Under the pieces are notes generated by a model. It saw only the letters and a program-made list of their open reading frames with translations. It made no database searches and had not been told where the DNA came from. A stretch of DNA of 55,295 nucleotides from NCBI GenBank assembly GCA_031263985.1, contig JAISER010000080.1:1-55295 (forward strand). Reading direction: 5' to 3'. Position numbers and translations under genes: made by a program. The number at the start of each line of letters is the position of its first letter. Position 1 is the first letter of the stretch. This DNA comes from Clostridiales bacterium. Lineage in GTDB: Bacteria > Bacillota > Clostridia > Lachnospirales > JAISER01. Shown one piece after another: positions 1-55,295 of this stretch.

Positions 1-462
1 TAGCTTTGGCCTCCTTGTCATTTCATGCAGGATTTCCCGCTGTAAGCTACTTTCTTTTCCCTTTAAGCCCATTGATGGGTCTTTACTTAATCTCTCTTTG
101 ATTGTTCCCTCTTTACTTAATTGCGTTGGATAATCCAATGTTGGTGACGGCGGCTCGTCCGGCTCGACTCTCGGCGCTTCGCGGATGACGTACTCCGTCC
201 CCGTCATGCGTCCTTTGCTATCCCGCACGTGCAAGCGCGTGACGTACCCAGCGCGTTCAAGTTCCTTGACGGCCTCGCGTATCGCGTCGATTCTCTCGCG
301 GTTGATATGCGACAGCCCGACAAGCGTGTAGTCCCATTCCTCCGGCAATGAGAGCATCTGCGACAGCAGACCCTTCGCTTTCAGCGTCAGGCTCTCGTTG
401 CGTAGATGGAGCTTGCTCATAACCGTGTAGTTCTGCGTTTTATCCACTCGAAACACAGCCAT
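1..462 (-). CDS. Helix-turn-helix replication-type protein (partial, C-terminus outside window)
   Basis: An open frame of 154 codons runs from an ATG at 462 down to the window edge without a stop. A strong RBS (GAAAGGAGGT) lies just upstream. The N-terminus (MAVFRVDKTQNYTVMS, then a segment on sequences kept when genes are not shortened, LSLPEEWDYT) and the following winged-helix-like stretch resemble the replication/DnaD-like HTH proteins of Firmicute plasmids, phages and integrative conjugative elements. After about residue 105 it becomes a polar linker rich in Pro, Ser and Lys, as in that family before a C-terminal domain. It therefore suggests that a mobile element begins at or beyond the left edge. 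It could also be a stand-alone chromosomal homologue. Family assignment is from resemblance only. Confidence 0.72.
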   Translation of the reverse strand, partial: MAVFRVDKTQNYTVMSKLHLRNESLTLKAKGLLSQMLSLPEEWDYTLVGLSHINRERIDAIREAVKELERAGYVTRLHVRDSKGRMTGTEYVIREAPRVEPDEPPSPTLDYPTQLSKEGTIKERLSKDPSMGLKGKESSLQREILHEMTRRPKL

Positions 463-496
463 GTTGATACCTCCTTTCTCTGATTTTGGATATAAA

Positions 497-532
497 AAAA
501 CGGGCTACCGTCGTTTCAGGTATCCCGTTTTT
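497..532. terminator. Bidirectional rho-independent terminator downstream of guaA
   Basis: A 13-bp stem with one mismatch (AAAACGGGCTACC / GGTATCCCGTTTT) and a 10-nt loop. On the minus strand it is followed by seven Ts, so it would end the purB-purA-guaA transcript before the replication-type gene at 462. The plus-strand side also has a five-T tail. Confidence 0.8.
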
Positions 533-643
533 GGGGTGTATAAGGTTCGCTCGGTTTATTGTGATATCATTAATTTATCATCAGAAGCCCTTTTTCGATG
601 CCAAAAAACGTTGATTTACCAGCGAAAACACCGATTTGCCTAC

Positions 644-2155
644 CTATTCCCATTCCACGGTGGCCGGCGGCTTACTCGTTATGTCATAAACGACGCGGCT
701 CACTGACGGAACTTCATTAGCCACGCGAGAAGCGATTTTTCCTAAAAGCTCGTGCGGTATTTTCGTATACGAGCAAGTCATAAAATCGACGGTGTTTACG
801 GCGCGTAAAGCGATCACGTTGTCGTACGCGCGTTTGTCGCCCTTAACGCCAACCGAATGCGCGCCCGTAAAAACGGCGAAATATTGCTCCGGTTTTACGT
901 CGCTCTTTTCTATCTCATCGCGGAATATATAGTCGGCGAGACGCAGAATTTTAAGTTTTTCCTCGGTCACCGCGCCCATAATTCTTATGCAGAGGCCCGG
1001 TCCGGGAAAAGGGGGACGTTCCGTAAGCGATTTGGGCAAACCAAGTTTTTCGCCGATAACGCGCACTTCATCTTTAAACAAGCCCGACAGCGGTTCTATC
1101 ACACCGTCAAAATTAAGGTTTTTGGGTAATCCGCCGACGTTGTGATGGCTTTTTATCGTTGCGGCTTCTCCCGCTCCAGACTCGATAATATCCGGATAGA
1201 TCGTACCCTGCGCGAGAAATCTGACGTCACTGAGCTTTGCGGCTTCTTCCTCAAACACGCGCGCAAACTCGGCGCCGACGATTTTGCGTTTGCTCTCCGG
1301 GTCGGTTACGCCCTCTATCTTATCCAAAAAACGTTTTTGCGCGTTAACGCGTATAAAATTGAGATTTCTATCAGAAAACGCTTCTTCTATCTCGTCGCCT
1401 TCGTTCAGGCGCATAAAACCGTGGTCTACAAAAACGCACGACAGACCGTCAGGTACGGCTTCGGACAATAACGCCGCGCACACCGCGGAATCAACGCCGC
1501 CGGACAGCGCGAGCAATATTTTAGACTTGCCGGCTTGACGGCGCGCTTTTTCAATCTGCCGTTCCATATAGTCTCCCACGTCATAATCCCTTTGAGCGCC
1601 GCAGATGTCTAAAAAAGCGCCGATTATTTTATCGCCGCCTGACGTATGTTCCGTTTCAGGATGAAACTGGACGCCAAACAACTTCTTTCGCGCGTTTTCA
1701 AACGCGGCGCAATCACATTCGTCCGTATAAGCCGTTTTGATAAAGCCGTCAGGCAGACGCGTTACCGCGTCTTTGTGGCTCATAAGCGTTTCAGCCGCTT
1801 CTCCCGCGCCACGGAACAGCGGCGATTTCTCATCGAATGTCGTTATCGTAACGCCGTATTCGCCGGCTCCGGCGGACACCTCTCCGCCAAGAGCGCGGCA
1901 CATCACATGCATACCGTAACAGATGCCCAAAATAGGAATTCCAAGCTCAAATATGCGCGGATCGCATTTCTTAGCGTTTTCGTCATAAACGCTGTTGGGT
2001 CCTCCCGTCAGTATTACGCCGTCGGGCGAAAGAGTTTCCAGCTCGTTAGCCGTGATCGCGCCGCTTTTAATTTCAGAAAAAACGCCGAGACGTCTGGCGC
2101 AGCGCGCTATAAGCTCTTTATACTGACCGCCGAAGTCCATAACGATGACGCTCAT
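644..2155 (-). CDS. guaA: GMP synthase (glutamine-hydrolysing)
   Basis: Amidates XMP to GMP with ATP and glutamine in purine synthesis (cytosolic). The N-terminal class-I glutamine amidotransferase domain has the nucleophile in GICYGMH (Cys79) and the His/Glu pair in HPETEH. It is followed by the ATP-pyrophosphatase domain with the P-loop LSGGVDSAV (about residue 215) and the GMPS dimerisation domain ending in KPPATVEWE, the usual GuaA C-terminus. Length 503 aa is normal. The ATG at 2155 is chosen over an upstream one because it has a GAGGTGA RBS and overlaps the purA stop as ATGA, which suggests translational coupling. Last gene of purB-purA-guaA. Confidence 0.96.
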   Translation of the reverse strand: MSVIVMDFGGQYKELIARCARRLGVFSEIKSGAITANELETLSPDGVILTGGPNSVYDENAKKCDPRIFELGIPILGICYGMHVMCRALGGEVSAGAGEYGVTITTFDEKSPLFRGAGEAAETLMSHKDAVTRLPDGFIKTAYTDECDCAAFENARKKLFGVQFHPETEHTSGGDKIIGAFLDICGAQRDYDVGDYMERQIEKARRQAGKSKILLALSGGVDSAVCAALLSEAVPDGLSCVFVDHGFMRLNEGDEIEEAFSDRNLNFIRVNAQKRFLDKIEGVTDPESKRKIVGAEFARVFEEEAAKLSDVRFLAQGTIYPDIIESGAGEAATIKSHHNVGGLPKNLNFDGVIEPLSGLFKDEVRVIGEKLGLPKSLTERPPFPGPGLCIRIMGAVTEEKLKILRLADYIFRDEIEKSDVKPEQYFAVFTGAHSVGVKGDKRAYDNVIALRAVNTVDFMTCSYTKIPHELLGKIASRVANEVPSVSRVVYDITSKPPATVEWE

Positions 2156-3429
2156 GCCGTCACCTCGATATATTCGTCTCTTTTCGCGCCGACGGATATA
2201 TACGCCGCGCGGCATCCTATGGATTTTTCTATAAAATTCACATATTCAACGGCCTGACGCGGCAAATCGTTTAAGTGGCGGCATTGCGATATATCCTTTT
2301 TAAACCCGTCCATAAATTCATAGATCGGTTTAGCGCGGGAAAGCGCGTCGCTCGCGGCGGGAAAGCGCGTAATCTTTTCGCCGTCCAAATCGTACGCTAC
2401 GCAAACCGGTATCTTGTCATACCGTGAAAGCACATCAAGCTTGGTAATAGCCACGCTGTCGGCGCCTTGCGTCTGCACGCCATACCTTGACGCCACGACG
2501 TCAAATCCGCCCACGCGGCGCGGTCTGCCAGTAGCGGCGCCGTATTCGCCGCCCGCTTCGCGAAGCTTTTCAGCTTGGTCGCCAAAAAATTCGCATGTAA
2601 ACGGACCTTCGCCCACGCAACTGGAATACGCTTTAACTACTCCTATTACGTTATCAAGCTTTCGGGCGGGTATGCCCGCGCCGGTTGTAGCGTAAGACGC
2701 GAGGGTCTGCGACGAGGTAGTGTAAGGATATATGCCGAAGTCTATGTCTCTAAGCGCGCCAAGCTGCGCCTCAAACATTATGTTCTTGCCGCTCTCGGCC
2801 GCGTCGTTTAGATAAGGCGCGGTATCTCGTATATGTTCCGTTATTTTAGGGGCGTATTCGCGCAGCCACGTTAGCGTTTCGTCAGCGTCCGCTCCATGCT
2901 TTCCATATCCGCTCAGCGTCAGGCTCTTCCATTCGACTATCTCTCTGACCCTGTCCTCCGCTCGCTTCATGTCAAGCAAATCTCCGGCTCGCAAGCCTTT
3001 TTTCATATATTTATCCGCGTAGGCCGGCGCTATGCCGCGCCTGGTAGAGCCAAATTTTTTGTCAGCGAGACGTTCTTCCTCTAAAATGTCCTGCGTCACA
3101 TGATAAGGCATACACACAATAGCCTTATCGCTTAATATCAAATTCTCCGGCGTAACGGACACGCCTCTTTCGCGAAGCGCGTCGATTTCTTTTGACAGAT
3201 GCGCTATATCCGCCACCATGCCGGGTCCCATCACATTTACCGTATTTTCGCTCAAGACGCCGGACGGCAAGAGATTGAGCACAAACTCGCCTCTGTCGTT
3301 TATGACTGTGTGCCCGGCGTTGTTACCACCCTGATACCGTACGATCACATCGTACCGTGACGAAAGCAAGTCAACCATACGGCCTTTTCCCTCGTCCCCC
3401 CAATTGATGCCAACTATAGCCGTCAGCAT
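2152..3429 (-). CDS. purA: Adenylosuccinate synthetase
   Basis: Converts IMP, aspartate and GTP to adenylosuccinate, the first step to AMP. The N-terminal GTP/IMP site (NWGDEGKGRMVD, then RYQGGNNAGHTV) is intact, as are the later TTSSQTLASYATTGAG and TGRPRRVGGFD stretches. 425 aa is the family's usual length. The RBS GGGTGG lies 4-5 nt before the ATG. It is 15 nt downstream of purB and overlaps guaA by 4 nt, so it sits in one operon that serves both the adenine and the guanine branch. Confidence 0.96.
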   Translation of the reverse strand: MLTAIVGINWGDEGKGRMVDLLSSRYDVIVRYQGGNNAGHTVINDRGEFVLNLLPSGVLSENTVNVMGPGMVADIAHLSKEIDALRERGVSVTPENLILSDKAIVCMPYHVTQDILEEERLADKKFGSTRRGIAPAYADKYMKKGLRAGDLLDMKRAEDRVREIVEWKSLTLSGYGKHGADADETLTWLREYAPKITEHIRDTAPYLNDAAESGKNIMFEAQLGALRDIDFGIYPYTTSSQTLASYATTGAGIPARKLDNVIGVVKAYSSCVGEGPFTCEFFGDQAEKLREAGGEYGAATGRPRRVGGFDVVASRYGVQTQGADSVAITKLDVLSRYDKIPVCVAYDLDGEKITRFPAASDALSRAKPIYEFMDGFKKDISQCRHLNDLPRQAVEYVNFIEKSIGCRAAYISVGAKRDEYIEVTA

Positions 3430-3444
3430 AAAACCACCCGCTCT

Positions 3445-4869
3445 CTATACGTTAAGTTCAGACTTCACGCGCCCGCCTTCCCCGGACAGCAGCGTGTCGC
3501 GTATAAACCCCGCGAAGCGCTCAGTTTGTTCCTCCGCCCGGCCTGTAAACGCTTGCGCGTCAATCATATCGTCTATACCGCCGCGAACCGCCGCAAACGC
3601 CTCGTCGTTTTTAATCCTCTCGATCAAGTCGTTCGGCGTTCCGCGCCGTTTAATTTCCTCAGCGGCCGCCATGCAATGAGCGCGTATTTTCTCATGCAGG
3701 TTTTGGCGGTCGCCGCCCGCTTTCACGCACTCCATGAGTATCGCTTCAGTGGCCGCGAACGGCGCTTCTTCGCGAACATGGCGTTCAATAACGCTTTTGT
3801 TCACCACAAGGCCGTCCGTAACGTCTATAAAGACGTTCAAGAGTCCGTCGGCTGCCAAAAACATCTCAGCTACAGCCACGCGCCTGTTGGCGCTGTCGTC
3901 AAGCGTACGTTCCAGCCACTGTTCCGCCGCCGTAAACGCTGGATTAAGCGCCGCGGTCATAATGTAACGGGCAAGCCCGGTCATGCGTTCGCACCGCATG
4001 GGATTTCTTTTGTACGCCATAGCCGACGAACCTACCTGACTTTTCTCAAACGGCTCCTCAATCTCTTTCAGGTTTTGCAGCAGCCTGATATCGTTCGCGA
4101 ATTTATGCGCTGACTGCGCTATGCCGCTTAACGCGCTTAAAACGTAAAAATCGACTTTACGCGTATACGTCTGCCCGGTAACGGGAAACGCCTCGTCAAA
4201 CCCCATCTTCTTAACGACCGTCTTGTCCAGTTCGTCAACTTTGTCTTTATCTCCGTCAAATAGATACAAAAAGCTCATTTGCGTGCCTGTCGCGCCCTTC
4301 GCGCCACGAAGCTTCAACCCATCCTCGCGCTTTTTGACTTCTACAAAATCCAAGTAAACGTCATAGAGCCAAAGGCTCGCTCTTTTGCCCACGGTAGTGA
4401 ATTGAGCCGGCTGAAAATGCGTAAAGCCAAGCGTCGGCAGGCCTTTGTACTTCAGCGCGAAATCGGTTAGATTGCGCATTACCGTAAGAAGTTTACCGCG
4501 TATGACTGATAAAGCCGCTTTCATTATTATGATATCAGCGTTGTCGGTCACATAACAGCTCGTAGCGCCCAGATGTATGACGGGCCTCGCTTTCTTAGCC
4601 TGCTCTCCGAACGCGTGAATATGCGCCATCACGTCATGTTTCAGCTTTTTTTCAAACGCGGCGGCGACGTCATAATTTATGTCGCTTTCATAGCGCCTCA
4701 TTTCTTCTATTTGCTCGTTAGAAATCTCGACTCCAAGCTCTTTCTCCGTCTCCGCCAGCGCGATCCACAGCCTTCTCCACGTCCTAAACTTATTTTCCTG
4801 CGAAAAAATGTACTGCATTTCCTTTGTGGCGTAACGTTCGCCAAACGGCGACTCATATGCGTCTTTCAT
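3445..4869 (-). CDS. purB: Adenylosuccinate lyase
   Basis: Releases fumarate from adenylosuccinate (to AMP) and from SAICAR in the main purine pathway. It belongs to the fumarase/aspartase superfamily. The signature loop SSAMAYKRNPMRCE (about residue 275) and the HLGATSCYVTDNAD segment are present. Start taken at MKDAYESPF, with a GAGAGGAAG RBS; an in-frame extension of 20 Arg/Lys-rich residues upstream does not look like part of the family. The resulting 474 aa is normal for clostridial PurB. First gene of the operon, preceded by a promoter at 4954-4982. Confidence 0.95.
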   Translation of the reverse strand: MKDAYESPFGERYATKEMQYIFSQENKFRTWRRLWIALAETEKELGVEISNEQIEEMRRYESDINYDVAAAFEKKLKHDVMAHIHAFGEQAKKARPVIHLGATSCYVTDNADIIIMKAALSVIRGKLLTVMRNLTDFALKYKGLPTLGFTHFQPAQFTTVGKRASLWLYDVYLDFVEVKKREDGLKLRGAKGATGTQMSFLYLFDGDKDKVDELDKTVVKKMGFDEAFPVTGQTYTRKVDFYVLSALSGIAQSAHKFANDIRLLQNLKEIEEPFEKSQVGSSAMAYKRNPMRCERMTGLARYIMTAALNPAFTAAEQWLERTLDDSANRRVAVAEMFLAADGLLNVFIDVTDGLVVNKSVIERHVREEAPFAATEAILMECVKAGGDRQNLHEKIRAHCMAAAEEIKRRGTPNDLIERIKNDEAFAAVRGGIDDMIDAQAFTGRAEEQTERFAGFIRDTLLSGEGGRVKSELNV

Positions 4870-4953
4870 ACGTTTCTTCCTCTCCGCGCGACGGCGCGGC
4901 CTTGTCTTGGACGCTGTCCTGACAAACATCCGCGCGAAAAAGCCACATTGTAT

Positions 4954-4982
4954 ATAATCTTATATAGAGAGCTTAAAGTCAA
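4954..4982 (-). promoter_or_regulatory. Putative sigma-A promoter of purB-purA-guaA
   Basis: On the minus strand TTGACT (4977-4982) is followed after 17 nt by GATTAT (4954-4959), about 85 nt before the purB ATG. Five of six -35 and four of six -10 bases match consensus. No purine riboswitch was recognised in the leader. Confidence 0.5.
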
Positions 4983-5017
4983 GAGCTAAAAACCGTCACG
5001 CGCGTCAACCGCGACGT

Positions 5018-5216
5018 TAAGAACCTGTTCAAGATCTCCATTTCGCGTCTTTTCGGCTTATTAAACCTGCCCCGAAACTGGACTCCGGCGTCCGCGGAAC
5101 GGATTTTCCACAATGCTGAGTAAACAAAATCCTTGTGTACGCGCCCATGTACACAAGGATTTCGTTTACTTGCCATGCGAAAAATTCGCTAAAAGCGAGA
5201 TCTTGAACAGGCTCTA
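5018..5216. mobile_element. MITE-like inverted-repeat element, family 1 with a family-2 internal segment
   Basis: The ends are inverted repeats (AGAACCTGTTCAAGATCTC / GAGATCTTGAACAGGCTCT) flanked by TA. No gene is encoded. The central part, around 5070-5160, resembles the family-2 element at 14902-15067: GTGTACGCGC...GTACACAAGGATTTC and a degenerate ACCTGCCCCGAAACTGG end. The copy is therefore a chimera or a nested insertion. It sits upstream of purB. Confidence 0.75.
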
Positions 5217-5327
5217 AGAGTGAAATAAATGTCACATGACTGACAAAAAAATTCCAACAATTATGAAAAATATACGCGGAATTTAATGGTTATCGCCGCG
5301 CTAACAGGTTCTGACGCTAATATCCGG

Positions 5328-5587
5328 TTATCCAGTGGAGTTCAAATTATTAATACTAATACACAGTTGGTCAGCAACCTTATCAAACGTATGAAAGAAA
5401 CGATTTTCGAAATCTTTCTCTTTCAATTCCTTCCAAATCCGTTCAATAGGATTCACTTCGGGAGTGGCGGGCGGAATAAAGAAAAGTTCGATATTATCTG
5501 GCATTACGAGGCTCCCAGACTTGCGCCAACTTGCGTTATCCGCACAAAGCGATATGTAATCATCGGGAAAGCTTTTTGATAGCTTAC
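5328..5587 (-). pseudogene. IS630-family transposase, C-terminal fragment
   Basis: About 85 codons read on the minus strand with no internal stop. They hold the second and third catalytic residues of an IS630 DDE domain: Asp in LCADNASWRKSG and Glu in TPEVNPIERIWKELKE, ending at a TAA at 5330-5328. The N-terminal two-thirds is missing; the fragment starts exactly where the inverted-repeat element at 5588 begins. It is a dead remnant, different in sequence from the IS630 relic on the other strand at 5757. Confidence 0.75.
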
Positions 5588-5755
5588 TAAGAGTCTGTTT
5601 AAGATCTCGCTTTTAGCGGATTTTTGTGATGATTTTTCGCCAACCGCGGAAGCGCGAAAGCCGCGTATTCGAAGAATATACGCAAAGAGCGCTGACAAAG
5701 TGTGGCGGAAAATAAGCTGAAAAGACGCGAAATGGACATCTTGAACAGGCTCTTA
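5588..5755. mobile_element. MITE-like inverted-repeat element, family 1
   Basis: 168 bp between TA dinucleotides with inverted ends (AGAGTCTGTTTAAGATCTC / ACATCTTGAACAGGCTCT). The interior is shared in the same orientation with the copy at 48065 and in reverse with 34239, 37184 and 53561. It lies between two oppositely oriented IS630 relics and appears to truncate the left one. Confidence 0.8.
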
Positions 5756-5756
5756 G

Positions 5757-6257
5757 AACAAATCCGTGATGTCCGACAGGAAAGCATTGTTTATATTGAC
5801 GAAACCGGCATCGATACTTTTTTGCACAGAGAATACGCTTATTCCAAGCGCGGAGAAAAAGTTATCGGGCGAGTTTCCGGTAGGAAGTATTGGCGCTTGG
5901 GTATTGTCGCCGCTCCAATTTAACGGAACAATGGATGACCGGTTATTTGAGTTTTGGTTTGAAAACTGTCTCTTGCGCGAATGTCCTTCTAATTCCGTCA
6001 TTGTAATGGACAATGCCGCTTTCCATCGAAAGAAACGGCTTATTTCGCTTGCCGAAAGCAGTAAACATAAAATAGTGTTCCTACCGCCGTATTCCCCGGA
6101 ATATAACCCTATTGAGAAATTTTGGGCATGGCTTAAACGCAAGCTCAGGAAAGAATTATCTTATTTTGATAGTTTTGATGATTGTTTGCGTTACTGTTTT
6201 AATAGCATCAAGCTGTATCTTCAAGAGCCTCAAAAATATCTACCAGCGTTTTCATAA
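5757..6257 (+). pseudogene. IS630-family transposase, frameshifted and 5'-truncated
   Basis: Residues around the first catalytic Asp (VYIDETGID) are read in one frame up to a TAA near 5921. The rest (FNGTMDDRLFEFWFE, VIVMDNAAFHRKK with the second Asp, PPYSPEYNPIEKFW with the Glu) is read in another frame to a stop at 6257. Compared with IS630 transposases a few residues are missing between GIVAA and the FNGTM segment, so a small deletion caused the frameshift. The N-terminal DNA-binding region is absent because the element at 5588-5755 abuts it. Not expected to be active. Confidence 0.8.
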
Positions 6258-6504
6258 ACATTCACCCCTTGGGGCTAGTTTATCTTATTTTTTTGCTCTT
6301 GAAAAGTTTTATGCGGTTACCCTAGTTGTAATCGCCTTGCCCGGCGCAACCGCGCTTTGTTCGAAAAACATCCAGCTATATCGCGCAGCGTATTTTTGAA
6401 ACCAAGCTTCGGTTGGTTAAAGGTCGGTCATGCAAACCTTTCAGTTTCGCGCTTGAAAATACAATTTCGGATCTTCTAAAACGCTTTTATAGCGCTCGCG
6501 CCAT
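6258..6504. other. Gene-free spacer after the IS630 relic
   Basis: About 250 nt without a supported gene. It probably includes the right end of the decayed IS630 element, but no terminal inverted repeat could be matched by eye. It is followed by the 3' end of the ECF S-component gene. Confidence 0.4.
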
Positions 6505-7002
6505 TCAAAACAACTTGTCAACTCCGGATTTCCTGAGCGCCGCGGCGAGCGCCGTGAAAATTAAAACGCCTCCAATGGCTTGAATCACGTTAGACGGCAC
6601 AGCGCCTATAGCGTATGCAAAACCACCGCTTGGCAACGCTCCCGCAAAATAACCGGCTATCATTACAAACTCAGCTACGACGCAGGCGGCTACGTTCCGC
6701 AAGCTTACGCGCTCGTCTCGTTGAAATATCGCCGCCGCCGCGACACCCATAGCGGCTTTGATGACTAAAGTAAACGGCGCCCAATTTGCGTAACCTAAAA
6801 ATATATCCGCGACCGCCGAACCTACTCCTCCGACAAACGCCGCGCTTTTAAGGCCAAAAAAGAACGCAGTCAGCAATATTATGGCGTCTCCGGCATTTAT
6901 GTAACCATTTGTCGCCGGAATAGGCAGGTGTATCATCGTGGCGGCCACAGTTAAAGCCGTTAAAAAACCAGTTTGACAAATTTTTTTAATACTGGCTTTC
7001 AT
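6505..7002 (-). CDS. ECF transporter S component (vitamin/precursor uptake)
   Basis: 165 aa with about five to six hydrophobic segments (for example residues 10-30, 38-60, 75-95, 105-128, 135-155). This is the size and layout of substrate-binding S subunits of energy-coupling-factor importers. The motif NAGDAIILLTAFFFG and the GSAVADIFLGYANWAPFTLVIKA-type core (given here only in part) resemble the HmpT/PdxU2-like group, so a pyridoxine or thiamine-precursor substrate is possible but not shown. No EcfA or EcfT gene is nearby, so it would use a shared module encoded elsewhere. RBS AAAGGATG. No TPP or other riboswitch was recognised in the leader, which is interrupted by the element at 7040. 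Confidence 0.78.
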   Translation of the reverse strand: MKASIKKICQTGFLTALTVAATMIHLPIPATNGYINAGDAIILLTAFFFGLKSAAFVGGVGSAVADIFLGYANWAPFTLVIKAAMGVAAAAIFQRDERVSLRNVAACVVAEFVMIAGYFAGALPSGGFAYAIGAVPSNVIQAIGGVLIFTALAAALRKSGVDKLF

Positions 7003-7039
7003 ATTATTTCATCCTTTATATCTTTTTTCAACGCTTCCC

Positions 7040-7200
7040 TAGAGCCTGTTCAAGATCTCGCTTTTAGCGGGTTTTTCGCAAGGCAAGGATTTCGTTGACG
7101 CCGCATTGTGGAAAATCCGCCGCGTAGACGCCGGAGTCATGTTCCGGGACAGGTCTAATAAGCCGAAAAGACGCGAAATGGAGATCTTGAACAGGCTCTA
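7040..7200. mobile_element. MITE-like element, chimera of families 1 and 2
   Basis: The outer ends are those of family 1 (AGAGCCTGTTCAAGATCTCG / GAGATCTTGAACAGGCTC, TA on both sides). The interior carries the right half of the family-2 element, including its end GGGACAGGTCTA at about 7147-7158. This is best explained by family 2 inserting into family 1, or by recombination between them. Confidence 0.8.
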
Positions 7201-7276
7201 AGGAAAAATAGCTCCATCTGTAAAATTGTTGAAAATCTCGATCAGCAAGCCTCTTTATACAGGCGCTCACAGAGTT

Positions 7277-8569
7277 TCACCTGGCGTATCGCATATATTT
7301 TTTCAGCGCCCCCTTAGCGGCCGCATCGCAGTATACATCAAAACTCCATCCATTCTCATCCGATTCTTCCGATATTATATCGCAACTCTTGTATACCGCC
7401 GCGACCGCGTTTCCATCGGAAAACGGTATAAAAAACATCGCGCGCGTTCGCGTCTCACGCAAAATAAGCTCTATGGCGTCAGATAAATCATCCATGCCTT
7501 CTCCCGTCAAAGCCGACGCGCAAACAGTCGAACGGGCTAACGCGTCTTGCGAAAACGGTTTTTCAACCAATCCGTCACATTTATTAAAAACCGTAATAAT
7601 CGGCTTCGATAGGCATGACAAACCTTCAAGCGTGTCATATACGACTTCCATTCGCCTGTCCATATCTTGGCTTTGGGCGTCCACAACATGTACAAGCGCG
7701 TCAGAAAGCGTAACTTCCTCCAAGGTGGCGTGAAAAGCCTTTATAAGCGAGTGCGGCAGTTTCCGTATAAAGCCTACAGTGTCCGTCAAAAGCGCTAAAC
7801 ATCCGTTCTTTGTCTTTATCTCTCTGGTTGTCGCGCCAAGCGTAGCGAATAGTTTATCCTCCGCCGCAACGCCAGCTCCCGACAGCGCGTTCATAAGCGT
7901 TGACTTGCCTGCGTTCGTATAACCGACGAGCGAAATGACCGGTATTCCGGATTTCTCACGCTGTTTGCGCATCACGCCGCGCCGCGCGGCCATATCCGCC
8001 AGTTCCGCGTCCAAATCCAATATGCGTTCTTTCATCAAACGTCTGTCAGTTTCCAGCTTTTTCTCGCCCGGTCCGCGCGTTCCTATGCCGCCGCCCAACC
8101 GCGACATAGCCGCGCCGCCGCCCTCAAGCCGCGAATAATTATATTTGAGTTGAGCAAGCTCCACCTGCGCCTTGCCTTCCGCGGTTTCGGCCCGTTTCGC
8201 GAAGATGTCCAAAATCACAAGCGTTCTGTCCATAATTTTAACGTTCAAAAATTCAGACATAGCGCGCCGTCGCGCGTTTGACAACTCGTCGTCACATACG
8301 ATGCCGTCAGCGTTTTCGCGCTTCGCAAGCTCTTTTATTTCCTCCAGTTTGCCTTTTCCGACATATAAAGAAGGGTGCGGTTTTTCCCTTTTTTGACAAA
8401 CGCGACCGACGCTTTCCCCACCGGCCGTTTTTACAAGCTCATCCAGTTCGTCAAGAGACAAGCTCGCCTCCGTTTCAGGGTCGCCGGCCTTATCGACCGC
8501 GACAAGTATGAATCGCTCTTTTCTATCCGCGGTATCAAACAAAAAATCGTTCACTCCCAAAGGCGTCAC
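7277..8569 (-). CDS. hflX: GTPase HflX (ribosome-splitting factor)
   Basis: 430 aa. The N-terminal HflX domain contains the glycine-rich linker RLGGGIGTRGPGEKKLETD. The G domain has G1 GYTNAGKSTL, G3 DTVGF and G4 NKCD. HflX splits or rescues stalled ribosomes, especially after stress. The annotated start is a GTG at 8569 whose only good RBS (AAGGAG) lies about 24 nt upstream inside the end of plsC. A TTG or GTG slightly downstream, near 8557-8548, is an alternative. Follows plsC by 13 nt, so the two are probably co-transcribed. Confidence 0.93.
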   Translation of the reverse strand: MTPLGVNDFLFDTADRKERFILVAVDKAGDPETEASLSLDELDELVKTAGGESVGRVCQKREKPHPSLYVGKGKLEEIKELAKRENADGIVCDDELSNARRRAMSEFLNVKIMDRTLVILDIFAKRAETAEGKAQVELAQLKYNYSRLEGGGAAMSRLGGGIGTRGPGEKKLETDRRLMKERILDLDAELADMAARRGVMRKQREKSGIPVISLVGYTNAGKSTLMNALSGAGVAAEDKLFATLGATTREIKTKNGCLALLTDTVGFIRKLPHSLIKAFHATLEEVTLSDALVHVVDAQSQDMDRRMEVVYDTLEGLSCLSKPIITVFNKCDGLVEKPFSQDALARSTVCASALTGEGMDDLSDAIELILRETRTRAMFFIPFSDGNAVAAVYKSCDIISEESDENGWSFDVYCDAAAKGALKKYMRYAR

Positions 8570-8582
8570 GCGCCGCGAAGCT

Positions 8583-9308
8583 TCAGCTTTGAAGCTCCTT
8601 GACGCCGTTTAATATTATTTCTTTCACTTTTTGCGGAATTTCGGCCGTCTCCTCACGCGTCAACCCTTTCGTGAATAATGGCGGATGTATTATCGCGTCG
8701 ATACGGCCGCCTATAACCCTATTTTTATTCATTTCCATAATTTTATAAGAGCCGTTGAGGGAAACCGGAATTATCGGAACATTTGACTTTGTGGCGAGCT
8801 TAAAGCTTCCTCCCTTAAATTCCCCGACTTCCAGCCCGCGGCTCCTTGAGCCTTCCGGAAATACAACAAGCGAATAACCGTTTTTCAGCAGTTTTACGCC
8901 TTCCGTAATTATTGCCGCGCTTTGACGCAAATCATCTCTGTCAATGAACAAACATCGCATTTCTCTCATCCAAGCGCTCATAAGCGGAATTTTAGAGGCT
9001 TCCATCTTTGACACATAGCCTTTTGGCTTATCAATGCCGTACAAGAAAACGCTTAAATCGAAGTTTCCCTGATGGTTCGCGACAAAAAGAACCGCTTCTT
9101 CTTTCGGGATATTCTCCTTACCCTTGATATTAAGGGTCGATCCTGTGATCTTCATATATTTTTCTATTATGCCGCTCGCGCCTTTAGCCACGGCGGCCAT
9201 ATACTCATTTTCAGTCAGCGAGCTTTTTGACTTTTTAATCCTCCAGAGTATGGGCAACCTGAATATCAGTTCCAAGAAAGCCCGCGCTAAAAAAACGTTC
9301 GTATTCAT
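8583..9308 (-). CDS. plsC: 1-acyl-sn-glycerol-3-phosphate acyltransferase
   Basis: Membrane-associated enzyme that acylates lysophosphatidic acid to phosphatidic acid. The four acyltransferase blocks are visible: NHQGNFD (the NHxxxxD motif, His and Asp catalytic), a second block around CLFIDRDD, FPEGSRSR and VPIIPVSL. There is a hydrophobic N-terminal segment. Length 241 aa is normal. The ATG at 9308 is preferred to an in-frame GTG three codons upstream; both have weak RBSs. Pairs with hflX downstream. Confidence 0.88.
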   Translation of the reverse strand: MNTNVFLARAFLELIFRLPILWRIKKSKSSLTENEYMAAVAKGASGIIEKYMKITGSTLNIKGKENIPKEEAVLFVANHQGNFDLSVFLYGIDKPKGYVSKMEASKIPLMSAWMREMRCLFIDRDDLRQSAAIITEGVKLLKNGYSLVVFPEGSRSRGLEVGEFKGGSFKLATKSNVPIIPVSLNGSYKIMEMNKNRVIGGRIDAIIHPPLFTKGLTREETAEIPQKVKEIILNGVKELQS

Positions 9309-9424
9309 CAACGTCACACCATCATCTCAGGCGCGGTGAAAGCGCCGTAATATCGTCCGCAAAATATACTGATGTATTGTACGCATTTCATCGCAAATCT
9401 ATTTCTCCGCAATTTTCTTATCGT

Positions 9425-10270
9425 TTACCAACTCGTCCGCCCGCCATCGACAATGACAGCGCTCCCGGTCATGTAGGAACTGGCGTCAGAAATCATATAC
9501 AATACCGTGCATATATATTCATCCGGATCCGACATCCTGCCCATCGGAATCAGTTCGGATATCTTTTTGACGAATTCAATGTCCTGTCCGTTAAAAAGAC
9601 TCGCCGGACAGAGCGTGTTCACGCGTATCCCTTGCTTCGCCCAGTATGTAGCGAGATATTTCGTCATCCCAATTATCGCGCGCTTTACGACTGAGTAAGA
9701 AATCGGCTTGACGATTTGCGCGTCCTCTTCAACGCCATCTCTTCGGTAAACCCGCTGATCCGGCGAAATAAGTCCATAGTCCGAAGAGATGTTTAAAATT
9801 ACTCCGCCTCCGCCATCTTCCATTACTTTTCCAAACGTTTGCGAGCAAAGAAACGCTCCCGTAAGACCTACCGAGATATCCGCGTTCCAAATCTCCAACG
9901 GAAAATCATGAAACCGTATCGCCGCCATGTTACGCGAATTCCCTTCCATTTTCGGGTTATTCGCCGCGTTGTTAATCAATATATCGATATGACCGTATCT
10001 TCGCAGCAATAAATCTCTAAGATTAATTACAGCTTCCTTATCCGTTATATCAACCGCGTAAGTTCCAATATCGCTTTGCGTCGCGTCTTCCATAGACGCT
10101 GTGATTTCTTGTTTCGCTAAAGATAACCGTTCATCCGATATATCTATCAACGCCGGAATGCCTCCGCCTGTTAAAATGGCTTGCGCGTGCCTTTTTCCTA
10201 ACAGGCCCGCTCCTCCGGTTATTACGCATACTTTGCCTTCAATCGAAAATTTATCCATAAAACTCTTCAT
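9425..10270 (-). CDS. Short-chain dehydrogenase/reductase of the glycan locus (PtmA-like)
   Basis: SDR fold with the Rossmann motif TGGAGLLGKRHA, the NNAANN segment, a Ser in ISSDYG and YSVVKRA as the Tyr-x3-Lys catalytic pair, ending in the typical VIVDGGRTSW. Similar proteins (PtmA type) occur in clusters for legionaminic-type sugars and flagellin glycosylation. It lies just downstream of the CMP-sugar synthetase/oxidoreductase gene in the same direction, so a role in making or modifying a nonulosonic acid precursor is inferred. The exact substrate is unknown. Start taken at the ATG at 10270; an ATG at 10258 with GAAGAG upstream is also possible. Confidence 0.8.
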   Translation of the reverse strand: MKSFMDKFSIEGKVCVITGGAGLLGKRHAQAILTGGGIPALIDISDERLSLAKQEITASMEDATQSDIGTYAVDITDKEAVINLRDLLLRRYGHIDILINNAANNPKMEGNSRNMAAIRFHDFPLEIWNADISVGLTGAFLCSQTFGKVMEDGGGGVILNISSDYGLISPDQRVYRRDGVEEDAQIVKPISYSVVKRAIIGMTKYLATYWAKQGIRVNTLCPASLFNGQDIEFVKKISELIPMGRMSDPDEYICTVLYMISDASSYMTGSAVIVDGGRTSW

Positions 10271-10296
10271 AAGACACCGCAACCTTTATATTATCG

Positions 10297-12147
10297 TTAG
10301 ATCTTTATAAACGATTTTATCCTTAACGCCTGCTCCAGACTCCTTCGCCCGTCCTCCAGATTAATCTTAGGCACGTTTCGCAACTGAACCGCTTCAAAGA
10401 AATCGCGTATTTCCTCAATGAACATATCATTTCTGTGAAATGACTCAAACGTCTCAGCAAAGTTTTCGTCGCCGACGCTCCAACTTATTTCATTTTTTAA
10501 AATATCAGCTTTTATACATCCGTTGTCGCAAACGATCTCAAAAATTCGCTTTGACGGAAATCGCAAAAAATCCGCGTGAACGGAGACCAAGATTTCGCGC
10601 CCGCCATATCGATATGACATGACAGCTTGCGCGACGTCCTCGACATCCATCTCCAGGCCGCTAAGGCGTCCTCCGCTCGCGTATATATCCTTTAATTCCG
10701 CGCCTTCTAAAATATATCCGATATAATCCAACTCATGTATCATCTGATTCAACGTTACGCCGCCGCCATACTCGTTTCTCGCCATATACGTCTCTCGATA
10801 GTCTTCATAGCTGTGCATAGAAGCCAGCCGCTCCCCCGTCTCCGCGTTCATATAAACGACGGAGCCAAGCGTTTTCCCTGCCAGAAGCTCTTTCGCTTTC
10901 TTCACGCACGGATGATATCTGTTTTGAAAACCCATAAAGATCGCAAGCTTTTTATCTTCCGCAATTCGCTCTAAGACATCTACTCCGTCAATGCCGGATG
11001 ACAAGGGCTTTTCGATAAAAAGATCACACCCGGCTTCGGCGCAGGCTATCGCGGCGCTAATGTGCTCGCTCGTTATATTCGTTATAAAAGCCATGTCCGG
11101 CTTTTCCGCCAAGGCCTCGTCCAATGAACGAAAGCTGTTAACGCCATACTCATCTTCAAGAACAACATTATCGCGTATCTTCATATCATCTGAAAACGTT
11201 GTCGTCAAGCCTCTCTTACGATAAGCCATGATCTCCGCTTGGTCGCCAAAAAGCAACCTTATATTCCTCAAATGGCGCTGCCCGACGCTACCCAGCCCTA
11301 CCATAAGAATTTTTTTAGGGCCGCAAAACCGGCTCTTCCAGTTTTCCCCGCAAATAATCTTTGGCACGTTGTTTTCACTACAGTCGGCGTAGTTAGAACG
11401 CAGATAGCGATACACTGGAAAATCGCCGCCTTTAACGAGCGAAGCCAGTTTTTCATAATCTTCTTTCAGGTCGATGTCCACCGATTGCGGCGATTCAAAC
11501 GCGAGCGCTCTATTCCCGTGAATCATATCGTTATTAACTATAAACTCCGTTTTTAAAATATCCGCATAACCGTCAGGCTCATAAACGATCGGAAAATCTT
11601 GTCTCGGATTGTTCGATTCATCCAACGTCATGTCACGCATGACCGGAAGGAAATATCCGCCTTCTTTAGTAAACCATTTATACGGCTTATATCTTGTCTC
11701 ATGGGCGGATCGAAGCGAATCCGCGGTTGAATCTGACTTTATGCGCTCAATGGCTTTTTGAATATCAGCCGGATCTCTGAGCGGACATGTAGGCCTGAGA
11801 TGCAGCCAATATTCTGGCACGTCGCAACCGTTATCATACAACCAATCTATAGCGTGCGCGATAAATTCAAAATCCACCGAACTATCGCCGGCCAGTTCTT
11901 TAGGCCGCAAAAACGGAGTCTCCGCCCCGTATCGCCTCGCTACCTCCGCATATTCCTCTGAATCCGTGGTGACGATAACTCTTTTTATCCCTGGAGTAAG
12001 CTTCGCGGCCGCAATCGAAAAAGCGACGAGAGGATACCCGCCAAGAGCCATTATATTTTTCCCAGGCACTCCTTTGGAACCCGCGCGCGCTGGAATTATC
12101 GCGAAAACCCCGCCACGATCAATTTTGTCGATTATCGAGCTTCTCAT
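10297..12147 (-). CDS. Bifunctional CMP-nonulosonate cytidylyltransferase / Gfo-Idh-MocA oxidoreductase fusion
   Basis: 616 aa with two domains. Residues about 12-245 are a NeuA/KdsB-type CMP-sugar synthetase: the CTP-binding motif IIPARAGSKGVPGKN, RVIVTTDSEEYA, and LRPTCPLRDP. Residues about 280-616 are a complete Gfo/Idh/MocA NAD(P)-dependent oxidoreductase: Rossmann motif MVGLGSVGQRHLR, the EKP motif in FIEKPLSSG, and MIHELDYIGY as the likely catalytic His region. The frame is continuous with no stop between them. NeuA normally stands alone. The fusion suggests that activation and oxidation/reduction of the sugar are coupled or assembled together. Starts at TAATG with the upstream HAD phosphatase gene (1-nt overlap). 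Confidence 0.88.
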   Translation of the reverse strand: MRSSIIDKIDRGGVFAIIPARAGSKGVPGKNIMALGGYPLVAFSIAAAKLTPGIKRVIVTTDSEEYAEVARRYGAETPFLRPKELAGDSSVDFEFIAHAIDWLYDNGCDVPEYWLHLRPTCPLRDPADIQKAIERIKSDSTADSLRSAHETRYKPYKWFTKEGGYFLPVMRDMTLDESNNPRQDFPIVYEPDGYADILKTEFIVNNDMIHGNRALAFESPQSVDIDLKEDYEKLASLVKGGDFPVYRYLRSNYADCSENNVPKIICGENWKSRFCGPKKILMVGLGSVGQRHLRNIRLLFGDQAEIMAYRKRGLTTTFSDDMKIRDNVVLEDEYGVNSFRSLDEALAEKPDMAFITNITSEHISAAIACAEAGCDLFIEKPLSSGIDGVDVLERIAEDKKLAIFMGFQNRYHPCVKKAKELLAGKTLGSVVYMNAETGERLASMHSYEDYRETYMARNEYGGGVTLNQMIHELDYIGYILEGAELKDIYASGGRLSGLEMDVEDVAQAVMSYRYGGREILVSVHADFLRFPSKRIFEIVCDNGCIKADILKNEISWSVGDENFAETFESFHRNDMFIEEIRDFFEAVQLRNVPKINLEDGRRSLEQALRIKSFIKI

Positions 12148-12638
12148 TACGACACCTCGTCGATTGAAATCTTAGACAATGCGCGATACAGCTCTCTAAC
12201 CACGCCGCGCCCGCCTTTCGCGTTAAATATCATTCCCGATATCGCGATTATCTCCTCTTCCGCGTCGCTCGGGCAAGCGCGAAACCCGCTGGCTTGCATC
12301 GCGTCATAGTCATTTATATCGTTTCCGATATACAGCGCGTTCTTCAATGAAATTTCGTTGTCAGCGCAGTATTTTTCCATAGCCGCTTTTTTGTCTTTTA
12401 CATTATACAAAACGTCCACGCCCAGTTTATTTCCTCGAAAAGCCACAATCGGATTCGCTTCACTGGAAATAATGACTTGTTTTATGCCCAGCGCGTCTTT
12501 TATCATCTTTACCCCTAAACCGTCGCCGCGATTTACAACCGCGCTTTCTTTTCCATCTTCGGATAAGAGCGCCGTATTGTCCGTCATGACCCCATCAAAA
12601 TCATAGACGATAAGTTCTATCGTTTTTGTCAAATACAT
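12147..12638 (-). CDS. KdsC-type HAD phosphatase of the nonulosonate pathway
   Basis: 163 aa, C0-type HAD fold as in KDO-8-P phosphatase: IVYDFDGVMTDN (nucleophile Asp and acid/base Asp), then the Ser/Lys region and GNDINDYDAM for Mg binding. It would remove the phosphate from the product of the NeuB-type synthase, which points to a phosphorylated sugar intermediate, as in Neu5Ac-9-P or KDN-9-P routes. Start taken at the ATG at 12638, 20 nt after the stop of the CBS-cupin gene, because upstream in-frame codons overlap that gene and read as nonsense. Overlaps the next gene by 1 nt. Confidence 0.85.
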   Translation of the reverse strand: MYLTKTIELIVYDFDGVMTDNTALLSEDGKESAVVNRGDGLGVKMIKDALGIKQVIISSEANPIVAFRGNKLGVDVLYNVKDKKAAMEKYCADNEISLKNALYIGNDINDYDAMQASGFRACPSDAEEEIIAISGMIFNAKGGRGVVRELYRALSKISIDEVS

Positions 12639-12657
12639 ATGTACGCCAAACGTCCCT

Positions 12658-13431
12658 TCACGGCGCGACGCGACCATATTGATCCTCATACCGATTAATG
12701 TCGTCCTCACCGAAATAATCGCCGATCTGCACTTCAATGAAAATCAAATTTTCGGAATTATCCGAATTTGTCAACCTATGTTTGCATCCCTTGGGAATAA
12801 ACAGAGAGCTTCCGCAATGAACTGAAATTATTGATTCGCCAATCCGCGCCGCGCCTGTCCCATGCGCTATAATCCAGTATTCTTCGCGGCGGTTATGGGA
12901 CTGCAAACTTAACGACGCCCCTGGGTATACGGTAACGACCTTTGACTGAAAATAATCATTCATCAATGTGGTTTTATAGAAACCCCACGGTCTCGGAAAG
13001 ATCTCGTAATCAATCAGTCCCTCATCAATCGCCGTAAAGTCGTCGGATAGATCCGGACTTCTGTCCGTAAGCAACAATGAGTGCAACTGCTTCTTTGTTA
13101 TAATATTTATAACTTCGCCGTCATCTTTCACTATTGGCAAAAAATCGATAGAGTCGTTCTTAAACAATTCAATTACGTCAGCTATGCCGCGCCGAGCGTT
13201 CACGCTCTCGCTGCTGCGGTTGTAAACGCTTTCAATCGGCTCATATAAACTTTTGCCGGCGATAAACGCGCGCCGTAAATCTCCGTCCGTAAGAGCGCCG
13301 AGCAAGTAGTTTTTCGAGTCTCGACTTTCCACAACAATTAAAAACCCTTTCGCGTTAGAATCAATCTTTCGCAGCGCGTGCAACGCCGTGTCCGTTTTAC
13401 TTATGGTAAAATCCGAAACCGAAAATCCCAT
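12658..13431 (-). CDS. CBS-pair / mannose-6-phosphate-isomerase-type cupin fusion protein
   Basis: 257 aa. Residues 1-120 look like a tandem CBS pair (GFLIVVESRDSKNYLLGALTD in part, DGDLRRAF, then DFLPIVKDDGEVINI). Residues about 145-250 are a cupin like the C-terminal isomerase domain of ManC: RPWGFYKTT, a PGASLSLQSHNRREEYW metal-site stretch and FIPKGCKHRL. In related pathways the CBS pair is followed by a nucleotidyltransferase (PtmE/LegF type); here that domain is replaced by a cupin. It may isomerise or regulate a sugar phosphate for the NeuB-type enzyme; its function is not established. Its RBS (AAGGA) lies inside the end of the neuB gene. Confidence 0.8.
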   Translation of the reverse strand: MGFSVSDFTISKTDTALHALRKIDSNAKGFLIVVESRDSKNYLLGALTDGDLRRAFIAGKSLYEPIESVYNRSSESVNARRGIADVIELFKNDSIDFLPIVKDDGEVINIITKKQLHSLLLTDRSPDLSDDFTAIDEGLIDYEIFPRPWGFYKTTLMNDYFQSKVVTVYPGASLSLQSHNRREEYWIIAHGTGAARIGESIISVHCGSSLFIPKGCKHRLTNSDNSENLIFIEVQIGDYFGEDDINRYEDQYGRVAP

Positions 13432-13437
13432 TTCGCA

Positions 13438-14319
13438 TTATCCTTCTCTATATTTCAGCTTTTCGCGTTGGACCACCTCGATGGGCAAAACATCAGACGA
13501 TTTATATGTCAGCGCCTGACGGACATTGTCCAAATCGGCTTTTAGCGCCTTCATCTCACGCGGTTCAAGCGACGCCGCGTGATCAGTGCCTTTCCATGTT
13601 TTGTCCAACGTGAAGTGGCGTTCAAAGACGTTCGCGCCCAGCGTAAGCGCCGCTATATCCGCCGCTATGCCGTGATGATGCCCTGAAAAACCGACGGCTT
13701 TTATCTTGCCGGCATAGCTTTCGGTCAACTGCCGTATCTCGAGCAAGCAAATATCCTGATATGGCACGGGGTAACCGGACGTGCAGCTGAAAATAACTAA
13801 GTCCTCGTTCCGACCGCGCTCGACAAAAAAGTCTACCAGCTTACGTTCCTCATCCTTCGTGGTCATGCCTAAAGAAATCTGAACCTCACCCGCGTAATTT
13901 TCACATAGCCAACCGAGCATACGATAATGATTATTGCAAGCCGACGGAATTTTAATAAACGCTGGATTTAACGCGGCGATCTCCTTCGCCGAAGTCAAGT
14001 CCCACACTGATGCGCTGTACGCGACTCCGAATTCTTCACACCATTTCTTTAGTTGGGCATGACTTTGCGCGGTAAACTCCAGAAATTCGCGATGCGCGCC
14101 ATAGGTTTCGCCATATGAATTATTGGGATTTGGGTGAGGAGCGTCATATTGTTCAGGGGTAAGCAGTTCGCGGTTGTTCCGTTTTTGGAATTTAACCGCG
14201 TCAACTCCGCAGTATGTGGCCGCGACTTTGATAAATTCACGCGCTATCGACATGTCGCCTTTGTGATTACAACCAACTTCAGCTATAAGATAGGGGTTTG
14301 CATATTTTAGCTCGCCCAT
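13438..14319 (-). CDS. neuB: NeuB-type nonulosonic acid synthase lacking the SAF domain
   Basis: 293 aa TIM-barrel condensing phosphoenolpyruvate with a six-carbon sugar. Motifs: LIAEVGCNHKGD at the N-terminus, AVKFQKR, FIKIPSACNNH, ISLGMTT, GFSGHHHGI and ERHFTLDK. Family members usually have about 340-350 aa because of a C-terminal antifreeze-like SAF domain that closes over the active site of the partner subunit. Here the protein ends soon after the barrel. The product may be a sialic-, legionaminic- or KDN-like acid; the neighbouring phosphatase favours a phosphorylated substrate. First gene in the tight neuB-CBS/cupin-HAD-neuA/Gfo-SDR set. Confidence 0.88.
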   Translation of the reverse strand: MGELKYANPYLIAEVGCNHKGDMSIAREFIKVAATYCGVDAVKFQKRNNRELLTPEQYDAPHPNPNNSYGETYGAHREFLEFTAQSHAQLKKWCEEFGVAYSASVWDLTSAKEIAALNPAFIKIPSACNNHYRMLGWLCENYAGEVQISLGMTTKDEERKLVDFFVERGRNEDLVIFSCTSGYPVPYQDICLLEIRQLTESYAGKIKAVGFSGHHHGIAADIAALTLGANVFERHFTLDKTWKGTDHAASLEPREMKALKADLDNVRQALTYKSSDVLPIEVVQREKLKYREG

Positions 14320-14384
14320 TCGAGTTCATCCCTTTCGAACTTATTCGCTTGTTCTCCATACGCTTGAATCGTTTCACTCAGTCT

Positions 14385-14882
14385 CTATCTTAATATCATA
14401 TTATCGTCACGTAATTTAACAAAATGTTCAATATTACGATATTTAAATACCTTTGCGGGCGCTCCTCCGGCTATTGCATACGCGGGCACGTCGGAAACAA
14501 CCACCGCACCCGCCTGAATAATCGCGCCTTCACCGATACGCGCTCCGCCCAAAATCATTACATTTGAACCAAGCCATACAAAATCTTCAATAACAATATC
14601 CTTAGAGATCATCTCCGCGTCATACGGTATCATTGAGCCTTCATAATTATGAATGTCCGATATCATCCAGCATTTTTGACCGGAGTGAAAGTAATTTCCA
14701 ATTGTAACGCAGCCGGTTCCTTGTATAAGCATACCGTTAAAATTACAATAATCGCCGCAATATGTATTTTTCGTGACTCTTGAAAACCGATTTACCACTA
14801 AACGCGCGCCGTAACCGCCAATTTGTCTTTTAACGCTTATCGTACATATGATTCTTAATAAGCTCTTAACAATATTACCCAT
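14385..14882 (-). CDS. Left-handed beta-helix acyltransferase (WecJ/CapG-like O-acetyltransferase)
   Basis: 165 aa with hexapeptide repeats (TIGNYFHSG, VIEDFVWLGSNVMILGGARIGEGAIIQAGAV given in part), the usual WLGSNV and AGGAPAKVF elements of the xenobiotic/sugar acetyltransferase family. The catalytic His may be the one in DIHNYEG. It probably O-acetylates a sugar of the surface glycan. It is separated from the Wzy-type gene upstream by a family-2 inverted-repeat element. Confidence 0.85.
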   Translation of the reverse strand: MGNIVKSLLRIICTISVKRQIGGYGARLVVNRFSRVTKNTYCGDYCNFNGMLIQGTGCVTIGNYFHSGQKCWMISDIHNYEGSMIPYDAEMISKDIVIEDFVWLGSNVMILGGARIGEGAIIQAGAVVVSDVPAYAIAGGAPAKVFKYRNIEHFVKLRDDNMILR

Positions 14883-14901
14883 TTTTCACCACGCCAATCA
14901 T

Positions 14902-15067
14902 TAGACCTGTCCCGGAACCTGACTTCGACGGATTCATGAGCGGATTTCTCGCAAGTTAAGAAAACGAAAGCCACCGTGTACGCGGCGCGTACACAAGGAT
15001 TTCACTGACGCCACATTGTGGGAAATCCGCCGCGCGGACGCCGGAGTCAGGTTTCGGGACAGGTCTA
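14902..15067. mobile_element. MITE-like inverted-repeat element, family 2 (complete copy)
   Basis: 166 bp flanked by TA, with ends GACCTGTCCCGGAACCTGAC and GTCAGGTTTCGGGACAGGTC as near-perfect inverted repeats. It also has an internal palindrome, GTGTACGCGGCGCGTACAC. No gene inside. Parts of this element recur at 5018, 7040, 44600 and 47022. Confidence 0.85.
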
Positions 15068-15083
15068 TTATAATATATTCGCC

Positions 15084-16325
15084 TCACGCCTGATTTTTTC
15101 CCAGAGCCGACGCGGGCGTCACAAAGCCCGCGCCGATATCGCCAAGCTTTGCGGACAGCGCCAGCGTCAAAAATATAATCGGATGTCTCAAAAAATAAAC
15201 ATCCGTTATCATCAACGCGAATAAGCAGTATAAGCAGCAAATAGGTATGCGGCACACCTTCATTTTGTAACATTCTCGTACGGATTTGTTTATGGCGGAC
15301 ATATAAATCACGAAGGCGATAAAAGCGACTATTCCTCCCCTAAATAATATGTCAAGATACTGATTATGAGCATGTGTAATCGCGGTCGCGGTATTTTTAA
15401 TTATGCTAACATTATCATACTGAAGCCCGTAACCGAATATCGGCTTGAGCGACAATTTCTCCGCAATCAAATTCCAAATCCCCGTTCTGCCGGATAAATT
15501 CGCGCTTCTATTAAACGCCGACGCGATAAACGCGGATATACCGTCTGGAATTTTAAGCTTCATAAACGCTACCGTCACTATAAAGCAAAACCCCGTCAGC
15601 GCTTTAACGCCTATTTTAATAAAATTTCCTTTAATTTTAACATATATAATCATTACCACTATAACGATAATGATTATTTTATTCATAGCCGAACCCGATA
15701 GTATCCCATGAACGATCGAAGCGGTTATCAAAGATACCTCTCTTAGCTTAGACGAATCGTTTCGCATATCCGAATACAAAGAAGCGATAAATATCGCCAC
15801 AATGGAATAGCATCCTGCCAAACTCTGATGACCTAAAAGCCATCCGACTCTGTCAGACGAAGAGTCGGTCATAAGTCCGCCTAGAACGGGGCCTATGTAT
15901 GTAGTATGATAGAGTCCGAGAGGATACGCCAGCATAGCGACTAGGTTACTGTAAATAAGCAACTCCATCACGCGCATAAATAATTCGATCCCTTGTAAGG
16001 GCCTATAGGAAAATATATGATCGACAAGCATACAGATCGCCATGGCGTAAGCGGTCTGAAAAATTACAGTCTTTATATCTCCGCCATTTAAAGCTGTACT
16101 GAACAAAATTGTCACGTGGAAAATTAACAGGCGCAAGGTCGGTTTACTTATAAATGAATTTCGTAAACAATAAATTAAAATAATGCCCGCCAAAGACAGC
16201 GCTTTCCAAATATTAACTATCGCGTCGAACCTTAAATACGCTAACCCAACGTACGTCGGTAAAAAAAACGGCGCCGCCAACATCAGAAAAGCGATTAATT
16301 TACGGTTTACCGTCAATCTTATCAT
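15084..16325 (-). CDS. O-antigen ligase/polymerase-type membrane protein (Wzy_C/WaaL-like)
   Basis: 413 aa with about ten to twelve transmembrane segments. The family signature is near residues 270-335: NLSGRTGIWNLI followed by AHNQYLDILFRGGIVAFI, where the Arg and His residues are the ones usually conserved in WaaL/Wzy. It would polymerise or transfer the lipid-linked glycan at the outer face of the membrane. Polymerase and ligase cannot be told apart from sequence alone. The stop is 17 nt from the inverted-repeat element. No flippase gene was seen in the window. Confidence 0.82.
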   Translation of the reverse strand: MIRLTVNRKLIAFLMLAAPFFLPTYVGLAYLRFDAIVNIWKALSLAGIILIYCLRNSFISKPTLRLLIFHVTILFSTALNGGDIKTVIFQTAYAMAICMLVDHIFSYRPLQGIELFMRVMELLIYSNLVAMLAYPLGLYHTTYIGPVLGGLMTDSSSDRVGWLLGHQSLAGCYSIVAIFIASLYSDMRNDSSKLREVSLITASIVHGILSGSAMNKIIIIVIVVMIIYVKIKGNFIKIGVKALTGFCFIVTVAFMKLKIPDGISAFIASAFNRSANLSGRTGIWNLIAEKLSLKPIFGYGLQYDNVSIIKNTATAITHAHNQYLDILFRGGIVAFIAFVIYMSAINKSVRECYKMKVCRIPICCLYCLFALMITDVYFLRHPIIFLTLALSAKLGDIGAGFVTPASALGKNQA

Positions 16326-16339
16326 TTTCCGGACACCCT

Positions 16340-17674
16340 CTAAATATCAGCTGTAATTTCTTCTCCTCGCGACAGGGATTCCGCTAACGTATAATAATTA
16401 CGCAAAAAGGATTTCTCGCTGAATAATCGTTCTTGAAGCGTGGAATTAATCTTTTTTAAAGCCGCGATATCTGAACCGCGATCCGCCAGAAATGCGATCA
16501 ATCCGCTCGCGTCCGCGTCGTCGTCAACCAATACCCCGTTTTCACCGGGAATAACTTCAACGTTACCTCCTACTCTTGAAAGAACAGGTATATTTCCATA
16601 ACTCATCGCTTCAATAGTCGAATAGTCAAATATTGAAAATCTATGCAACAAGATGTAAATATCCGTATTTCCAAACATGTTCAATATATCGTCATGAGGT
16701 ACGCTTTCTTTTATCCAAATGGTATCGTTCTCCATTCCATTGGCCTCAATAGCCGCCTCTAGTTCTCTTTTCTTGACGCCATCTCCCACGATAATCCATT
16801 TTATGTTGTAGCCGGCCTTTTTAAGCTGGCCCAGATATCGCGGGACACGCTCAACGCCCTTGGCGTAATTTAATGATGCGACGGAGGAAAACCTTAGACC
16901 CGGGAAAGCTTTAAGCGCGTCGATAGTTGATTTTATCGCGTCGCTCGTTTTAATAACCTCCGGTTTAGTAAAGCCGTTATATAGCGTTCGAAATTGGACA
17001 TTTGAAAGCTTTTCGTGTATTTTTTCTTCGTTACTGAGCAAACTCGTAAAAGCTCCATTTGATGGAACGCCGAGATGCCCCGTCCGTTTCACGGTTTTTA
17101 AAAAGATGTTGGTCAGGTAACTTTTATACATCAAGGATTTCCGACCTGTAAACCCAGCCCACTCGGCGTAAAGATCCCCTTGTTGATGATAAATGAACAC
17201 GGCTTTCTTAAACGCGAAACACCGCGCGAACGCGTACGCTGACTCAAAATCATGTAAAAAGAAAATATCCGAATCCGAAAAACGCAACTCCTTACCAACC
17301 GCAAGCATCCATTTAACGGTTTTGCGAAGCTTACGTTTATGGTTTAATATAAGCGTTAGGCCCATGCCGCCAAAAAAGCGCTTCAACAATTTACGCAACT
17401 TGCGTTTATGGTTTAATATAACCCCTAGACCTGTGTCGCCAAAAAGGCGCTTCAGCAATTTCACGCCATATGATCTTGCGCCGTTCAAAGAGAACGCGTC
17501 ACGCTCCGCCTCGACTGAATCTTTGTCTAAGACCTTATCAATGAATATGTTGTACACTTCGGGAAACATGTCGTACTTCTTATTCGCCAAGTATGTCTTG
17601 TAATTTACGCCACCGCCGCCGCCGCAAGGGCCTTTGCATATCCTATATGAGATTACGAAGCATCTAAAAGCCAC
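16340..17674 (-). CDS. Family 1/4 glycosyltransferase
   Basis: About 444 aa. The C-terminal half is a GT-B domain: LRFSSVASLNYAKGVERVP, KWIIVGDGVKKREL, and the nucleotide-sugar binding stretch HRFSIFDYSTIEAMSYGNIPV followed by GENGVLV. The N-terminal half is less typical and carries a tandem 23-residue duplication (see 17326-17463). Start is a GTG at 17674 with GGAGG placed 6 nt upstream; a TTG further upstream overlaps that RBS. The first residues contain a cysteine and a run of five glycines. Donor and acceptor sugars are unknown. Lies 14 nt upstream of the Wzy-type gene. Confidence 0.82.
   Translation of the reverse strand: MAFRCFVISYRICKGPCGGGGGVNYKTYLANKKYDMFPEVYNIFIDKVLDKDSVEAERDAFSLNGARSYGVKLLKRLFGDTGLGVILNHKRKLRKLLKRFFGGMGLTLILNHKRKLRKTVKWMLAVGKELRFSDSDIFFLHDFESAYAFARCFAFKKAVFIYHQQGDLYAEWAGFTGRKSLMYKSYLTNIFLKTVKRTGHLGVPSNGAFTSLLSNEEKIHEKLSNVQFRTLYNGFTKPEVIKTSDAIKSTIDALKAFPGLRFSSVASLNYAKGVERVPRYLGQLKKAGYNIKWIIVGDGVKKRELEAAIEANGMENDTIWIKESVPHDDILNMFGNTDIYILLHRFSIFDYSTIEAMSYGNIPVLSRVGGNVEVIPGENGVLVDDDADASGLIAFLADRGSDIAALKKINSTLQERLFSEKSFLRNYYTLAESLSRGEEITADI
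17326..17463 (-). repeat. In-frame 69-bp tandem duplication inside the glycosyltransferase gene
   Basis: Two adjacent 69-bp copies encode near-identical 23-residue units (each with an LILNHKRKLRK or VILNHKRKLRK ending). The cores share a run beginning CGTTTATGGTTTAATATA at exactly 69-bp spacing. The length is a multiple of three, so the frame is kept; nucleotide differences show that it is not brand-new. The units are basic and could form a membrane- or partner-binding helix. Confidence 0.88.
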
Positions 17675-17716
17675 GCTTACCCTCCGATCCAACAGTCAGA
17701 CATAATTATAATAACG

Positions 17717-19654
17717 CTACTCATTCGATTCCTCTTTTCGCGTTATTATGTCGTCAAAGTCGACTCGTTTAAATTCCTCCAGCGCTCCTCCGCGCGTTGC
17801 GTTCAGTATCTCTATGTCATGCGCGTCCGCGTACTCCCTAGCCGCTTTGTACGCCGCCGTCGCGATATCAACGTACTGAACCCCCAAACCCGGGTCAAAA
17901 ATAACGTCGCTATAGCTTTTGACTCCTCTATCCTCATACACCACGCCTTTGCTGTCAATCTTTCGAGAATAGTTATTATCCACGCCCAATAGATATATCT
18001 TTTTAAAGCCCATATATATGGCAAGCTGAATCGCCGTGAAGGTAACGGTGGTTCCCGATGACAGAATTGCATCAGGTCGTGCGCTTATAAACGGCTGTTC
18101 GAAACCCCATTTATATATCTTATATTTACGATGCTGACATATAAAATACAGATTCTCAGCGTCCCTTTTTCCTTTTTTTATATGTTTTTTACCCCCGACA
18201 TCAAAAAAAACGTATGGTATATCGTAATCAAGCAATGCCGAACCAAACATTCGCAGCGCCGCCGAATCTATGCACGTATAGAAAAAAGGTCTCCAGGAAG
18301 TCTTACTAAACACTGAATGAATCGCGTTAGCCGCGAACGTGTATTGCCCGTTCAGCTTCTCCACATCGCTCAAAGTCAGACTAGGGCCGTTTCCAATGAT
18401 AAAACATCGCTGGCTGGAGAATCTATCTTTAAGTGAAGATACCTTTTTGGAATCCGACGAAGTCTTATATCCCTTCATCAATCTTGCGTCAGCTATTGAC
18501 TTGTACGGATAAAGTGCCGTCCTTAACAACGTGTTGTTTTTCAATTTAACCAGAAGTTTCACAAGATTCATGTCCGTAACTTCGCGGCGTTGTTCAGTGA
18601 ATATCTTTTTATATCTCTTAAGCGAAAAATACTGATAGAACGGCTTTATATAAGCATGTAAAACGCCCATTAGCGACACAAGCAATTTTCTTGGACATAT
18701 TTTACGAAAACACATTAAAGCGACCCACGCCCTACTTTTTCCGCATCGCTTCAACGGCTCTTTTTCCCACGGCGTTTGTTTCCGGTATTTCAACCACTCG
18801 GCAGCCTCCGGGTGATCGCACCCTATAATCCAGGGCCGATATTTGATCAATACGCACGCCGTAAAATGCACGATTAACGGCTTTAAAACGGCGCTGTCAT
18901 ATTCCTCCTCGCAAATCATGTGGCTAGGGTGTCTCATCAACCTTAATTCTTTATAAACGCACCCGAACAACAATGATATCGCGTTAAAACGCATCGGCAA
19001 CATAGTGATCTCATCGGCGAGAACTTTACAAATTATGTCATTATCCGGAAACTCGAGTAAAAAATTGTACTTTTCCAGCGCCGAGAGCAATTTAGTCTCA
19101 TAATTTAATTCTCTGTATCTCTGAAGGTCAATCAGCAAAACTCCGCTGTTAACGTAGGTCTTATTGGAATCCATACCAAGATTCTTGCCATAAAACGCGC
19201 TTCTCAAATCATTGGCCGCGCCGATCGCTTTCCCGTTCAAATCATATCTCCATAACAAGCTTATATCACCGTTAATGAGCGTATCGCAATCAAGGTAGAT
19301 AATTCTTAAAACGTCTCGCGGAATTAATGTCGCTACAAAAAAGCGAGAAAACATGCTAAGCGAATATCTTCGTATATCGACAGTTCGATCAATTAGCTTA
19401 TTAATATCTGGAGCGTCAATTATTGTCATATTTTGCCCGTAATGTTCGCATATTTTATATATTCGTTCAATATTCTCCTTAGAAATGCTCTGACTAATGA
19501 TATATATATGAACTTTTAGCTCACAATTCGAAAGCATTGATTCAATAGAAACCCCAAGCGGCTCAGCATAATGATCGTCGCTCGCGTAAAGCACATGTAT
19601 GCGTTCACGCTTATCGTCATAATGTTTCTCTTCCATATCTTCGCTTAACAGCAA
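17717..19654 (-). CDS. Two-domain protein: GT8 glycosyltransferase fused to an MptE/DUF115-like (sialyltransferase-like) domain
   Basis: 645 aa. Residues about 18-290 are a GT8 galactosyl/glucosyltransferase: VLYASDDHYAEPLGVSI, the metal-binding DxD in IYLDCDTLI (about residue 120) and VNSGVLLIDLQRYR. After a basic linker, residues about 415-640 form a Rossmann-like domain beginning CFIIGNGPSL and containing SSGTTVTFTAIQLAIYMG and YLLGVDNNY. This arrangement is shared by MptE/DUF115 proteins and by GT42 sialyltransferases (AGNGPSL...). In a nonulosonic-acid locus the second domain could transfer the acid; this is inference. Start is a TTG with GAGGTG upstream; ATG at 19636 is the alternative. 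Confidence 0.75.
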   Translation of the reverse strand: MLLSEDMEEKHYDDKRERIHVLYASDDHYAEPLGVSIESMLSNCELKVHIYIISQSISKENIERIYKICEHYGQNMTIIDAPDINKLIDRTVDIRRYSLSMFSRFFVATLIPRDVLRIIYLDCDTLINGDISLLWRYDLNGKAIGAANDLRSAFYGKNLGMDSNKTYVNSGVLLIDLQRYRELNYETKLLSALEKYNFLLEFPDNDIICKVLADEITMLPMRFNAISLLFGCVYKELRLMRHPSHMICEEEYDSAVLKPLIVHFTACVLIKYRPWIIGCDHPEAAEWLKYRKQTPWEKEPLKRCGKSRAWVALMCFRKICPRKLLVSLMGVLHAYIKPFYQYFSLKRYKKIFTEQRREVTDMNLVKLLVKLKNNTLLRTALYPYKSIADARLMKGYKTSSDSKKVSSLKDRFSSQRCFIIGNGPSLTLSDVEKLNGQYTFAANAIHSVFSKTSWRPFFYTCIDSAALRMFGSALLDYDIPYVFFDVGGKKHIKKGKRDAENLYFICQHRKYKIYKWGFEQPFISARPDAILSSGTTVTFTAIQLAIYMGFKKIYLLGVDNNYSRKIDSKGVVYEDRGVKSYSDVIFDPGLGVQYVDIATAAYKAAREYADAHDIEILNATRGGALEEFKRVDFDDIITRKEESNE

Positions 19655-19661
19655 AATACGC

Positions 19662-19812
19662 TCACACCTCTAGTAATGATAAACTGGACATATGCCGCGC
19701 GCATTCGGTGTCATATGTGTGATTCCACTTATAATCACCCTTCAACTTCTCTCAGAAACGCGCGAACGTCTTGATTCACCGAGACCGCATAAACGTCCTT
19801 AATTATTGCGCC
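19662..19812 (-). pseudogene. Remnant of the 3' end of a glycosyltransferase-like gene
   Basis: Between glf and the GT8 gene the minus strand reads DVYAVSVNQDVRAFLREVEG, then after a one-base shift DYKWNHTYDTECARHMSSL and a TGA at 19664-19662. The end resembles the C-terminus of glycosyltransferases, and the rest of the gene is absent. glf now ends right where it begins. No intact product is expected; identification is tentative. Confidence 0.4.
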
Positions 19813-20904
19813 CTAGACCGCTTTCGCCGCTAACCGCAAGGCCAGTTCTATAACATCGTCCATATCCAAATACTGGTATAACCCTAACCTGCCGCCGAAA
19901 ATTACGTCACGCTCGTTTTCGGCAAGCTTCCTGTACATTTCGTACAGTTTGACGTTTTTTTCATCGCCGATCGGGTAATACGCCTCCTCGCCAAGTTTCC
20001 ACTCCAACGGATATTCCTTTGAAATAACCGTAGTAGGCTGTATGCCGAATTCAAAGCGCTTATGCTCAATAATGCGAGTATACGGAGTTTCGCTGTCGGT
20101 ATAATTTACAACCGCATTACCCTGGTAATTGTCAGTCTGAATTGTTTCAGTTTCAAAACGCACGCTTCGATAGTCTAGCGCTCCCAAACTGTAATCGAAA
20201 TATGAATCTATCGAGCCTGTAAAAATGATCGTTTTAGCCAATTTGCGAAGCCTCTCCCGCTCCGTCAAGAAGTCCAGACCGACGATAACTTCGACTCCAT
20301 CCAACATTTGATTAATAATCCTCGTGTATCCGCTGACGGGAATCCCTTGATAAGTGTCCTTGAAATAATTATTGTCATATGTAAACCGCATGGGTAATCG
20401 CTTAATAGTATCGGCGGGAAGCTCAGCGCATGGACGCCCCCACTGCTTTTCCGTATAGCCCTTAATCAGAACTTCGTAGATATCGCTTCCGACAAGGCTG
20501 AGAGCTTGTTCCTCCAAATTTCGCGGTTCTCCCGTCAAGGCGATTCGCTGGCGTTCAATTTCAGCCTTTGCTTCGTCCGGCGTCACCGTACCCCACATCT
20601 GATAGAACGTATTCATATTGAAAGGCAGGTTGTAGATTTTCCCTTTATAATTGGCGATAGGACTATTAATGTAATTGTTGAATTCGGCGAAACGGTTGAT
20701 ATAGTCCCAGACGGTTCGATTGGATGTATGAAAGATGTGCGCGCCGTAATTATGGACATTTATCCCTTCTATTCGCGCTGTGTAAACATTGCCTCCGATA
20801 TGCTCGCGCTTTTCAATTACAAGACACGTTTTTCCGTTTTCACGCATTCGCGCGGCGAATACCGACCCAAACAGACCGGCGCCCACTATCAAAAAATCAT
20901 ACAA
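19813..20904 (-). CDS. glf: UDP-galactopyranose mutase
   Basis: Flavoenzyme interconverting UDP-Galp and UDP-Galf, donor for galactofuranose in surface glycans. 363 aa, the usual length. FAD-binding motif at the N-terminus (FLIVGAGLFGSVFA), HNYGAHIFHTSN with the substrate-side His, YNLPFNMNTFYQMWG, YTEKQWGRP, and the conserved Arg/Tyr residues in the latter half (YPIGDEKN, FGGRLGLYQYLDMD). It implies that the glycan made by this locus contains galactofuranose. First gene of the minus-strand glycan block, downstream of tRNA-Leu. Confidence 0.95.
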   Translation of the reverse strand: MYDFLIVGAGLFGSVFAARMRENGKTCLVIEKREHIGGNVYTARIEGINVHNYGAHIFHTSNRTVWDYINRFAEFNNYINSPIANYKGKIYNLPFNMNTFYQMWGTVTPDEAKAEIERQRIALTGEPRNLEEQALSLVGSDIYEVLIKGYTEKQWGRPCAELPADTIKRLPMRFTYDNNYFKDTYQGIPVSGYTRIINQMLDGVEVIVGLDFLTERERLRKLAKTIIFTGSIDSYFDYSLGALDYRSVRFETETIQTDNYQGNAVVNYTDSETPYTRIIEHKRFEFGIQPTTVISKEYPLEWKLGEEAYYPIGDEKNVKLYEMYRKLAENERDVIFGGRLGLYQYLDMDDVIELALRLAAKAV

Positions 20905-21139
20905 TATCTCTACACTCCCTGGGTGCGATCAAACGTAATTCACGCGCCGGCTGACGCGGCCTTGGCGTTTCTCAATGCTCAAGGCCGCTTGTTTCAATCC
21001 ACTATACGCCGCAAATATCTTTAATTAGCGCTATATGAAACTAAAACGCGCCATGCCGCGTTCATCTAAAGCGTAAGGCTAAAAATAAATCCGAACGCTC
21101 CGCCGTTTAACCACGGCCAGAAGTTCGGATCATGTTCAC

Positions 21140-21226
21140 ATGGTGCCCGAGAAGGGACTTGAACCCCCACCCAATCGCTTGGAGCGGATTTTGAGTCCGC
21201 CGCGTCTGCCATTCCGCCACTCGGGC
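21140..21226 (-). tRNA. tRNA-Leu, anticodon CAA
   Basis: Reads as a class-II tRNA of 84 nt plus an encoded CCA. The acceptor stem is GCCCGAG/CTCGGGC, the anticodon stem GCGGA/TCCGC encloses the loop CTCAAAA, and there is a long variable arm and a GGTTCAAGTCC T-arm. The anticodon CAA decodes UUG. Confidence 0.95.
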
Positions 21227-21418
21227 TTACTTTAACGTTCCAGCGAATATATTGTTTTGAGCAAACGCTAAATAATGCCGCTCAGCGAATACTTATAGGA
21301 GTATAACTCAACGTCCGTCGAAAAGCAATAGCTTTTTTACAAAAAAGCTGTTCTAGCTCCGCCCATAAATTCCCATTATTTATGATCTATCTTGCTATTA
21401 TAATATCTATACGAACTG

Positions 21419-21447
21419 TTGACAAATTAGTTAGGCGCCTATATAAT
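21419..21447 (+). promoter_or_regulatory. Consensus sigma-A promoter of the marR-type gene
   Basis: A perfect TTGACA (21419-21424) and perfect TATAAT (21442-21447) are separated by exactly 17 nt. This is the strongest promoter match in the window. The 21227-21542 spacer contains it, the operator-like palindrome at 21426 and, near 21330-21350, a short A/T hairpin of unknown role. Confidence 0.88.
21426..21447. promoter_or_regulatory. Operator-like 22-bp palindrome overlapping the promoter
   Basis: ATTAnnTAGGCGCCTAnnTAAT is symmetric over 22 bp except for two positions on each side. The centre TAGGCGCCTA is a perfect palindrome. It fills the spacer and covers the -10, where a bound repressor would block polymerase. 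MarR dimers bind palindromes of about this size, so self-repression by the gene at 21543 is inferred. Confidence 0.65.
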
Positions 21448-21542
21448 ATATTCACGTTCATATATTATGTTATGCTTTGCGATGATTTCATAATAAACCT
21501 GAAAACTTTCAATAATACATCATATTAAGGAGGCAATAAAAT

Positions 21543-22121
21543 ATGTGCGATAGAAAAACCGGTATTCCTGAAAAATTATCCCGGGCGCAATGGCTGTTTC
21601 ATCAACATCATTTTCGCAAACATTTAGTTAACGGAGCTATAAGCGACCCGACGCGCGGGCAAGGAAGGGTTTTGGCCATACTTAAAATGCAACCTGAGAT
21701 AAGCGCCAAAGATCTTTCATATCTTTTGGGTATAAGGTCTTCGTCGCTTAACGAGCTATTAGGCAAAATGGAAAAGAAAGGTTACATAACACGCTCGCAG
21801 TCAAATGACGACAAGAGAGTAGTTATAGTGAGGCTGACCGAAAAAGGTAAAAACGAAGAGCAAAAAGAAGGTTGCTCGTGTGATATCCTAAATTGCCTTA
21901 CCGACAGTGAGCAAAAGGCTTTTGAAGAATATTTGGACAGGATAATAGACAATTTGGAGGCGCAATTGGGCGAGGATTCCGATATATTCGATTGGGTGAC
22001 GGAAGCTCGTGAACGGTTCGGGGAAAATTTCGACAGAATGTTTTCGATGCGGCGCGGCGCGCGCCACCTGCGAGGTTGCAGACACGGCGGCATGGACAGG
22101 GGAGCGAAATATTGCCGATAG
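21543..22121 (+). CDS. MarR-family transcriptional regulator
   Basis: 192 aa winged-helix repressor. The core reads GQGRVLAILKMQPEISAKDLSYLLGI, SSLNELLGKMEKKGYI (recognition helix, about residues 65-80) and the wing DDKRVVIVRLTEKG. A CSCDILNCL cysteine cluster lies about residues 109-117. The C-terminus past residue 160 is an Arg/Gly/His/Cys-rich extension (ending near GAKYCR) beyond a usual MarR length of about 145. These cysteines could sense a metal or oxidant; this is inference. RBS AAGGAGG 8 nt before the ATG. No transporter or enzyme follows, so any target besides itself is elsewhere. Confidence 0.88.
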   Translation: MCDRKTGIPEKLSRAQWLFHQHHFRKHLVNGAISDPTRGQGRVLAILKMQPEISAKDLSYLLGIRSSSLNELLGKMEKKGYITRSQSNDDKRVVIVRLTEKGKNEEQKEGCSCDILNCLTDSEQKAFEEYLDRIIDNLEAQLGEDSDIFDWVTEARERFGENFDRMFSMRRGARHLRGCRHGGMDRGAKYCR

Positions 22122-22189
22122 TAAATACTAAAGCTATATTATAATAAAGTCTCGTTACGTAAACCCACGCCGGAGGTTGTCCCTCGTTA

Positions 22190-22353
22190 TAGAGCCTGTT
22201 TAGTATCTGGATCCGACAGATCAACGAGCAAGTTTCTCGCTACGCGAAGAAGCGAAAACCGACGCGCAATATCATTGCGCTAGGATTTTGGCAACGAATA
22301 GCAACGGCGGAATTGACATTTAACCGTCGAACGCAGGCGCTAAACAGGCTTTA
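22190..22353. mobile_element. MITE-like inverted-repeat element, family 3
   Basis: 164 bp between TA dinucleotides with ends AGAGCCTGTTTAG and CTAAACAGGCTTT. The outer bases match family 1 but the interior is different, and the right end has GCAGGCGCTAAACAGG, shared with the copy at 43461. The 22122-22422 spacer holds nothing else recognisable. Confidence 0.7.
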
Positions 22354-22422
22354 AGGATAATCTCCGGAGCGGTCGCCTGGCGATAAGGCCGCGATGGCGT
22401 CGTTTTCACCAGTGATTTTCTA

Positions 22423-23646
22423 TTAATCAGCGTTTTCATAAATTGGCGTATATCCCGTTTTACCCACAAGGCGCTGGCCTTGCTCGGATAGTATCCACTC
22501 TATGAAAATCTCCGCATTAGGGTTTTCCGTTCCTGCGGTCACGGCATAAAAATCGTCCGCGTACGGATATGTTTTGTTCGCGACATTTTCCCTTGTCGGG
22601 GCGACTCCATCCAAAGCCAACAGCTTAATTTTATTGTCGCGCGCCATCTCGGCGGCGAAGAATAAAAAGGAATACCCGATAGCGTTATCATAATTTCTGT
22701 AAGACGCGGCTCTGCTGATCATTTCACCCATGCCCATTATGATATCCTCTTTCGGCGGCGTCATAAGAAGGATATTACCCATGAATTGGATAAGCGCCGT
22801 TTGGCTGCCTGAATCTTGAGGACGCTGAAAAGCCCTAATTTTGGAATTTCTCCCTCCGAACTCGCGCCAATCGCTTACCTCACCGGAATAAATTCTTTGA
22901 ATGTCATTTATAGAAAGGCCGTTTATTGGGTTCTTCGCGTTTACGAAAAACACAAAGGCTTCACGCCCAATAGGGGTAAATTTAAATTCCACGCCCGCTT
23001 CATCCGCGTATCGAAGCTGCCCCTCCGAAGGTCCCGCAACGAAGATAATATCCGTTTCTCCCGCGATCAGTCTTTTATACGCGCCGTCGGTCTTGGAGCA
23101 AACGATCAAATTATCGACCTCTTGAGCTGCCGCCGCCCCATCCCCGACCTCAATATCTCCTTCACGAACATCCTCCGCGTTATAATTTATAGGATAAACA
23201 GCCTTCGCAAAAGCCGAATACAGCGGATAAAGCGCGGTCGCCCCATCTATCCTCGGCGGGTTATCCGCTATACTAAGCGTTGACGGCTCATCTAACGATG
23301 CCGCGAGCGTGTCTTCCCGAAACGGATTATACAGCGATAAATCAACGTCATTTTCGTTTACAGTTTCAACGCCATTATGATAACTTCTATTGATTTCAAC
23401 TCCCACGACCGCCAAAACCATCGCGGCGACCGCCGATGCCATCGAAATATATCGTATTTTTGGCCTTAACAGCCCCCAAATTCGCGCTATTACAAATAAG
23501 AGAGCTATTACGATCGCCACGATGACGAGGATCGGGTAAAACGCCCCTACGCTTACGAACGAGACTATAACCAAAACATAGAATCCACAAAACAATATCG
23601 CGGCGGAAGCCAAAATACTGAGTAATATCTTTGACATAAGTTTCAA
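22423..23646 (-). CDS. Membrane-anchored PstS-like substrate-binding protein
   Basis: 407 aa. Three hydrophobic segments lie in the first 90 residues (about 8-30, 35-58, 68-88), followed by a type-II periplasmic-binding-protein domain of the phosphate/PstS kind: IDGATALYPLYSAFA, FVAGPSEGQL, FFVNAKNPINGLSINDIQRIYSGEVSDW, the GSGT-like QDSGSQTALIQFM and a final FIEWILSEQGQRLVGKTGYTP. PstS proteins are normally lipoproteins without such an anchor, and no pstCAB genes are adjacent. It may be a sensor or a scavenging binding protein. Start is a TTG well spaced from GAGGTGG; ATG at 23637 is an alternative. Confidence 0.8.
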   Translation of the reverse strand: MKLMSKILLSILASAAILFCGFYVLVIVSFVSVGAFYPILVIVAIVIALLFVIARIWGLLRPKIRYISMASAVAAMVLAVVGVEINRSYHNGVETVNENDVDLSLYNPFREDTLAASLDEPSTLSIADNPPRIDGATALYPLYSAFAKAVYPINYNAEDVREGDIEVGDGAAAAQEVDNLIVCSKTDGAYKRLIAGETDIIFVAGPSEGQLRYADEAGVEFKFTPIGREAFVFFVNAKNPINGLSINDIQRIYSGEVSDWREFGGRNSKIRAFQRPQDSGSQTALIQFMGNILLMTPPKEDIIMGMGEMISRAASYRNYDNAIGYSFLFFAAEMARDNKIKLLALDGVAPTRENVANKTYPYADDFYAVTAGTENPNAEIFIEWILSEQGQRLVGKTGYTPIYENAD

Positions 23647-23706
23647 AAAGCCACCTCATCCACGCGAATCCCTCTCTTGTCCGCCGCCGCGAAATGCGCG
23701 TGAGAA

Positions 23707-24144
23707 TTAATGAACGCTTCCCTGACCTTTGTTCTTCTGATTATACAGAGGCTCTATAATCGCGTTCACTCTTTCGCAAATATCCAAAATCTTTTCGGCG
23801 TCGGCGGCCGTAGGTTCGCCATGACGATAATCGTCCATTGAGCGTATGCCGAACATCTCGTCAAATGACTGTATTTCAGCCGAAAGCTCTTCCGGGAAAT
23901 CCATAAGATCATCGATCGCGCATATCAGCGCCGTATAGTTATGATCGTACGGTCTTTCGCCGTTCATATAACACAACGTTATAAGATAGTTTTCAAGCGC
24001 CATGGACGCGATGTCAACCGCCGAGCTATACGACGGCTCTTCTTTTTGCGTTAATTTGACCGCGTTGGCGTGATACGCTTTAGCGTCTCTGTATGAATTG
24101 TCTATCTCTCTCGGATCAATAAAAAGATTAGACGCCTCAGCCAT
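23707..24144 (-). CDS. HEPN-domain-like small helical protein
   Basis: 145 aa, predicted all-helical. The stretch SYRDAKAYHANAVKL ... SAVDIASMALENYLITLCYM followed by DHNYTALICAIDDL resembles HEPN-type proteins (residues about 15-75), which occur as toxins, RNases or adaptors. I could not see a clear R-x4-6-H nuclease motif, so RNase activity is not supported. RBS AGGAGAGG before the ATG at 24144, chosen over an earlier in-frame ATG that overlaps accA. It follows accA by 13 nt, so it is probably co-transcribed with the fatty-acid operon. Confidence 0.5.
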   Translation of the reverse strand: MAEASNLFIDPREIDNSYRDAKAYHANAVKLTQKEEPSYSSAVDIASMALENYLITLCYMNGERPYDHNYTALICAIDDLMDFPEELSAEIQSFDEMFGIRSMDDYRHGEPTAADAEKILDICERVNAIIEPLYNQKNKGQGSVH

Positions 24145-24157
24145 TTTAACCTCTCCT

Positions 24158-24967
24158 TTAGGATTGTTCCTCAAACTCGCCATACTTCCGGAATCGAGCG
24201 TAACGCGCGTCTAGAAGCTGTCTTTTATCTTTAGCCAAAAGCTTTGGAATCACGTCCAACAGCTCTTTTTTTATTATATCGGCGGTAAAAGCGAAATTAG
24301 CGTCAGCGCCTTCCGCCGCTTCCGGTATAATTTTGTCTATAACCCCGTTTTTAAGCAAGTCTTCGGCGGTTAATCTCATCAATTCGGCAGCCTCGTTCGC
24401 GCGTGAGGCGTCGCGCCACAATATGCTGGCGAACCCTTCCGGCGACAATATGGAATAAGTCGAGTTTTCGAGCGCCCATACCGTGTCGGCCAGCGCCAGC
24501 GCCAGCGCTCCGCCGGACCCTCCCTCGCCGGTAACAATCGAAACAATCGGAGTCTCAAGCGTGGACATCTCGTACAGATTTTTCGCGATAGCTTCGCCCT
24601 GCCCCCGTTCTTCCGCGCCTATGCCCGCAAACGCGCCCGCGGTGTTCACAAACGTTATAACTGGGCGGCGAAATTTTTCCGCCTGACGCATCAGTCTAAG
24701 CGCCTTGCGATATCCCTCCGGGTGCGGCTGACCAAAATTACGCGCTATATTGTCATCTATATTCGTGCCCTTTTGCGTGCCTATCACTGTGACAGGCGTT
24801 TCGCCAAGCCAAGCCAAACCGCCGACCACCGCCGCGTCGTCGGCGAACGTCCTGTCTCCGCGCAATTCCACAAACCCGTCGAACACGCGTTCGAAGTACT
24901 GGAGCGCCCCTGGCCTTTTTACCCTGCGCGCGACTTTGACCGTTTCAAAAGCATTACGCCGCGCCAT
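24158..24967 (-). CDS. accA: Acetyl-CoA carboxylase carboxyltransferase subunit alpha
   Basis: 269 aa crotonase-like carboxyltransferase half. It has ELRGDRTFADDAA, IGTQKG, FVNTAGAFAGIGAEERGQGEAIA and VTGEGGSGGALALALAD, and the C-terminal SPEGFASILW. With AccD it transfers the carboxyl group from biotin to acetyl-CoA to make malonyl-CoA. Overlaps the 3' end of accD by 14 nt, with its RBS (AGGGGG) inside accD, consistent with coupled 1:1 translation. Confidence 0.96.
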   Translation of the reverse strand: MARRNAFETVKVARRVKRPGALQYFERVFDGFVELRGDRTFADDAAVVGGLAWLGETPVTVIGTQKGTNIDDNIARNFGQPHPEGYRKALRLMRQAEKFRRPVITFVNTAGAFAGIGAEERGQGEAIAKNLYEMSTLETPIVSIVTGEGGSGGALALALADTVWALENSTYSILSPEGFASILWRDASRANEAAELMRLTAEDLLKNGVIDKIIPEAAEGADANFAFTADIIKKELLDVIPKLLAKDKRQLLDARYARFRKYGEFEEQS

Positions 24968-25808
24968 CGCAAGACCCCCTGTGGAGCGCGAGCAATGCGC
25001 CTATAGTGTCTTTCATCTCCGCCCGCTCGGCGATCTTGTCTATAAACCCATGATCCATAATGAACTCCGCCGTTTGGAAACCGTCAGGCAGTTTTTGCTT
25101 CATCGTCTGTTCTATAACCCTTCGCCCGGCGAAACCTATAAGCGCGCCCGGCTCCGCCAATATAACGTCTCCAAGCGCGGCGAAGCTGGCGCTTACGCCG
25201 CCTGTCGTCGGGTCGGTAAGCGCGGATATATAAAAAAGCCCGGCGTCGGAATGTTTCTTAACCGCGGCCGACACTTTAGCCATTTGCATCAGGGAAATTA
25301 TCCCTTCCTGCATCCTAGCGCCCCCCGACGCTGAAAAAACGATGACTGGCGAACGTTTTTCCACGGCTTTTTCAAAAAGACGGGTAAGCTTCTCACCAAC
25401 CACGGAACCCATGCTGCCCATTATAAAATGACTGTCCATAACGGCAAGCGCCGTTTTATTGCCGCAGACCTCGCAAAATCCACATATAACCGCTTCGTTC
25501 GATCCAGCCGCCTCGCTCGTTTTGCGCAGTTTCTCCTCGTAACCCGGATAGTCCGCCGGATTTTTAGACGCCATGCCAGAGTCCGTTTCCTCAAACGTTC
25601 CTTCGTCCGCGACAAGCGCCAGGCGTTCTCTAGCGGATAGACGAAAATAGCCCGAACAATTTGGGCAAACCTTAAACTCTCCAAGCTCTTTTTGGTAGAT
25701 CGCTTTGCGGCACGACGGGCATTTCAGCCACAGACCGTCCGGCACGACAGGCGCGCCTTCTCGCGAGCCTGTAATCGGGACGTACTGTTTCTTTTTAAAA
25801 AGATTCAA
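24954..25808 (-). CDS. accD: Acetyl-CoA carboxylase carboxyltransferase subunit beta
   Basis: 284 aa. The N-terminal four-cysteine zinc ribbon (CPSCRKA ... CPNCSGY, about residues 29-51) is followed by the carboxyltransferase domain with SGGARMQEGIISLMQMAK, DPTTGGVSASFA and GFAGRRVIEQT. Partner of AccA. Start is a TTG at 25808, just after the accC stop with AAGGGA upstream; no better start lies before the zinc ribbon. Confidence 0.95.
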   Translation of the reverse strand: MNLFKKKQYVPITGSREGAPVVPDGLWLKCPSCRKAIYQKELGEFKVCPNCSGYFRLSARERLALVADEGTFEETDSGMASKNPADYPGYEEKLRKTSEAAGSNEAVICGFCEVCGNKTALAVMDSHFIMGSMGSVVGEKLTRLFEKAVEKRSPVIVFSASGGARMQEGIISLMQMAKVSAAVKKHSDAGLFYISALTDPTTGGVSASFAALGDVILAEPGALIGFAGRRVIEQTMKQKLPDGFQTAEFIMDHGFIDKIAERAEMKDTIGALLALHRGSCDGAA

Positions 25809-25809
25809 G

Positions 25810-27153
25810 TCACATCATTCCCTTTACGGTGTTGACGTTAAAACGACCGGAAACAAAATCAGGGTTGTTTAAAAGGCCCATCTGAAAGTCTATATTCGTG
25901 TCGACGCCTCGTATAACGAACTCCGAAAGCGCGCGTTTCATCTTACTTATGGCGTCGGCCCGAGTTTTAGCGTGGGTTATCACTTTCGCTATCATAGAAT
26001 CGTAATAAGGGGGAATCTCATAACCGGCGAACACCGCGGAATCGACTCTAAGGCCCAGACATCCTGACGGTAAAAACAGATACTGTATCTTACCCGGCGA
26101 CGGCGCGAAGTCTTTTTCAGGGTTTTCGGCGTTTATGCGGCATTCTATGGCGCACCCATCGATTATAACATCCTCCTGGCGCATTTCAAGCTTTTCGCCG
26201 AAAGCTATCTTAAGTTGTTCCTTAACTATGTCAACGCCCGTCACCATCTCCGTCACAGGATGTTCGACCTGTATGCGCGTGTTCATCTCCATAAAATAAA
26301 AATTACCGTCTTCATCGTAAAGAAACTCTATAGTGCCGGCGTTTTCGTATCCCGCGGCCTTCGCCGCCGTTATCGCCGCCGCGCCCATCTTCTCGCGCAG
26401 GGCAGCGTCCACAACCGGAGAAGGCGACTCTTCAAGCGCCTTTTGGTTCCGGCGCTGCAAGCTGCAATCGCGTTCGCCCAGATGAACCGCGGCGCCGTAA
26501 GCGTCGCACAGTATTTGAATTTCTATATGTCTCGCGTTCTCAATGATTTTCTCAATGTACACGCCATCGTTGGCGAAATTCGCGCGCGCCTCGTTTTTCG
26601 CGGCTAAAAACGCGCTTTCAAGATCGCTTTCATTATATACTTGGCGTATACCCCGACCGCCGCCGCCGGCCGTCGCCTTTACAATCACCGGATACCCCAG
26701 CGCCGCAGCCGTCGCGCGCGCTTCGTCCGCGCTTTTGACCAAGCCGTCGCTTCCCGGTATTACGGGCACGCCGCTTCCAAGCATAGTTCTCCTAGCGTTA
26801 GACTTGTCGCCCAAAAGCTTTATAGCTTTTTCAGACGGCCCTATGAATTTTATTCCGCAATCGCCGCACATGGCCGCGAAAACGCTGTTCTCGGCCAGAA
26901 ACCCGAAACCGGGATGTATAGCGGCCACATTCGTTTTCACCGCCGCGCTTATTATGTTCTGCATGTTAAGATAGCTATCCTTAGGGCGCGGCGCGCCCAC
27001 GCAAACGGCCTCGTCAGCCAGTTGAACGTGCAAAGCGTTCGCGTCGGCTTCCGAAAAAATCGCCACTGTCGCCACGTTCATCTCTTTGCACGCGCGTATT
27101 ATACGAACGGCGATTTCTCCCCTGTTCGCTATCAATATTTTTGAAAACACCAC
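25810..27153 (-). CDS. accC: Acetyl-CoA carboxylase biotin carboxylase subunit
   Basis: 447 aa ATP-grasp enzyme carboxylating the biotin on AccB. Motifs: ILIANRGEIAVRIIRA, the glycine-rich ATP loop KATAGGGGRGI, HIEIQILCD, GTIEFLYD, FYFMEMNTRIQVEHPVTE with metal and catalytic residues, and the C-terminal domain. Usual length. Starts at tandem GTG codons. It is separated from fabZ by about 50 nt and from accD by 1 nt. Confidence 0.96.
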   Translation of the reverse strand: MVFSKILIANRGEIAVRIIRACKEMNVATVAIFSEADANALHVQLADEAVCVGAPRPKDSYLNMQNIISAAVKTNVAAIHPGFGFLAENSVFAAMCGDCGIKFIGPSEKAIKLLGDKSNARRTMLGSGVPVIPGSDGLVKSADEARATAAALGYPVIVKATAGGGGRGIRQVYNESDLESAFLAAKNEARANFANDGVYIEKIIENARHIEIQILCDAYGAAVHLGERDCSLQRRNQKALEESPSPVVDAALREKMGAAAITAAKAAGYENAGTIEFLYDEDGNFYFMEMNTRIQVEHPVTEMVTGVDIVKEQLKIAFGEKLEMRQEDVIIDGCAIECRINAENPEKDFAPSPGKIQYLFLPSGCLGLRVDSAVFAGYEIPPYYDSMIAKVITHAKTRADAISKMKRALSEFVIRGVDTNIDFQMGLLNNPDFVSGRFNVNTVKGMM

Positions 27154-27202
27154 ATCACCCGATTCTCAGGCTTGATCATCAAGAAAAACTCGTTTAGGCT
27201 CG

Positions 27203-27631
27203 TTACGAAATCATAAACGTAAACTCTCCCTCGCAAGCTTTCTTACCGTCAGTCATCGCCACGCCTTTGCCTATGCCGGCGTTTTTCTTCAGCTTCACAA
27301 GCTCGACTTCGATATTAAGCGTATCGCCCGGCGTCACCAAGCGCCTGAACTTTACATTGTTCAAAGCTCCGAAAAACGCCAGCTTCCCTTGATATTCCGG
27401 CGCTGACAGCAATGCGAACGCCCCTGTCTGCGCCATAGCCTCGACGATAAGAACGCCGGGCATAACGGGTTTTCGCGGAAAATGCCCGCCAAAAAACGCC
27501 TCATTCATCGTAACGTTTTTAATCGCCGCGGCTTTTTTCCCCGTTTCCAACTCTATAATCCTGTCAATCAATAAAAACGGCGGTCTGTGCGGTATAACCG
27601 CCATAATGCCGTTAATATCTATCGGTTCCAT
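27203..27631 (-). CDS. fabZ: 3-hydroxyacyl-ACP dehydratase FabZ
   Basis: 142 aa hot-dog fold. IPHRPPFLLIDRI holds the catalytic His and GGHFPRKPVMPGVLIVEAMAQ (in part) the partner Glu. Dehydrates 3-hydroxyacyl-ACP in the elongation cycle. The ATG at 27631 has GGGAGG nine nt upstream; an in-frame start 11 codons earlier overlaps the accB intergenic region and is rejected. Confidence 0.95.
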   Translation of the reverse strand: MEPIDINGIMAVIPHRPPFLLIDRIIELETGKKAAAIKNVTMNEAFFGGHFPRKPVMPGVLIVEAMAQTGAFALLSAPEYQGKLAFFGALNNVKFRRLVTPGDTLNIEVELVKLKKNAGIGKGVAMTDGKKACEGEFTFMIS

Positions 27632-27669
27632 TATCAAGAGCCTCCCAGCACCGACGCGCTTCAATGTTT

Positions 27670-28101
27670 TTAAGAGATTCTGAAAAGCGGCCGCCCATAT
27701 TCGACCAATTCCTCGTTGTTCGCCAAGATATCCGCGACAGTTCCTTCAAAAGATGAAGTGACCTCGTTCATCACTTTCATCGCTTCTATAATGCATAGCA
27801 CGTCGCCCTTTTTAACCCTCTGCCCTTTTGAGACGAACGGCGGCTCTTCCGGCGACGGAGACGCGTAAAACGTGCCTACAATCGGCGCGGAAATTACATT
27901 TCCGTTCAGCGTCTTCTTTTCGTCTTCCGGCAGTATAGTTATTGGTTCCTTCGCGTCGCGAAACGCCGACTCGAACGCCACCCCGCTTTCGCGCGACTTC
28001 TTCAGCATCTTCAATTCAAAGTCGTCAATCTTAAGCTCGCACTTCTCAAGCGACGAAGCGTCGAACAATTCCAAAAGCGTTCTTATCTGCTCGAAATCCA
28101 C
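27670..28101 (-). CDS. accB: Acetyl-CoA carboxylase biotin carboxyl carrier protein
   Basis: 143 aa. An N-terminal helical part, a Pro/Ser-rich linker and a C-terminal biotinyl domain (about residues 68-143) with the biotinylated Lys in CIIEAMKVMNE. Starts at GTG with GGAGG six nt upstream, directly after fabF. Carries the carboxyl group between AccC and AccAD. Confidence 0.95.
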   Translation of the reverse strand: MDFEQIRTLLELFDASSLEKCELKIDDFELKMLKKSRESGVAFESAFRDAKEPITILPEDEKKTLNGNVISAPIVGTFYASPSPEEPPFVSKGQRVKKGDVLCIIEAMKVMNEVTSSFEGTVADILANNEELVEYGRPLFRIS

Positions 28102-28102
28102 A

Positions 28103-29350
28103 CTATCCCTCCCATTTTTTCAGGCATAGAACAGCGTTATGTCCGCCAAACCCAAAAGAATTCGACAACGCGTACTTCATGTTAGGCTCTTGTCGCCCCT
28201 TGCCCGGCACGTAATCCAAATCGCAGCCTTCGCCCGGCGTAATAAGACCCGCCGTCGGCGGCACGAACCCTTCTTTAAGCGTCAGCGCAGTCGATATGGC
28301 TTCAGCCGCGCCCGCCGCGCCAAGCAAATGTCCCGTCATGGATTTGAGGCTTGAAACCGGTATTTTTTTAGCGGCTTCATCCCCAAACACAAGCTTGATG
28401 GCTTTAGTCTCGGCCAAATCATTCAATTCCGTGCTTGTCCCGTGGGCGTTTATATAACCGACGTCGCTTTTACTGATTCCCGCTTCCTCAAGCGCCATCT
28501 CCATCGCGACGGACGCGCTTTCGCCGCTTTCCTCCGGCGCCGTTATATGGTAGGCGTCGCAAGTCGAACCGTACCCTACGATTTCCGCGTATATTTTGGC
28601 GTTTCGCGCTTTAGCGCCTTCGAGGCTTTCAAGCGTGACGCACGCCGCGCCTTCGCCAAGCACGAACCCGTCCCTGTCTTTATCAAAGGGTATAGACGCG
28701 CGCTTAGGATCTTTCGATTCGCTTAGCGCGCGAAGCGCCCCGAACCCGCCCAAAGCGCTCGGGGTAATAGCCCCCTCGCTTCCGCCGGCGAACATTATAT
28801 CAGCGTATCCGTGCTTTACGTAACGAAACGCCTCGCCGATACAATTAGCGCCAGTCGCGCACGCGGTCACTATGGAGGTGCACGGCCCTTTGGCTCCCAG
28901 CTTTAAGGCGACGTTTCCCGCGGCCATGTTTACTATAGCCGTGGGAATGTATAAAAGCGATATTCTGGCCATGCCTTTCTCGTGAAACTTAATGACGTTT
29001 TCTTCGATTACCCGCATCGCGCCTATGCCCGAGCCTACAATGACGCCGACGCGGTAATTTTCTCTTATGCGTTCCGGCCCCAGTCCGCTGTCAGCCAGCG
29101 CCTGCAAAGCCGCCACAACGGCGTAGCGCGAAAACCAGGCCATGCGTTTGGCTTCTTTCGGTTCTATATATCGCTCGTCGTTAAAGTCTCTAATCTCCGC
29201 CGCGACCTTTATTCTAAAATTAGATACGTCCGTTTTCGTAACGAAGTCTATGCCACAAACTCCGGCTTTTACATTTTTCCAAAATGCGCCGACGTCGTTT
29301 CCAATGGGCGTAACAGCCCCAAGCCCCGTAATTACGACCCTTCGCTCCAT
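28103..29350 (-). CDS. fabF: Beta-ketoacyl-ACP synthase II
   Basis: 415 aa thiolase-fold elongating enzyme. Active-site Cys in VTACATGANCIGEA, the two His in YINAHGTSTELND and MTGHLLGAAGA, and the C-terminal SNSFGFGGHNAVL are all present. ATG at 29350 follows AGGAGG by 6 nt. Condenses malonyl-ACP with acyl-ACP. The gap of about 50 nt to fabG is where many relatives keep acpP; here it is empty. Confidence 0.96.
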   Translation of the reverse strand: MERRVVITGLGAVTPIGNDVGAFWKNVKAGVCGIDFVTKTDVSNFRIKVAAEIRDFNDERYIEPKEAKRMAWFSRYAVVAALQALADSGLGPERIRENYRVGVIVGSGIGAMRVIEENVIKFHEKGMARISLLYIPTAIVNMAAGNVALKLGAKGPCTSIVTACATGANCIGEAFRYVKHGYADIMFAGGSEGAITPSALGGFGALRALSESKDPKRASIPFDKDRDGFVLGEGAACVTLESLEGAKARNAKIYAEIVGYGSTCDAYHITAPEESGESASVAMEMALEEAGISKSDVGYINAHGTSTELNDLAETKAIKLVFGDEAAKKIPVSSLKSMTGHLLGAAGAAEAISTALTLKEGFVPPTAGLITPGEGCDLDYVPGKGRQEPNMKYALSNSFGFGGHNAVLCLKKWEG

Positions 29351-29406
29351 AAGCAACCTCCTATATTAAAGGAAATGACGGCGTCCCATGCCGCTTTCAA
29401 CGGCAG

Positions 29407-30144
29407 TCACATAAGCATTCCCCCGCAAACGTTTAAAACCTGACCGCTTATATATCCCGCCGACGCGAGAAAATATACGGCCTCAGCCACATCCTCCGTT
29501 TTTCCAAATTTTTTCAGCGCGACCGAATCCAACATCTTGGATTTCACGCCTTCGGGCAACCCTCCCGTCATAGGCGTGTCTATAAACCCCGGCGCGACCG
29601 CGTTACACGTCACGCCGCGACCGCCGAACTCCTTGGCGCACGTCTTCGTCAGCGCTATAAGCCCGCCTTTGCTGGCCGAATAATTGGCCTGTCCGGCGTT
29701 GCCACAAACGCCTACCACGCTCGCTATATTGACGATGGACCCGAACCGCTGTTTCAGCATAACCGATGAAACGGCGCGCGTCACGTTGAAAGCGCCCTTC
29801 AAGTTTACGTTTATCACGGAGTCGAACTGCTCTTCCGTCATGCGCATTATAAGGCCGTCTTTCGTTATTCCGGCGTTGTTCACAAGAACGTCTATAGCGG
29901 AAAACCGGCTTTTGGAAGCGTTTATAAGCTCCTGAGCCTGCGAGAATGATGAAACGTCAGCCATATGCGGCAGGCATTTCGCGCCTTCGGCTTCGATCTC
30001 GCTTATAACTTCGTCCGGCGAGTCGCCTATATAGTTCAGCGTTATATCAAACCCGCGCCTGGCGAAATATAGAGCTATAGCTTTGCCTATGCCCTGCGAC
30101 GCCCCCGTTATGACCGCGTTTTTCCGTCTCATCCCGCTTTCCAT
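29407..30144 (-). CDS. fabG: 3-oxoacyl-ACP reductase
   Basis: 245 aa SDR: ITGASQGIGKAIA for NADPH, NNAGITKDG, IASVVG with the Ser, YSASKGGLIALT with Tyr-x3-Lys, and GQVLNVCGGMLM at the end. The ATG at 30144 has GGAGGAG at good spacing; a second ATG at 30132 overlaps the fabD stop as ATGA and is equally plausible. Reduces 3-ketoacyl-ACP. Confidence 0.95.
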   Translation of the reverse strand: MESGMRRKNAVITGASQGIGKAIALYFARRGFDITLNYIGDSPDEVISEIEAEGAKCLPHMADVSSFSQAQELINASKSRFSAIDVLVNNAGITKDGLIMRMTEEQFDSVINVNLKGAFNVTRAVSSVMLKQRFGSIVNIASVVGVCGNAGQANYSASKGGLIALTKTCAKEFGGRGVTCNAVAPGFIDTPMTGGLPEGVKSKMLDSVALKKFGKTEDVAEAVYFLASAGYISGQVLNVCGGMLM

Positions 30145-31070
30145 TCGTTCGCTCCTCCGCCTAGTTTTATAAGTACGTTTTGAAGAGATTTCTCATCTTC
30201 CACGTTATATGTCGTTGATTTCGGCTCCGTCCGCTTTATAAACGCGCTCAAAGTCCGTTTGGGACCCAACTCCACAAAATCCGTCATACCGTCGTCAAAC
30301 ATCTTACTGACGCTCTTTCGCCATAGCACCGGGCTTATCATGTGTTTGTAAAGAATGCCGGGCAATTCCCGCGCGTCTTCAAGCGTTTCGGCCGTTACAT
30401 TCGACACCGTTTTCACCCTCGGGCGCGTAAAATTCGTCGTGTCCAGCGTTTTCTTAAGAACGTCGGCGGCGCCTTGCATAAGAGGGCTGTGAAAAGGCCC
30501 GCTCGTGTTGAGTTTGAACGCCTTCGCGCCCAGCGCCCTCGCCGCCTCCGCCGCCAAGAGAGCCGCTTCCGGCTCTCCGGAAATGACCGTCTGCTCCGGC
30601 GAGTTGTAATTCGCCGCGTATACGCCCGAAACGTTCTCGCATACGCCCGCCGCCGCTTCTTCTTCAAGCCCTATCACCGCGTACATAACGCCATCCGGCG
30701 CGTACGCTTTCATCGCCTCGCCGCGTTTAAGAACGAGTTGAAGCGCTTCCTCGAACGGCAACGCCCCAGACCATGCCAGCGCGGAGTACTCACCCAGACT
30801 GAAACCGGCGGCCATATCGGCCAAAACGCCTTCGGACTCTAACAAGACCCCGGCGGCTACGCTCATGGTAAATATAGCCAGTTGGCAATTCACTATATCG
30901 TTAAGCTCCGCTTCGTTTTCCGGCTCAAACGACATCTTCTCCACAGAAAACCCAAGCGCGTCTGACGCTCTCTCATAAACGCGCCGAAACGCCGGACGCG
31001 CGTCATAAAGCTCTTTGCCCATCCCGGCGTATTGCGAGCCTTGCCCGCTGAAAACAAACGCCGTCCCCAT
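30129..31070 (-). CDS. fabD: Malonyl-CoA:ACP transacylase
   Basis: 313 aa. FSGQGSQYAGMGKEL at the N-terminus, the nucleophile Ser in GFSLGEYSALAW and the His in SGPFHSPLM. Loads malonyl groups on ACP. RBS AAGGGG. It is separated from fabK by an inverted-repeat element and overlaps fabG. Confidence 0.95.
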   Translation of the reverse strand: MGTAFVFSGQGSQYAGMGKELYDARPAFRRVYERASDALGFSVEKMSFEPENEAELNDIVNCQLAIFTMSVAAGVLLESEGVLADMAAGFSLGEYSALAWSGALPFEEALQLVLKRGEAMKAYAPDGVMYAVIGLEEEAAAGVCENVSGVYAANYNSPEQTVISGEPEAALLAAEAARALGAKAFKLNTSGPFHSPLMQGAADVLKKTLDTTNFTRPRVKTVSNVTAETLEDARELPGILYKHMISPVLWRKSVSKMFDDGMTDFVELGPKRTLSAFIKRTEPKSTTYNVEDEKSLQNVLIKLGGGANEWKAG

Positions 31071-31107
31071 CGTTTAACCCCTTTTCAATAATATGCGTAT
31101 ATATCTT

Positions 31108-31242
31108 CTTATCCGCGTCTTTTCGGCTTATTTTCCGCCACGCTTCGTCACCGCTCTTCGCGTATATTCTTCGAGTACGCGGCGTTCGCGCTTCCGCGTT
31201 TGGCGAAAATCATCGCAAAAAATCCGTTTAAACAGGCTCTTA
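31108..31242. mobile_element. MITE-like element, family 1, left end decayed; right end forms the fabK stop
   Basis: The interior matches the family-1 copies at 34239 and 53561 (CGCGTCTTTTCGGCTTATTT, then CGCGTATATTCTTCGA...). The right end AAACAGGCTCTTA is intact while the left TIR is degraded. The last TTA on the plus strand is the TAA stop of fabK read on the minus strand. It sits inside the fatty-acid operon, between fabK and fabD. Confidence 0.75.
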
Positions 31243-32184
31243 TATGAATATATTCTTGATTATATCTTTAAATTGATCCATAATGCCTTCTATTATTTCA
31301 ACGCACGTCTCTTCCTTATTAATAAGCCCCGCGATTTGTCCCGCGAACACGGACCCGCCGTCAGCGTCGCCTTCCACGGCCGCAAGCCTGAGCCTGCCGA
31401 CGCCCATCTCTTCAAGACGTTTTATGTCAGGCTTGTCTTTTCTGGACTCTTCCTTTTCCGCCGCCTCGAACGCGCGCGTAAGATAGTTACGTACGCCGCG
31501 CACGGGATGGCCGGTAATTTGGCCTGTCACAACCGTGTCTATATCCTTCGCCTTAAGCACCATATTTTTATAATTCTGATGAACGTTGCATTCCTTAGCG
31601 ACTAAAAACCTCGTGCCTATCTGCGCGCCCCGCGCCCCAAGCGCGAACGCCGCCGCAAGCCCTCTGCCGTCCGCTATGCCGCCGGCCGCCGCCACAGGTA
31701 TCGAAACGGCGTCAACGATTTGCGGAGTCATAGCCATAGTCGTCAGTTTGCCGATATGACCGCCGGCCTCCATACCCTCCGCCACGACAGCCGACGCTCC
31801 GTATTTCTGCATTTTTTTCGCGTGCGCCACGCTTGCCACGACGGGAATTACGACCACGCCCGCTTTCTTAAGGGATTCCATATATTTTTGAGGATTCCCC
31901 GCGCCTGTCGTCACAAACCCCACGCCTTCATCTATCACGACTTTAACCACGTCGTCAGCTTCCGGCGACAATAACATCACGTTCACGGCAAAAGGATTTT
32001 TTGTCTTAGCTTTAGCCTTTCTAATCTCCGCCCGCACATACTCGCCAGGCGCCGCGCCCGCCGCGATTACGCCAAGCCCGCCCGCCTCGGAAACCGCCGC
32101 GGCCAAATCGCCGTCCGCTATCCACGCCATGCCGCCTTGTATAATAGGGTATTTTGTCTTTATAACATCGCAAATCGTCTTCAA
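31240..32184 (-). CDS. fabK: Enoyl-ACP reductase II (FMN-dependent)
   Basis: 314 aa nitronate-monooxygenase-like TIM barrel: YPIIQGGMAWIADGDLAAAVSEAGGLGVI (in part), NVMLLSP, VAEGMEAGGHIG and AAGGIADGRGLAAAFALGA. FabK replaces FabI in many Firmicutes and is insensitive to triclosan; the operon context supports this over a nitronate monooxygenase. Start is a TTG at 32184 with AAGGAGG about 10 nt upstream. The stop codon lies at the border of an inverted-repeat element. Confidence 0.94.
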   Translation of the reverse strand: MKTICDVIKTKYPIIQGGMAWIADGDLAAAVSEAGGLGVIAAGAAPGEYVRAEIRKAKAKTKNPFAVNVMLLSPEADDVVKVVIDEGVGFVTTGAGNPQKYMESLKKAGVVVIPVVASVAHAKKMQKYGASAVVAEGMEAGGHIGKLTTMAMTPQIVDAVSIPVAAAGGIADGRGLAAAFALGARGAQIGTRFLVAKECNVHQNYKNMVLKAKDIDTVVTGQITGHPVRGVRNYLTRAFEAAEKEESRKDKPDIKRLEEMGVGRLRLAAVEGDADGGSVFAGQIAGLINKEETCVEIIEGIMDQFKDIIKNIFI

Positions 32185-32231
32185 AAAGCGTTTTCCTCCT
32201 TATGGTAAACCGAAAAGCCAAGGATGCCCGG

Positions 32232-33218
32232 TTAAAGCGCGATAAGCATGGAACCCACGGTCATACCGGCGCCAAACCCTGAAATGACTATTTTGTCGCC
32301 TGTTTCCGATTTAATAAGACCTTTTTTTATCATATCCGAAAGCGCTATGGGTATCGACGCCGAAGAAGTGTTGCCGTACTCATGCATATTTACATAAAAC
32401 CTGTCTTGAGCCACGCCAAGCTTTTTCGCCGCCGCCTGTATAATCCTAGCGTTGGCTTGATGCACGACGAAGTATTTAACGTCGTTTACGCTAGCTTTCG
32501 CTTCTTCTATGAGCCGATTAATGCTTTTCGTCATTTCTTTTAAAGCGAAGTCAAAGACTTCACGGCCCTTCATGCGTATATATAGCTTGAAATCCTGCGG
32601 CGCCTCGCACCACGGGTTAGAAACGTGAAAATTTCCTCCGTGCAATATATCTATTTTATTGCCGTCCGACTTAAAATCCTCCGCCAAAAAGCTCTTTTCG
32701 TCGCCTTCCGTCAGCAGAACCCCGCCCGCGCCGTCGGCGAGCAACACGCATGTGGACCTGTCCAGCCAGTCGGTGGCCTTCGATAAAACCTCCGCGCTTA
32801 AAACAAGAACTTTCTTATGTTTGCCGCTGGAGATCAGTTTCTCCCCAACCGACATTCCGTATACGAAACCGGCGCAAGCGGCGTTTACGTCAAAGCACAT
32901 GCCGGCGTTCACCGCGCCTATATTGCGCTGAACGAGCGCCGCGGTAGACGGCGTATTCATGTCAGGCGTAACGGTCGTAACGACTATGGCGTCGATTTCC
33001 TCCGGTTTCACGCCGCTTTTCTCAAACAGCGCGAGCGCCACCTGCGTAGCCAGACCGGAACTGTTCTCGCTCTCGCTCGAGCTGATTCTGCGGCTTCTTA
33101 TGCCGCTTCTCGTTTGTATCCATTCGTCTGTAGTATCCACCAAACGGCTTAGCTCCTCGTTAGAAACCACTTTCTCCGGAGAATGCGACGCGAAAGCCGC
33201 TATTTTAGCGTTTTTCAC
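32232..33218 (-). CDS. fabH: Beta-ketoacyl-ACP synthase III
   Basis: 328 aa. Initiates fatty-acid synthesis by condensing acetyl- (or branched) CoA with malonyl-ACP. Active-site Cys in DVNAACAGFVYG, His in YFVVHQANARI and Asn in HEYGNTSSASIP, and the GFGAGMTVGS end. Starts with GTG after AAAGGATG. First gene of the operon; no FapR gene is seen upstream. Confidence 0.96.
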   Translation of the reverse strand: MKNAKIAAFASHSPEKVVSNEELSRLVDTTDEWIQTRSGIRSRRISSSESENSSGLATQVALALFEKSGVKPEEIDAIVVTTVTPDMNTPSTAALVQRNIGAVNAGMCFDVNAACAGFVYGMSVGEKLISSGKHKKVLVLSAEVLSKATDWLDRSTCVLLADGAGGVLLTEGDEKSFLAEDFKSDGNKIDILHGGNFHVSNPWCEAPQDFKLYIRMKGREVFDFALKEMTKSINRLIEEAKASVNDVKYFVVHQANARIIQAAAKKLGVAQDRFYVNMHEYGNTSSASIPIALSDMIKKGLIKSETGDKIVISGFGAGMTVGSMLIAL

Positions 33219-33430
33219 TGTATTTCATCCTTTCAGGCGCGTCATAGCGGCGCTTTTTATCTCTCTAAATATATATATCCGGCATAATGAAGTATGTACC
33301 GTCATACAAACCTCCTGTCCGCGAAAAAGGCAGTATAATTAACGCAAGTATATTAACGGAAGACGCCGCGTTATTGCGAACTCTCCCTTATATACTCCTC
33401 GAGCTGGCGGGAATGAAGCGTTACGCGTTG

Positions 33431-33460
33431 AAAAAAGCGAGATCTTGAACAGGCTTCTTA
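33431..33460. mobile_element. Fragment (right end) of a family-1 inverted-repeat element
   Basis: Carries AAAGCGAGATCTTGAACAGG followed by CTTCTTA, the right terminal repeat of family 1 with one inserted base. The rest of the element is gone. Confidence 0.65.
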
Positions 33461-33527
33461 AAAACGCGTATGGACGCCCTGAAAGCGTTCATAACCGCAT
33501 AGTCCTATCCGCCATTTCATTACCCAA

Positions 33528-33563
33528 GCGGAAATCCGAGCGGAAATCCGAGCGGAAATCCGC
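33528..33563. repeat. 12-bp unit repeated three times
   Basis: GCGGAAATCCGA occurs three times in direct tandem (last base of the third copy is C). The unit is partly palindromic (CGGAAATCCG). No gene covers it. Possibly slippage-derived. Confidence 0.85.
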
Positions 33564-34238
33564 TGAGAGTCCTCCGTCTAAACATCTCTCGCCGTCGAAC
33601 AATTCAACGGCGATAGCCTAAAGTATATTTGTTTTACCTGTTGTTGTCAATGCCTTTAGCATATTTTTACAACGTACTTAAAACCGTTTTCAAAAGTCCT
33701 TCTTCGCCTTCGGATGCAACCGCGATTCTGAACGCGTCCGCCGCTTTCATCCTTTTCTTCACCAATTTACCTTTGATATTTCCCCCGCCGTTTCCATGTT
33801 TTTTACCGTCCGCCGTTTTATATTCCGCCAGCGCTCAACTCCAACGCCTGTTTTGAGCGCCGCGGCTGAGAACGCGCGCGAATCGGCGAACCCTTTTTCA
33901 GACCGTTTTCACGCCCTAAAACGATTTTTGGCTCATCGGACCTTTCCCATAGTTTTTCTTATTTTACATATTTACTCTAAACGTATTAATTCCTTTAAAA
34001 ACCATTGTATTATATCAATAGTTTATGTATAATATCGTTAAACGTACATAGCCGCAATTAAAAAATCAATAATAACAAACTTTCATTTCACTCCTTACAT
34101 GAAAAGTTAACGGCGGCTAGGCGTCTTTTAAAAGCGGTAGTCAAAGAAATTGCATTTTACATCACTCTTTCGAGCGCGGCGTCATTTAATTAAAGTCTGG
34201 TCTTGCTGACAGTCAAGGCCCAAGCTCATAAAAAACAT

Positions 34239-34397
34239 TAGAGCCTGTTCAAGATCTCCATTTTGCGTTTTTCAGCTTATTTTCCGCCACGCTTTGTCAG
34301 CGCTCTTCGCGTATATTCTTCAAACGCGCGGCGTTCGCGCTTGGCGAAAGATCATCACAAAAAAATCCGCTAAAAATGAGAACTTGAACAGGCTCTA
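34239..34397. mobile_element. MITE-like inverted-repeat element, family 1 (complete)
   Basis: 159 bp flanked by TA with ends AGAGCCTGTTCAAGATCTCC and GAACTTGAACAGGCTC. It lies immediately upstream of the first lipoprotein gene, 15 nt before its start codon, so it forms the leader and may separate the array from the upstream spacer. Confidence 0.85.
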
Positions 34398-34411
34398 AGA
34401 AACGGGGGGTG

Positions 34412-34585
34412 TTGAAAATTAAGAACATAGCTAAACTCTTGATATGCGCGACTATAGCGATATCAATGACCGCCGCTGTTTCCGGATGCAAAGCCGCCGG
34501 ACTGAATCATTACGTTACCGTTAATCTAGACGAATCTAACGAGGAAGAGCCTGTAACGGTGGAAGAGTCTTATGTGTTCAGATAA
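34412..34585 (+). CDS. Micro-lipoprotein 1 of the array
   Basis: 57 aa. Basic N-terminus (MKIKNIAK), hydrophobic core and lipobox AVSG-C with Cys26, giving a 32-residue acidic tail (NLDESNEEEPVTVEES). Start is TTG (or GTG one codon earlier) right behind a run of six G. Predicted diacyl-glyceryl lipoprotein of the outer membrane leaflet side. First and most 5' member of the array; function unknown. Confidence 0.7.
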   Translation: MKIKNIAKLLICATIAISMTAAVSGCKAAGLNHYVTVNLDESNEEEPVTVEESYVFR

Positions 34586-34737
34586 CCCGCCGTCCCTCGC
34601 CGCATTTAAAAGAACTCCGCTATCCGCGGCGATTTCCTTGCGCCCTTGACCGCCTACCGGTCCGAGGTGCGCGCGTCTTAATCCGGTAACGGAAACGTTC
34701 TTAAAAGATCCGAAAAACTTTAAGGAGGTTCTTAGAA

Positions 34738-34872
34738 ATGAACGGCTTATTTAAGTATTTATCCCTGATCGCTGTAATAATAGCCAGCGCGTTCACGTTC
34801 TCCGCTTGCAGGAAGTTTATCGTGCAAGATGACGGCAGTTTGATCGAACAAGCTATAAACTATTTTGAATAA
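34738..34872 (+). CDS. Micro-lipoprotein 2 of the array
   Basis: 44 aa with RBS AAGGAGG. Signal MNGLFKYLSLIAVI..., lipobox TFSA-C at Cys24, mature tail CRKFIVQDDGSLIEQAINYF plus Glu (21 residues). No recognised domain. About 150 nt of spacer on each side. Confidence 0.75.
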   Translation: MNGLFKYLSLIAVIIASAFTFSACRKFIVQDDGSLIEQAINYFE

Positions 34873-34971
34873 CGACGTTATATTACATGTTTTAAAGAAA
34901 CGCGACGGCGAAACGATAGACGGACGCGTTCGCGCGCCGCATTATAAAAAATCGTGGAGGAAAAAATCATT

Positions 34972-35094
34972 ATGAAAAAATCATTTAAATATTTATTAAT
35001 GGCCGGCGTATTAATGATCGCGTCGCTCGCGGTTTCAGGATGCACGGAATTTTACGTGCCAGCCGCTCTCGCCGCCTCTTTTATGAGTCAATAG
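34972..35094 (+). CDS. Micro-lipoprotein 3 of the array
   Basis: 40 aa, start MKKSFKYLL shared almost exactly with member 6, lipobox AVSG-C at Cys24, mature tail of 17 residues (CTEFYVPAALAASFMSQ), neutral and hydrophobic. RBS GGAGG, TAG stop. Confidence 0.75.
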   Translation: MKKSFKYLLMAGVLMIASLAVSGCTEFYVPAALAASFMSQ

Positions 35095-35150
35095 TAAAGG
35101 CGCTCAAAAAAACGCGCTTTCATAATTTCAATTAAGGAGATGTCCTACTT

Positions 35151-35291
35151 ATGATGAACAAATTTTTATGCGGTTTCGCGCTTGTCGCGGCCATAGCCCT
35201 CGCCACGGCGGGCTGCTCCAAAGTATTCTACCCCAAAGACGCGGAGATCGAGCCAGCTCCCGTGGAAGCGGAGGAAACCGTAGTCGCATAA
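35151..35291 (+). CDS. Micro-lipoprotein 4 of the array
   Basis: 46 aa beginning with tandem ATGs; lipobox ATAG-C at Cys22 (or Cys21 from the second ATG). The 25-residue tail starts CSKVFYPKD and ends acidic and Glu-rich (PVEAEETVVA). RBS AAGGAG. The 306 nt after it hold no gene that I recognise. Confidence 0.75.
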   Translation: MMNKFLCGFALVAAIALATAGCSKVFYPKDAEIEPAPVEAEETVVA

Positions 35292-35597
35292 TGCGGTATC
35301 AATTCTTATTATGTCAATTTTTAATCATACGATACGCGTCACACGCTAGAAAGCGATCACGCCATAATTAAATCCCAGAACCGGTGATTTTTGTCAAGGG
35401 ATCGCTTTCTAAAAAAACAAGAAAACCTTGGCGGCGGCGAAAAGCGTTTTCAAATTCGCATATAACTCCTTGCCGCTGAATAATGTCAATTTCGCTCCAT
35501 TCCTTAATAAAGCGTCCTTTTAGCGCGCCGTCGATCGTCGCCGCGCGTCTTCAACCGCGTTTATAACACATAAAAAATCTAGGGAGGTTTTAATAAA

Positions 35598-35777
35598 GTG
35601 AAAAACGCTGTTAAAATTTTCTTCGGATCTTCTATGCTGCTCATATTAGCCATATCTTCCACAGGCTGCGTACAACACATTTTACCGAAATCGCCCGACG
35701 TTACTGTAATTACGGACAAAAAAGAGACCGCGGAAGAAATTGGCGCGGAAGAAGATATCTACGGCGCCGATTTTTAG
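35598..35777 (+). CDS. Micro-lipoprotein 5 of the array
   Basis: 59 aa, GTG start behind GGGAGG. MKNAVKIFFG..., lipobox SSTG-C at Cys24. The 36-residue tail begins CVQHILPKSPD and ends acidic (EEIGAEEDIYGADF). TAG stop. Confidence 0.75.
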   Translation: MKNAVKIFFGSSMLLILAISSTGCVQHILPKSPDVTVITDKKETAEEIGAEEDIYGADF

Positions 35778-35961
35778 AAGGAATAATATCTTAACGGCGC
35801 GAATTGAACGCGTCGCGGTTAACGCGTGACAAGAAGCGCGTTAAGCTAGCCCCGTCGGTCGCAAGCTCGCGACATGCATAACCGCGCGAAAATCATGCGG
35901 CGTCGTTCGTCACTATTCTAACTATTGGCCGACTAGTAATTGAGAGGAGTCTTAATTTACC

Positions 35962-36117
35962 ATGAAAAAATCATTCAAATATTTATTATGCTCAGCTTTG
36001 ATAATAATTTCAGCGTCCGCGTTCAGCGCCGGCTGCATAAATAAGATCGTCCCTTCCTCAGTTGAAGAAGCCGCGACCAATACCGGCCTACCAGCTGGCT
36101 TGGCCGATTATCTTTAA
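35962..36117 (+). CDS. Micro-lipoprotein 6 of the array
   Basis: 51 aa. MKKSFKYLL as in member 3; lipobox FSAG-C at Cys25; 27-residue tail CINKIVPSSVEEAATNTGLP... RBS GAGGAG. Likely a diverged duplicate of the same ancestral unit. Confidence 0.75.
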   Translation: MKKSFKYLLCSALIIISASAFSAGCINKIVPSSVEEAATNTGLPAGLADYL

Positions 36118-36159
36118 TAACAAACCGTCATCATATTAAAAAATTGAGGAGATTTACAT

Positions 36160-36423
36160 ATGAAAAAATCATTGCGGCATTTATTCGGCGCAGCTATTAT
36201 GATAACCGTTACAGCGTTTACTATCGGCTGCACCAAGATATATACGCCCGCTAATAAAACTTCATCTTCCCAGAACACAAGCGCTCCGGCCGCGAATACG
36301 ACGAATAACCAAAAGTCCGCGGACCAAAAGCCCACAGACCAAACGCCGTCGACATCTTCTGATTTACCGATAGATATTCCCGGCGATTACGCGGATTTGA
36401 TTCCGCCCGGATTTTTCCAATAG
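36160..36423 (+). CDS. Micro-lipoprotein 7, longest member
   Basis: 87 aa. MKKSLRHLFG, lipobox FTIG-C at Cys24, then a 64-residue low-complexity tail rich in Ser, Thr, Asn, Gln, Pro and Asp (for example CTKIYTPANKTSSSQNTSAP), ending DLIPPGFFQ. The tail would form an extended tether. RBS GAGGAG; only 42 nt after member 6. Confidence 0.85.
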   Translation: MKKSLRHLFGAAIMITVTAFTIGCTKIYTPANKTSSSQNTSAPAANTTNNQKSADQKPTDQTPSTSSDLPIDIPGDYADLIPPGFFQ

Positions 36424-36488
36424 GCTCTGAAATGGCGATTTAAGTCATTTTAGTAAAACTTCGTGATAAAAAAAAGGAGGATTTACCT

Positions 36489-36587
36489 ATGAAAAACAAA
36501 ATTAAAGCTTTATTGTTCTCCTCTCTGATCATAACGCTTTCAGTGGTGGCGTGCGCTTGCGCGGACCCTTCCGCATTTCTCGCTTAG
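36489..36587 (+). CDS. Micro-lipoprotein 8 of the array
   Basis: 32 aa. MKNKIKALLF..., two possible lipobox cysteines (VVA-C at 22, ACA-C at 24), leaving a tail of only 9-11 residues (CADPSAFLA from Cys24). RBS AAGGAGG, TAG stop. Too short for any folded domain. Confidence 0.75.
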   Translation: MKNKIKALLFSSLIITLSVVACACADPSAFLA

Positions 36588-36757
36588 CGTTAGCCTCACG
36601 TGAGAACGCTCGCTTATGGAACGCGTAAAACAAATGATAAAACTGGCTTCGAACTACATATAATGACATTAATCTTATTTAGAACGCGTTTCAATCGCGA
36701 CTGTAAGGCCACCGCTTTAAAAATATCAAATTATTACATGAAGGGAGTTTTTAAACC

Positions 36758-36853
36758 ATGAAAAATAAAATCAGAACCTTTTTCTGCTTAGCCTTGATCG
36801 CGACGGTCTCCGCCGTTATAAGCGCTTGCGGCCCTTCCCTTATGCCTTATTAA
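36758..36853 (+). CDS. Micro-lipoprotein 9 (tandem set, copy 1)
   Basis: 31 aa. MKNKIRTFFCLALIATVS..., lipobox VISA-C at Cys24, mature octapeptide CGPSLMPY. RBS AAGGGAG. It is the first of three tandem copies spaced about 151-152 bp; it differs from the next two at several positions. Confidence 0.8.
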   Translation: MKNKIRTFFCLALIATVSAVISACGPSLMPY

Positions 36854-36908
36854 TGTCCTTTTTTCAAACGTGCGAATGAATAAAATCATTAAAGGAGATG
36901 TTGGCCCT

Positions 36909-37004
36909 ATGAAAAACAAAATTAGATTCCTTTTCGGCTTCGCCTTAATCGCGGCGGTCTCCGCTGTTATAAGCGCTTGCGGCCCTTCAGTTATTCCTTA
37001 TTAA
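36909..37004 (+). CDS. Micro-lipoprotein 10 (tandem set, copy 2)
   Basis: 31 aa, identical in protein sequence to copy 3 at 37061: MKNKIRFLFGFALIAAVS..., lipobox ISA-C, mature CGPSVIPY. RBS AAAGGAGA. It lies 55 nt after copy 1, with near-identical spacer DNA. Confidence 0.82.
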   Translation: MKNKIRFLFGFALIAAVSAVISACGPSVIPY

Positions 37005-37060
37005 TGTCCTTTTTTTCAAACGTGCGAATGAATAAAATCATTAAAGGAGATGTTAGCCCT

Positions 37061-37156
37061 ATGAAAAACAAAATCAGATTCCTTTTCGGCTTCGCCTTAA
37101 TCGCGGCGGTCTCCGCCGTTATAAGCGCTTGCGGTCCTTCCGTTATTCCCTATTAA
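37061..37156 (+). CDS. Micro-lipoprotein 11 (tandem set, copy 3)
   Basis: 31 aa, same peptide as copy 2; the period between the two starts is 152 bp and includes leader and RBS. Only a few silent or spacer differences, so the duplication is recent. Followed by a family-1 inverted-repeat element after 27 nt. Confidence 0.82.
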   Translation: MKNKIRFLFGFALIAAVSAVISACGPSVIPY

Positions 37157-37183
37157 TATCTCTTTTTCAAGGCTTTCGAATAA

Positions 37184-37351
37184 TAAGAGCCTGTTTAATA
37201 TCTCCATTTCGCGTCTTTTCGGCTTATTTTCCGCCACGCTTTATCCGCGCTCTTTGCGTATATTCTTCAAATACGCGGCGTTCGCGCTTAAGCGTTTAGC
37301 GAAAAATCATCGCAAAAATCCGCTAAAAGCGAGATCTCAAACAGGCTCTGA
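37184..37351. mobile_element. MITE-like inverted-repeat element, family 1, inside the lipoprotein array
   Basis: 168 bp with ends AGAGCCTGTTTAATATCTCC and GAGATCTCAAACAGGCTCTG; the right TA is mutated to TG. It interrupts the array between members 11 and 12. Confidence 0.82.
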
Positions 37352-37413
37352 GAGTTAACTAACTAAAGAAGTAAGCGAAGACATCATACCCCAAAGGAGG
37401 GAAATCTAATCTC

Positions 37414-37512
37414 ATGAAGACGAAAATAAAAGGATTCATATTCTCATCTTTGCTTATAACGTTTAGCGTTATAGCCTCCGGTTGCTTGCAGTTGCCTGAT
37501 ATCGCGGTATAA
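37414..37512 (+). CDS. Micro-lipoprotein 12 of the array
   Basis: 32 aa. MKTKIKGFIFSSLLITFS..., lipobox IASG-C at Cys24, mature nonapeptide CLQLPDIAV. RBS AAAGGAGG. Signal peptide close to that of member 8. Confidence 0.78.
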   Translation: MKTKIKGFIFSSLLITFSVIASGCLQLPDIAV

Positions 37513-37648
37513 CTGACGCGACCTCGGTTCCGCGCAATGACGAAAATAGAGAATTATAATTAACTCACCTTGGTTTTCGTCATTTAGAGCCTGAACCGCG
37601 CCGTTTGTTACGGCGATCTAAATACATTCAACATACGAACGTTATGTC

Positions 37649-37725
37649 GCGGGGAACAGTCGCTTGGCGATTATTCCACTATAAAAGCTTAGCTTTTAAC
37701 AACGCCTCGTTTAGCCGTTCCCCGC
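37649..37725. repeat. 77-bp imperfect inverted repeat
   Basis: Outer arms GCGGGGAAC and GTTCCCCGC, inner arms GGCG/CGCC and a central AAAAGCTTAGCTTTT near-palindrome. This could form a cruciform or a structured RNA. There is no T tail, so it is not a typical terminator. It may be an element end or recombination site. Confidence 0.5.
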
Positions 37726-38032
37726 TTATTCAATCTCACCGCGAACTCATACTCCCGCGCTCAATAGGCCAGCCAATCTCAGACCGCGAAACGAAAACCT
37801 CTCATCTCGCGATAACGCTTCAGTCGTTATCCGCACATTCTTACCAAATAAAACCATGCTATAAAGACTCTCTTCTTATATTCCAGGCAAAATCAGTTCC
37901 GATCCGCCTCAGACTTTGGCGGTCATCGGAGCTGTTTTTTTACGCTAACCCCGAACCGCCCACTCTTACCTCGGCCCGCTGAACATTTTACAGATATTTG
38001 TGGAACAATCCAAATTTTTTTTAATATTTGTA

Positions 38033-38061
38033 TTGCTTAATAAAGCTATTTAAGTTAAAAT
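38033..38061 (+). promoter_or_regulatory. Putative sigma-A promoter upstream of lipoprotein 13
   Basis: TTGCTT (38033-38038), 17-nt spacer, TAAAAT (38056-38061). The distance to the gene at 38301 is about 240 nt; a closer promoter at 38239-38266 may be the main one. Confidence 0.4.
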
Positions 38062-38238
38062 ATAGTAGTCAGATTGTATTCTAAGAAAAAATCCTGATGG
38101 CAAATGGTGTTTCGCGGAAATTTCTCAACCGCGCATTCGTGTACGTTAGATATGGGATTACTTATTCAGCGAATCGAGAACGTCCGCTTTTTATCGTAAA
38201 ACCGCGTATTAATACGCGTGTTTTAGCGGTTTTCGCCG

Positions 38239-38266
38239 TTAACTTAGCGAATGCCGCGAATATAAT
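38239..38266 (+). promoter_or_regulatory. Repeated-unit promoter of lipoprotein 13
   Basis: TTAACT (38239-38244), 16 nt, TATAAT (38261-38266), embedded in a leader GCGAATGCCGCGAATATAAT that recurs before members 14 and 17 and in diverged form before 15. Confidence 0.65.
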
Positions 38267-38300
38267 AAATTCAAATTGGGGAGAAAAGGAGGTGTTACTG

Positions 38301-38426
38301 ATGAAGTACAATCTTAAATCTTTATTAGGAGTAATCTTTGTGGTAGTCGCGGCTGTTATCATGTGCAGTTGCACTCAAATCAACGTACCTACGGACCCAG
38401 TCGTTATTGATGAAGTTCAAGTTTAA
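38301..38426 (+). CDS. Micro-lipoprotein 13 (second block)
   Basis: 41 aa. MKYNLKSLLGVIFVV..., lipobox MCS-C with cysteines at 22 and 24, tail CTQINVPTDPVVIDEVQV (18 residues). RBS AAGGAGG; an upstream in-frame extension has no RBS and is rejected. Founder-like member of the second block, closest to member 17. Confidence 0.8.
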   Translation: MKYNLKSLLGVIFVVVAAVIMCSCTQINVPTDPVVIDEVQV

Positions 38427-38428
38427 TT

Positions 38429-38514
38429 TTTATTAGGGCGCTTTTATGATAGTCACGGCGATTATCGCGCGTAACGGCGCTAAAGTCAGCGCGCCTGTAG
38501 AATTACTTGTTTAA
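38429..38514 (+). pseudogene. Decayed micro-lipoprotein copy
   Basis: TTATTAGGGCG...ATGATAGTCACGGCG... aligns with the 3' two-thirds of members 13 and 17. It reads MIVTAIIARNGAKVSAPVEL then LV and stop, where member 17 has VIAAALIVCSCTQITVPSEL. Both cysteines and the 5' end are lost. It shows that copies are also dying in this array. Confidence 0.6.
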
Positions 38515-38612
38515 TATGACTTTTGGTACATAGAACTTAATTTTACTGAAAGCGGAGCGCTTTGAAATTCGCCATTTTTCGTAAGACAGCGAAAATGCGC
38601 GCGTTTTCGCCG

Positions 38613-38640
38613 TTGACTTAGTGAATGCCGCGAATATAAT
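38613..38640 (+). promoter_or_regulatory. Repeated-unit promoter of lipoprotein 14
   Basis: TTGACT (38613-38618), 16 nt, TATAAT (38635-38640), 33 nt before the start codon. Same leader sequence as at 38239 and 39543. Confidence 0.75.
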
Positions 38641-38673
38641 GGATTTTGAACTGAAAAACAAGGAGGCGTTACA

Positions 38674-38772
38674 ATGAAGCGTAAACTCAAATCCTTATTA
38701 GGCATAATTCTTGTATTAGCTACGACGGCTATCGTGACTGGATGCTTTCCTCATGGGGTGATAACTTTTTAA
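38674..38772 (+). CDS. Micro-lipoprotein 14 (second block)
   Basis: 32 aa. MKRKLKSLLGIILVLATT..., lipobox VTG-C at Cys24, mature nonapeptide CFPHGVITF. RBS AAGGAGG. Tail shares the HGV.TF pattern with members 15 and 16. Confidence 0.8.
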   Translation: MKRKLKSLLGIILVLATTAIVTGCFPHGVITF

Positions 38773-38950
38773 ACGCCGTCACCATCCTTTCAGTCATCGC
38801 TTACAAATATAGTGTCTTTAAGCGGCGTTCTTTTGGCGCATAGAACTTATTTTATTGAAAGCGGGTCGCCTTGACGCTCACTCTTTTTCGTAAAACAGCG
38901 CATGCCACGAATATAATGAATTTTAAGCTGGAGAAAAGGAGGTGTTACGA

Positions 38951-39046
38951 ATGAAGCGCAAACTCAAATCTTTATTAGGCGTAATTCTTGTGATAACTAC
39001 GACGGTTATCGTGTGCGGATGCACTCACGGGGTGTTCACTTTTTAA
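38951..39046 (+). CDS. Micro-lipoprotein 15 (second block)
   Basis: 31 aa. MKRKLKSLLGVILVITTT..., cysteines 22 and 24 (VCG-C), mature octapeptide CTHGVFTF. RBS AAGGAGG. The leader keeps TATAAT (38912-38917) but its -35 is weak. Confidence 0.8.
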   Translation: MKRKLKSLLGVILVITTTVIVCGCTHGVFTF

Positions 39047-39269
39047 ACGTTGTCACCATCCTTTTAGTCGCCGCTTACAAACATAGAGTCTTTAAGTCGC
39101 GTTTTTTTGGCGTTAGGACCAGCTCACCTAATAGAATCGCTTGTTTGAGACGACTTTTGGCATATAGATTTACTGAAAGCGATCTGCCTCGACGCTCACT
39201 CTTTTTCGTAAAACGGCGCATGTTACGAATACACTGAATTTTAAGCTTGGGGAAAAGAAGGTGTTACGA

Positions 39270-39374
39270 ATGAAGCGCAAACTCAAATCTTTATTAGGCA
39301 TAATTTTTGTGATAACTACGACGGTTATCGCGTGTGGGTGCGTTCCTCGTCCTCACGGGGCGTTTGTCTTTTAA
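39270..39374 (+). CDS. Micro-lipoprotein 16 (second block)
   Basis: 34 aa. MKRKLKSLLGIIFVITTT..., ACG-C at Cys24, tail CVPRPHGAFVF (11 residues). The RBS is AAGAAGG and the leader -10 has changed to TACACT, so its own expression may be reduced. Highly similar to member 15 over the signal peptide. Confidence 0.78.
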   Translation: MKRKLKSLLGIIFVITTTVIACGCVPRPHGAFVF

Positions 39375-39542
39375 ACGTTGTCATCATCTTTCAGTCGCCG
39401 CTTCGCTCACAAACATAAGGTCTTTAAGCGGCGTTTTTTTGGATATATAGAACTTATTTTTTCCGGGAACATAGCGCCTTGGCCTCCGCTCTTTTTCGTG
39501 ACACCAGCATCTTAACGGCGCGCGTTTTAGCGGCTTTTGTCG

Positions 39543-39570
39543 TTGATTTGGCGAATGCCGCGAATATAAT
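39543..39570 (+). promoter_or_regulatory. Repeated-unit promoter of lipoprotein 17
   Basis: TTGATT (39543-39548), 16 nt, TATAAT (39565-39570), in the same GCGAATGCCGCGAATATAAT leader as members 13 and 14. Confidence 0.72.
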
Positions 39571-39606
39571 GAATATTAAAGTTTAAAAAAAAGGAGGCGC
39601 TATTTA

Positions 39607-39717
39607 ATGAAGAACAAAATTAAATCTTTATTGGGTGTAATTTTTGTGATAGCCGCGGCGCTTATCGTGTGCAGTTGCACTCAAATTACCGTACCTTCAG
39701 AACTGCTTGTCGTTTAA
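39607..39717 (+). CDS. Micro-lipoprotein 17 (second block)
   Basis: 36 aa. MKNKIKSLLGVIFVIAAA..., VCS-C with cysteines 22 and 24, tail CTQITVPSELLVV (13 residues), clearly related to member 13. RBS AAGGAGG. Confidence 0.8.
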   Translation: MKNKIKSLLGVIFVIAAALIVCSCTQITVPSELLVV

Positions 39718-39791
39718 GCGGCATTATTTTAGATACTATAAAAAACTTATTTTCTTAAACTATTATATTATAAGGGAGTTGTCTTGATCTA

Positions 39792-39938
39792 ATGAAAAAA
39801 TCACTTAAATTCTTATTGACCGCAGCTCTTACGGTTCTTCTTGCGGTCGCAATATCAGCCTGTTCACCTATTGATGAGGTTGATGAAGAGCCGGAGCAGG
39901 ACGTTCCAGTCGTCGTCGAAGAGGACGTAATTTCGTAA
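39792..39938 (+). CDS. Micro-lipoprotein 18, last of the array
   Basis: 48 aa. MKKSLKFLLTAALTVLLAV..., lipobox ISA-C at Cys24, acidic 25-residue tail (CSPIDEVDEEPEQDVPVVVE then EDVIS). RBS AAGGGAG with a longer spacer. Its signal peptide is nearer to the first block (members 3, 6 and 7). Ends 24 nt before the terminator. Confidence 0.8.
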   Translation: MKKSLKFLLTAALTVLLAVAISACSPIDEVDEEPEQDVPVVVEEDVIS

Positions 39939-39962
39939 TTTAATCTCGCTGACCAAAGAAAG

Positions 39963-39998
39963 AGCGTCCGTTTTCATAAACGGACGCTTCTTTTTATC
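39963..39998. terminator. Bidirectional terminator between the array and the recombinase gene
   Basis: Perfect 11-bp stem AGCGTCCGTTT / AAACGGACGCT with a 4-nt loop TCAT and the T-rich tail TCTTTTTATCTT on the plus strand; A-rich on the other side, giving Ts on the minus strand. It closes both converging transcription units. Confidence 0.9.
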
Positions 39999-40010
39999 TT
40001 TGCCCCGCGT

Positions 40011-41072
40011 TCAATCTTCACGCAGTTTCACGGCCTTCGCGGCCGCTCTGCGCCTTTCGTCGGACATGGCCGCGTATCGTTTTCGCGTAGTATTTACGTC
40101 AGCGTGGCCTAAAACGTCAGCTACTATGTAAATATCCGACGTTTCGTTATAAAGCGCCGTCCCGAACGTGCTCCTTAGCTTATGGGGCGTTATATTTTTA
40201 AGCGTCGTCACCATCTTTGAGTATTTTTTTACGAGTATCCTTATAGCCTGATTCCCCATGCGCTTCCGCTGTATAGACAAAAACAGCGCGTTTTCATTCC
40301 CGGCGACAGGCGTTATCTTCTCACGTTCCTTCATATACCCCAAAACCGCGTCCGCGACCTCTTCACCGAAATAAATAACCGCCTCATTTCCGCCCTTTCG
40401 AGTGACCTTAACCGCGTTTACATTAAAATCCATATGCTCCACGTTTATGCCCACGCATTCGGAAACTCGCATTCCCGTTCCCAGCAACAGCGTTATAATC
40501 GCCAAGTCGCGCGCTTTTGTAATCGCGTGAAAAGCCTTTCCCCGACCGGTCAAATTCTCGCCGCTTTCCACCTCGTCGAGCAACCGCGCTACCTCGTCAA
40601 CCTCGAGCTTTATTATAGCCTTTTCCTTAACCGCCGGAAAATCGACCAACTCAGCCGGATTCGAACTTATGCGGCGCTTTTTGCAAAAATAAGAAAACAT
40701 CGTGCGCACGGCCGCAAGCTTTCGCGACTTACCGCAGGCGTCGTTGCTCCTGCTCCGTATTCCGCCGCCTTTCAAAACAGCCGTGTAATAACTGATGTAT
40801 TCCAAAAACCGCTCTATATCCTCAGCCGTCACTTGCTCCAGACTCTCTATGGAAAACGTCTTTAACGAAAGCCCCTTAAACAATTCCGCGTTCTCGATCA
40901 GAAACATGAAAAACAACTTAATGTCGTCCGCGTATACGGACCGCGTTCTCGGCGACTTCGTATCCGCTATCCCTATAAAAAAACTTTCCATAAACGGCGG
41001 CAATTCCTTTAATTTCTCGCGCACTCGCGTTACATTTTCTCTTTTTACATCGTCATGGTAATTGTCCGACAT
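40011..41072 (-). CDS. Tyrosine recombinase (XerC/XerD/XerS-like)
   Basis: 353 aa. The N-terminal SAM-like core-binding domain (residues about 20-165) is followed by the catalytic domain with Arg in GTGMRVSE (about 200), a Lys in the beta-hairpin (VTRKGGNE), HKLRSTFG (His/Arg, about 295), LGHADVNTT (His) and the nucleophile Tyr in RKRYAAMS (about 332). Length resembles the single-protein XerS recombinases or chromosomal phage-type integrases. It faces the lipoprotein array across a terminator. It could be the chromosome-dimer resolvase or a mobile-element integrase; no dif or att site was recognised. Confidence 0.88.
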   Translation of the reverse strand: MSDNYHDDVKRENVTRVREKLKELPPFMESFFIGIADTKSPRTRSVYADDIKLFFMFLIENAELFKGLSLKTFSIESLEQVTAEDIERFLEYISYYTAVLKGGGIRSRSNDACGKSRKLAAVRTMFSYFCKKRRISSNPAELVDFPAVKEKAIIKLEVDEVARLLDEVESGENLTGRGKAFHAITKARDLAIITLLLGTGMRVSECVGINVEHMDFNVNAVKVTRKGGNEAVIYFGEEVADAVLGYMKEREKITPVAGNENALFLSIQRKRMGNQAIRILVKKYSKMVTTLKNITPHKLRSTFGTALYNETSDIYIVADVLGHADVNTTRKRYAAMSDERRRAAAKAVKLRED

Positions 41073-41082
41073 AGAACCTTGG

Positions 41083-41120
41083 GAGAGGAAACTCTTTCGA
41101 GAAAAAGTTTCCTCTCTTTT
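41083..41120 (+). other. Strong hairpin upstream of the recombinase gene
   Basis: 11-bp perfect stem GAGAGGAAACT / AGTTTCCTCTC with a 12-nt loop and four Ts on the plus-strand side. It lies between mtnN (ending at 41185) and the recombinase start (41072). In the direction of these genes it has no T tail, so it may be a weak terminator for plus-strand readthrough or an RNA processing/leader structure. Confidence 0.45.
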
Positions 41121-41184
41121 CCGCTCCCTCCTTCAAAAAGCTTTCGCTCCGTTTCTGGAACATACGGATTCAGGGCGACCGACG

Positions 41185-41886
41185 TCACGCCATATTCTCC
41201 ATTACACGCTCCGTCACCGAGCATGAGCTGTTCGCCGCCTCTTTGACGAACTTCTCAAAAGACTCGTTAGCGCCTCCGTCGGCCTTATCCGAAATCGATC
41301 GTATGACGACAAACGGCAACTGATTTAAGAAGCAGGTTTGCGCTACGGCCGCGCCTTCCATATCCACGCACATAGCGTTAAACGCTCGTTTTATACGATT
41401 TTTAGCCTCCGCCTCCGCGATAAAAACATCGCCGGACGCTATGCGCCCCACAAACGTCCGCTCTGGGGATAGAACCTCCCCGCAAGCGTCTTTCGCAAGC
41501 CTTATAAGCTCTTCGTCCGCCTTAAAAAAGCTCTCCGCGATACTGCTGTTCACGCCCAAAGCGTCGCCCAAAGCCGTCATATCGAAATCGTGATGCGCGA
41601 GTTCGCTTGATATCACGACATCGCCTATATTCAGCTCCTCCGAAAGCGCTCCCGCCACGCCGGTATTTATAACGTAGTCCACGCCAAACAGGTCTATAAG
41701 CGCTTGAGCGCATATAGCCGCGTTAACTTTCCCCACGCGTGACCGCGCCGCTATTACATTTTTACCCGCCATGTTCCCTACATAAAAATCCACCCCTAAA
41801 ACTTGTTTAACGGAAATAACGTCCATTCTTTCCTTAAGCAGAGCTATTTCAATCTCCATCGCGCCTATTATCCCTATAGCCTTCAT
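41185..41886 (-). CDS. mtnN: 5'-methylthioadenosine/S-adenosylhomocysteine nucleosidase
   Basis: 233 aa. Cleaves adenine from MTA and SAH in the methyl cycle. IGAMEIE at the N-terminus (catalytic Glu about residue 11-13), NTGVAGALSEELNIGDVV, DMEGAAVAQ for ribose binding and RSISDKAD with the Asp that activates N7. RBS AAAGGGGATGG. Lies between glmM and the recombinase. Confidence 0.95.
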   Translation of the reverse strand: MKAIGIIGAMEIEIALLKERMDVISVKQVLGVDFYVGNMAGKNVIAARSRVGKVNAAICAQALIDLFGVDYVINTGVAGALSEELNIGDVVISSELAHHDFDMTALGDALGVNSSIAESFFKADEELIRLAKDACGEVLSPERTFVGRIASGDVFIAEAEAKNRIKRAFNAMCVDMEGAAVAQTCFLNQLPFVVIRSISDKADGGANESFEKFVKEAANSSCSVTERVMENMA

Positions 41887-41943
41887 TCCGCCATCCCCTT
41901 TTCTTTAGAAAAGCTTCTCCGACGCGTTCCGGACTCTTGAATC

Positions 41944-41970
41944 CAAAGCGAGATCTTGAACAGACTCTTA
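41944..41970. mobile_element. Right-end fragment of a family-1 element; forms the glmM stop
   Basis: AAAGCGAGATCTTGAACAGA followed by CTCTTA, the family-1 right terminal repeat. Its final TTA is the TAA stop codon of glmM, as seen for fabK at 31240. Confidence 0.7.
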
Positions 41971-43323
41971 GTCACGCAACGCCTCTTCAATGACTCTCGC
42001 CAGCCTACCCGCGCGTTCTTTCAGAAACCTCACGTCAGGACCTTCAAGCATAATGCGTATTATCGGCTCTGTCCCGGACGGACGTATAAGCGCCCGTCCT
42101 ATATCCTTAAAATCATTTTCGACTTCTTCAATCGCCTTTATTATGACCGGAGATTTGGAGTATTCCATCTTTTTGGCGTTTGGCGCCCTTACGTTCACAA
42201 GGATTTGCGGAAAAACGGTCATTATTGAAGCCGCCCGCTTAAGGGTAACGTTCTTTTCCTTTAATATGGACAGCGTTTTAAGCGCGGTCAGCATACCGTC
42301 GCCTGTAGTCGTATGGTTTAAAAATATTACATGTCCGGACTGTTCGCCGCCAAGCGCGTAGCCGCCCGACAGCATCCTTTCAAGCACGTATCTGTCGCCG
42401 ACGTCAGTCTGTTCCAGCGTTATGCCGCGCTCGCGCGCCATGACGCGCAGCCCAAGATTGCTCATAACGGTTATTACGACGCCGTTTTTCGGCAATTCGC
42501 CCTTTTGCGTCATATGATCCGCGCAAATGGAAATTATTTGGTCGCCGTCAATTATATCGCCTTCGCTGTCCACCATAAGACATCTGTCGCCGTCGCCGTC
42601 AAAAGCGATCCCCATGTCAAGTCCGTTTTCAGTCACATATTCGGCGAGCGCGTCCATATGCGTGGATCCGCATCCATCGTTTATATTTTTACCGTCCGGC
42701 TTAAAGTTTAAAATGCGAGCATCCGCGCCTACGCTTGCAAAAACGCCGGGCGCGACGCGGCAAACCGCTCCGTTAGCGCAGTCGACGCCTATTTTCAGGC
42801 CGCCTAAATCAAGCCCGTCAACGACGCCTGTCAAAAACTCGGCGTAATCGCCAAGCGCGTCGTCAAGCGCGCTTATAGAACCGACTTCAGCGTTTATCGG
42901 CCTTGGGAAATGGTCCGCTTTCATTTCGATTAATCGTTCAATCTCCAACTCAATGTCGTCCGGCAATTTGTAACCGTCGGCGTTAAAAAACTTAATGCCA
43001 TTGTCGTAAAAAGGATTATGCGACGCGGAAATCATCACCCCGGCGTCAAAACCTTTGTTTTTTACAAGCCACGCTACGCCCGGAGTCGGAATCACCCCCG
43101 CGACGCATACGTTAGCCCCCACTGAACACATACCCGCGGAAAGCGCCGCCTCTAACATGCCGCTTGACAGTCTTGTGTCGCTTCCCACAACGATTTTGGG
43201 CGAGTGAAGGCCCTTCTCGGTAAGAGCGGTCGCCCCCGCCTTTCCCAAAAGGAAGGCGAGTTCCGGCGTCAGATACTCGTTAGCCAGTCCCCTCACACCG
43301 TCCGTACCAAAAAATTTGCCCAT
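41968..43323 (-). CDS. glmM: Phosphoglucosamine mutase
   Basis: 451 aa. Converts GlcN-6-P to GlcN-1-P for UDP-GlcNAc and peptidoglycan. FGTDGVRGLANEYLT at the N-terminus, phosphoserine loop ISASHNPFYDNG, metal site FDGDGDRC, sugar loop GGEQSGHVIF and phosphate loop RPSGTEPIIRIM are all intact. Stop codon placed at the edge of an inverted-repeat fragment. Confidence 0.96.
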   Translation of the reverse strand: MGKFFGTDGVRGLANEYLTPELAFLLGKAGATALTEKGLHSPKIVVGSDTRLSSGMLEAALSAGMCSVGANVCVAGVIPTPGVAWLVKNKGFDAGVMISASHNPFYDNGIKFFNADGYKLPDDIELEIERLIEMKADHFPRPINAEVGSISALDDALGDYAEFLTGVVDGLDLGGLKIGVDCANGAVCRVAPGVFASVGADARILNFKPDGKNINDGCGSTHMDALAEYVTENGLDMGIAFDGDGDRCLMVDSEGDIIDGDQIISICADHMTQKGELPKNGVVITVMSNLGLRVMARERGITLEQTDVGDRYVLERMLSGGYALGGEQSGHVIFLNHTTTGDGMLTALKTLSILKEKNVTLKRAASIMTVFPQILVNVRAPNAKKMEYSKSPVIIKAIEEVENDFKDIGRALIRPSGTEPIIRIMLEGPDVRFLKERAGRLARVIEEALRD

Positions 43324-43759
43324 TAATAAACCCCCAAACAGATCTATAAAGCGTCTTCACGCCGAAAAAAAACAAACCGACGCCCCGCCGACAGCCATTT
43401 CACCGCTTTAGGAACATGCAAGACGCGTTTCGCGCTCCTTTCAGCGCTAAGCCATCCGGAAAACCTGCTCAGCGCCTGGACTTGACGGCTAAGCGTGAAC
43501 TTTTTTTCCGCCGCTCTTCGTCATCAAAAATCCTGGCGCGGCGGAAAAACTCGCTCACCGCTTCGCTGAACCCAGGCGCTAAACAAGCTCTTAGGCCCGC
43601 TCTAAAATTTCAACTATGTAATATACTATTCGTTGTTTTTTTGATTAGTGAAGCCGCTTTCCACGCATATTATATTACTTTAAACAACTTTCAGCAAGCG
43701 TTAGTTGTATGAACGCGCTCCATCTTCAAGGGAGTTTTACATCCCTCGGCAAGCGCGTC
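43324..43759. other. Spacer between glmM and the rRNA methyltransferase remnant
   Basis: No gene supported. It contains the family-3 element at 43461-43593. The glmM promoter is expected near its left part but no clear match was found. Confidence 0.45.
43461..43593. mobile_element. MITE-like inverted-repeat element, family 3 (decayed)
   Basis: Ends AACCTGCTCAGCGCCTGG and CCAGGCGCTAAACAAGCTCT are imperfect inverted repeats, ending with TA at 43592-43593. The GGCGCTAAACA segment matches the right end of the copy at 22190. Confidence 0.6.
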
Positions 43760-44539
43760 TCACGCGATGACGCGCCTTTGCCGCCACGCCTCGTACAGCG
43801 TCACGCCGCCCGCCACGGCGGCGTTAAGCGACTCCACTCCTCTTTCCATCGGAATCTTTATCGCTATATCAACCAAGCTAAGCGCGCGTTCCGAAAGCCC
43901 TGTAGCTTCAGAACCTATAAGCACGCACCGTCCGCCCGTCAAATCCGCGTCCGTATAACACACATTCGCGTCCACGCTCGCGGCGACTAACTTAATTCCG
44001 CGTTCTTTTAAAAACCGCGCGGCTTCTTACACGTCCGCGACGCGAATCGTCGGAATGCGCAATATCGCGCCGGCCGCGGCTCGCACAGTCTTAGGGTTAT
44101 ACAAATCGGCGCATTCGCCCGCTAAAATCGCCACGCCGCACCCGACGGCGGCGGCCACGCGTATTAACGCGCCTAAGTTCCCAGGATCCGACACGCATTC
44201 GCATAAAAGCGAAAGCCGGTCTCTTTTGACCGCTTCGTCAAGCGTCGCGTCCGGCTGTTCGCATATAGCCAAAATACCTTGCGGCGTCACGGAATCCGCC
44301 GCTTTTTTAAACAATCCGTCTGAAATAATCGTCGTCTCCGCGCGCTTTTCATACATCGAAACGTCGTGAGTCCGCGCGAAGGAGTCCGAAACGACATAAC
44401 GCTTGACGCGCGCGTCTTCCGGCATATCGTCCACGAAGCTCTTACCCTCTATCACAAAAACGCTTTCGCGTTCCCTGGCCTTCTTCGTTTGAAGCGCCTT
44501 TATCCTCTTAAACAACGGGTTAGACGCGCTTTCTATCAT
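43760..44539 (-). pseudogene. TrmH/SpoU-type RNA 2'-O-methyltransferase with one in-frame stop
   Basis: Reading frame of 259 codons broken only by a TAA at 44029-44027, between PTIRVADV and EAARFLKERG; both halves are in the same frame. The N-terminal half has a substrate-binding domain (SASNPLFKRIKALQTKKARE) and the first SPOUT motif region (CECVSDPGNLGALIRVAAAVG). The C-terminal half has motifs 2 and 3 (LIGSEATGLSE, IPMERGVESLNAAVAGG), which form the knot and SAM site. A single AAA or AAG to TAA change would explain it. Without readthrough the product lacks the SAM site. Start at 44539 has AGGAGG ten nt upstream. Confidence 0.82.
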
Positions 44540-44599
44540 TATCCGCATTCCTCCGATAATATTTACTGAACTCGATCTAAATCATAACCATCCGCTCGT

Positions 44600-44633
44600 G
44601 AATCCGCCGAAGTCAGGTTCCGGGACAGGTCTA
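44600..44633. mobile_element. Right-end fragment of a family-2 element
   Basis: AATCCGCCGAAGTCAGGTTC then CGGGACAGGTCTA, identical in type to the right end at 15067, with the left part missing. Confidence 0.65.
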
Positions 44634-44718
44634 TTAAAAATATTCGCTATTATCATTTGACGCGCCGCTAACAATTCGTTTACAATAATATCCCTGCCGT
44701 TTTAAAAAATCAATATAT

Positions 44719-44747
44719 TTGCAAGCTGCAAAATTTGCGGCTATAAT
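44719..44747 (+). promoter_or_regulatory. Putative sigma-A promoter of aroC
   Basis: TTGCAA (44719-44724), 17 nt, TATAAT (44742-44747), about 50 nt before the aroC ATG. It would drive aroC, the LUD gene and tsaE. Confidence 0.72.
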
Positions 44748-44799
44748 AAGACGTATGACAGAAGGGCGGCCGCAGCCGCTATGACTTAAGGGGGCGCCT

Positions 44800-45912
44800 A
44801 TGCCAGGTTCCATATTCGGGTCCGCATTTAAAATAACGACATGGGGCGAAAGCCACGGCCGCGCTATAGGCGTCGTAATCGACGGTTGTCCGGCCGGACT
44901 GCCCGTCAGTGAAAAAGACCTGCAGCGTCAGCTTGACCGCCGCAGACCCGGCTCTTCCGAATTCGCGTCGCGTCGCGGCGAAATCGACAAAGCGGAAATC
45001 ATGTCCGGCGTCTTTAACGGCTTGACCTCCGGCACGCCTATATGCGTCGTAATATTTAACGGCGACGCGCGTTCTCGAGACTACGAAAAAATAAAAGACG
45101 CGTTTCGGCCGTCACACGCCGATTACGGCTATTTTTCCAAATACGGCTTTCGCGACTATCGCGGCGGAGGCCGATCTTCCGGCAGAGAGACCGCCGGTCG
45201 CGTAGCGGCCGGCGCCGTCGCGAAGCTGATGCTCGAAAAACTTGATATCACGGTAAACGCTTACGTCGTCTCCATAGGCTCCGCGGAAATAAGCCGCGAT
45301 AACTTCAACATTGACGACGCGGCTAAAAACCCGCTCGCCATGCCTGATATGGACGCTTACGAGAGAGCGGCCGCGCTTGTTCGCGGAGCTATGTCAAAAG
45401 GCGATTCCGTCGGCGGCGTTGTGGAATGCGTAATAACCGGCGTCCCTCCCGGGCTTGGCGAACCTGTGTTTGATAAGCTTGACGCTGTGATCGCCCACGC
45501 GGTAATGTCCGTAGGCGCCGTGAAAGGCGTCGAGTTTGGAGTTGGTTTCGGAGCCGCTAAAAAAACGGGCTTAGAGCACAACGACCAGCTTGCGAGCGCC
45601 GACGGACAAATTAAAAAGCTGTCAAACAACGCCGGAGGCGTTACGGGCGGGCTTTCAGACGGTTCTGACATCGTTTTTCGCGCGGCTGTAAAACCCACTC
45701 CGTCAATCTCGCCGCCGCAAAAAACCGTAAACGAGTCCGGAGAGAACATAGAGATCAAAATCGAAGGCCGTCACGACCCCGTGATAGCTCCGCGCGCCGC
45801 CGTCGTCGTCGAAAGCATGGCCGCTTTGGCCGTGGCGGACGCGGTTTTGCGAAACGCTTCCGCCACAATGAATAACCTGACAAAACTATATAATCAAAAA
45901 GGGGGTTCGTAA
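44800..45912 (+). CDS. aroC: Chorismate synthase
   Basis: 370 aa. Last step of the shikimate pathway, EPSP to chorismate with reduced FMN. Signature GESHGRAIGVVIDGCPAG, RSRDYEKIKDAFRPSHADY, GGGRSSGRETAGRVAAGA, a VGAVKGVEFG stretch and NNAGGVTGGLSDG, with the C-terminal KPTPSI and GRHDPVIAPRA. RBS AAGGGGGC. First gene of a plus-strand run. Confidence 0.96.
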   Translation: MPGSIFGSAFKITTWGESHGRAIGVVIDGCPAGLPVSEKDLQRQLDRRRPGSSEFASRRGEIDKAEIMSGVFNGLTSGTPICVVIFNGDARSRDYEKIKDAFRPSHADYGYFSKYGFRDYRGGGRSSGRETAGRVAAGAVAKLMLEKLDITVNAYVVSIGSAEISRDNFNIDDAAKNPLAMPDMDAYERAAALVRGAMSKGDSVGGVVECVITGVPPGLGEPVFDKLDAVIAHAVMSVGAVKGVEFGVGFGAAKKTGLEHNDQLASADGQIKKLSNNAGGVTGGLSDGSDIVFRAAVKPTPSISPPQKTVNESGENIEIKIEGRHDPVIAPRAAVVVESMAALAVADAVLRNASATMNNLTKLYNQKGGS

Positions 45913-45917
45913 AAAAG

Positions 45918-46553
45918 ATGACTCCTATGGAGAAACATAACGCTCTTATAGGCTATAAAGTCGCGCAGGCGATGCAAAAAAGAAATATCGAGGGCTTCTA
46001 CTGCCAGGACAAAAACGAGGCGCGTGAAAAGGCTCTCGAGCTTATGCCAGCCAAGAGCCGCGTCGGATACGGCGGCTCTATGACCTTAAACCAAATCGGT
46101 CTATTGGACGCCGTGCGCAACGGAGATTATGACTTAATCGACCGCGACGCGTCCCGGTCGCCGGAAGAAAAGCGGCAAATGGAGCTTGACGCGCTTACCG
46201 CCGATTTTTTCCTTATGAGCGGCAACGCCATAGCTATGGACGGAACCCTCGTAAATATCGACGGAAAAGGCAACCGCTTGGCGGCGCTCGTTTACGGCCC
46301 GCGAAACGTTATTGTAATCGCCGGCGTAAACAAGATCGCCTTCAACGAGGAACAGGCGATTTTGCGCGCGCGCAGAGTGGCCGCGCCGATAAACGCGCTG
46401 CGCCTTAAAACGCTCACGCCGTGCGTCTCGACCGGCATATGCCATAACTGCCTGGAAGATCAATGCATATGCCGCAATATGGTTATAACGCGCATGTCCA
46501 GCGGTCATAATCGCATTAAAGCCATTATAGTCGGAGAGGATTTAGGGTTTTGA
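45918..46553 (+). CDS. LUD-domain protein (LutC/YkgG-like)
   Basis: 211 aa of the LUD (lactate-utilisation, DUF162) family: ALELMPAKSRVGYGGSMTLNQIGL, AIAMDGTLVNIDGKGNR, NVIVIAGVNKI. The C-terminal part adds CVSTGICHNC, CIC, a cysteine set that could bind metal or an Fe-S cluster. LutA and LutB partners are absent, so it is a stand-alone member of unknown substrate. 5 nt after aroC and overlapping tsaE, so part of the aroC operon. Confidence 0.85.
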   Translation: MTPMEKHNALIGYKVAQAMQKRNIEGFYCQDKNEAREKALELMPAKSRVGYGGSMTLNQIGLLDAVRNGDYDLIDRDASRSPEEKRQMELDALTADFFLMSGNAIAMDGTLVNIDGKGNRLAALVYGPRNVIVIAGVNKIAFNEEQAILRARRVAAPINALRLKTLTPCVSTGICHNCLEDQCICRNMVITRMSSGHNRIKAIIVGEDLGF

Positions 46554-47008
46554 AATATGAAAGCTCCTGCGAGCGAGACACTATGGCGATAGCCGAATCG
46601 CTGGCGAAAGCATCCGCGCCCGGACAGGTTTACGCGCTCTACGGCGGACTGGGCGCCGGCAAAACCGTTTTCGCTAAAGGGTTCGCCAAAGGGCTTGGCG
46701 TCGCGGAAACGGTGACAAGCCCGACGTTTACTATAATACGCGAATATCAAGGCGCGCTGCCTTTTTATCATATAGACGCGTATCGCTTGGGCGAAAACGC
46801 CGCGGACGAGTTTTTGGCGCTTGGATACGAAGAATATTGTTACGGCGACGGCGTATGCCTTATAGAATGGGCGCCATACGTTGACGAGCTTTTACCGTTC
46901 GGTCATATAAGCGTTACGATAGAACCCGACGCTGACAAACGCGAAAATCACCGCTCTATCACAATCGAAACGCCTGAACGCGGGGAAAAATCACGGAAGC
47001 TCGGATAA
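46550..47008 (+). CDS. tsaE: tRNA threonylcarbamoyladenosine biosynthesis ATPase TsaE
   Basis: 152 aa. Walker A YGGLGAGKTVFAKG, switch region SPTFTIIREY, and a Walker-B-like HIDAYRL, then EWAPYVDELLP. Part of the t6A modification system with TsaB, TsaC and TsaD. Starts at a TTG that overlaps the LUD stop (TTGA). C-terminal tail is basic. Confidence 0.92.
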   Translation: MKYESSCERDTMAIAESLAKASAPGQVYALYGGLGAGKTVFAKGFAKGLGVAETVTSPTFTIIREYQGALPFYHIDAYRLGENAADEFLALGYEEYCYGDGVCLIEWAPYVDELLPFGHISVTIEPDADKRENHRSITIETPERGEKSRKLG

Positions 47009-47021
47009 ATCCATTCCGTTT

Positions 47022-47156
47022 TAGAGCCTGTTTAAGATCTCGCTTTTAGCCGATTTTTGTGATAATTTTTCGCCAAACGCAAAAACGCGAACGAGCGCAT
47101 TCGGAGAATATACGCGAAGAGCGCGGACGCCGGAGTCAGATTTCGGGACAGGTCTA
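47022..47156. mobile_element. MITE-like element, chimera: family-1 left end, family-2 right end
   Basis: Starts TA + GAGCCTGTTTAAGATCTCGC (family 1) and ends CGGACGCCGGAGTCAGATTT then CGGGACAGGTC + TA (family 2). The two ends are not inverted repeats of each other, so it is a recombinant. Between tsaE and tsaB. Confidence 0.8.
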
Positions 47157-47211
47157 ATATAAAAGGCTTCGGTTAATAGGCCGCTGACCATGATAACGGA
47201 AGGGTTTAGAC

Positions 47212-47910
47212 ATGAACATTTTAGCTATGGACGCCTCCGGCGCCGCCGTGAGCACGGCCGTTTTAAGTGAAACGAGCGTATTTTCAGAATTCTTCATGAA
47301 TAATGGCGCGAAGAAACACGCCGAAACGCTTATGACGCTGATTTCCGCGGCGCTCGACGCGGCGGGCGCGTCCTTAAACGATATGGATTATATAGCGTGT
47401 ACGTCGGGACCCGGCTCTTTCACCGGTCTTCGCATAGGCGCCGCGACAGCGAAGGGCTTGGCGGCGGGTTCCAACAAAAAGATTATACCTGTTCCTGCTC
47501 TCGCCGCGCTGGCATACAATATAGCGAACGACAACGCTTTCATCGCGCCGATTATGGACGCGCGCCGCGATCAGGTTTACGCCGCGCTTTTTAAACGCCA
47601 AAACGGAGAACTCATTCAGGTTTTAAACGATGGCGCCATGAGTTTTCGCGACTTCGCCGAAAGCGTGTCGGAACATACCTCAAATCCAATTTTCGTGGGA
47701 GACGGAATCATGTCTTTCGGAGAAAACATACTATCGCTCGGCTACGCGATCGCGCCTCAGCGTTTTAACGCGCAAAGGGCCTCGTCCGTCGGCTCTTTAG
47801 CCATAACTATGATTCATCACGCCATCTCCGGAGCGGAGTTTTCTCCAATATATTTACGCGCGCCGCAAGCGGAGCGAAACCGCTTAAACGGAAACGGCGA
47901 TCCTCGATAA
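47212..47910 (+). CDS. tsaB: tRNA threonylcarbamoyladenosine biosynthesis protein TsaB
   Basis: 232 aa inactive paralogue of TsaD: ILAMDASGAAVSTAVL, HAETLMTLI, and the signature TSGPGSFTGLRIGAATAKGLA, then PIMDARRDQVYAALF. It forms the TsaB-TsaD-TsaE complex. Downstream comes rimI as in many Firmicutes, although tsaD itself is not in the window. Confidence 0.93.
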   Translation: MNILAMDASGAAVSTAVLSETSVFSEFFMNNGAKKHAETLMTLISAALDAAGASLNDMDYIACTSGPGSFTGLRIGAATAKGLAAGSNKKIIPVPALAALAYNIANDNAFIAPIMDARRDQVYAALFKRQNGELIQVLNDGAMSFRDFAESVSEHTSNPIFVGDGIMSFGENILSLGYAIAPQRFNAQRASSVGSLAITMIHHAISGAEFSPIYLRAPQAERNRLNGNGDPR

Positions 47911-48064
47911 CGCGTTTTATAAACGCGTGCGTTTCCCGTGGAATTCAGAACGATTACGATAAATCATTTAACGCTGAACTCAGCTTAAAACATAGTCGAA
48001 CCGGGCGAACCAACATTGTTCGGCGAGGCTTCTCGAGACGGTTCTTGATTTCAAGCGCCGCCCT
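47911..48064. other. Short spacer after tsaB
   Basis: No gene. Contains a small hairpin (ACGCGTTTTATAAACGCGT near 47912-47932) and a GCTGAACTCAGC near-palindrome (about 47973-47984) that recurs in the hairpin at 48788. Confidence 0.35.
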
Positions 48065-48219
48065 TAGAGCCTGTTTAAGATCCCGCTTTTAGCGGATTTT
48101 TGTGATGATTTTTCGCCAAACGCAAAAACGCGAACGCCGCGTATTCGAAGAATATACGCAAAGAGCGCTGACAAAGCGTGGCGGAAAATAACAAAATGGA
48201 GATATTAAGCAGGCTCTTA
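48065..48219. mobile_element. MITE-like inverted-repeat element, family 1
   Basis: 155 bp with TA at both ends, left end GAGCCTGTTTAAGATCCCGC, right end GATATTAAGCAGGCTC. Interior same as at 5588, with a deletion of the CTGAAAAGACGCG stretch near the right end. Between tsaB and rimI. Confidence 0.82.
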
Positions 48220-48317
48220 GCGCGGTTCTTTTTCGCCGTCGCGCCAGAGCGTTTAGCGGAGGCGTCAGAGACGACATCCCTCAAGGCTTTAACGAACGGA
48301 GCATAGACAATTACATT

Positions 48318-48779
48318 ATGATCAAAATAGAACAGATGCGTCAAAAACATATAGACGCCGTACACGCTGTAGAAACCGCCAGCTTCTCGATTCCGTGGCC
48401 GCGAAGCTCATTTGAGAGCGAGCTAAAAAACGGCGTAGCGATTTATTTCGTAGCCATAGATGATAAAACCGGTGATGTAGTCGGTTACGCGGGCATGTGG
48501 AGCGTTGTAACGGAAGGTCACATCACAAACATAGCTGTCAAGCCCGAACGCCGGCGCGAAGGCGTAGGCGCCGCGCTTTTACGCGAATGCCTCAAGACGG
48601 CGCGGGAAAAAGACATGATAGGCGTAACTTTGGAAGTGAGGGTCGGAAACTCCGCCGCCACGCGTCTTTACGCCAATCATGGGTTTAAAGTCGAGGGCAT
48701 AAGGAAAAATTATTATTATGACACTAAAGAAGACGCCTTTATAATGTGGAAAACTATGGGCGCGCCTGAACAGATTTGA
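48318..48779 (+). CDS. rimI: Ribosomal-protein-alanine N-acetyltransferase
   Basis: 153 aa GNAT. Acetyl-CoA motif VKPERRREGVGAALLREC (R-x-x-G-x-G type), then GVTLEVRVGNSAATRLYANHGF, then GIRKNYYYDTKEDAFIMW as in RimI. Gene order tsaE-tsaB-rimI supports the name. RBS weak: GGAG lies about 17 nt upstream. Confidence 0.9.
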   Translation: MIKIEQMRQKHIDAVHAVETASFSIPWPRSSFESELKNGVAIYFVAIDDKTGDVVGYAGMWSVVTEGHITNIAVKPERRREGVGAALLRECLKTAREKDMIGVTLEVRVGNSAATRLYANHGFKVEGIRKNYYYDTKEDAFIMWKTMGAPEQI

Positions 48780-48787
48780 TTTTTATA

Positions 48788-48825
48788 CTGAACTCAGTTT
48801 TAAATATGGTTTAGACTGAGTTCAG
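48788..48825. other. Hairpin between rimI and the Lon-related gene
   Basis: Perfect 10-bp arms CTGAACTCAG and CTGAGTTCAG with an 18-nt loop. No T tail; may be an RNA structure or a protein-binding site. Similar half-site near 47973. Confidence 0.45.
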
Positions 48826-48851
48826 CATTAGCCGAGAAGCGGGGTATATGA

Positions 48852-51242
48852 ATGATAGAAGAGTTGGATTACAGCCAATTAAGACGGTTTATAACGCGCG
48901 ACGACATAGACTTCGCGACCACTGAAGATCTGGAAGCCTCCGATGGAATAATAGGACAAGAGCGAGCCGCCGGCGCGCTGTCGTTCGGGCTGGGCATAAA
49001 ATCTAAAGGCTATAATATTTATGTGGCGGGGCATCCCGGAACGGGCAAAACGACGTTTTCCAAGGCGTTCGCCGAAAACCGCGCGAGAACCGAACCTACC
49101 CCTCCTGATCTGTGCTACGTCTATAATTTTGAAAACCCTAAAACCCCGAAAACGCTTACCGTTCCGGCGGGCGTCGGCAAGGCTCTCGAAGCGGACATGA
49201 AAGAACTTGTCGAAAAGCTGCGTGACGAGCTGCCGCGCGTTTTTTCATCTAAAGACTTTGAAACGCGCAAGTCCGACATAATACATTTATATCAGGATAA
49301 GCGCGACGATGTTATAAAGGGCATGACGGAAAAAGCCAAGGAAAAGAATTTCGGCGTGAAAACGACGAACAGCGGCATGTATTTTATGCCTATAGTGGAC
49401 GGAGAGATCATATCCGAAGATCAATATGACGCTCTTTCGCAAGAGCAGCGTGACGACATATCCAAGCAGTCCGAAGCTATACAAAAGCACGCGGCGGAAG
49501 CTATGCGCGAAATAAAATCGTTTGAAAAAGAAACCAGGCGCGAAGTGGAAGATATGGAGTTTTCTATGGGCCTTTTCACCGTTGGACACCTTGTTTCCGC
49601 GCTGGTTGAAAAATACGCTCCGTACGATAAAATCACAAACTATCTTTTAGCGGTAAAAGAGGATATCTTAGAGAATTTAGAGGAATTCGTCGAAGCCGAC
49701 GATGAAGAGGACGACGTGCAAACGATACTCCCGTGGATCACGCGGCGCGGCGCCAGTGAATTTTTTACGAAATATTACGTAAACTTGCTTACGGATAACA
49801 GCGGTAAAACGGGCGCGCCTGTAATTCTGGATTTTAACCCTACTTATTCGAATCTCATCGGCGAAATCGAGTATGACAATGAGTATGGCAACCTTACTAC
49901 CGATTTTATGAAGATAAAGCCTGGCCTTTTGCACAAAGCTAACGGCGGTTACCTGATTTTGCAGGCGGGCGACTTGCTGTTAAACCCGCACGCTTGGGAC
50001 GCCCTGCGCCGCGCGCTGCTCACGGAAGAGATCGTTATCGAACCGCTCAGGGAGTACGCTACCGGCTACGCCGTTTCCGGCATAAAGCCGGAGCCTATAC
50101 GGGTTTCCATAAAAATAATACTTGTAGGCTACGGGTTATATTATGAGCTTTTGCGCGAGTTTGACGACGCTTTCCAGAAATTGTTTAAAATACGCGCCGA
50201 CTTTGACTATGAAATGCCGTTTACAAGCGAGAACCTATCGCTTACGGCGCGGTTTATTAAAAACTTCATCACGAGCGAAAATCTCGTGCAATTTGATTAC
50301 GCCGCCGTCGTCCGCGTGGCGGAATATTCCTTGCGCATATCTGAGAATAAAAAAAAGCTCACGACTCGATTTAATAAAATAGGCGAGATACTAATAGAAG
50401 CCGACGCTTGGGCTAAGGAAGAGAATGAGACTTTCGCCGTAGAACGCCACGTCTTAAAAGCCGTGTCCGAACAGGAAAACCGCTTTAAAAACTACGAAGA
50501 CAAACTTTTCGAAATGCTGGAAGAAAATATAATCCTGATAGACACGGACGGGGCTAAAACGGGCCAGGTAAACGGCCTGGCGGTGCTTGACGACGGGGAA
50601 TACGCCTTCGCCGCTCCAAGCCGCATAACCGCCACTACGTATATCGGCAAAGCCGGCATAATAAACATCGAGCAAGAAGCCGAAATGAGCGGCCATATTC
50701 ACGACAAGGGCGTACAAGTCCTTACAGGGTATATAGGCCAGACATACGCGCAAAACCATCCCTTGTCATTGTCGTGCCGCGTATGCTTTGAGCAGAGCTA
50801 CAGCCTTATAGACGGCGACAGCGCGTCAAGCGCCGAGCTGTACGCCATATTGTCCAGCCTGTCTGACCTGCCGATACGCCAGGATATGGCGGTCACCGGA
50901 AGCGTCAACCAGCGCGGCGAAATACAGCCCATAGGCGGCGTAAACTATAAAATTGAAGGTTTCTTTGATCTATGCGTTCGGCGCGGACTTACAGGCAAGC
51001 AGGGCGTGATAATCCCTTTTCAAAACGCGCAAGATCTGGCGCTTCGCGATCGCGTGGTCGAAAATGTTCGTGACGGAATGTTTCACATATACGCCATATC
51101 AGGCGTTGACGACGGCATACAGCTTCTTACCGGCGTAGAAGCCGGAAAAAGAGACGCGAACGGGCAATATCCCGTCGGAAGCGTACACTGGAAGGCGATT
51201 CAAAAATTAAAGGATTTTCATAACAAAAGCTCGGATTCATGA
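48852..51242 (+). CDS. Lon-related AAA+ protease (AAA_32 / LonB-like)
   Basis: 796 aa. Unlike classic Lon it lacks the N-terminal substrate domain: Walker A GHPGTGKTT is at residues 60-68, followed by a long inserted helical region with acidic patch (VEADDEEDDVQ, about residue 285) and the Walker-B area KANGGYLILQAGDLL. The C-terminal Lon protease domain has the catalytic Ser657 in DGDSASSAELYA and Lys700 in GVNYKIEGF; the 43-residue spacing equals that of Lon. Family name: ATP-dependent protease, Lon-related, of Firmicutes. RBS weak. Ends at a bidirectional terminator. Confidence 0.92.
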   Translation: MIEELDYSQLRRFITRDDIDFATTEDLEASDGIIGQERAAGALSFGLGIKSKGYNIYVAGHPGTGKTTFSKAFAENRARTEPTPPDLCYVYNFENPKTPKTLTVPAGVGKALEADMKELVEKLRDELPRVFSSKDFETRKSDIIHLYQDKRDDVIKGMTEKAKEKNFGVKTTNSGMYFMPIVDGEIISEDQYDALSQEQRDDISKQSEAIQKHAAEAMREIKSFEKETRREVEDMEFSMGLFTVGHLVSALVEKYAPYDKITNYLLAVKEDILENLEEFVEADDEEDDVQTILPWITRRGASEFFTKYYVNLLTDNSGKTGAPVILDFNPTYSNLIGEIEYDNEYGNLTTDFMKIKPGLLHKANGGYLILQAGDLLLNPHAWDALRRALLTEEIVIEPLREYATGYAVSGIKPEPIRVSIKIILVGYGLYYELLREFDDAFQKLFKIRADFDYEMPFTSENLSLTARFIKNFITSENLVQFDYAAVVRVAEYSLRISENKKKLTTRFNKIGEILIEADAWAKEENETFAVERHVLKAVSEQENRFKNYEDKLFEMLEENIILIDTDGAKTGQVNGLAVLDDGEYAFAAPSRITATTYIGKAGIINIEQEAEMSGHIHDKGVQVLTGYIGQTYAQNHPLSLSCRVCFEQSYSLIDGDSASSAELYAILSSLSDLPIRQDMAVTGSVNQRGEIQPIGGVNYKIEGFFDLCVRRGLTGKQGVIIPFQNAQDLALRDRVVENVRDGMFHIYAISGVDDGIQLLTGVEAGKRDANGQYPVGSVHWKAIQKLKDFHNKSSDS

Positions 51243-51303
51243 GCTTGCGAATGACGTCAGCCGCGAAATCATCTGATGATAAGCGGGAGACAGGACTACA
51301 AAA

Positions 51304-51340
51304 AAGGAAACGCTTGTAAACGATATACAAGCGTTTCCTT
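51304..51340. terminator. Bidirectional terminator between the Lon-related gene and the acidic lipoprotein
   Basis: 15-bp perfect stem AAGGAAACGCTTGTA / TACAAGCGTTTCCTT with a 7-nt loop. Placed between convergent genes; flanking A/T runs on both sides. Confidence 0.88.
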
Positions 51341-51399
51341 CAAAATGACGCCCCGCGTTAATCCGCGGCAAACGCTTTTAAACCCTCTAACGCGAATGG

Positions 51400-51828
51400 C
51401 TATTGAATCGCCGCGGCCGCGCCGTCGGTCTCCGCTCCTTCTAATAAAGCGGGGTCAACAATCCCTTCCGCCGTAGGTTCTACAGGTTCGCCTACTACGT
51501 CAACCGTAAGTCCAGCGGTATCATCGACCGCGCCGTCAATTTCAGCGCCGCCGGTTAAATCCGTTACATCAATTCCTTCGCCGTCAACTTCTTCGCCGAC
51601 GATTTCATCACCGGCGGTTCCATCGGTCGGCGGAATCTCCGGAAGATCAAATCCTCCTTCAGGGGCCGTATCTTCGTCAACCGGCGGCGTAATGTCATCC
51701 GTAGAGCCGCCGTCTTGTTCCACAGGCGTATCGTCGCTCGACTGTCCTTCATCATTCGTCGTTCCACACCCAGCGGTAAGTACAACCGTTAAAAACGTGC
51801 AGATAACCGTTGCGAAAAGTCTTTTCTT
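51400..51828 (-). CDS. Acidic low-complexity lipoprotein
   Basis: 142 aa. Signal MKKRLFATVICTFLTVVL, lipobox LTAG-C at Cys22. The 121-residue mature part is composed mainly of Asp, Glu, Gly, Pro, Thr, Val and Ala without Lys or Arg, so it is extremely acidic and probably unstructured (for example DEDTAPEGGFDLPEIPPTD). No recognised domain; perhaps a cation-binding or spacer lipoprotein. Start at 51828 has GGGAGG upstream; a longer reading frame begins upstream without signal features. Similar signal peptide to the array at 34412-39938, but much longer tail. Confidence 0.82.
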   Translation of the reverse strand, partial: KKRLFATVICTFLTVVLTAGCGTTNDEGQSSDDTPVEQDGGSTDDITPPVDEDTAPEGGFDLPEIPPTDGTAGDEIVGEEVDGEGIDVTDLTGGAEIDGAVDDTAGLTVDVVGEPVEPTAEGIVDPALLEGAETDGAAAAIQ

Positions 51829-52612
51829 CATTTTGGCATTTTCCTCCCTAATAATGGTTTGGGCAGTCTTCGCCGGACTCTTTGGCAATCCGGAAAGCGC
51901 CCATTATTTTCAAACCTCAATTTAATTTGAAGGTTTGGAAAACGTAGCCTCAGCTTTTAACAAGCCGATCAGTTCGAGGCGTCCATAATATTTAATCACT
52001 ATACTTTAATATTATATATGTATATTAAAAAACAAACCAAACAATTTCTACTAGAATAATTCCATTTCGCCTTTCGTCATTAACCCATTAACTGAGCGAG
52101 CCAACGTGACGCCTCTGAATTTTTAACTTAATCAGTTTACTGTCTTTAATAAAATATGTCAACTGTATTTTAAAAGTTTTAGTCAAAGAATTGTCAAAAA
52201 AATAATTTCGCTACAGTTTCACCTAATTTTTCAGCTAGATATATTTAAAATATACAATCAATTTATTTCTATCACTCCTGACTTCGTTAAAATGCAAAAT
52301 ACACCTTATTAAAACAGTTAATGGACTGAACGCTCAAGACAGCTCGGCTACTCATAAACGTTTGCAAGCGTCTTACAATTCGTTGACAAATCGTTTACAT
52401 AACATACTTACGTTAAAATAAATCGTAGGTCTGAACATCGCGAAATTATTTTTTTTAGCCTTATAATCATCAGCTTATCTTGACGATTATACCTAAATAT
52501 TATAAGATTACAAAAGTTTCCCTGTAATTCACTATGGACGACGCTTAGTCCGCCCATAGTGAACGCGCTAACCGTATATTTTTGGAAACAATCTTAATGG
52601 GAGATGGTTTTG
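51829..52612. other. A/T-rich divergent intergenic region
   Basis: 784 nt with no supported gene, between divergently transcribed genes. On the minus strand TATAAT (52016-52011) may be the lipoprotein promoter with a weak -35 18 nt upstream; its leader has two hairpins (AAACCTTCAA...TTGAGGTTT near 51914-51938, CCGGA...TCCGG near 51874-51894). On the plus strand a TTGACA at 52383 has no clear -10. The leader hairpins do not match a riboswitch that I know. Confidence 0.45.
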
Positions 52613-53533
52613 ATGTTTGTGTTCGACGCGCATTGCGATACAGCGACAGCTATGGAAGAAGCGAAAAAGACGTTCGCGGAGTTCGACGGGCACGTTTCTC
52701 TTGACAAATTCGCCGCATATGATAGAATAATGCAAGTTTTCGCGATATGGCTTGACGACAGACGCCTGAACAGTCCGTTCAACGCGACCCTAGACGTTAT
52801 TCGTTATTTTAAGAGCGCTATAAACTGGCGCGTTGGCGTCGTCACCGGCAAAAGCGACATATCGAAAAATTGGCGCCGCGGCATAATAAGCGCTGTCTTA
52901 GCCGCCGAAGGCGGCGAAGCCATCGAAGGCAGCTTTGAAAAGCTGCGCGTTCTTTATAATGAAGGCTTAAGACTCATTACGCTTACATGGAACAGGGCCA
53001 ATCAACTTGGCGACAGTTCAGCCACTCCCGCCGCCGGCGGCCTTACCGAATTCGGAAAAAAGATCGTTCGCGAAATGAATTTTCTTCACATGGTCACGGA
53101 CGTTTCCCACCTAAGCGACAAAGGCTTTTGGGACGTAGCCAGGCGCTGCGACGGGCCGTTTATAGCGAGCCACTCCAATTGCCGGTCCATTTGCGACCAC
53201 CGGCGCAACTTAACGGATGATCAAATACGCGCTGTCGCTGAAAGCGGCGGCGCCATAGGCGTCAATTTCTACCCTGAATTTTTACGGCGCGGAGGAGAGG
53301 CTTCGTCTCAAGACGTTTTGCGCCATGTGGATCACATAATAAAGATAGCCGGCCCGAAAGCCGTCGGCCTGGGCGCCGACTTTGACGGAATAGAAAAAAC
53401 GCCGGTTGATCTCAAAGACGCGAGAAGTTACTCAAGGTTATATTATATGTTTTGCGCCCGTTACGGCGTAACCATAGCGAACGATATAATATACGGCAAT
53501 TTTTTTCGCGTATTTTCGAGTATTCTCAGATGA
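52613..53533 (+). CDS. Membrane dipeptidase (peptidase family M19)
   Basis: 306 aa TIM-barrel zinc hydrolase. Metal ligands visible: VFDAHCDT (His/Asp), LAAEGGE (bridging Glu), SHSNCRSI (His) and a later HLSDKGFW His, with GLGADFDGI near the end. Renal-dipeptidase-like enzymes split dipeptides, often with D-amino acids at the C-terminal side. No signal peptide, so cytosolic. Start at the second ATG (52613), nine nt after GGGAG. The C-terminus is at the short end for the family. Confidence 0.9.
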   Translation: MFVFDAHCDTATAMEEAKKTFAEFDGHVSLDKFAAYDRIMQVFAIWLDDRRLNSPFNATLDVIRYFKSAINWRVGVVTGKSDISKNWRRGIISAVLAAEGGEAIEGSFEKLRVLYNEGLRLITLTWNRANQLGDSSATPAAGGLTEFGKKIVREMNFLHMVTDVSHLSDKGFWDVARRCDGPFIASHSNCRSICDHRRNLTDDQIRAVAESGGAIGVNFYPEFLRRGGEASSQDVLRHVDHIIKIAGPKAVGLGADFDGIEKTPVDLKDARSYSRLYYMFCARYGVTIANDIIYGNFFRVFSSILR

Positions 53534-53560
53534 AAAACATAAAAACCCACGCGCTTAAGT

Positions 53561-53720
53561 TAAGGTCCTGTTCAAGATCTCCATTTCGCGTCTTTTCGGC
53601 TTATTTTCCGCCACGCTTTGTCAGCGCTCTTCGCGTATATTCTTTGAATGCGCGGCATCTGCGTTTGGCAAAAAATCATTATAAAAAATCCGCTGAAAAC
53701 GAGATCGTGAACAAGCTCTA
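53561..53720. mobile_element. MITE-like inverted-repeat element, family 1
   Basis: 160 bp with TA flanks, left end AGGTCCTGTTCAAGATCTCC, right end GAGATCGTGAACAAGCTC. Interior identical in type to 34239 and 37184. It lies between the dipeptidase and aminotransferase genes, its right end 18 nt before the aminotransferase start. Confidence 0.82.
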
Positions 53721-53738
53721 AGAATGAGAGGTTTTACT

Positions 53739-54941
53739 ATGCGAATAAACGAAAGAGCCGCCAATATAAAAGCGTCGTCCACGCTCGCGCTGACGGCGAA
53801 AGCCAAGGAATTAAGAGCGGCCGGAGCGGATATCCTCAGCTTCACCGCCGGCGAGCCGGATTTTGACACGCCTAAGCATATTCGCGACGCGGCGAAATCC
53901 GCGCTTGATGAAGGCTTTACGAAATACACGCCAAGCTCCGGTACGGCGGAACTGCGTGAGGCCATATGCGCCAAACTGAAAAAAGACAACGGATTATCAT
54001 ACGAACCGGCTCAAATCGTGGTGTCAAACGGCGCCAAACATTCGCTGTTCAATGCGTTTTACACGATATTAGACGACGGGGACGAGGTTGTAACGCCCGC
54101 GCCTTATTGGGTAAGCTACGCGGAGATCATAACGATGTGCGGCGGCGCGCCGGTTCCCGTTTACACGAACGAAGCCGACGGCTTTAAGGCTGACGCCGGA
54201 CTGATCGAACGCGCGATTACGGCAAAAACGAAAGCCATAATAATAAACAGTCCAAGCAACCCCGCGGGCGTCGTATACAACCGCGGCGAACTGGCCGAAA
54301 TCGCCGAAATCGCCAAAAAATATGATTTGGCGATAATATCCGATGAGGTATATGAAAAACTTATCTTCGACGACGGCCTGGAGCATGTCAGCGCGGCGTC
54401 GTTGAACGATGACGCGCTGAATCGCTCAATAATCATAAACGGCGTATCGAAAAGCTACTCTATGACCGGCTGGCGCATCGGCTACGCGGCCGCGCCGCGC
54501 GATGTCGCTGCCGCAATGGGCAATTTACAAAGCCACGCGACGTCTAACCCTAACAGCATAGCGCAAAAAGCCGCTTTCGCCGCGCTTGTCGGCGATGGCG
54601 CGCCCGTAGAGGATATGCGGCTGGCTTTTAAATCGCGCAGAGACGTCATTATGAAAGCGATTGACGAAACCCCCGGCATCTCGGCGGTCTGTCCGCAAGG
54701 CGCGTTTTATGTGTTCGTGAACGTCGAAAAGCTTGTGGGAGGCGACATCGACGGCATGAAAATAAACGACGCCGCCGATGTCGCCGCGGCGCTTCTGTCA
54801 CGCGAAAATGTCGTCGTCGTGCCTGGCGCTGATTTCGGATACGCGAACTACATCCGTCTTTCATTCGCGATCAGTGAAGAAGAAATTGGCAAAGGAATGG
54901 ACAGGATAAAAAATTTTATAAGCGAATGTTATTCTTTCTAA
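53739..54941 (+). CDS. PLP-dependent aminotransferase (aspartate aminotransferase type)
   Basis: 400 aa fold-type-I, class-I/II aminotransferase: SFTAGEPDFDTPKHI, YTPSSGTAELREAI, INSPSNPAGVVY (Asn), ISDEVYEKL (Asp/Tyr) and the PLP Lys in GVSKSYSMTGWRIGY (about residue 238), then RLSFAIS with the carboxylate-binding Arg. Subgroup Ib like Bacillus AspB/PatA. Start at the ATG at 53739 with GAGAGG seven nt upstream. Followed by a strong terminator. Confidence 0.93.
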   Translation: MRINERAANIKASSTLALTAKAKELRAAGADILSFTAGEPDFDTPKHIRDAAKSALDEGFTKYTPSSGTAELREAICAKLKKDNGLSYEPAQIVVSNGAKHSLFNAFYTILDDGDEVVTPAPYWVSYAEIITMCGGAPVPVYTNEADGFKADAGLIERAITAKTKAIIINSPSNPAGVVYNRGELAEIAEIAKKYDLAIISDEVYEKLIFDDGLEHVSAASLNDDALNRSIIINGVSKSYSMTGWRIGYAAAPRDVAAAMGNLQSHATSNPNSIAQKAAFAALVGDGAPVEDMRLAFKSRRDVIMKAIDETPGISAVCPQGAFYVFVNVEKLVGGDIDGMKINDAADVAAALLSRENVVVVPGADFGYANYIRLSFAISEEEIGKGMDRIKNFISECYSF

Positions 54942-54964
54942 CGGATAAATGTCAAAGAGTCGAG

Positions 54965-54998
54965 AAAACGCCCCGACGATCCCGCCGGGGCGTTTTTT
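54965..54998 (+). terminator. Rho-independent terminator of the aminotransferase gene
   Basis: AAAACGCCCCG / CGGGGCGTTTT, 11 bp, 10-nt loop, followed by further Ts. Confidence 0.93.
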
Positions 54999-55025
54999 AA
55001 AGACGCGACTGCGCGGCTTTTAGGA

Positions 55026-55098
55026 TGGAGACAACAGGGTTCGAACCTGTGACCTCTCGCGTGTGAGGCGAACGCTCTCCCAACTGAGCTATGCCTCC
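55026..55098 (-). tRNA. tRNA-Val, anticodon CAC
   Basis: 73 nt. Acceptor GGAGGCA/TGTCTCC, D-arm GCTCAGTTGGGAGAGC, anticodon loop CTCACAC on a five-pair stem (one G-T), T-arm ACAGGTTCGAACCTGT. No CCA encoded. Decodes GUG. Confidence 0.93.
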
Positions 55099-55203
55099 TT
55101 AACGCCGCGCGCTTGCTCTAAATATCTTGATTATAAATATAAGCTCATCCAAGCGAAATGTCAATATCTTGTTTCATAAATTATGCTAAAAGTGGGCCGC
55201 GCT

Positions 55204-55295
55204 GTGAACGTAAACGACGTAAGGCTTGAAGCGACGGCGGTAAAAGCGTCGCAGTATCCCGACGCCGACACGCCGGAGATAGCGTTCGCCGGACG
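55204..55295 (+). CDS. engB: GTP-binding protein EngB/YsxC, N-terminal part
   Basis: About 30 codons before the window ends. MNVNDVRLEATAVKASQYPD followed by TPEIAFAG matches the strand before the P-loop of the ribosome-assembly GTPase EngB (next residues would be RSNVGKSS). GTG start at 55204 is likely; an in-frame ATG at 55183 is also possible. Often follows lon in Firmicutes; here several genes intervene. Confidence 0.8.
   Translation, partial: MNVNDVRLEATAVKASQYPDADTPEIAFAG

Follow-up and report, generated by a model that had tools for sequence, protein, structure and literature searches.

The enterococcal pheromone consists of the final stretch of a lipoprotein's signal peptide, which is freed after signal peptidase II and Eep have acted (PMC7117660). 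In the vpma locus, switching is driven by the adjacent Xer1 (PMC2268961), and the entericidins are small lipoproteins encoded by a linked toxin-antidote gene pair (PMC5105897). A tandem lipoprotein family is already known as a kind; the distinctive feature of the array described here, carried by a bacterium that is uncultured and probably clostridial, is the tiny size of its products.

The window, by which we mean the whole stretch of 55,295 bases that was analysed, contains 18 short frames with an RBS and a lipobox, all on the + strand between positions 34412 and 39938. They were located with a scan for an RBS-like motif, at least one Lys or Arg near the start, a core free of charged and polar residues, a lipobox and a length of 28–110 aa, which returned exactly the 18 frames listed in a preliminary description of this DNA. 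The members are:

34412..34585, + strand: member 1, 57 aa, TTG or GTG start at 34409, mature part CKAAGLNHYVTVNLDESNEEEPVTVEESYVFR, weak RBS, begins 14 nt past a MITE-like repeat
34738..34872, + strand: member 2, 44 aa
34972..35094, + strand: member 3, 40 aa
35154..35291, + strand: member 4, 45 aa
35598..35777, + strand: member 5, 59 aa, GTG start
35962..36117, + strand: member 6, 51 aa
36160..36423, + strand: member 7, 87 aa, Ser/Thr/Pro/Gln-rich tail
36489..36587, + strand: member 8, 32 aa
36758..36853, + strand: member 9, 31 aa, mature part CGPSLMPY
36909..37004, + strand: member 10, 31 aa, mature part CGPSVIPY, 152-nt tandem duplicate with member 11
37061..37156, + strand: member 11, 31 aa, peptide identical to that of member 10
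37414..37512, + strand: member 12, 32 aa
38301..38426, + strand: member 13, 41 aa
38674..38772, + strand: member 14, 32 aa
38951..39046, + strand: member 15, 31 aa
39270..39374, + strand: member 16, 34 aa, RBS AGAAGG
39607..39717, + strand: member 17, 36 aa
39792..39938, + strand: member 18, 48 aa, acidic tail

The same scan gave no match on the − strand of the 55,295-base window, none in 200 dinucleotide shuffles of positions 33900-40000, and no small match in 213 kb sampled from the same genome. A further 118 kb of the genome yielded one gene pair (the C94 cluster, below) and one unconvincing frame of 28 aa. The 18-gene array is far beyond chance expectation. All 18 members carry a basic N-terminus, an uncharged hydrophobic core and a lipobox (G/A/S at −1, Cys at +1), the lipobox being called by pattern. 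As had been described, the Cys is most often residue 24 (15 of the 18 members; members 4, 6 and 1 have it at residues 21, 25 and 26, respectively), every gene is preceded by an RBS of its own, weaker in members 1 and 16, and mature parts of 8–13 residues occur, a size shared by many of the tails within an overall range of 8–64 residues. We consider it very probable that the members are genuine micro-lipoproteins. Tandem duplication is evident for members 10 and 11, which could be recent copies with little time for divergence. A 125-aa frame with a TTG start at 37605-37982 has neither a Pfam match nor a second copy.

Signal peptidase II (LspA) is encoded in the same genome (PF01252, E 4.8e-28, G000:C119). 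From the sequence pattern and the presence of this enzyme we infer export and lipidation. Sec would export each product via its basic, hydrophobic signal peptide, Lgt would lipidate the invariant Cys, and LspA would cut before that Cys, leaving peptides of 8–64 residues anchored to the cytoplasmic membrane on its outer side. Most of these peptides are neutral or acidic, and many have an aromatic residue at the end.

The members fall into three subfamilies, arranged next to one another:

Members 1-7 and 18: subfamily A, MKKSFKYLL-type, with longer, often acidic tails
Members 8-12: subfamily B, MKNKIR-type, with tails of 8-9 residues
Members 13-17: subfamily C, MKRKLKSLLG-type

In the aligned set, M1 and the Cys are the sole invariant positions; K2 is conserved in at least 90% of the trimmed alignment. 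Because no other position is invariant, the signal peptides are best called related; “near-invariant”, the earlier wording, was too strong for three subfamilies.

Close pairs show purifying selection. Between members 10 and 11 there are five synonymous changes, three of them within the eight mature codons, and no nonsynonymous ones. Over the first 22 codons, summed for eight pairs, pS is 0.33 and pN 0.17. For signal peptide and mature part alike, pN is lower than pS in all six close pairs compared, with few codons per pair; for the mature part of members 13 and 17 the values are pN 0.19 and pS 0.53. When the units of members 13-17 are aligned, the tail length differences of members 14-16 are multiples of 3, and the gaps just past the stops include ones of 1 and 5 nt. 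The mainly synonymous substitution between close paralogues suggests that the frames are translated and probably under purifying selection, and the low pN in the mature parts, together with the in-frame length differences, suggests that the tails are also probably translated and are conserved within subfamilies.

These patterns bear on the idea that the genes are decaying signal-sequence remnants of larger lipoproteins, tandemly duplicated and non-functional. Very short tails, a MITE-rich, rearranged region and the lack of relatives elsewhere are what such decay might leave behind, but start, RBS-like motif, charge, core and lipobox are kept in all 18 members, synonymous changes prevail, indels in the tails are exclusively in frame, and three other clusters have the same architecture. 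We therefore judge decay to be very unlikely.

What stands of the interpretation offered in the preliminary description is that very small lipoprotein genes with individual RBSs form a tandem family, for which the libraries searched hold no described counterpart. Its second part, diversification of the tails, is not supported: none of the six close pairs has a pN as high as pS in the mature part, and the tails have features in common, namely a Pro at +7 in 10 of the 18 mature parts and an aromatic C-terminus. The excess of nonsynonymous change in exposed parts that would mark a diversifying surface antigen was not seen in these six pairs of few codons each. Among 24 distinct tails, obtained by taking one per near-identical set and adding the other genomic clusters, 23 have a net charge that is zero or negative. 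An F, Y or W is found among the last three residues of 15 of the 24, versus 9 among 40 long genes from the window. Spotted post hoc, this enrichment has only moderate significance (Fisher P 0.002; 0.005 after collapsing paralogues).

The main rival to a role for the tails themselves is that the products serve as pheromone precursors, for which enterococci provide the precedent, e.g. cCF10 (PMC7117660). After LspA cleavage, an intramembrane protease would free the last 7-8 hydrophobic residues of the signal peptide, and the tails would be by-products. The signal peptide is here the part that is longest and aligns best, some tails are as short as 8 residues, and three signal-peptide subfamilies would yield a few distinct pheromones. 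By-products, however, would not need a shared Pro at +7, and the tails too are under purifying selection, as the mature parts of pairs 10/11 and 13/17 illustrate. Nor is any receptor, exporter or inhibitor gene linked to the array. The pheromone reading keeps a real if minor chance of being correct.

Profile searches identified three further clusters of the same architecture elsewhere in the genome, with four, two and two genes, a count that rests on these searches and on sampled stretches:

L083:4883-5856: C70 cluster, four genes
L057:2895-3498: C78 cluster, two genes, with a hairpin and T-run after each
L111:4512-4825: C94 cluster, two genes

Another match, at C36:8454, resembled a small lipoprotein, but no frame of this kind with a usable start was seen at that position.

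Outside this genome, the array profile found no array in about 1,100 sampled genomes (39 relatives and, from the order, class and phylum, 392, 391 and 398 genomes, respectively), in sets that partly overlap and of which the phylum set was searched with a different alignment; its matches in these genomes were only scattered lipoproteins, mostly full-length. The array genome is the sole member of its family among the genomes searched. When a profile of the C70 and C78 genes was run against 295 genomes of the order, the matches listed outside this genome were almost all large lipoproteins. With the queries tried, plasmids, phages and viral contigs contained no relatives. Homologous arrays in relatives, to which the preliminary description had looked, are thus absent from the collections searched; related clusters occur in the same genome, however. 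The observation is real and unusual, and it is apparently lineage-restricted.

Pfam and NCBIfam gave no convincing family match. The weak NCBIfam matches were mainly to lipoprotein families, the best being SS_mature_LptM (E 0.0034, 5 of 17 members), PADLOC gave no match and PHROGs only weak ones. We found no description of an array of this form in the literature searched. Entericidin-type small membrane-active toxins, or toxin-antidote sets, would share with the array its tandem copies and similar size. Many of the mature parts, however, have only 8-13 residues and are neutral or acidic, the members show no obvious pairing, and there is no family match in Pfam or NCBIfam, where no entericidin profile matched at E<1 for 17 members. 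A toxin function of this type is accordingly among the less likely explanations, at roughly a one-in-ten level of belief.

Signals for transcription were sought within and around the array:

38239..38266, + strand: promoter-like site of member 13, TTAACT-N16-TATAAT, 10/12 matches
38613..38640, + strand: promoter-like site of member 14, TTGACT-N16-TATAAT, 11/12 matches
39543..39570, + strand: promoter-like site of member 17, TTGATT-N16-TATAAT, 10/12 matches
39962..39989, + strand: terminator-like hairpin of 12 pairs at the end of the array, scored on the − strand as well

Promoter-like sites were assigned to members 13, 14 and 17 only, where they are located in upstream sequence common to the three; the region total of 19 is not much higher than the shuffled mean of 13.7 (sd 3.7). 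Each gene would be translated from its own RBS, and at least three may be transcribed from their own promoter-like site. The strong hairpin at 39962-39989 could be used by either strand. A conserved terminator ending each of members 14-16 was considered and dropped, as the folds are not clearly better than those of shuffles, and Rfam gave no match over 31-42 kb.

The array is flanked by two gene groups, both on the opposite strand. To the left lie fabH and the other genes of a fatty-acid synthesis cluster. To the right are genes for a tyrosine recombinase and an MTA/SAH-nucleosidase-like phosphorylase, together with a phosphoglucosamine-mutase-like gene. The relevant features are:

34238..34398, strand not assigned: MITE-like repeat with terminal inverted repeats AGAGCCTGTTCAA, just before member 1
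37183..37353, strand not assigned: second MITE-like repeat, between members 11 and 12
40011-41072, opposite strand to the array: Xer-type recombinase gene with a Phage_integrase domain

The same MITE-like repeat was scored at about 40 places genome-wide (320 first-look candidates), and one copy adjoins a DDE_3 transposase frame at 5766-6257. No partner, receptor, regulator, exporter or inhibitor gene linked to the array is present in the window.

Lipoprotein genes with related signal peptides that adjoin an Xer-type recombinase gene (40011-41072) call to mind a phase-variable surface lipoprotein array switched by that recombinase, as in vpma/xer1 of Mycoplasma agalactiae. Here, however, all 18 genes have one orientation, several have their own promoter-like site, and upstream stretches of at least 12 nt shared by three or more members are confined to members 13, 14 and 17. 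Dinucleotide repeats of at least five units are absent, and only two 8-base A-runs adjoin an RBS. The recombinase does not look dedicated to the array either: relatives (E<1e-40, 48-59% identical) occur in 36 of 39 genomes of the order, and since no array was found there, the adjacent enzyme looks like a housekeeping Xer. Used as a query against a collection of genome contigs, it detected four loci, at most 48% identical and without an array. Recombinase-driven switching is hence highly improbable, more so than any other explanation weighed here.

We propose that the array encodes a family of micro-lipoproteins, putatively membrane-anchored surface peptides, that is specific to its lineage, has expanded in tandem and is expressed from independent genes, and give this reading as a whole an even chance. 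The role of the anchored peptides is not constrained, because no partner, receptor or regulator is linked to the clusters. Our best guess, held tentatively, is a set of envelope surface peptides present in many copies for dose or variety, whose aromatic C-termini would perhaps fold back onto the membrane. More doubtful is that about two dozen independent genes make up an undescribed, genetically encoded lipopeptide repertoire, in which each gene would yield a ready-made lipid-anchored peptide of some 8–64 residues with a defined aromatic end, serving specifically in signalling or in the defence of the envelope. In that case, the 8-residue products would be among the smallest genome-encoded mature lipoproteins. 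If the genes are expressed, whole clusters would be given over to lipid-anchored peptides barely longer than the lipid attachment site, a direct test of lipopeptides as surface tags, signals or membrane modifiers would be opened, and RBS, lipobox and clustering would provide a simple rule for finding more. Such tiny lipopeptide genes are a class often overlooked by gene finders.

Comparison with known systems places the array near several of them. The likeness to LptM and other small lipoprotein attachment-site families lies in SS_mature_LptM being the best weak NCBIfam match, which is attributable to the signal peptide; the match is not significant, and there is no sign of a shared mature part. 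With entericidin A/B (ecnAB) the array shares tandem genes for very small lipoproteins, but it has 18 members versus 2, many of its mature parts are shorter and are neutral or acidic, and a family match is lacking. Enterococcal CcfA/cCF10 resembles it in the lipobox-Cys signal peptide, the predicted LspA processing and the hydrophobic residues before the Cys. The mature protein of CcfA, however, is larger and YidC-like (PMC7117660), whereas the tails here are under selection, and unlike in the enterococcal pheromone systems no receptor or plasmid system was found. The Vpma/xer1, Vsp and Vsa loci of Mycoplasma are likewise multigene lipoprotein arrays with an adjacent Xer-family recombinase gene. 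In contrast to these loci, the present genes share one orientation and no recombination site, several have their own promoter-like site, the mature parts comprise 8–64 residues, and the recombinase is also conserved where no array was found.

Micro-lipoprotein genes are also found on three other contigs of the same genome, where they are located as follows (coordinates within the named stretches):

L083 (contig C70), 4883-5856, - strand: four further genes in tandem, 54-67 aa
L057 (contig C78), 2895-3498, + strand: two genes, 59 and 76 aa
L111 (contig C94), 4512-4825, + strand: two genes, 50 and ~39 aa

Both products of the C78 pair carry EFF as their C-terminal end, and a terminator-like hairpin lies 3' of each of the two genes. 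NADH-dehydrogenase/hydrogenase-type subunit genes are located near the C70 cluster.

Further features lie in the window itself:

37512-38300: 788-nt gap in the array
37605-37982: 125-aa frame with a TTG start, inside this gap
34238-34398, 37183-37353, 5584-5753, 53567-53724: MITE-like repeat, ~160 bp, AGAGCCTGTTCAA ends
51400-51831, - strand: solitary lipoprotein, 143 aa
10297-14319, - strand: NeuB-family and sugar-nucleotide genes

A Pfam search with the TTG frame returned no match, and no second copy was found in the genome. Copies of the repeat are very numerous across this genome, and one adjoins a DDE_3 (IS630-like) transposase frame (5766-6257). The solitary lipoprotein, which has a long, acidic, Pro/Glu/Asp-rich tail, likewise had no Pfam match. 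The NeuB-family and sugar-nucleotide genes suggest a nonulosonic-acid surface glycan pathway.
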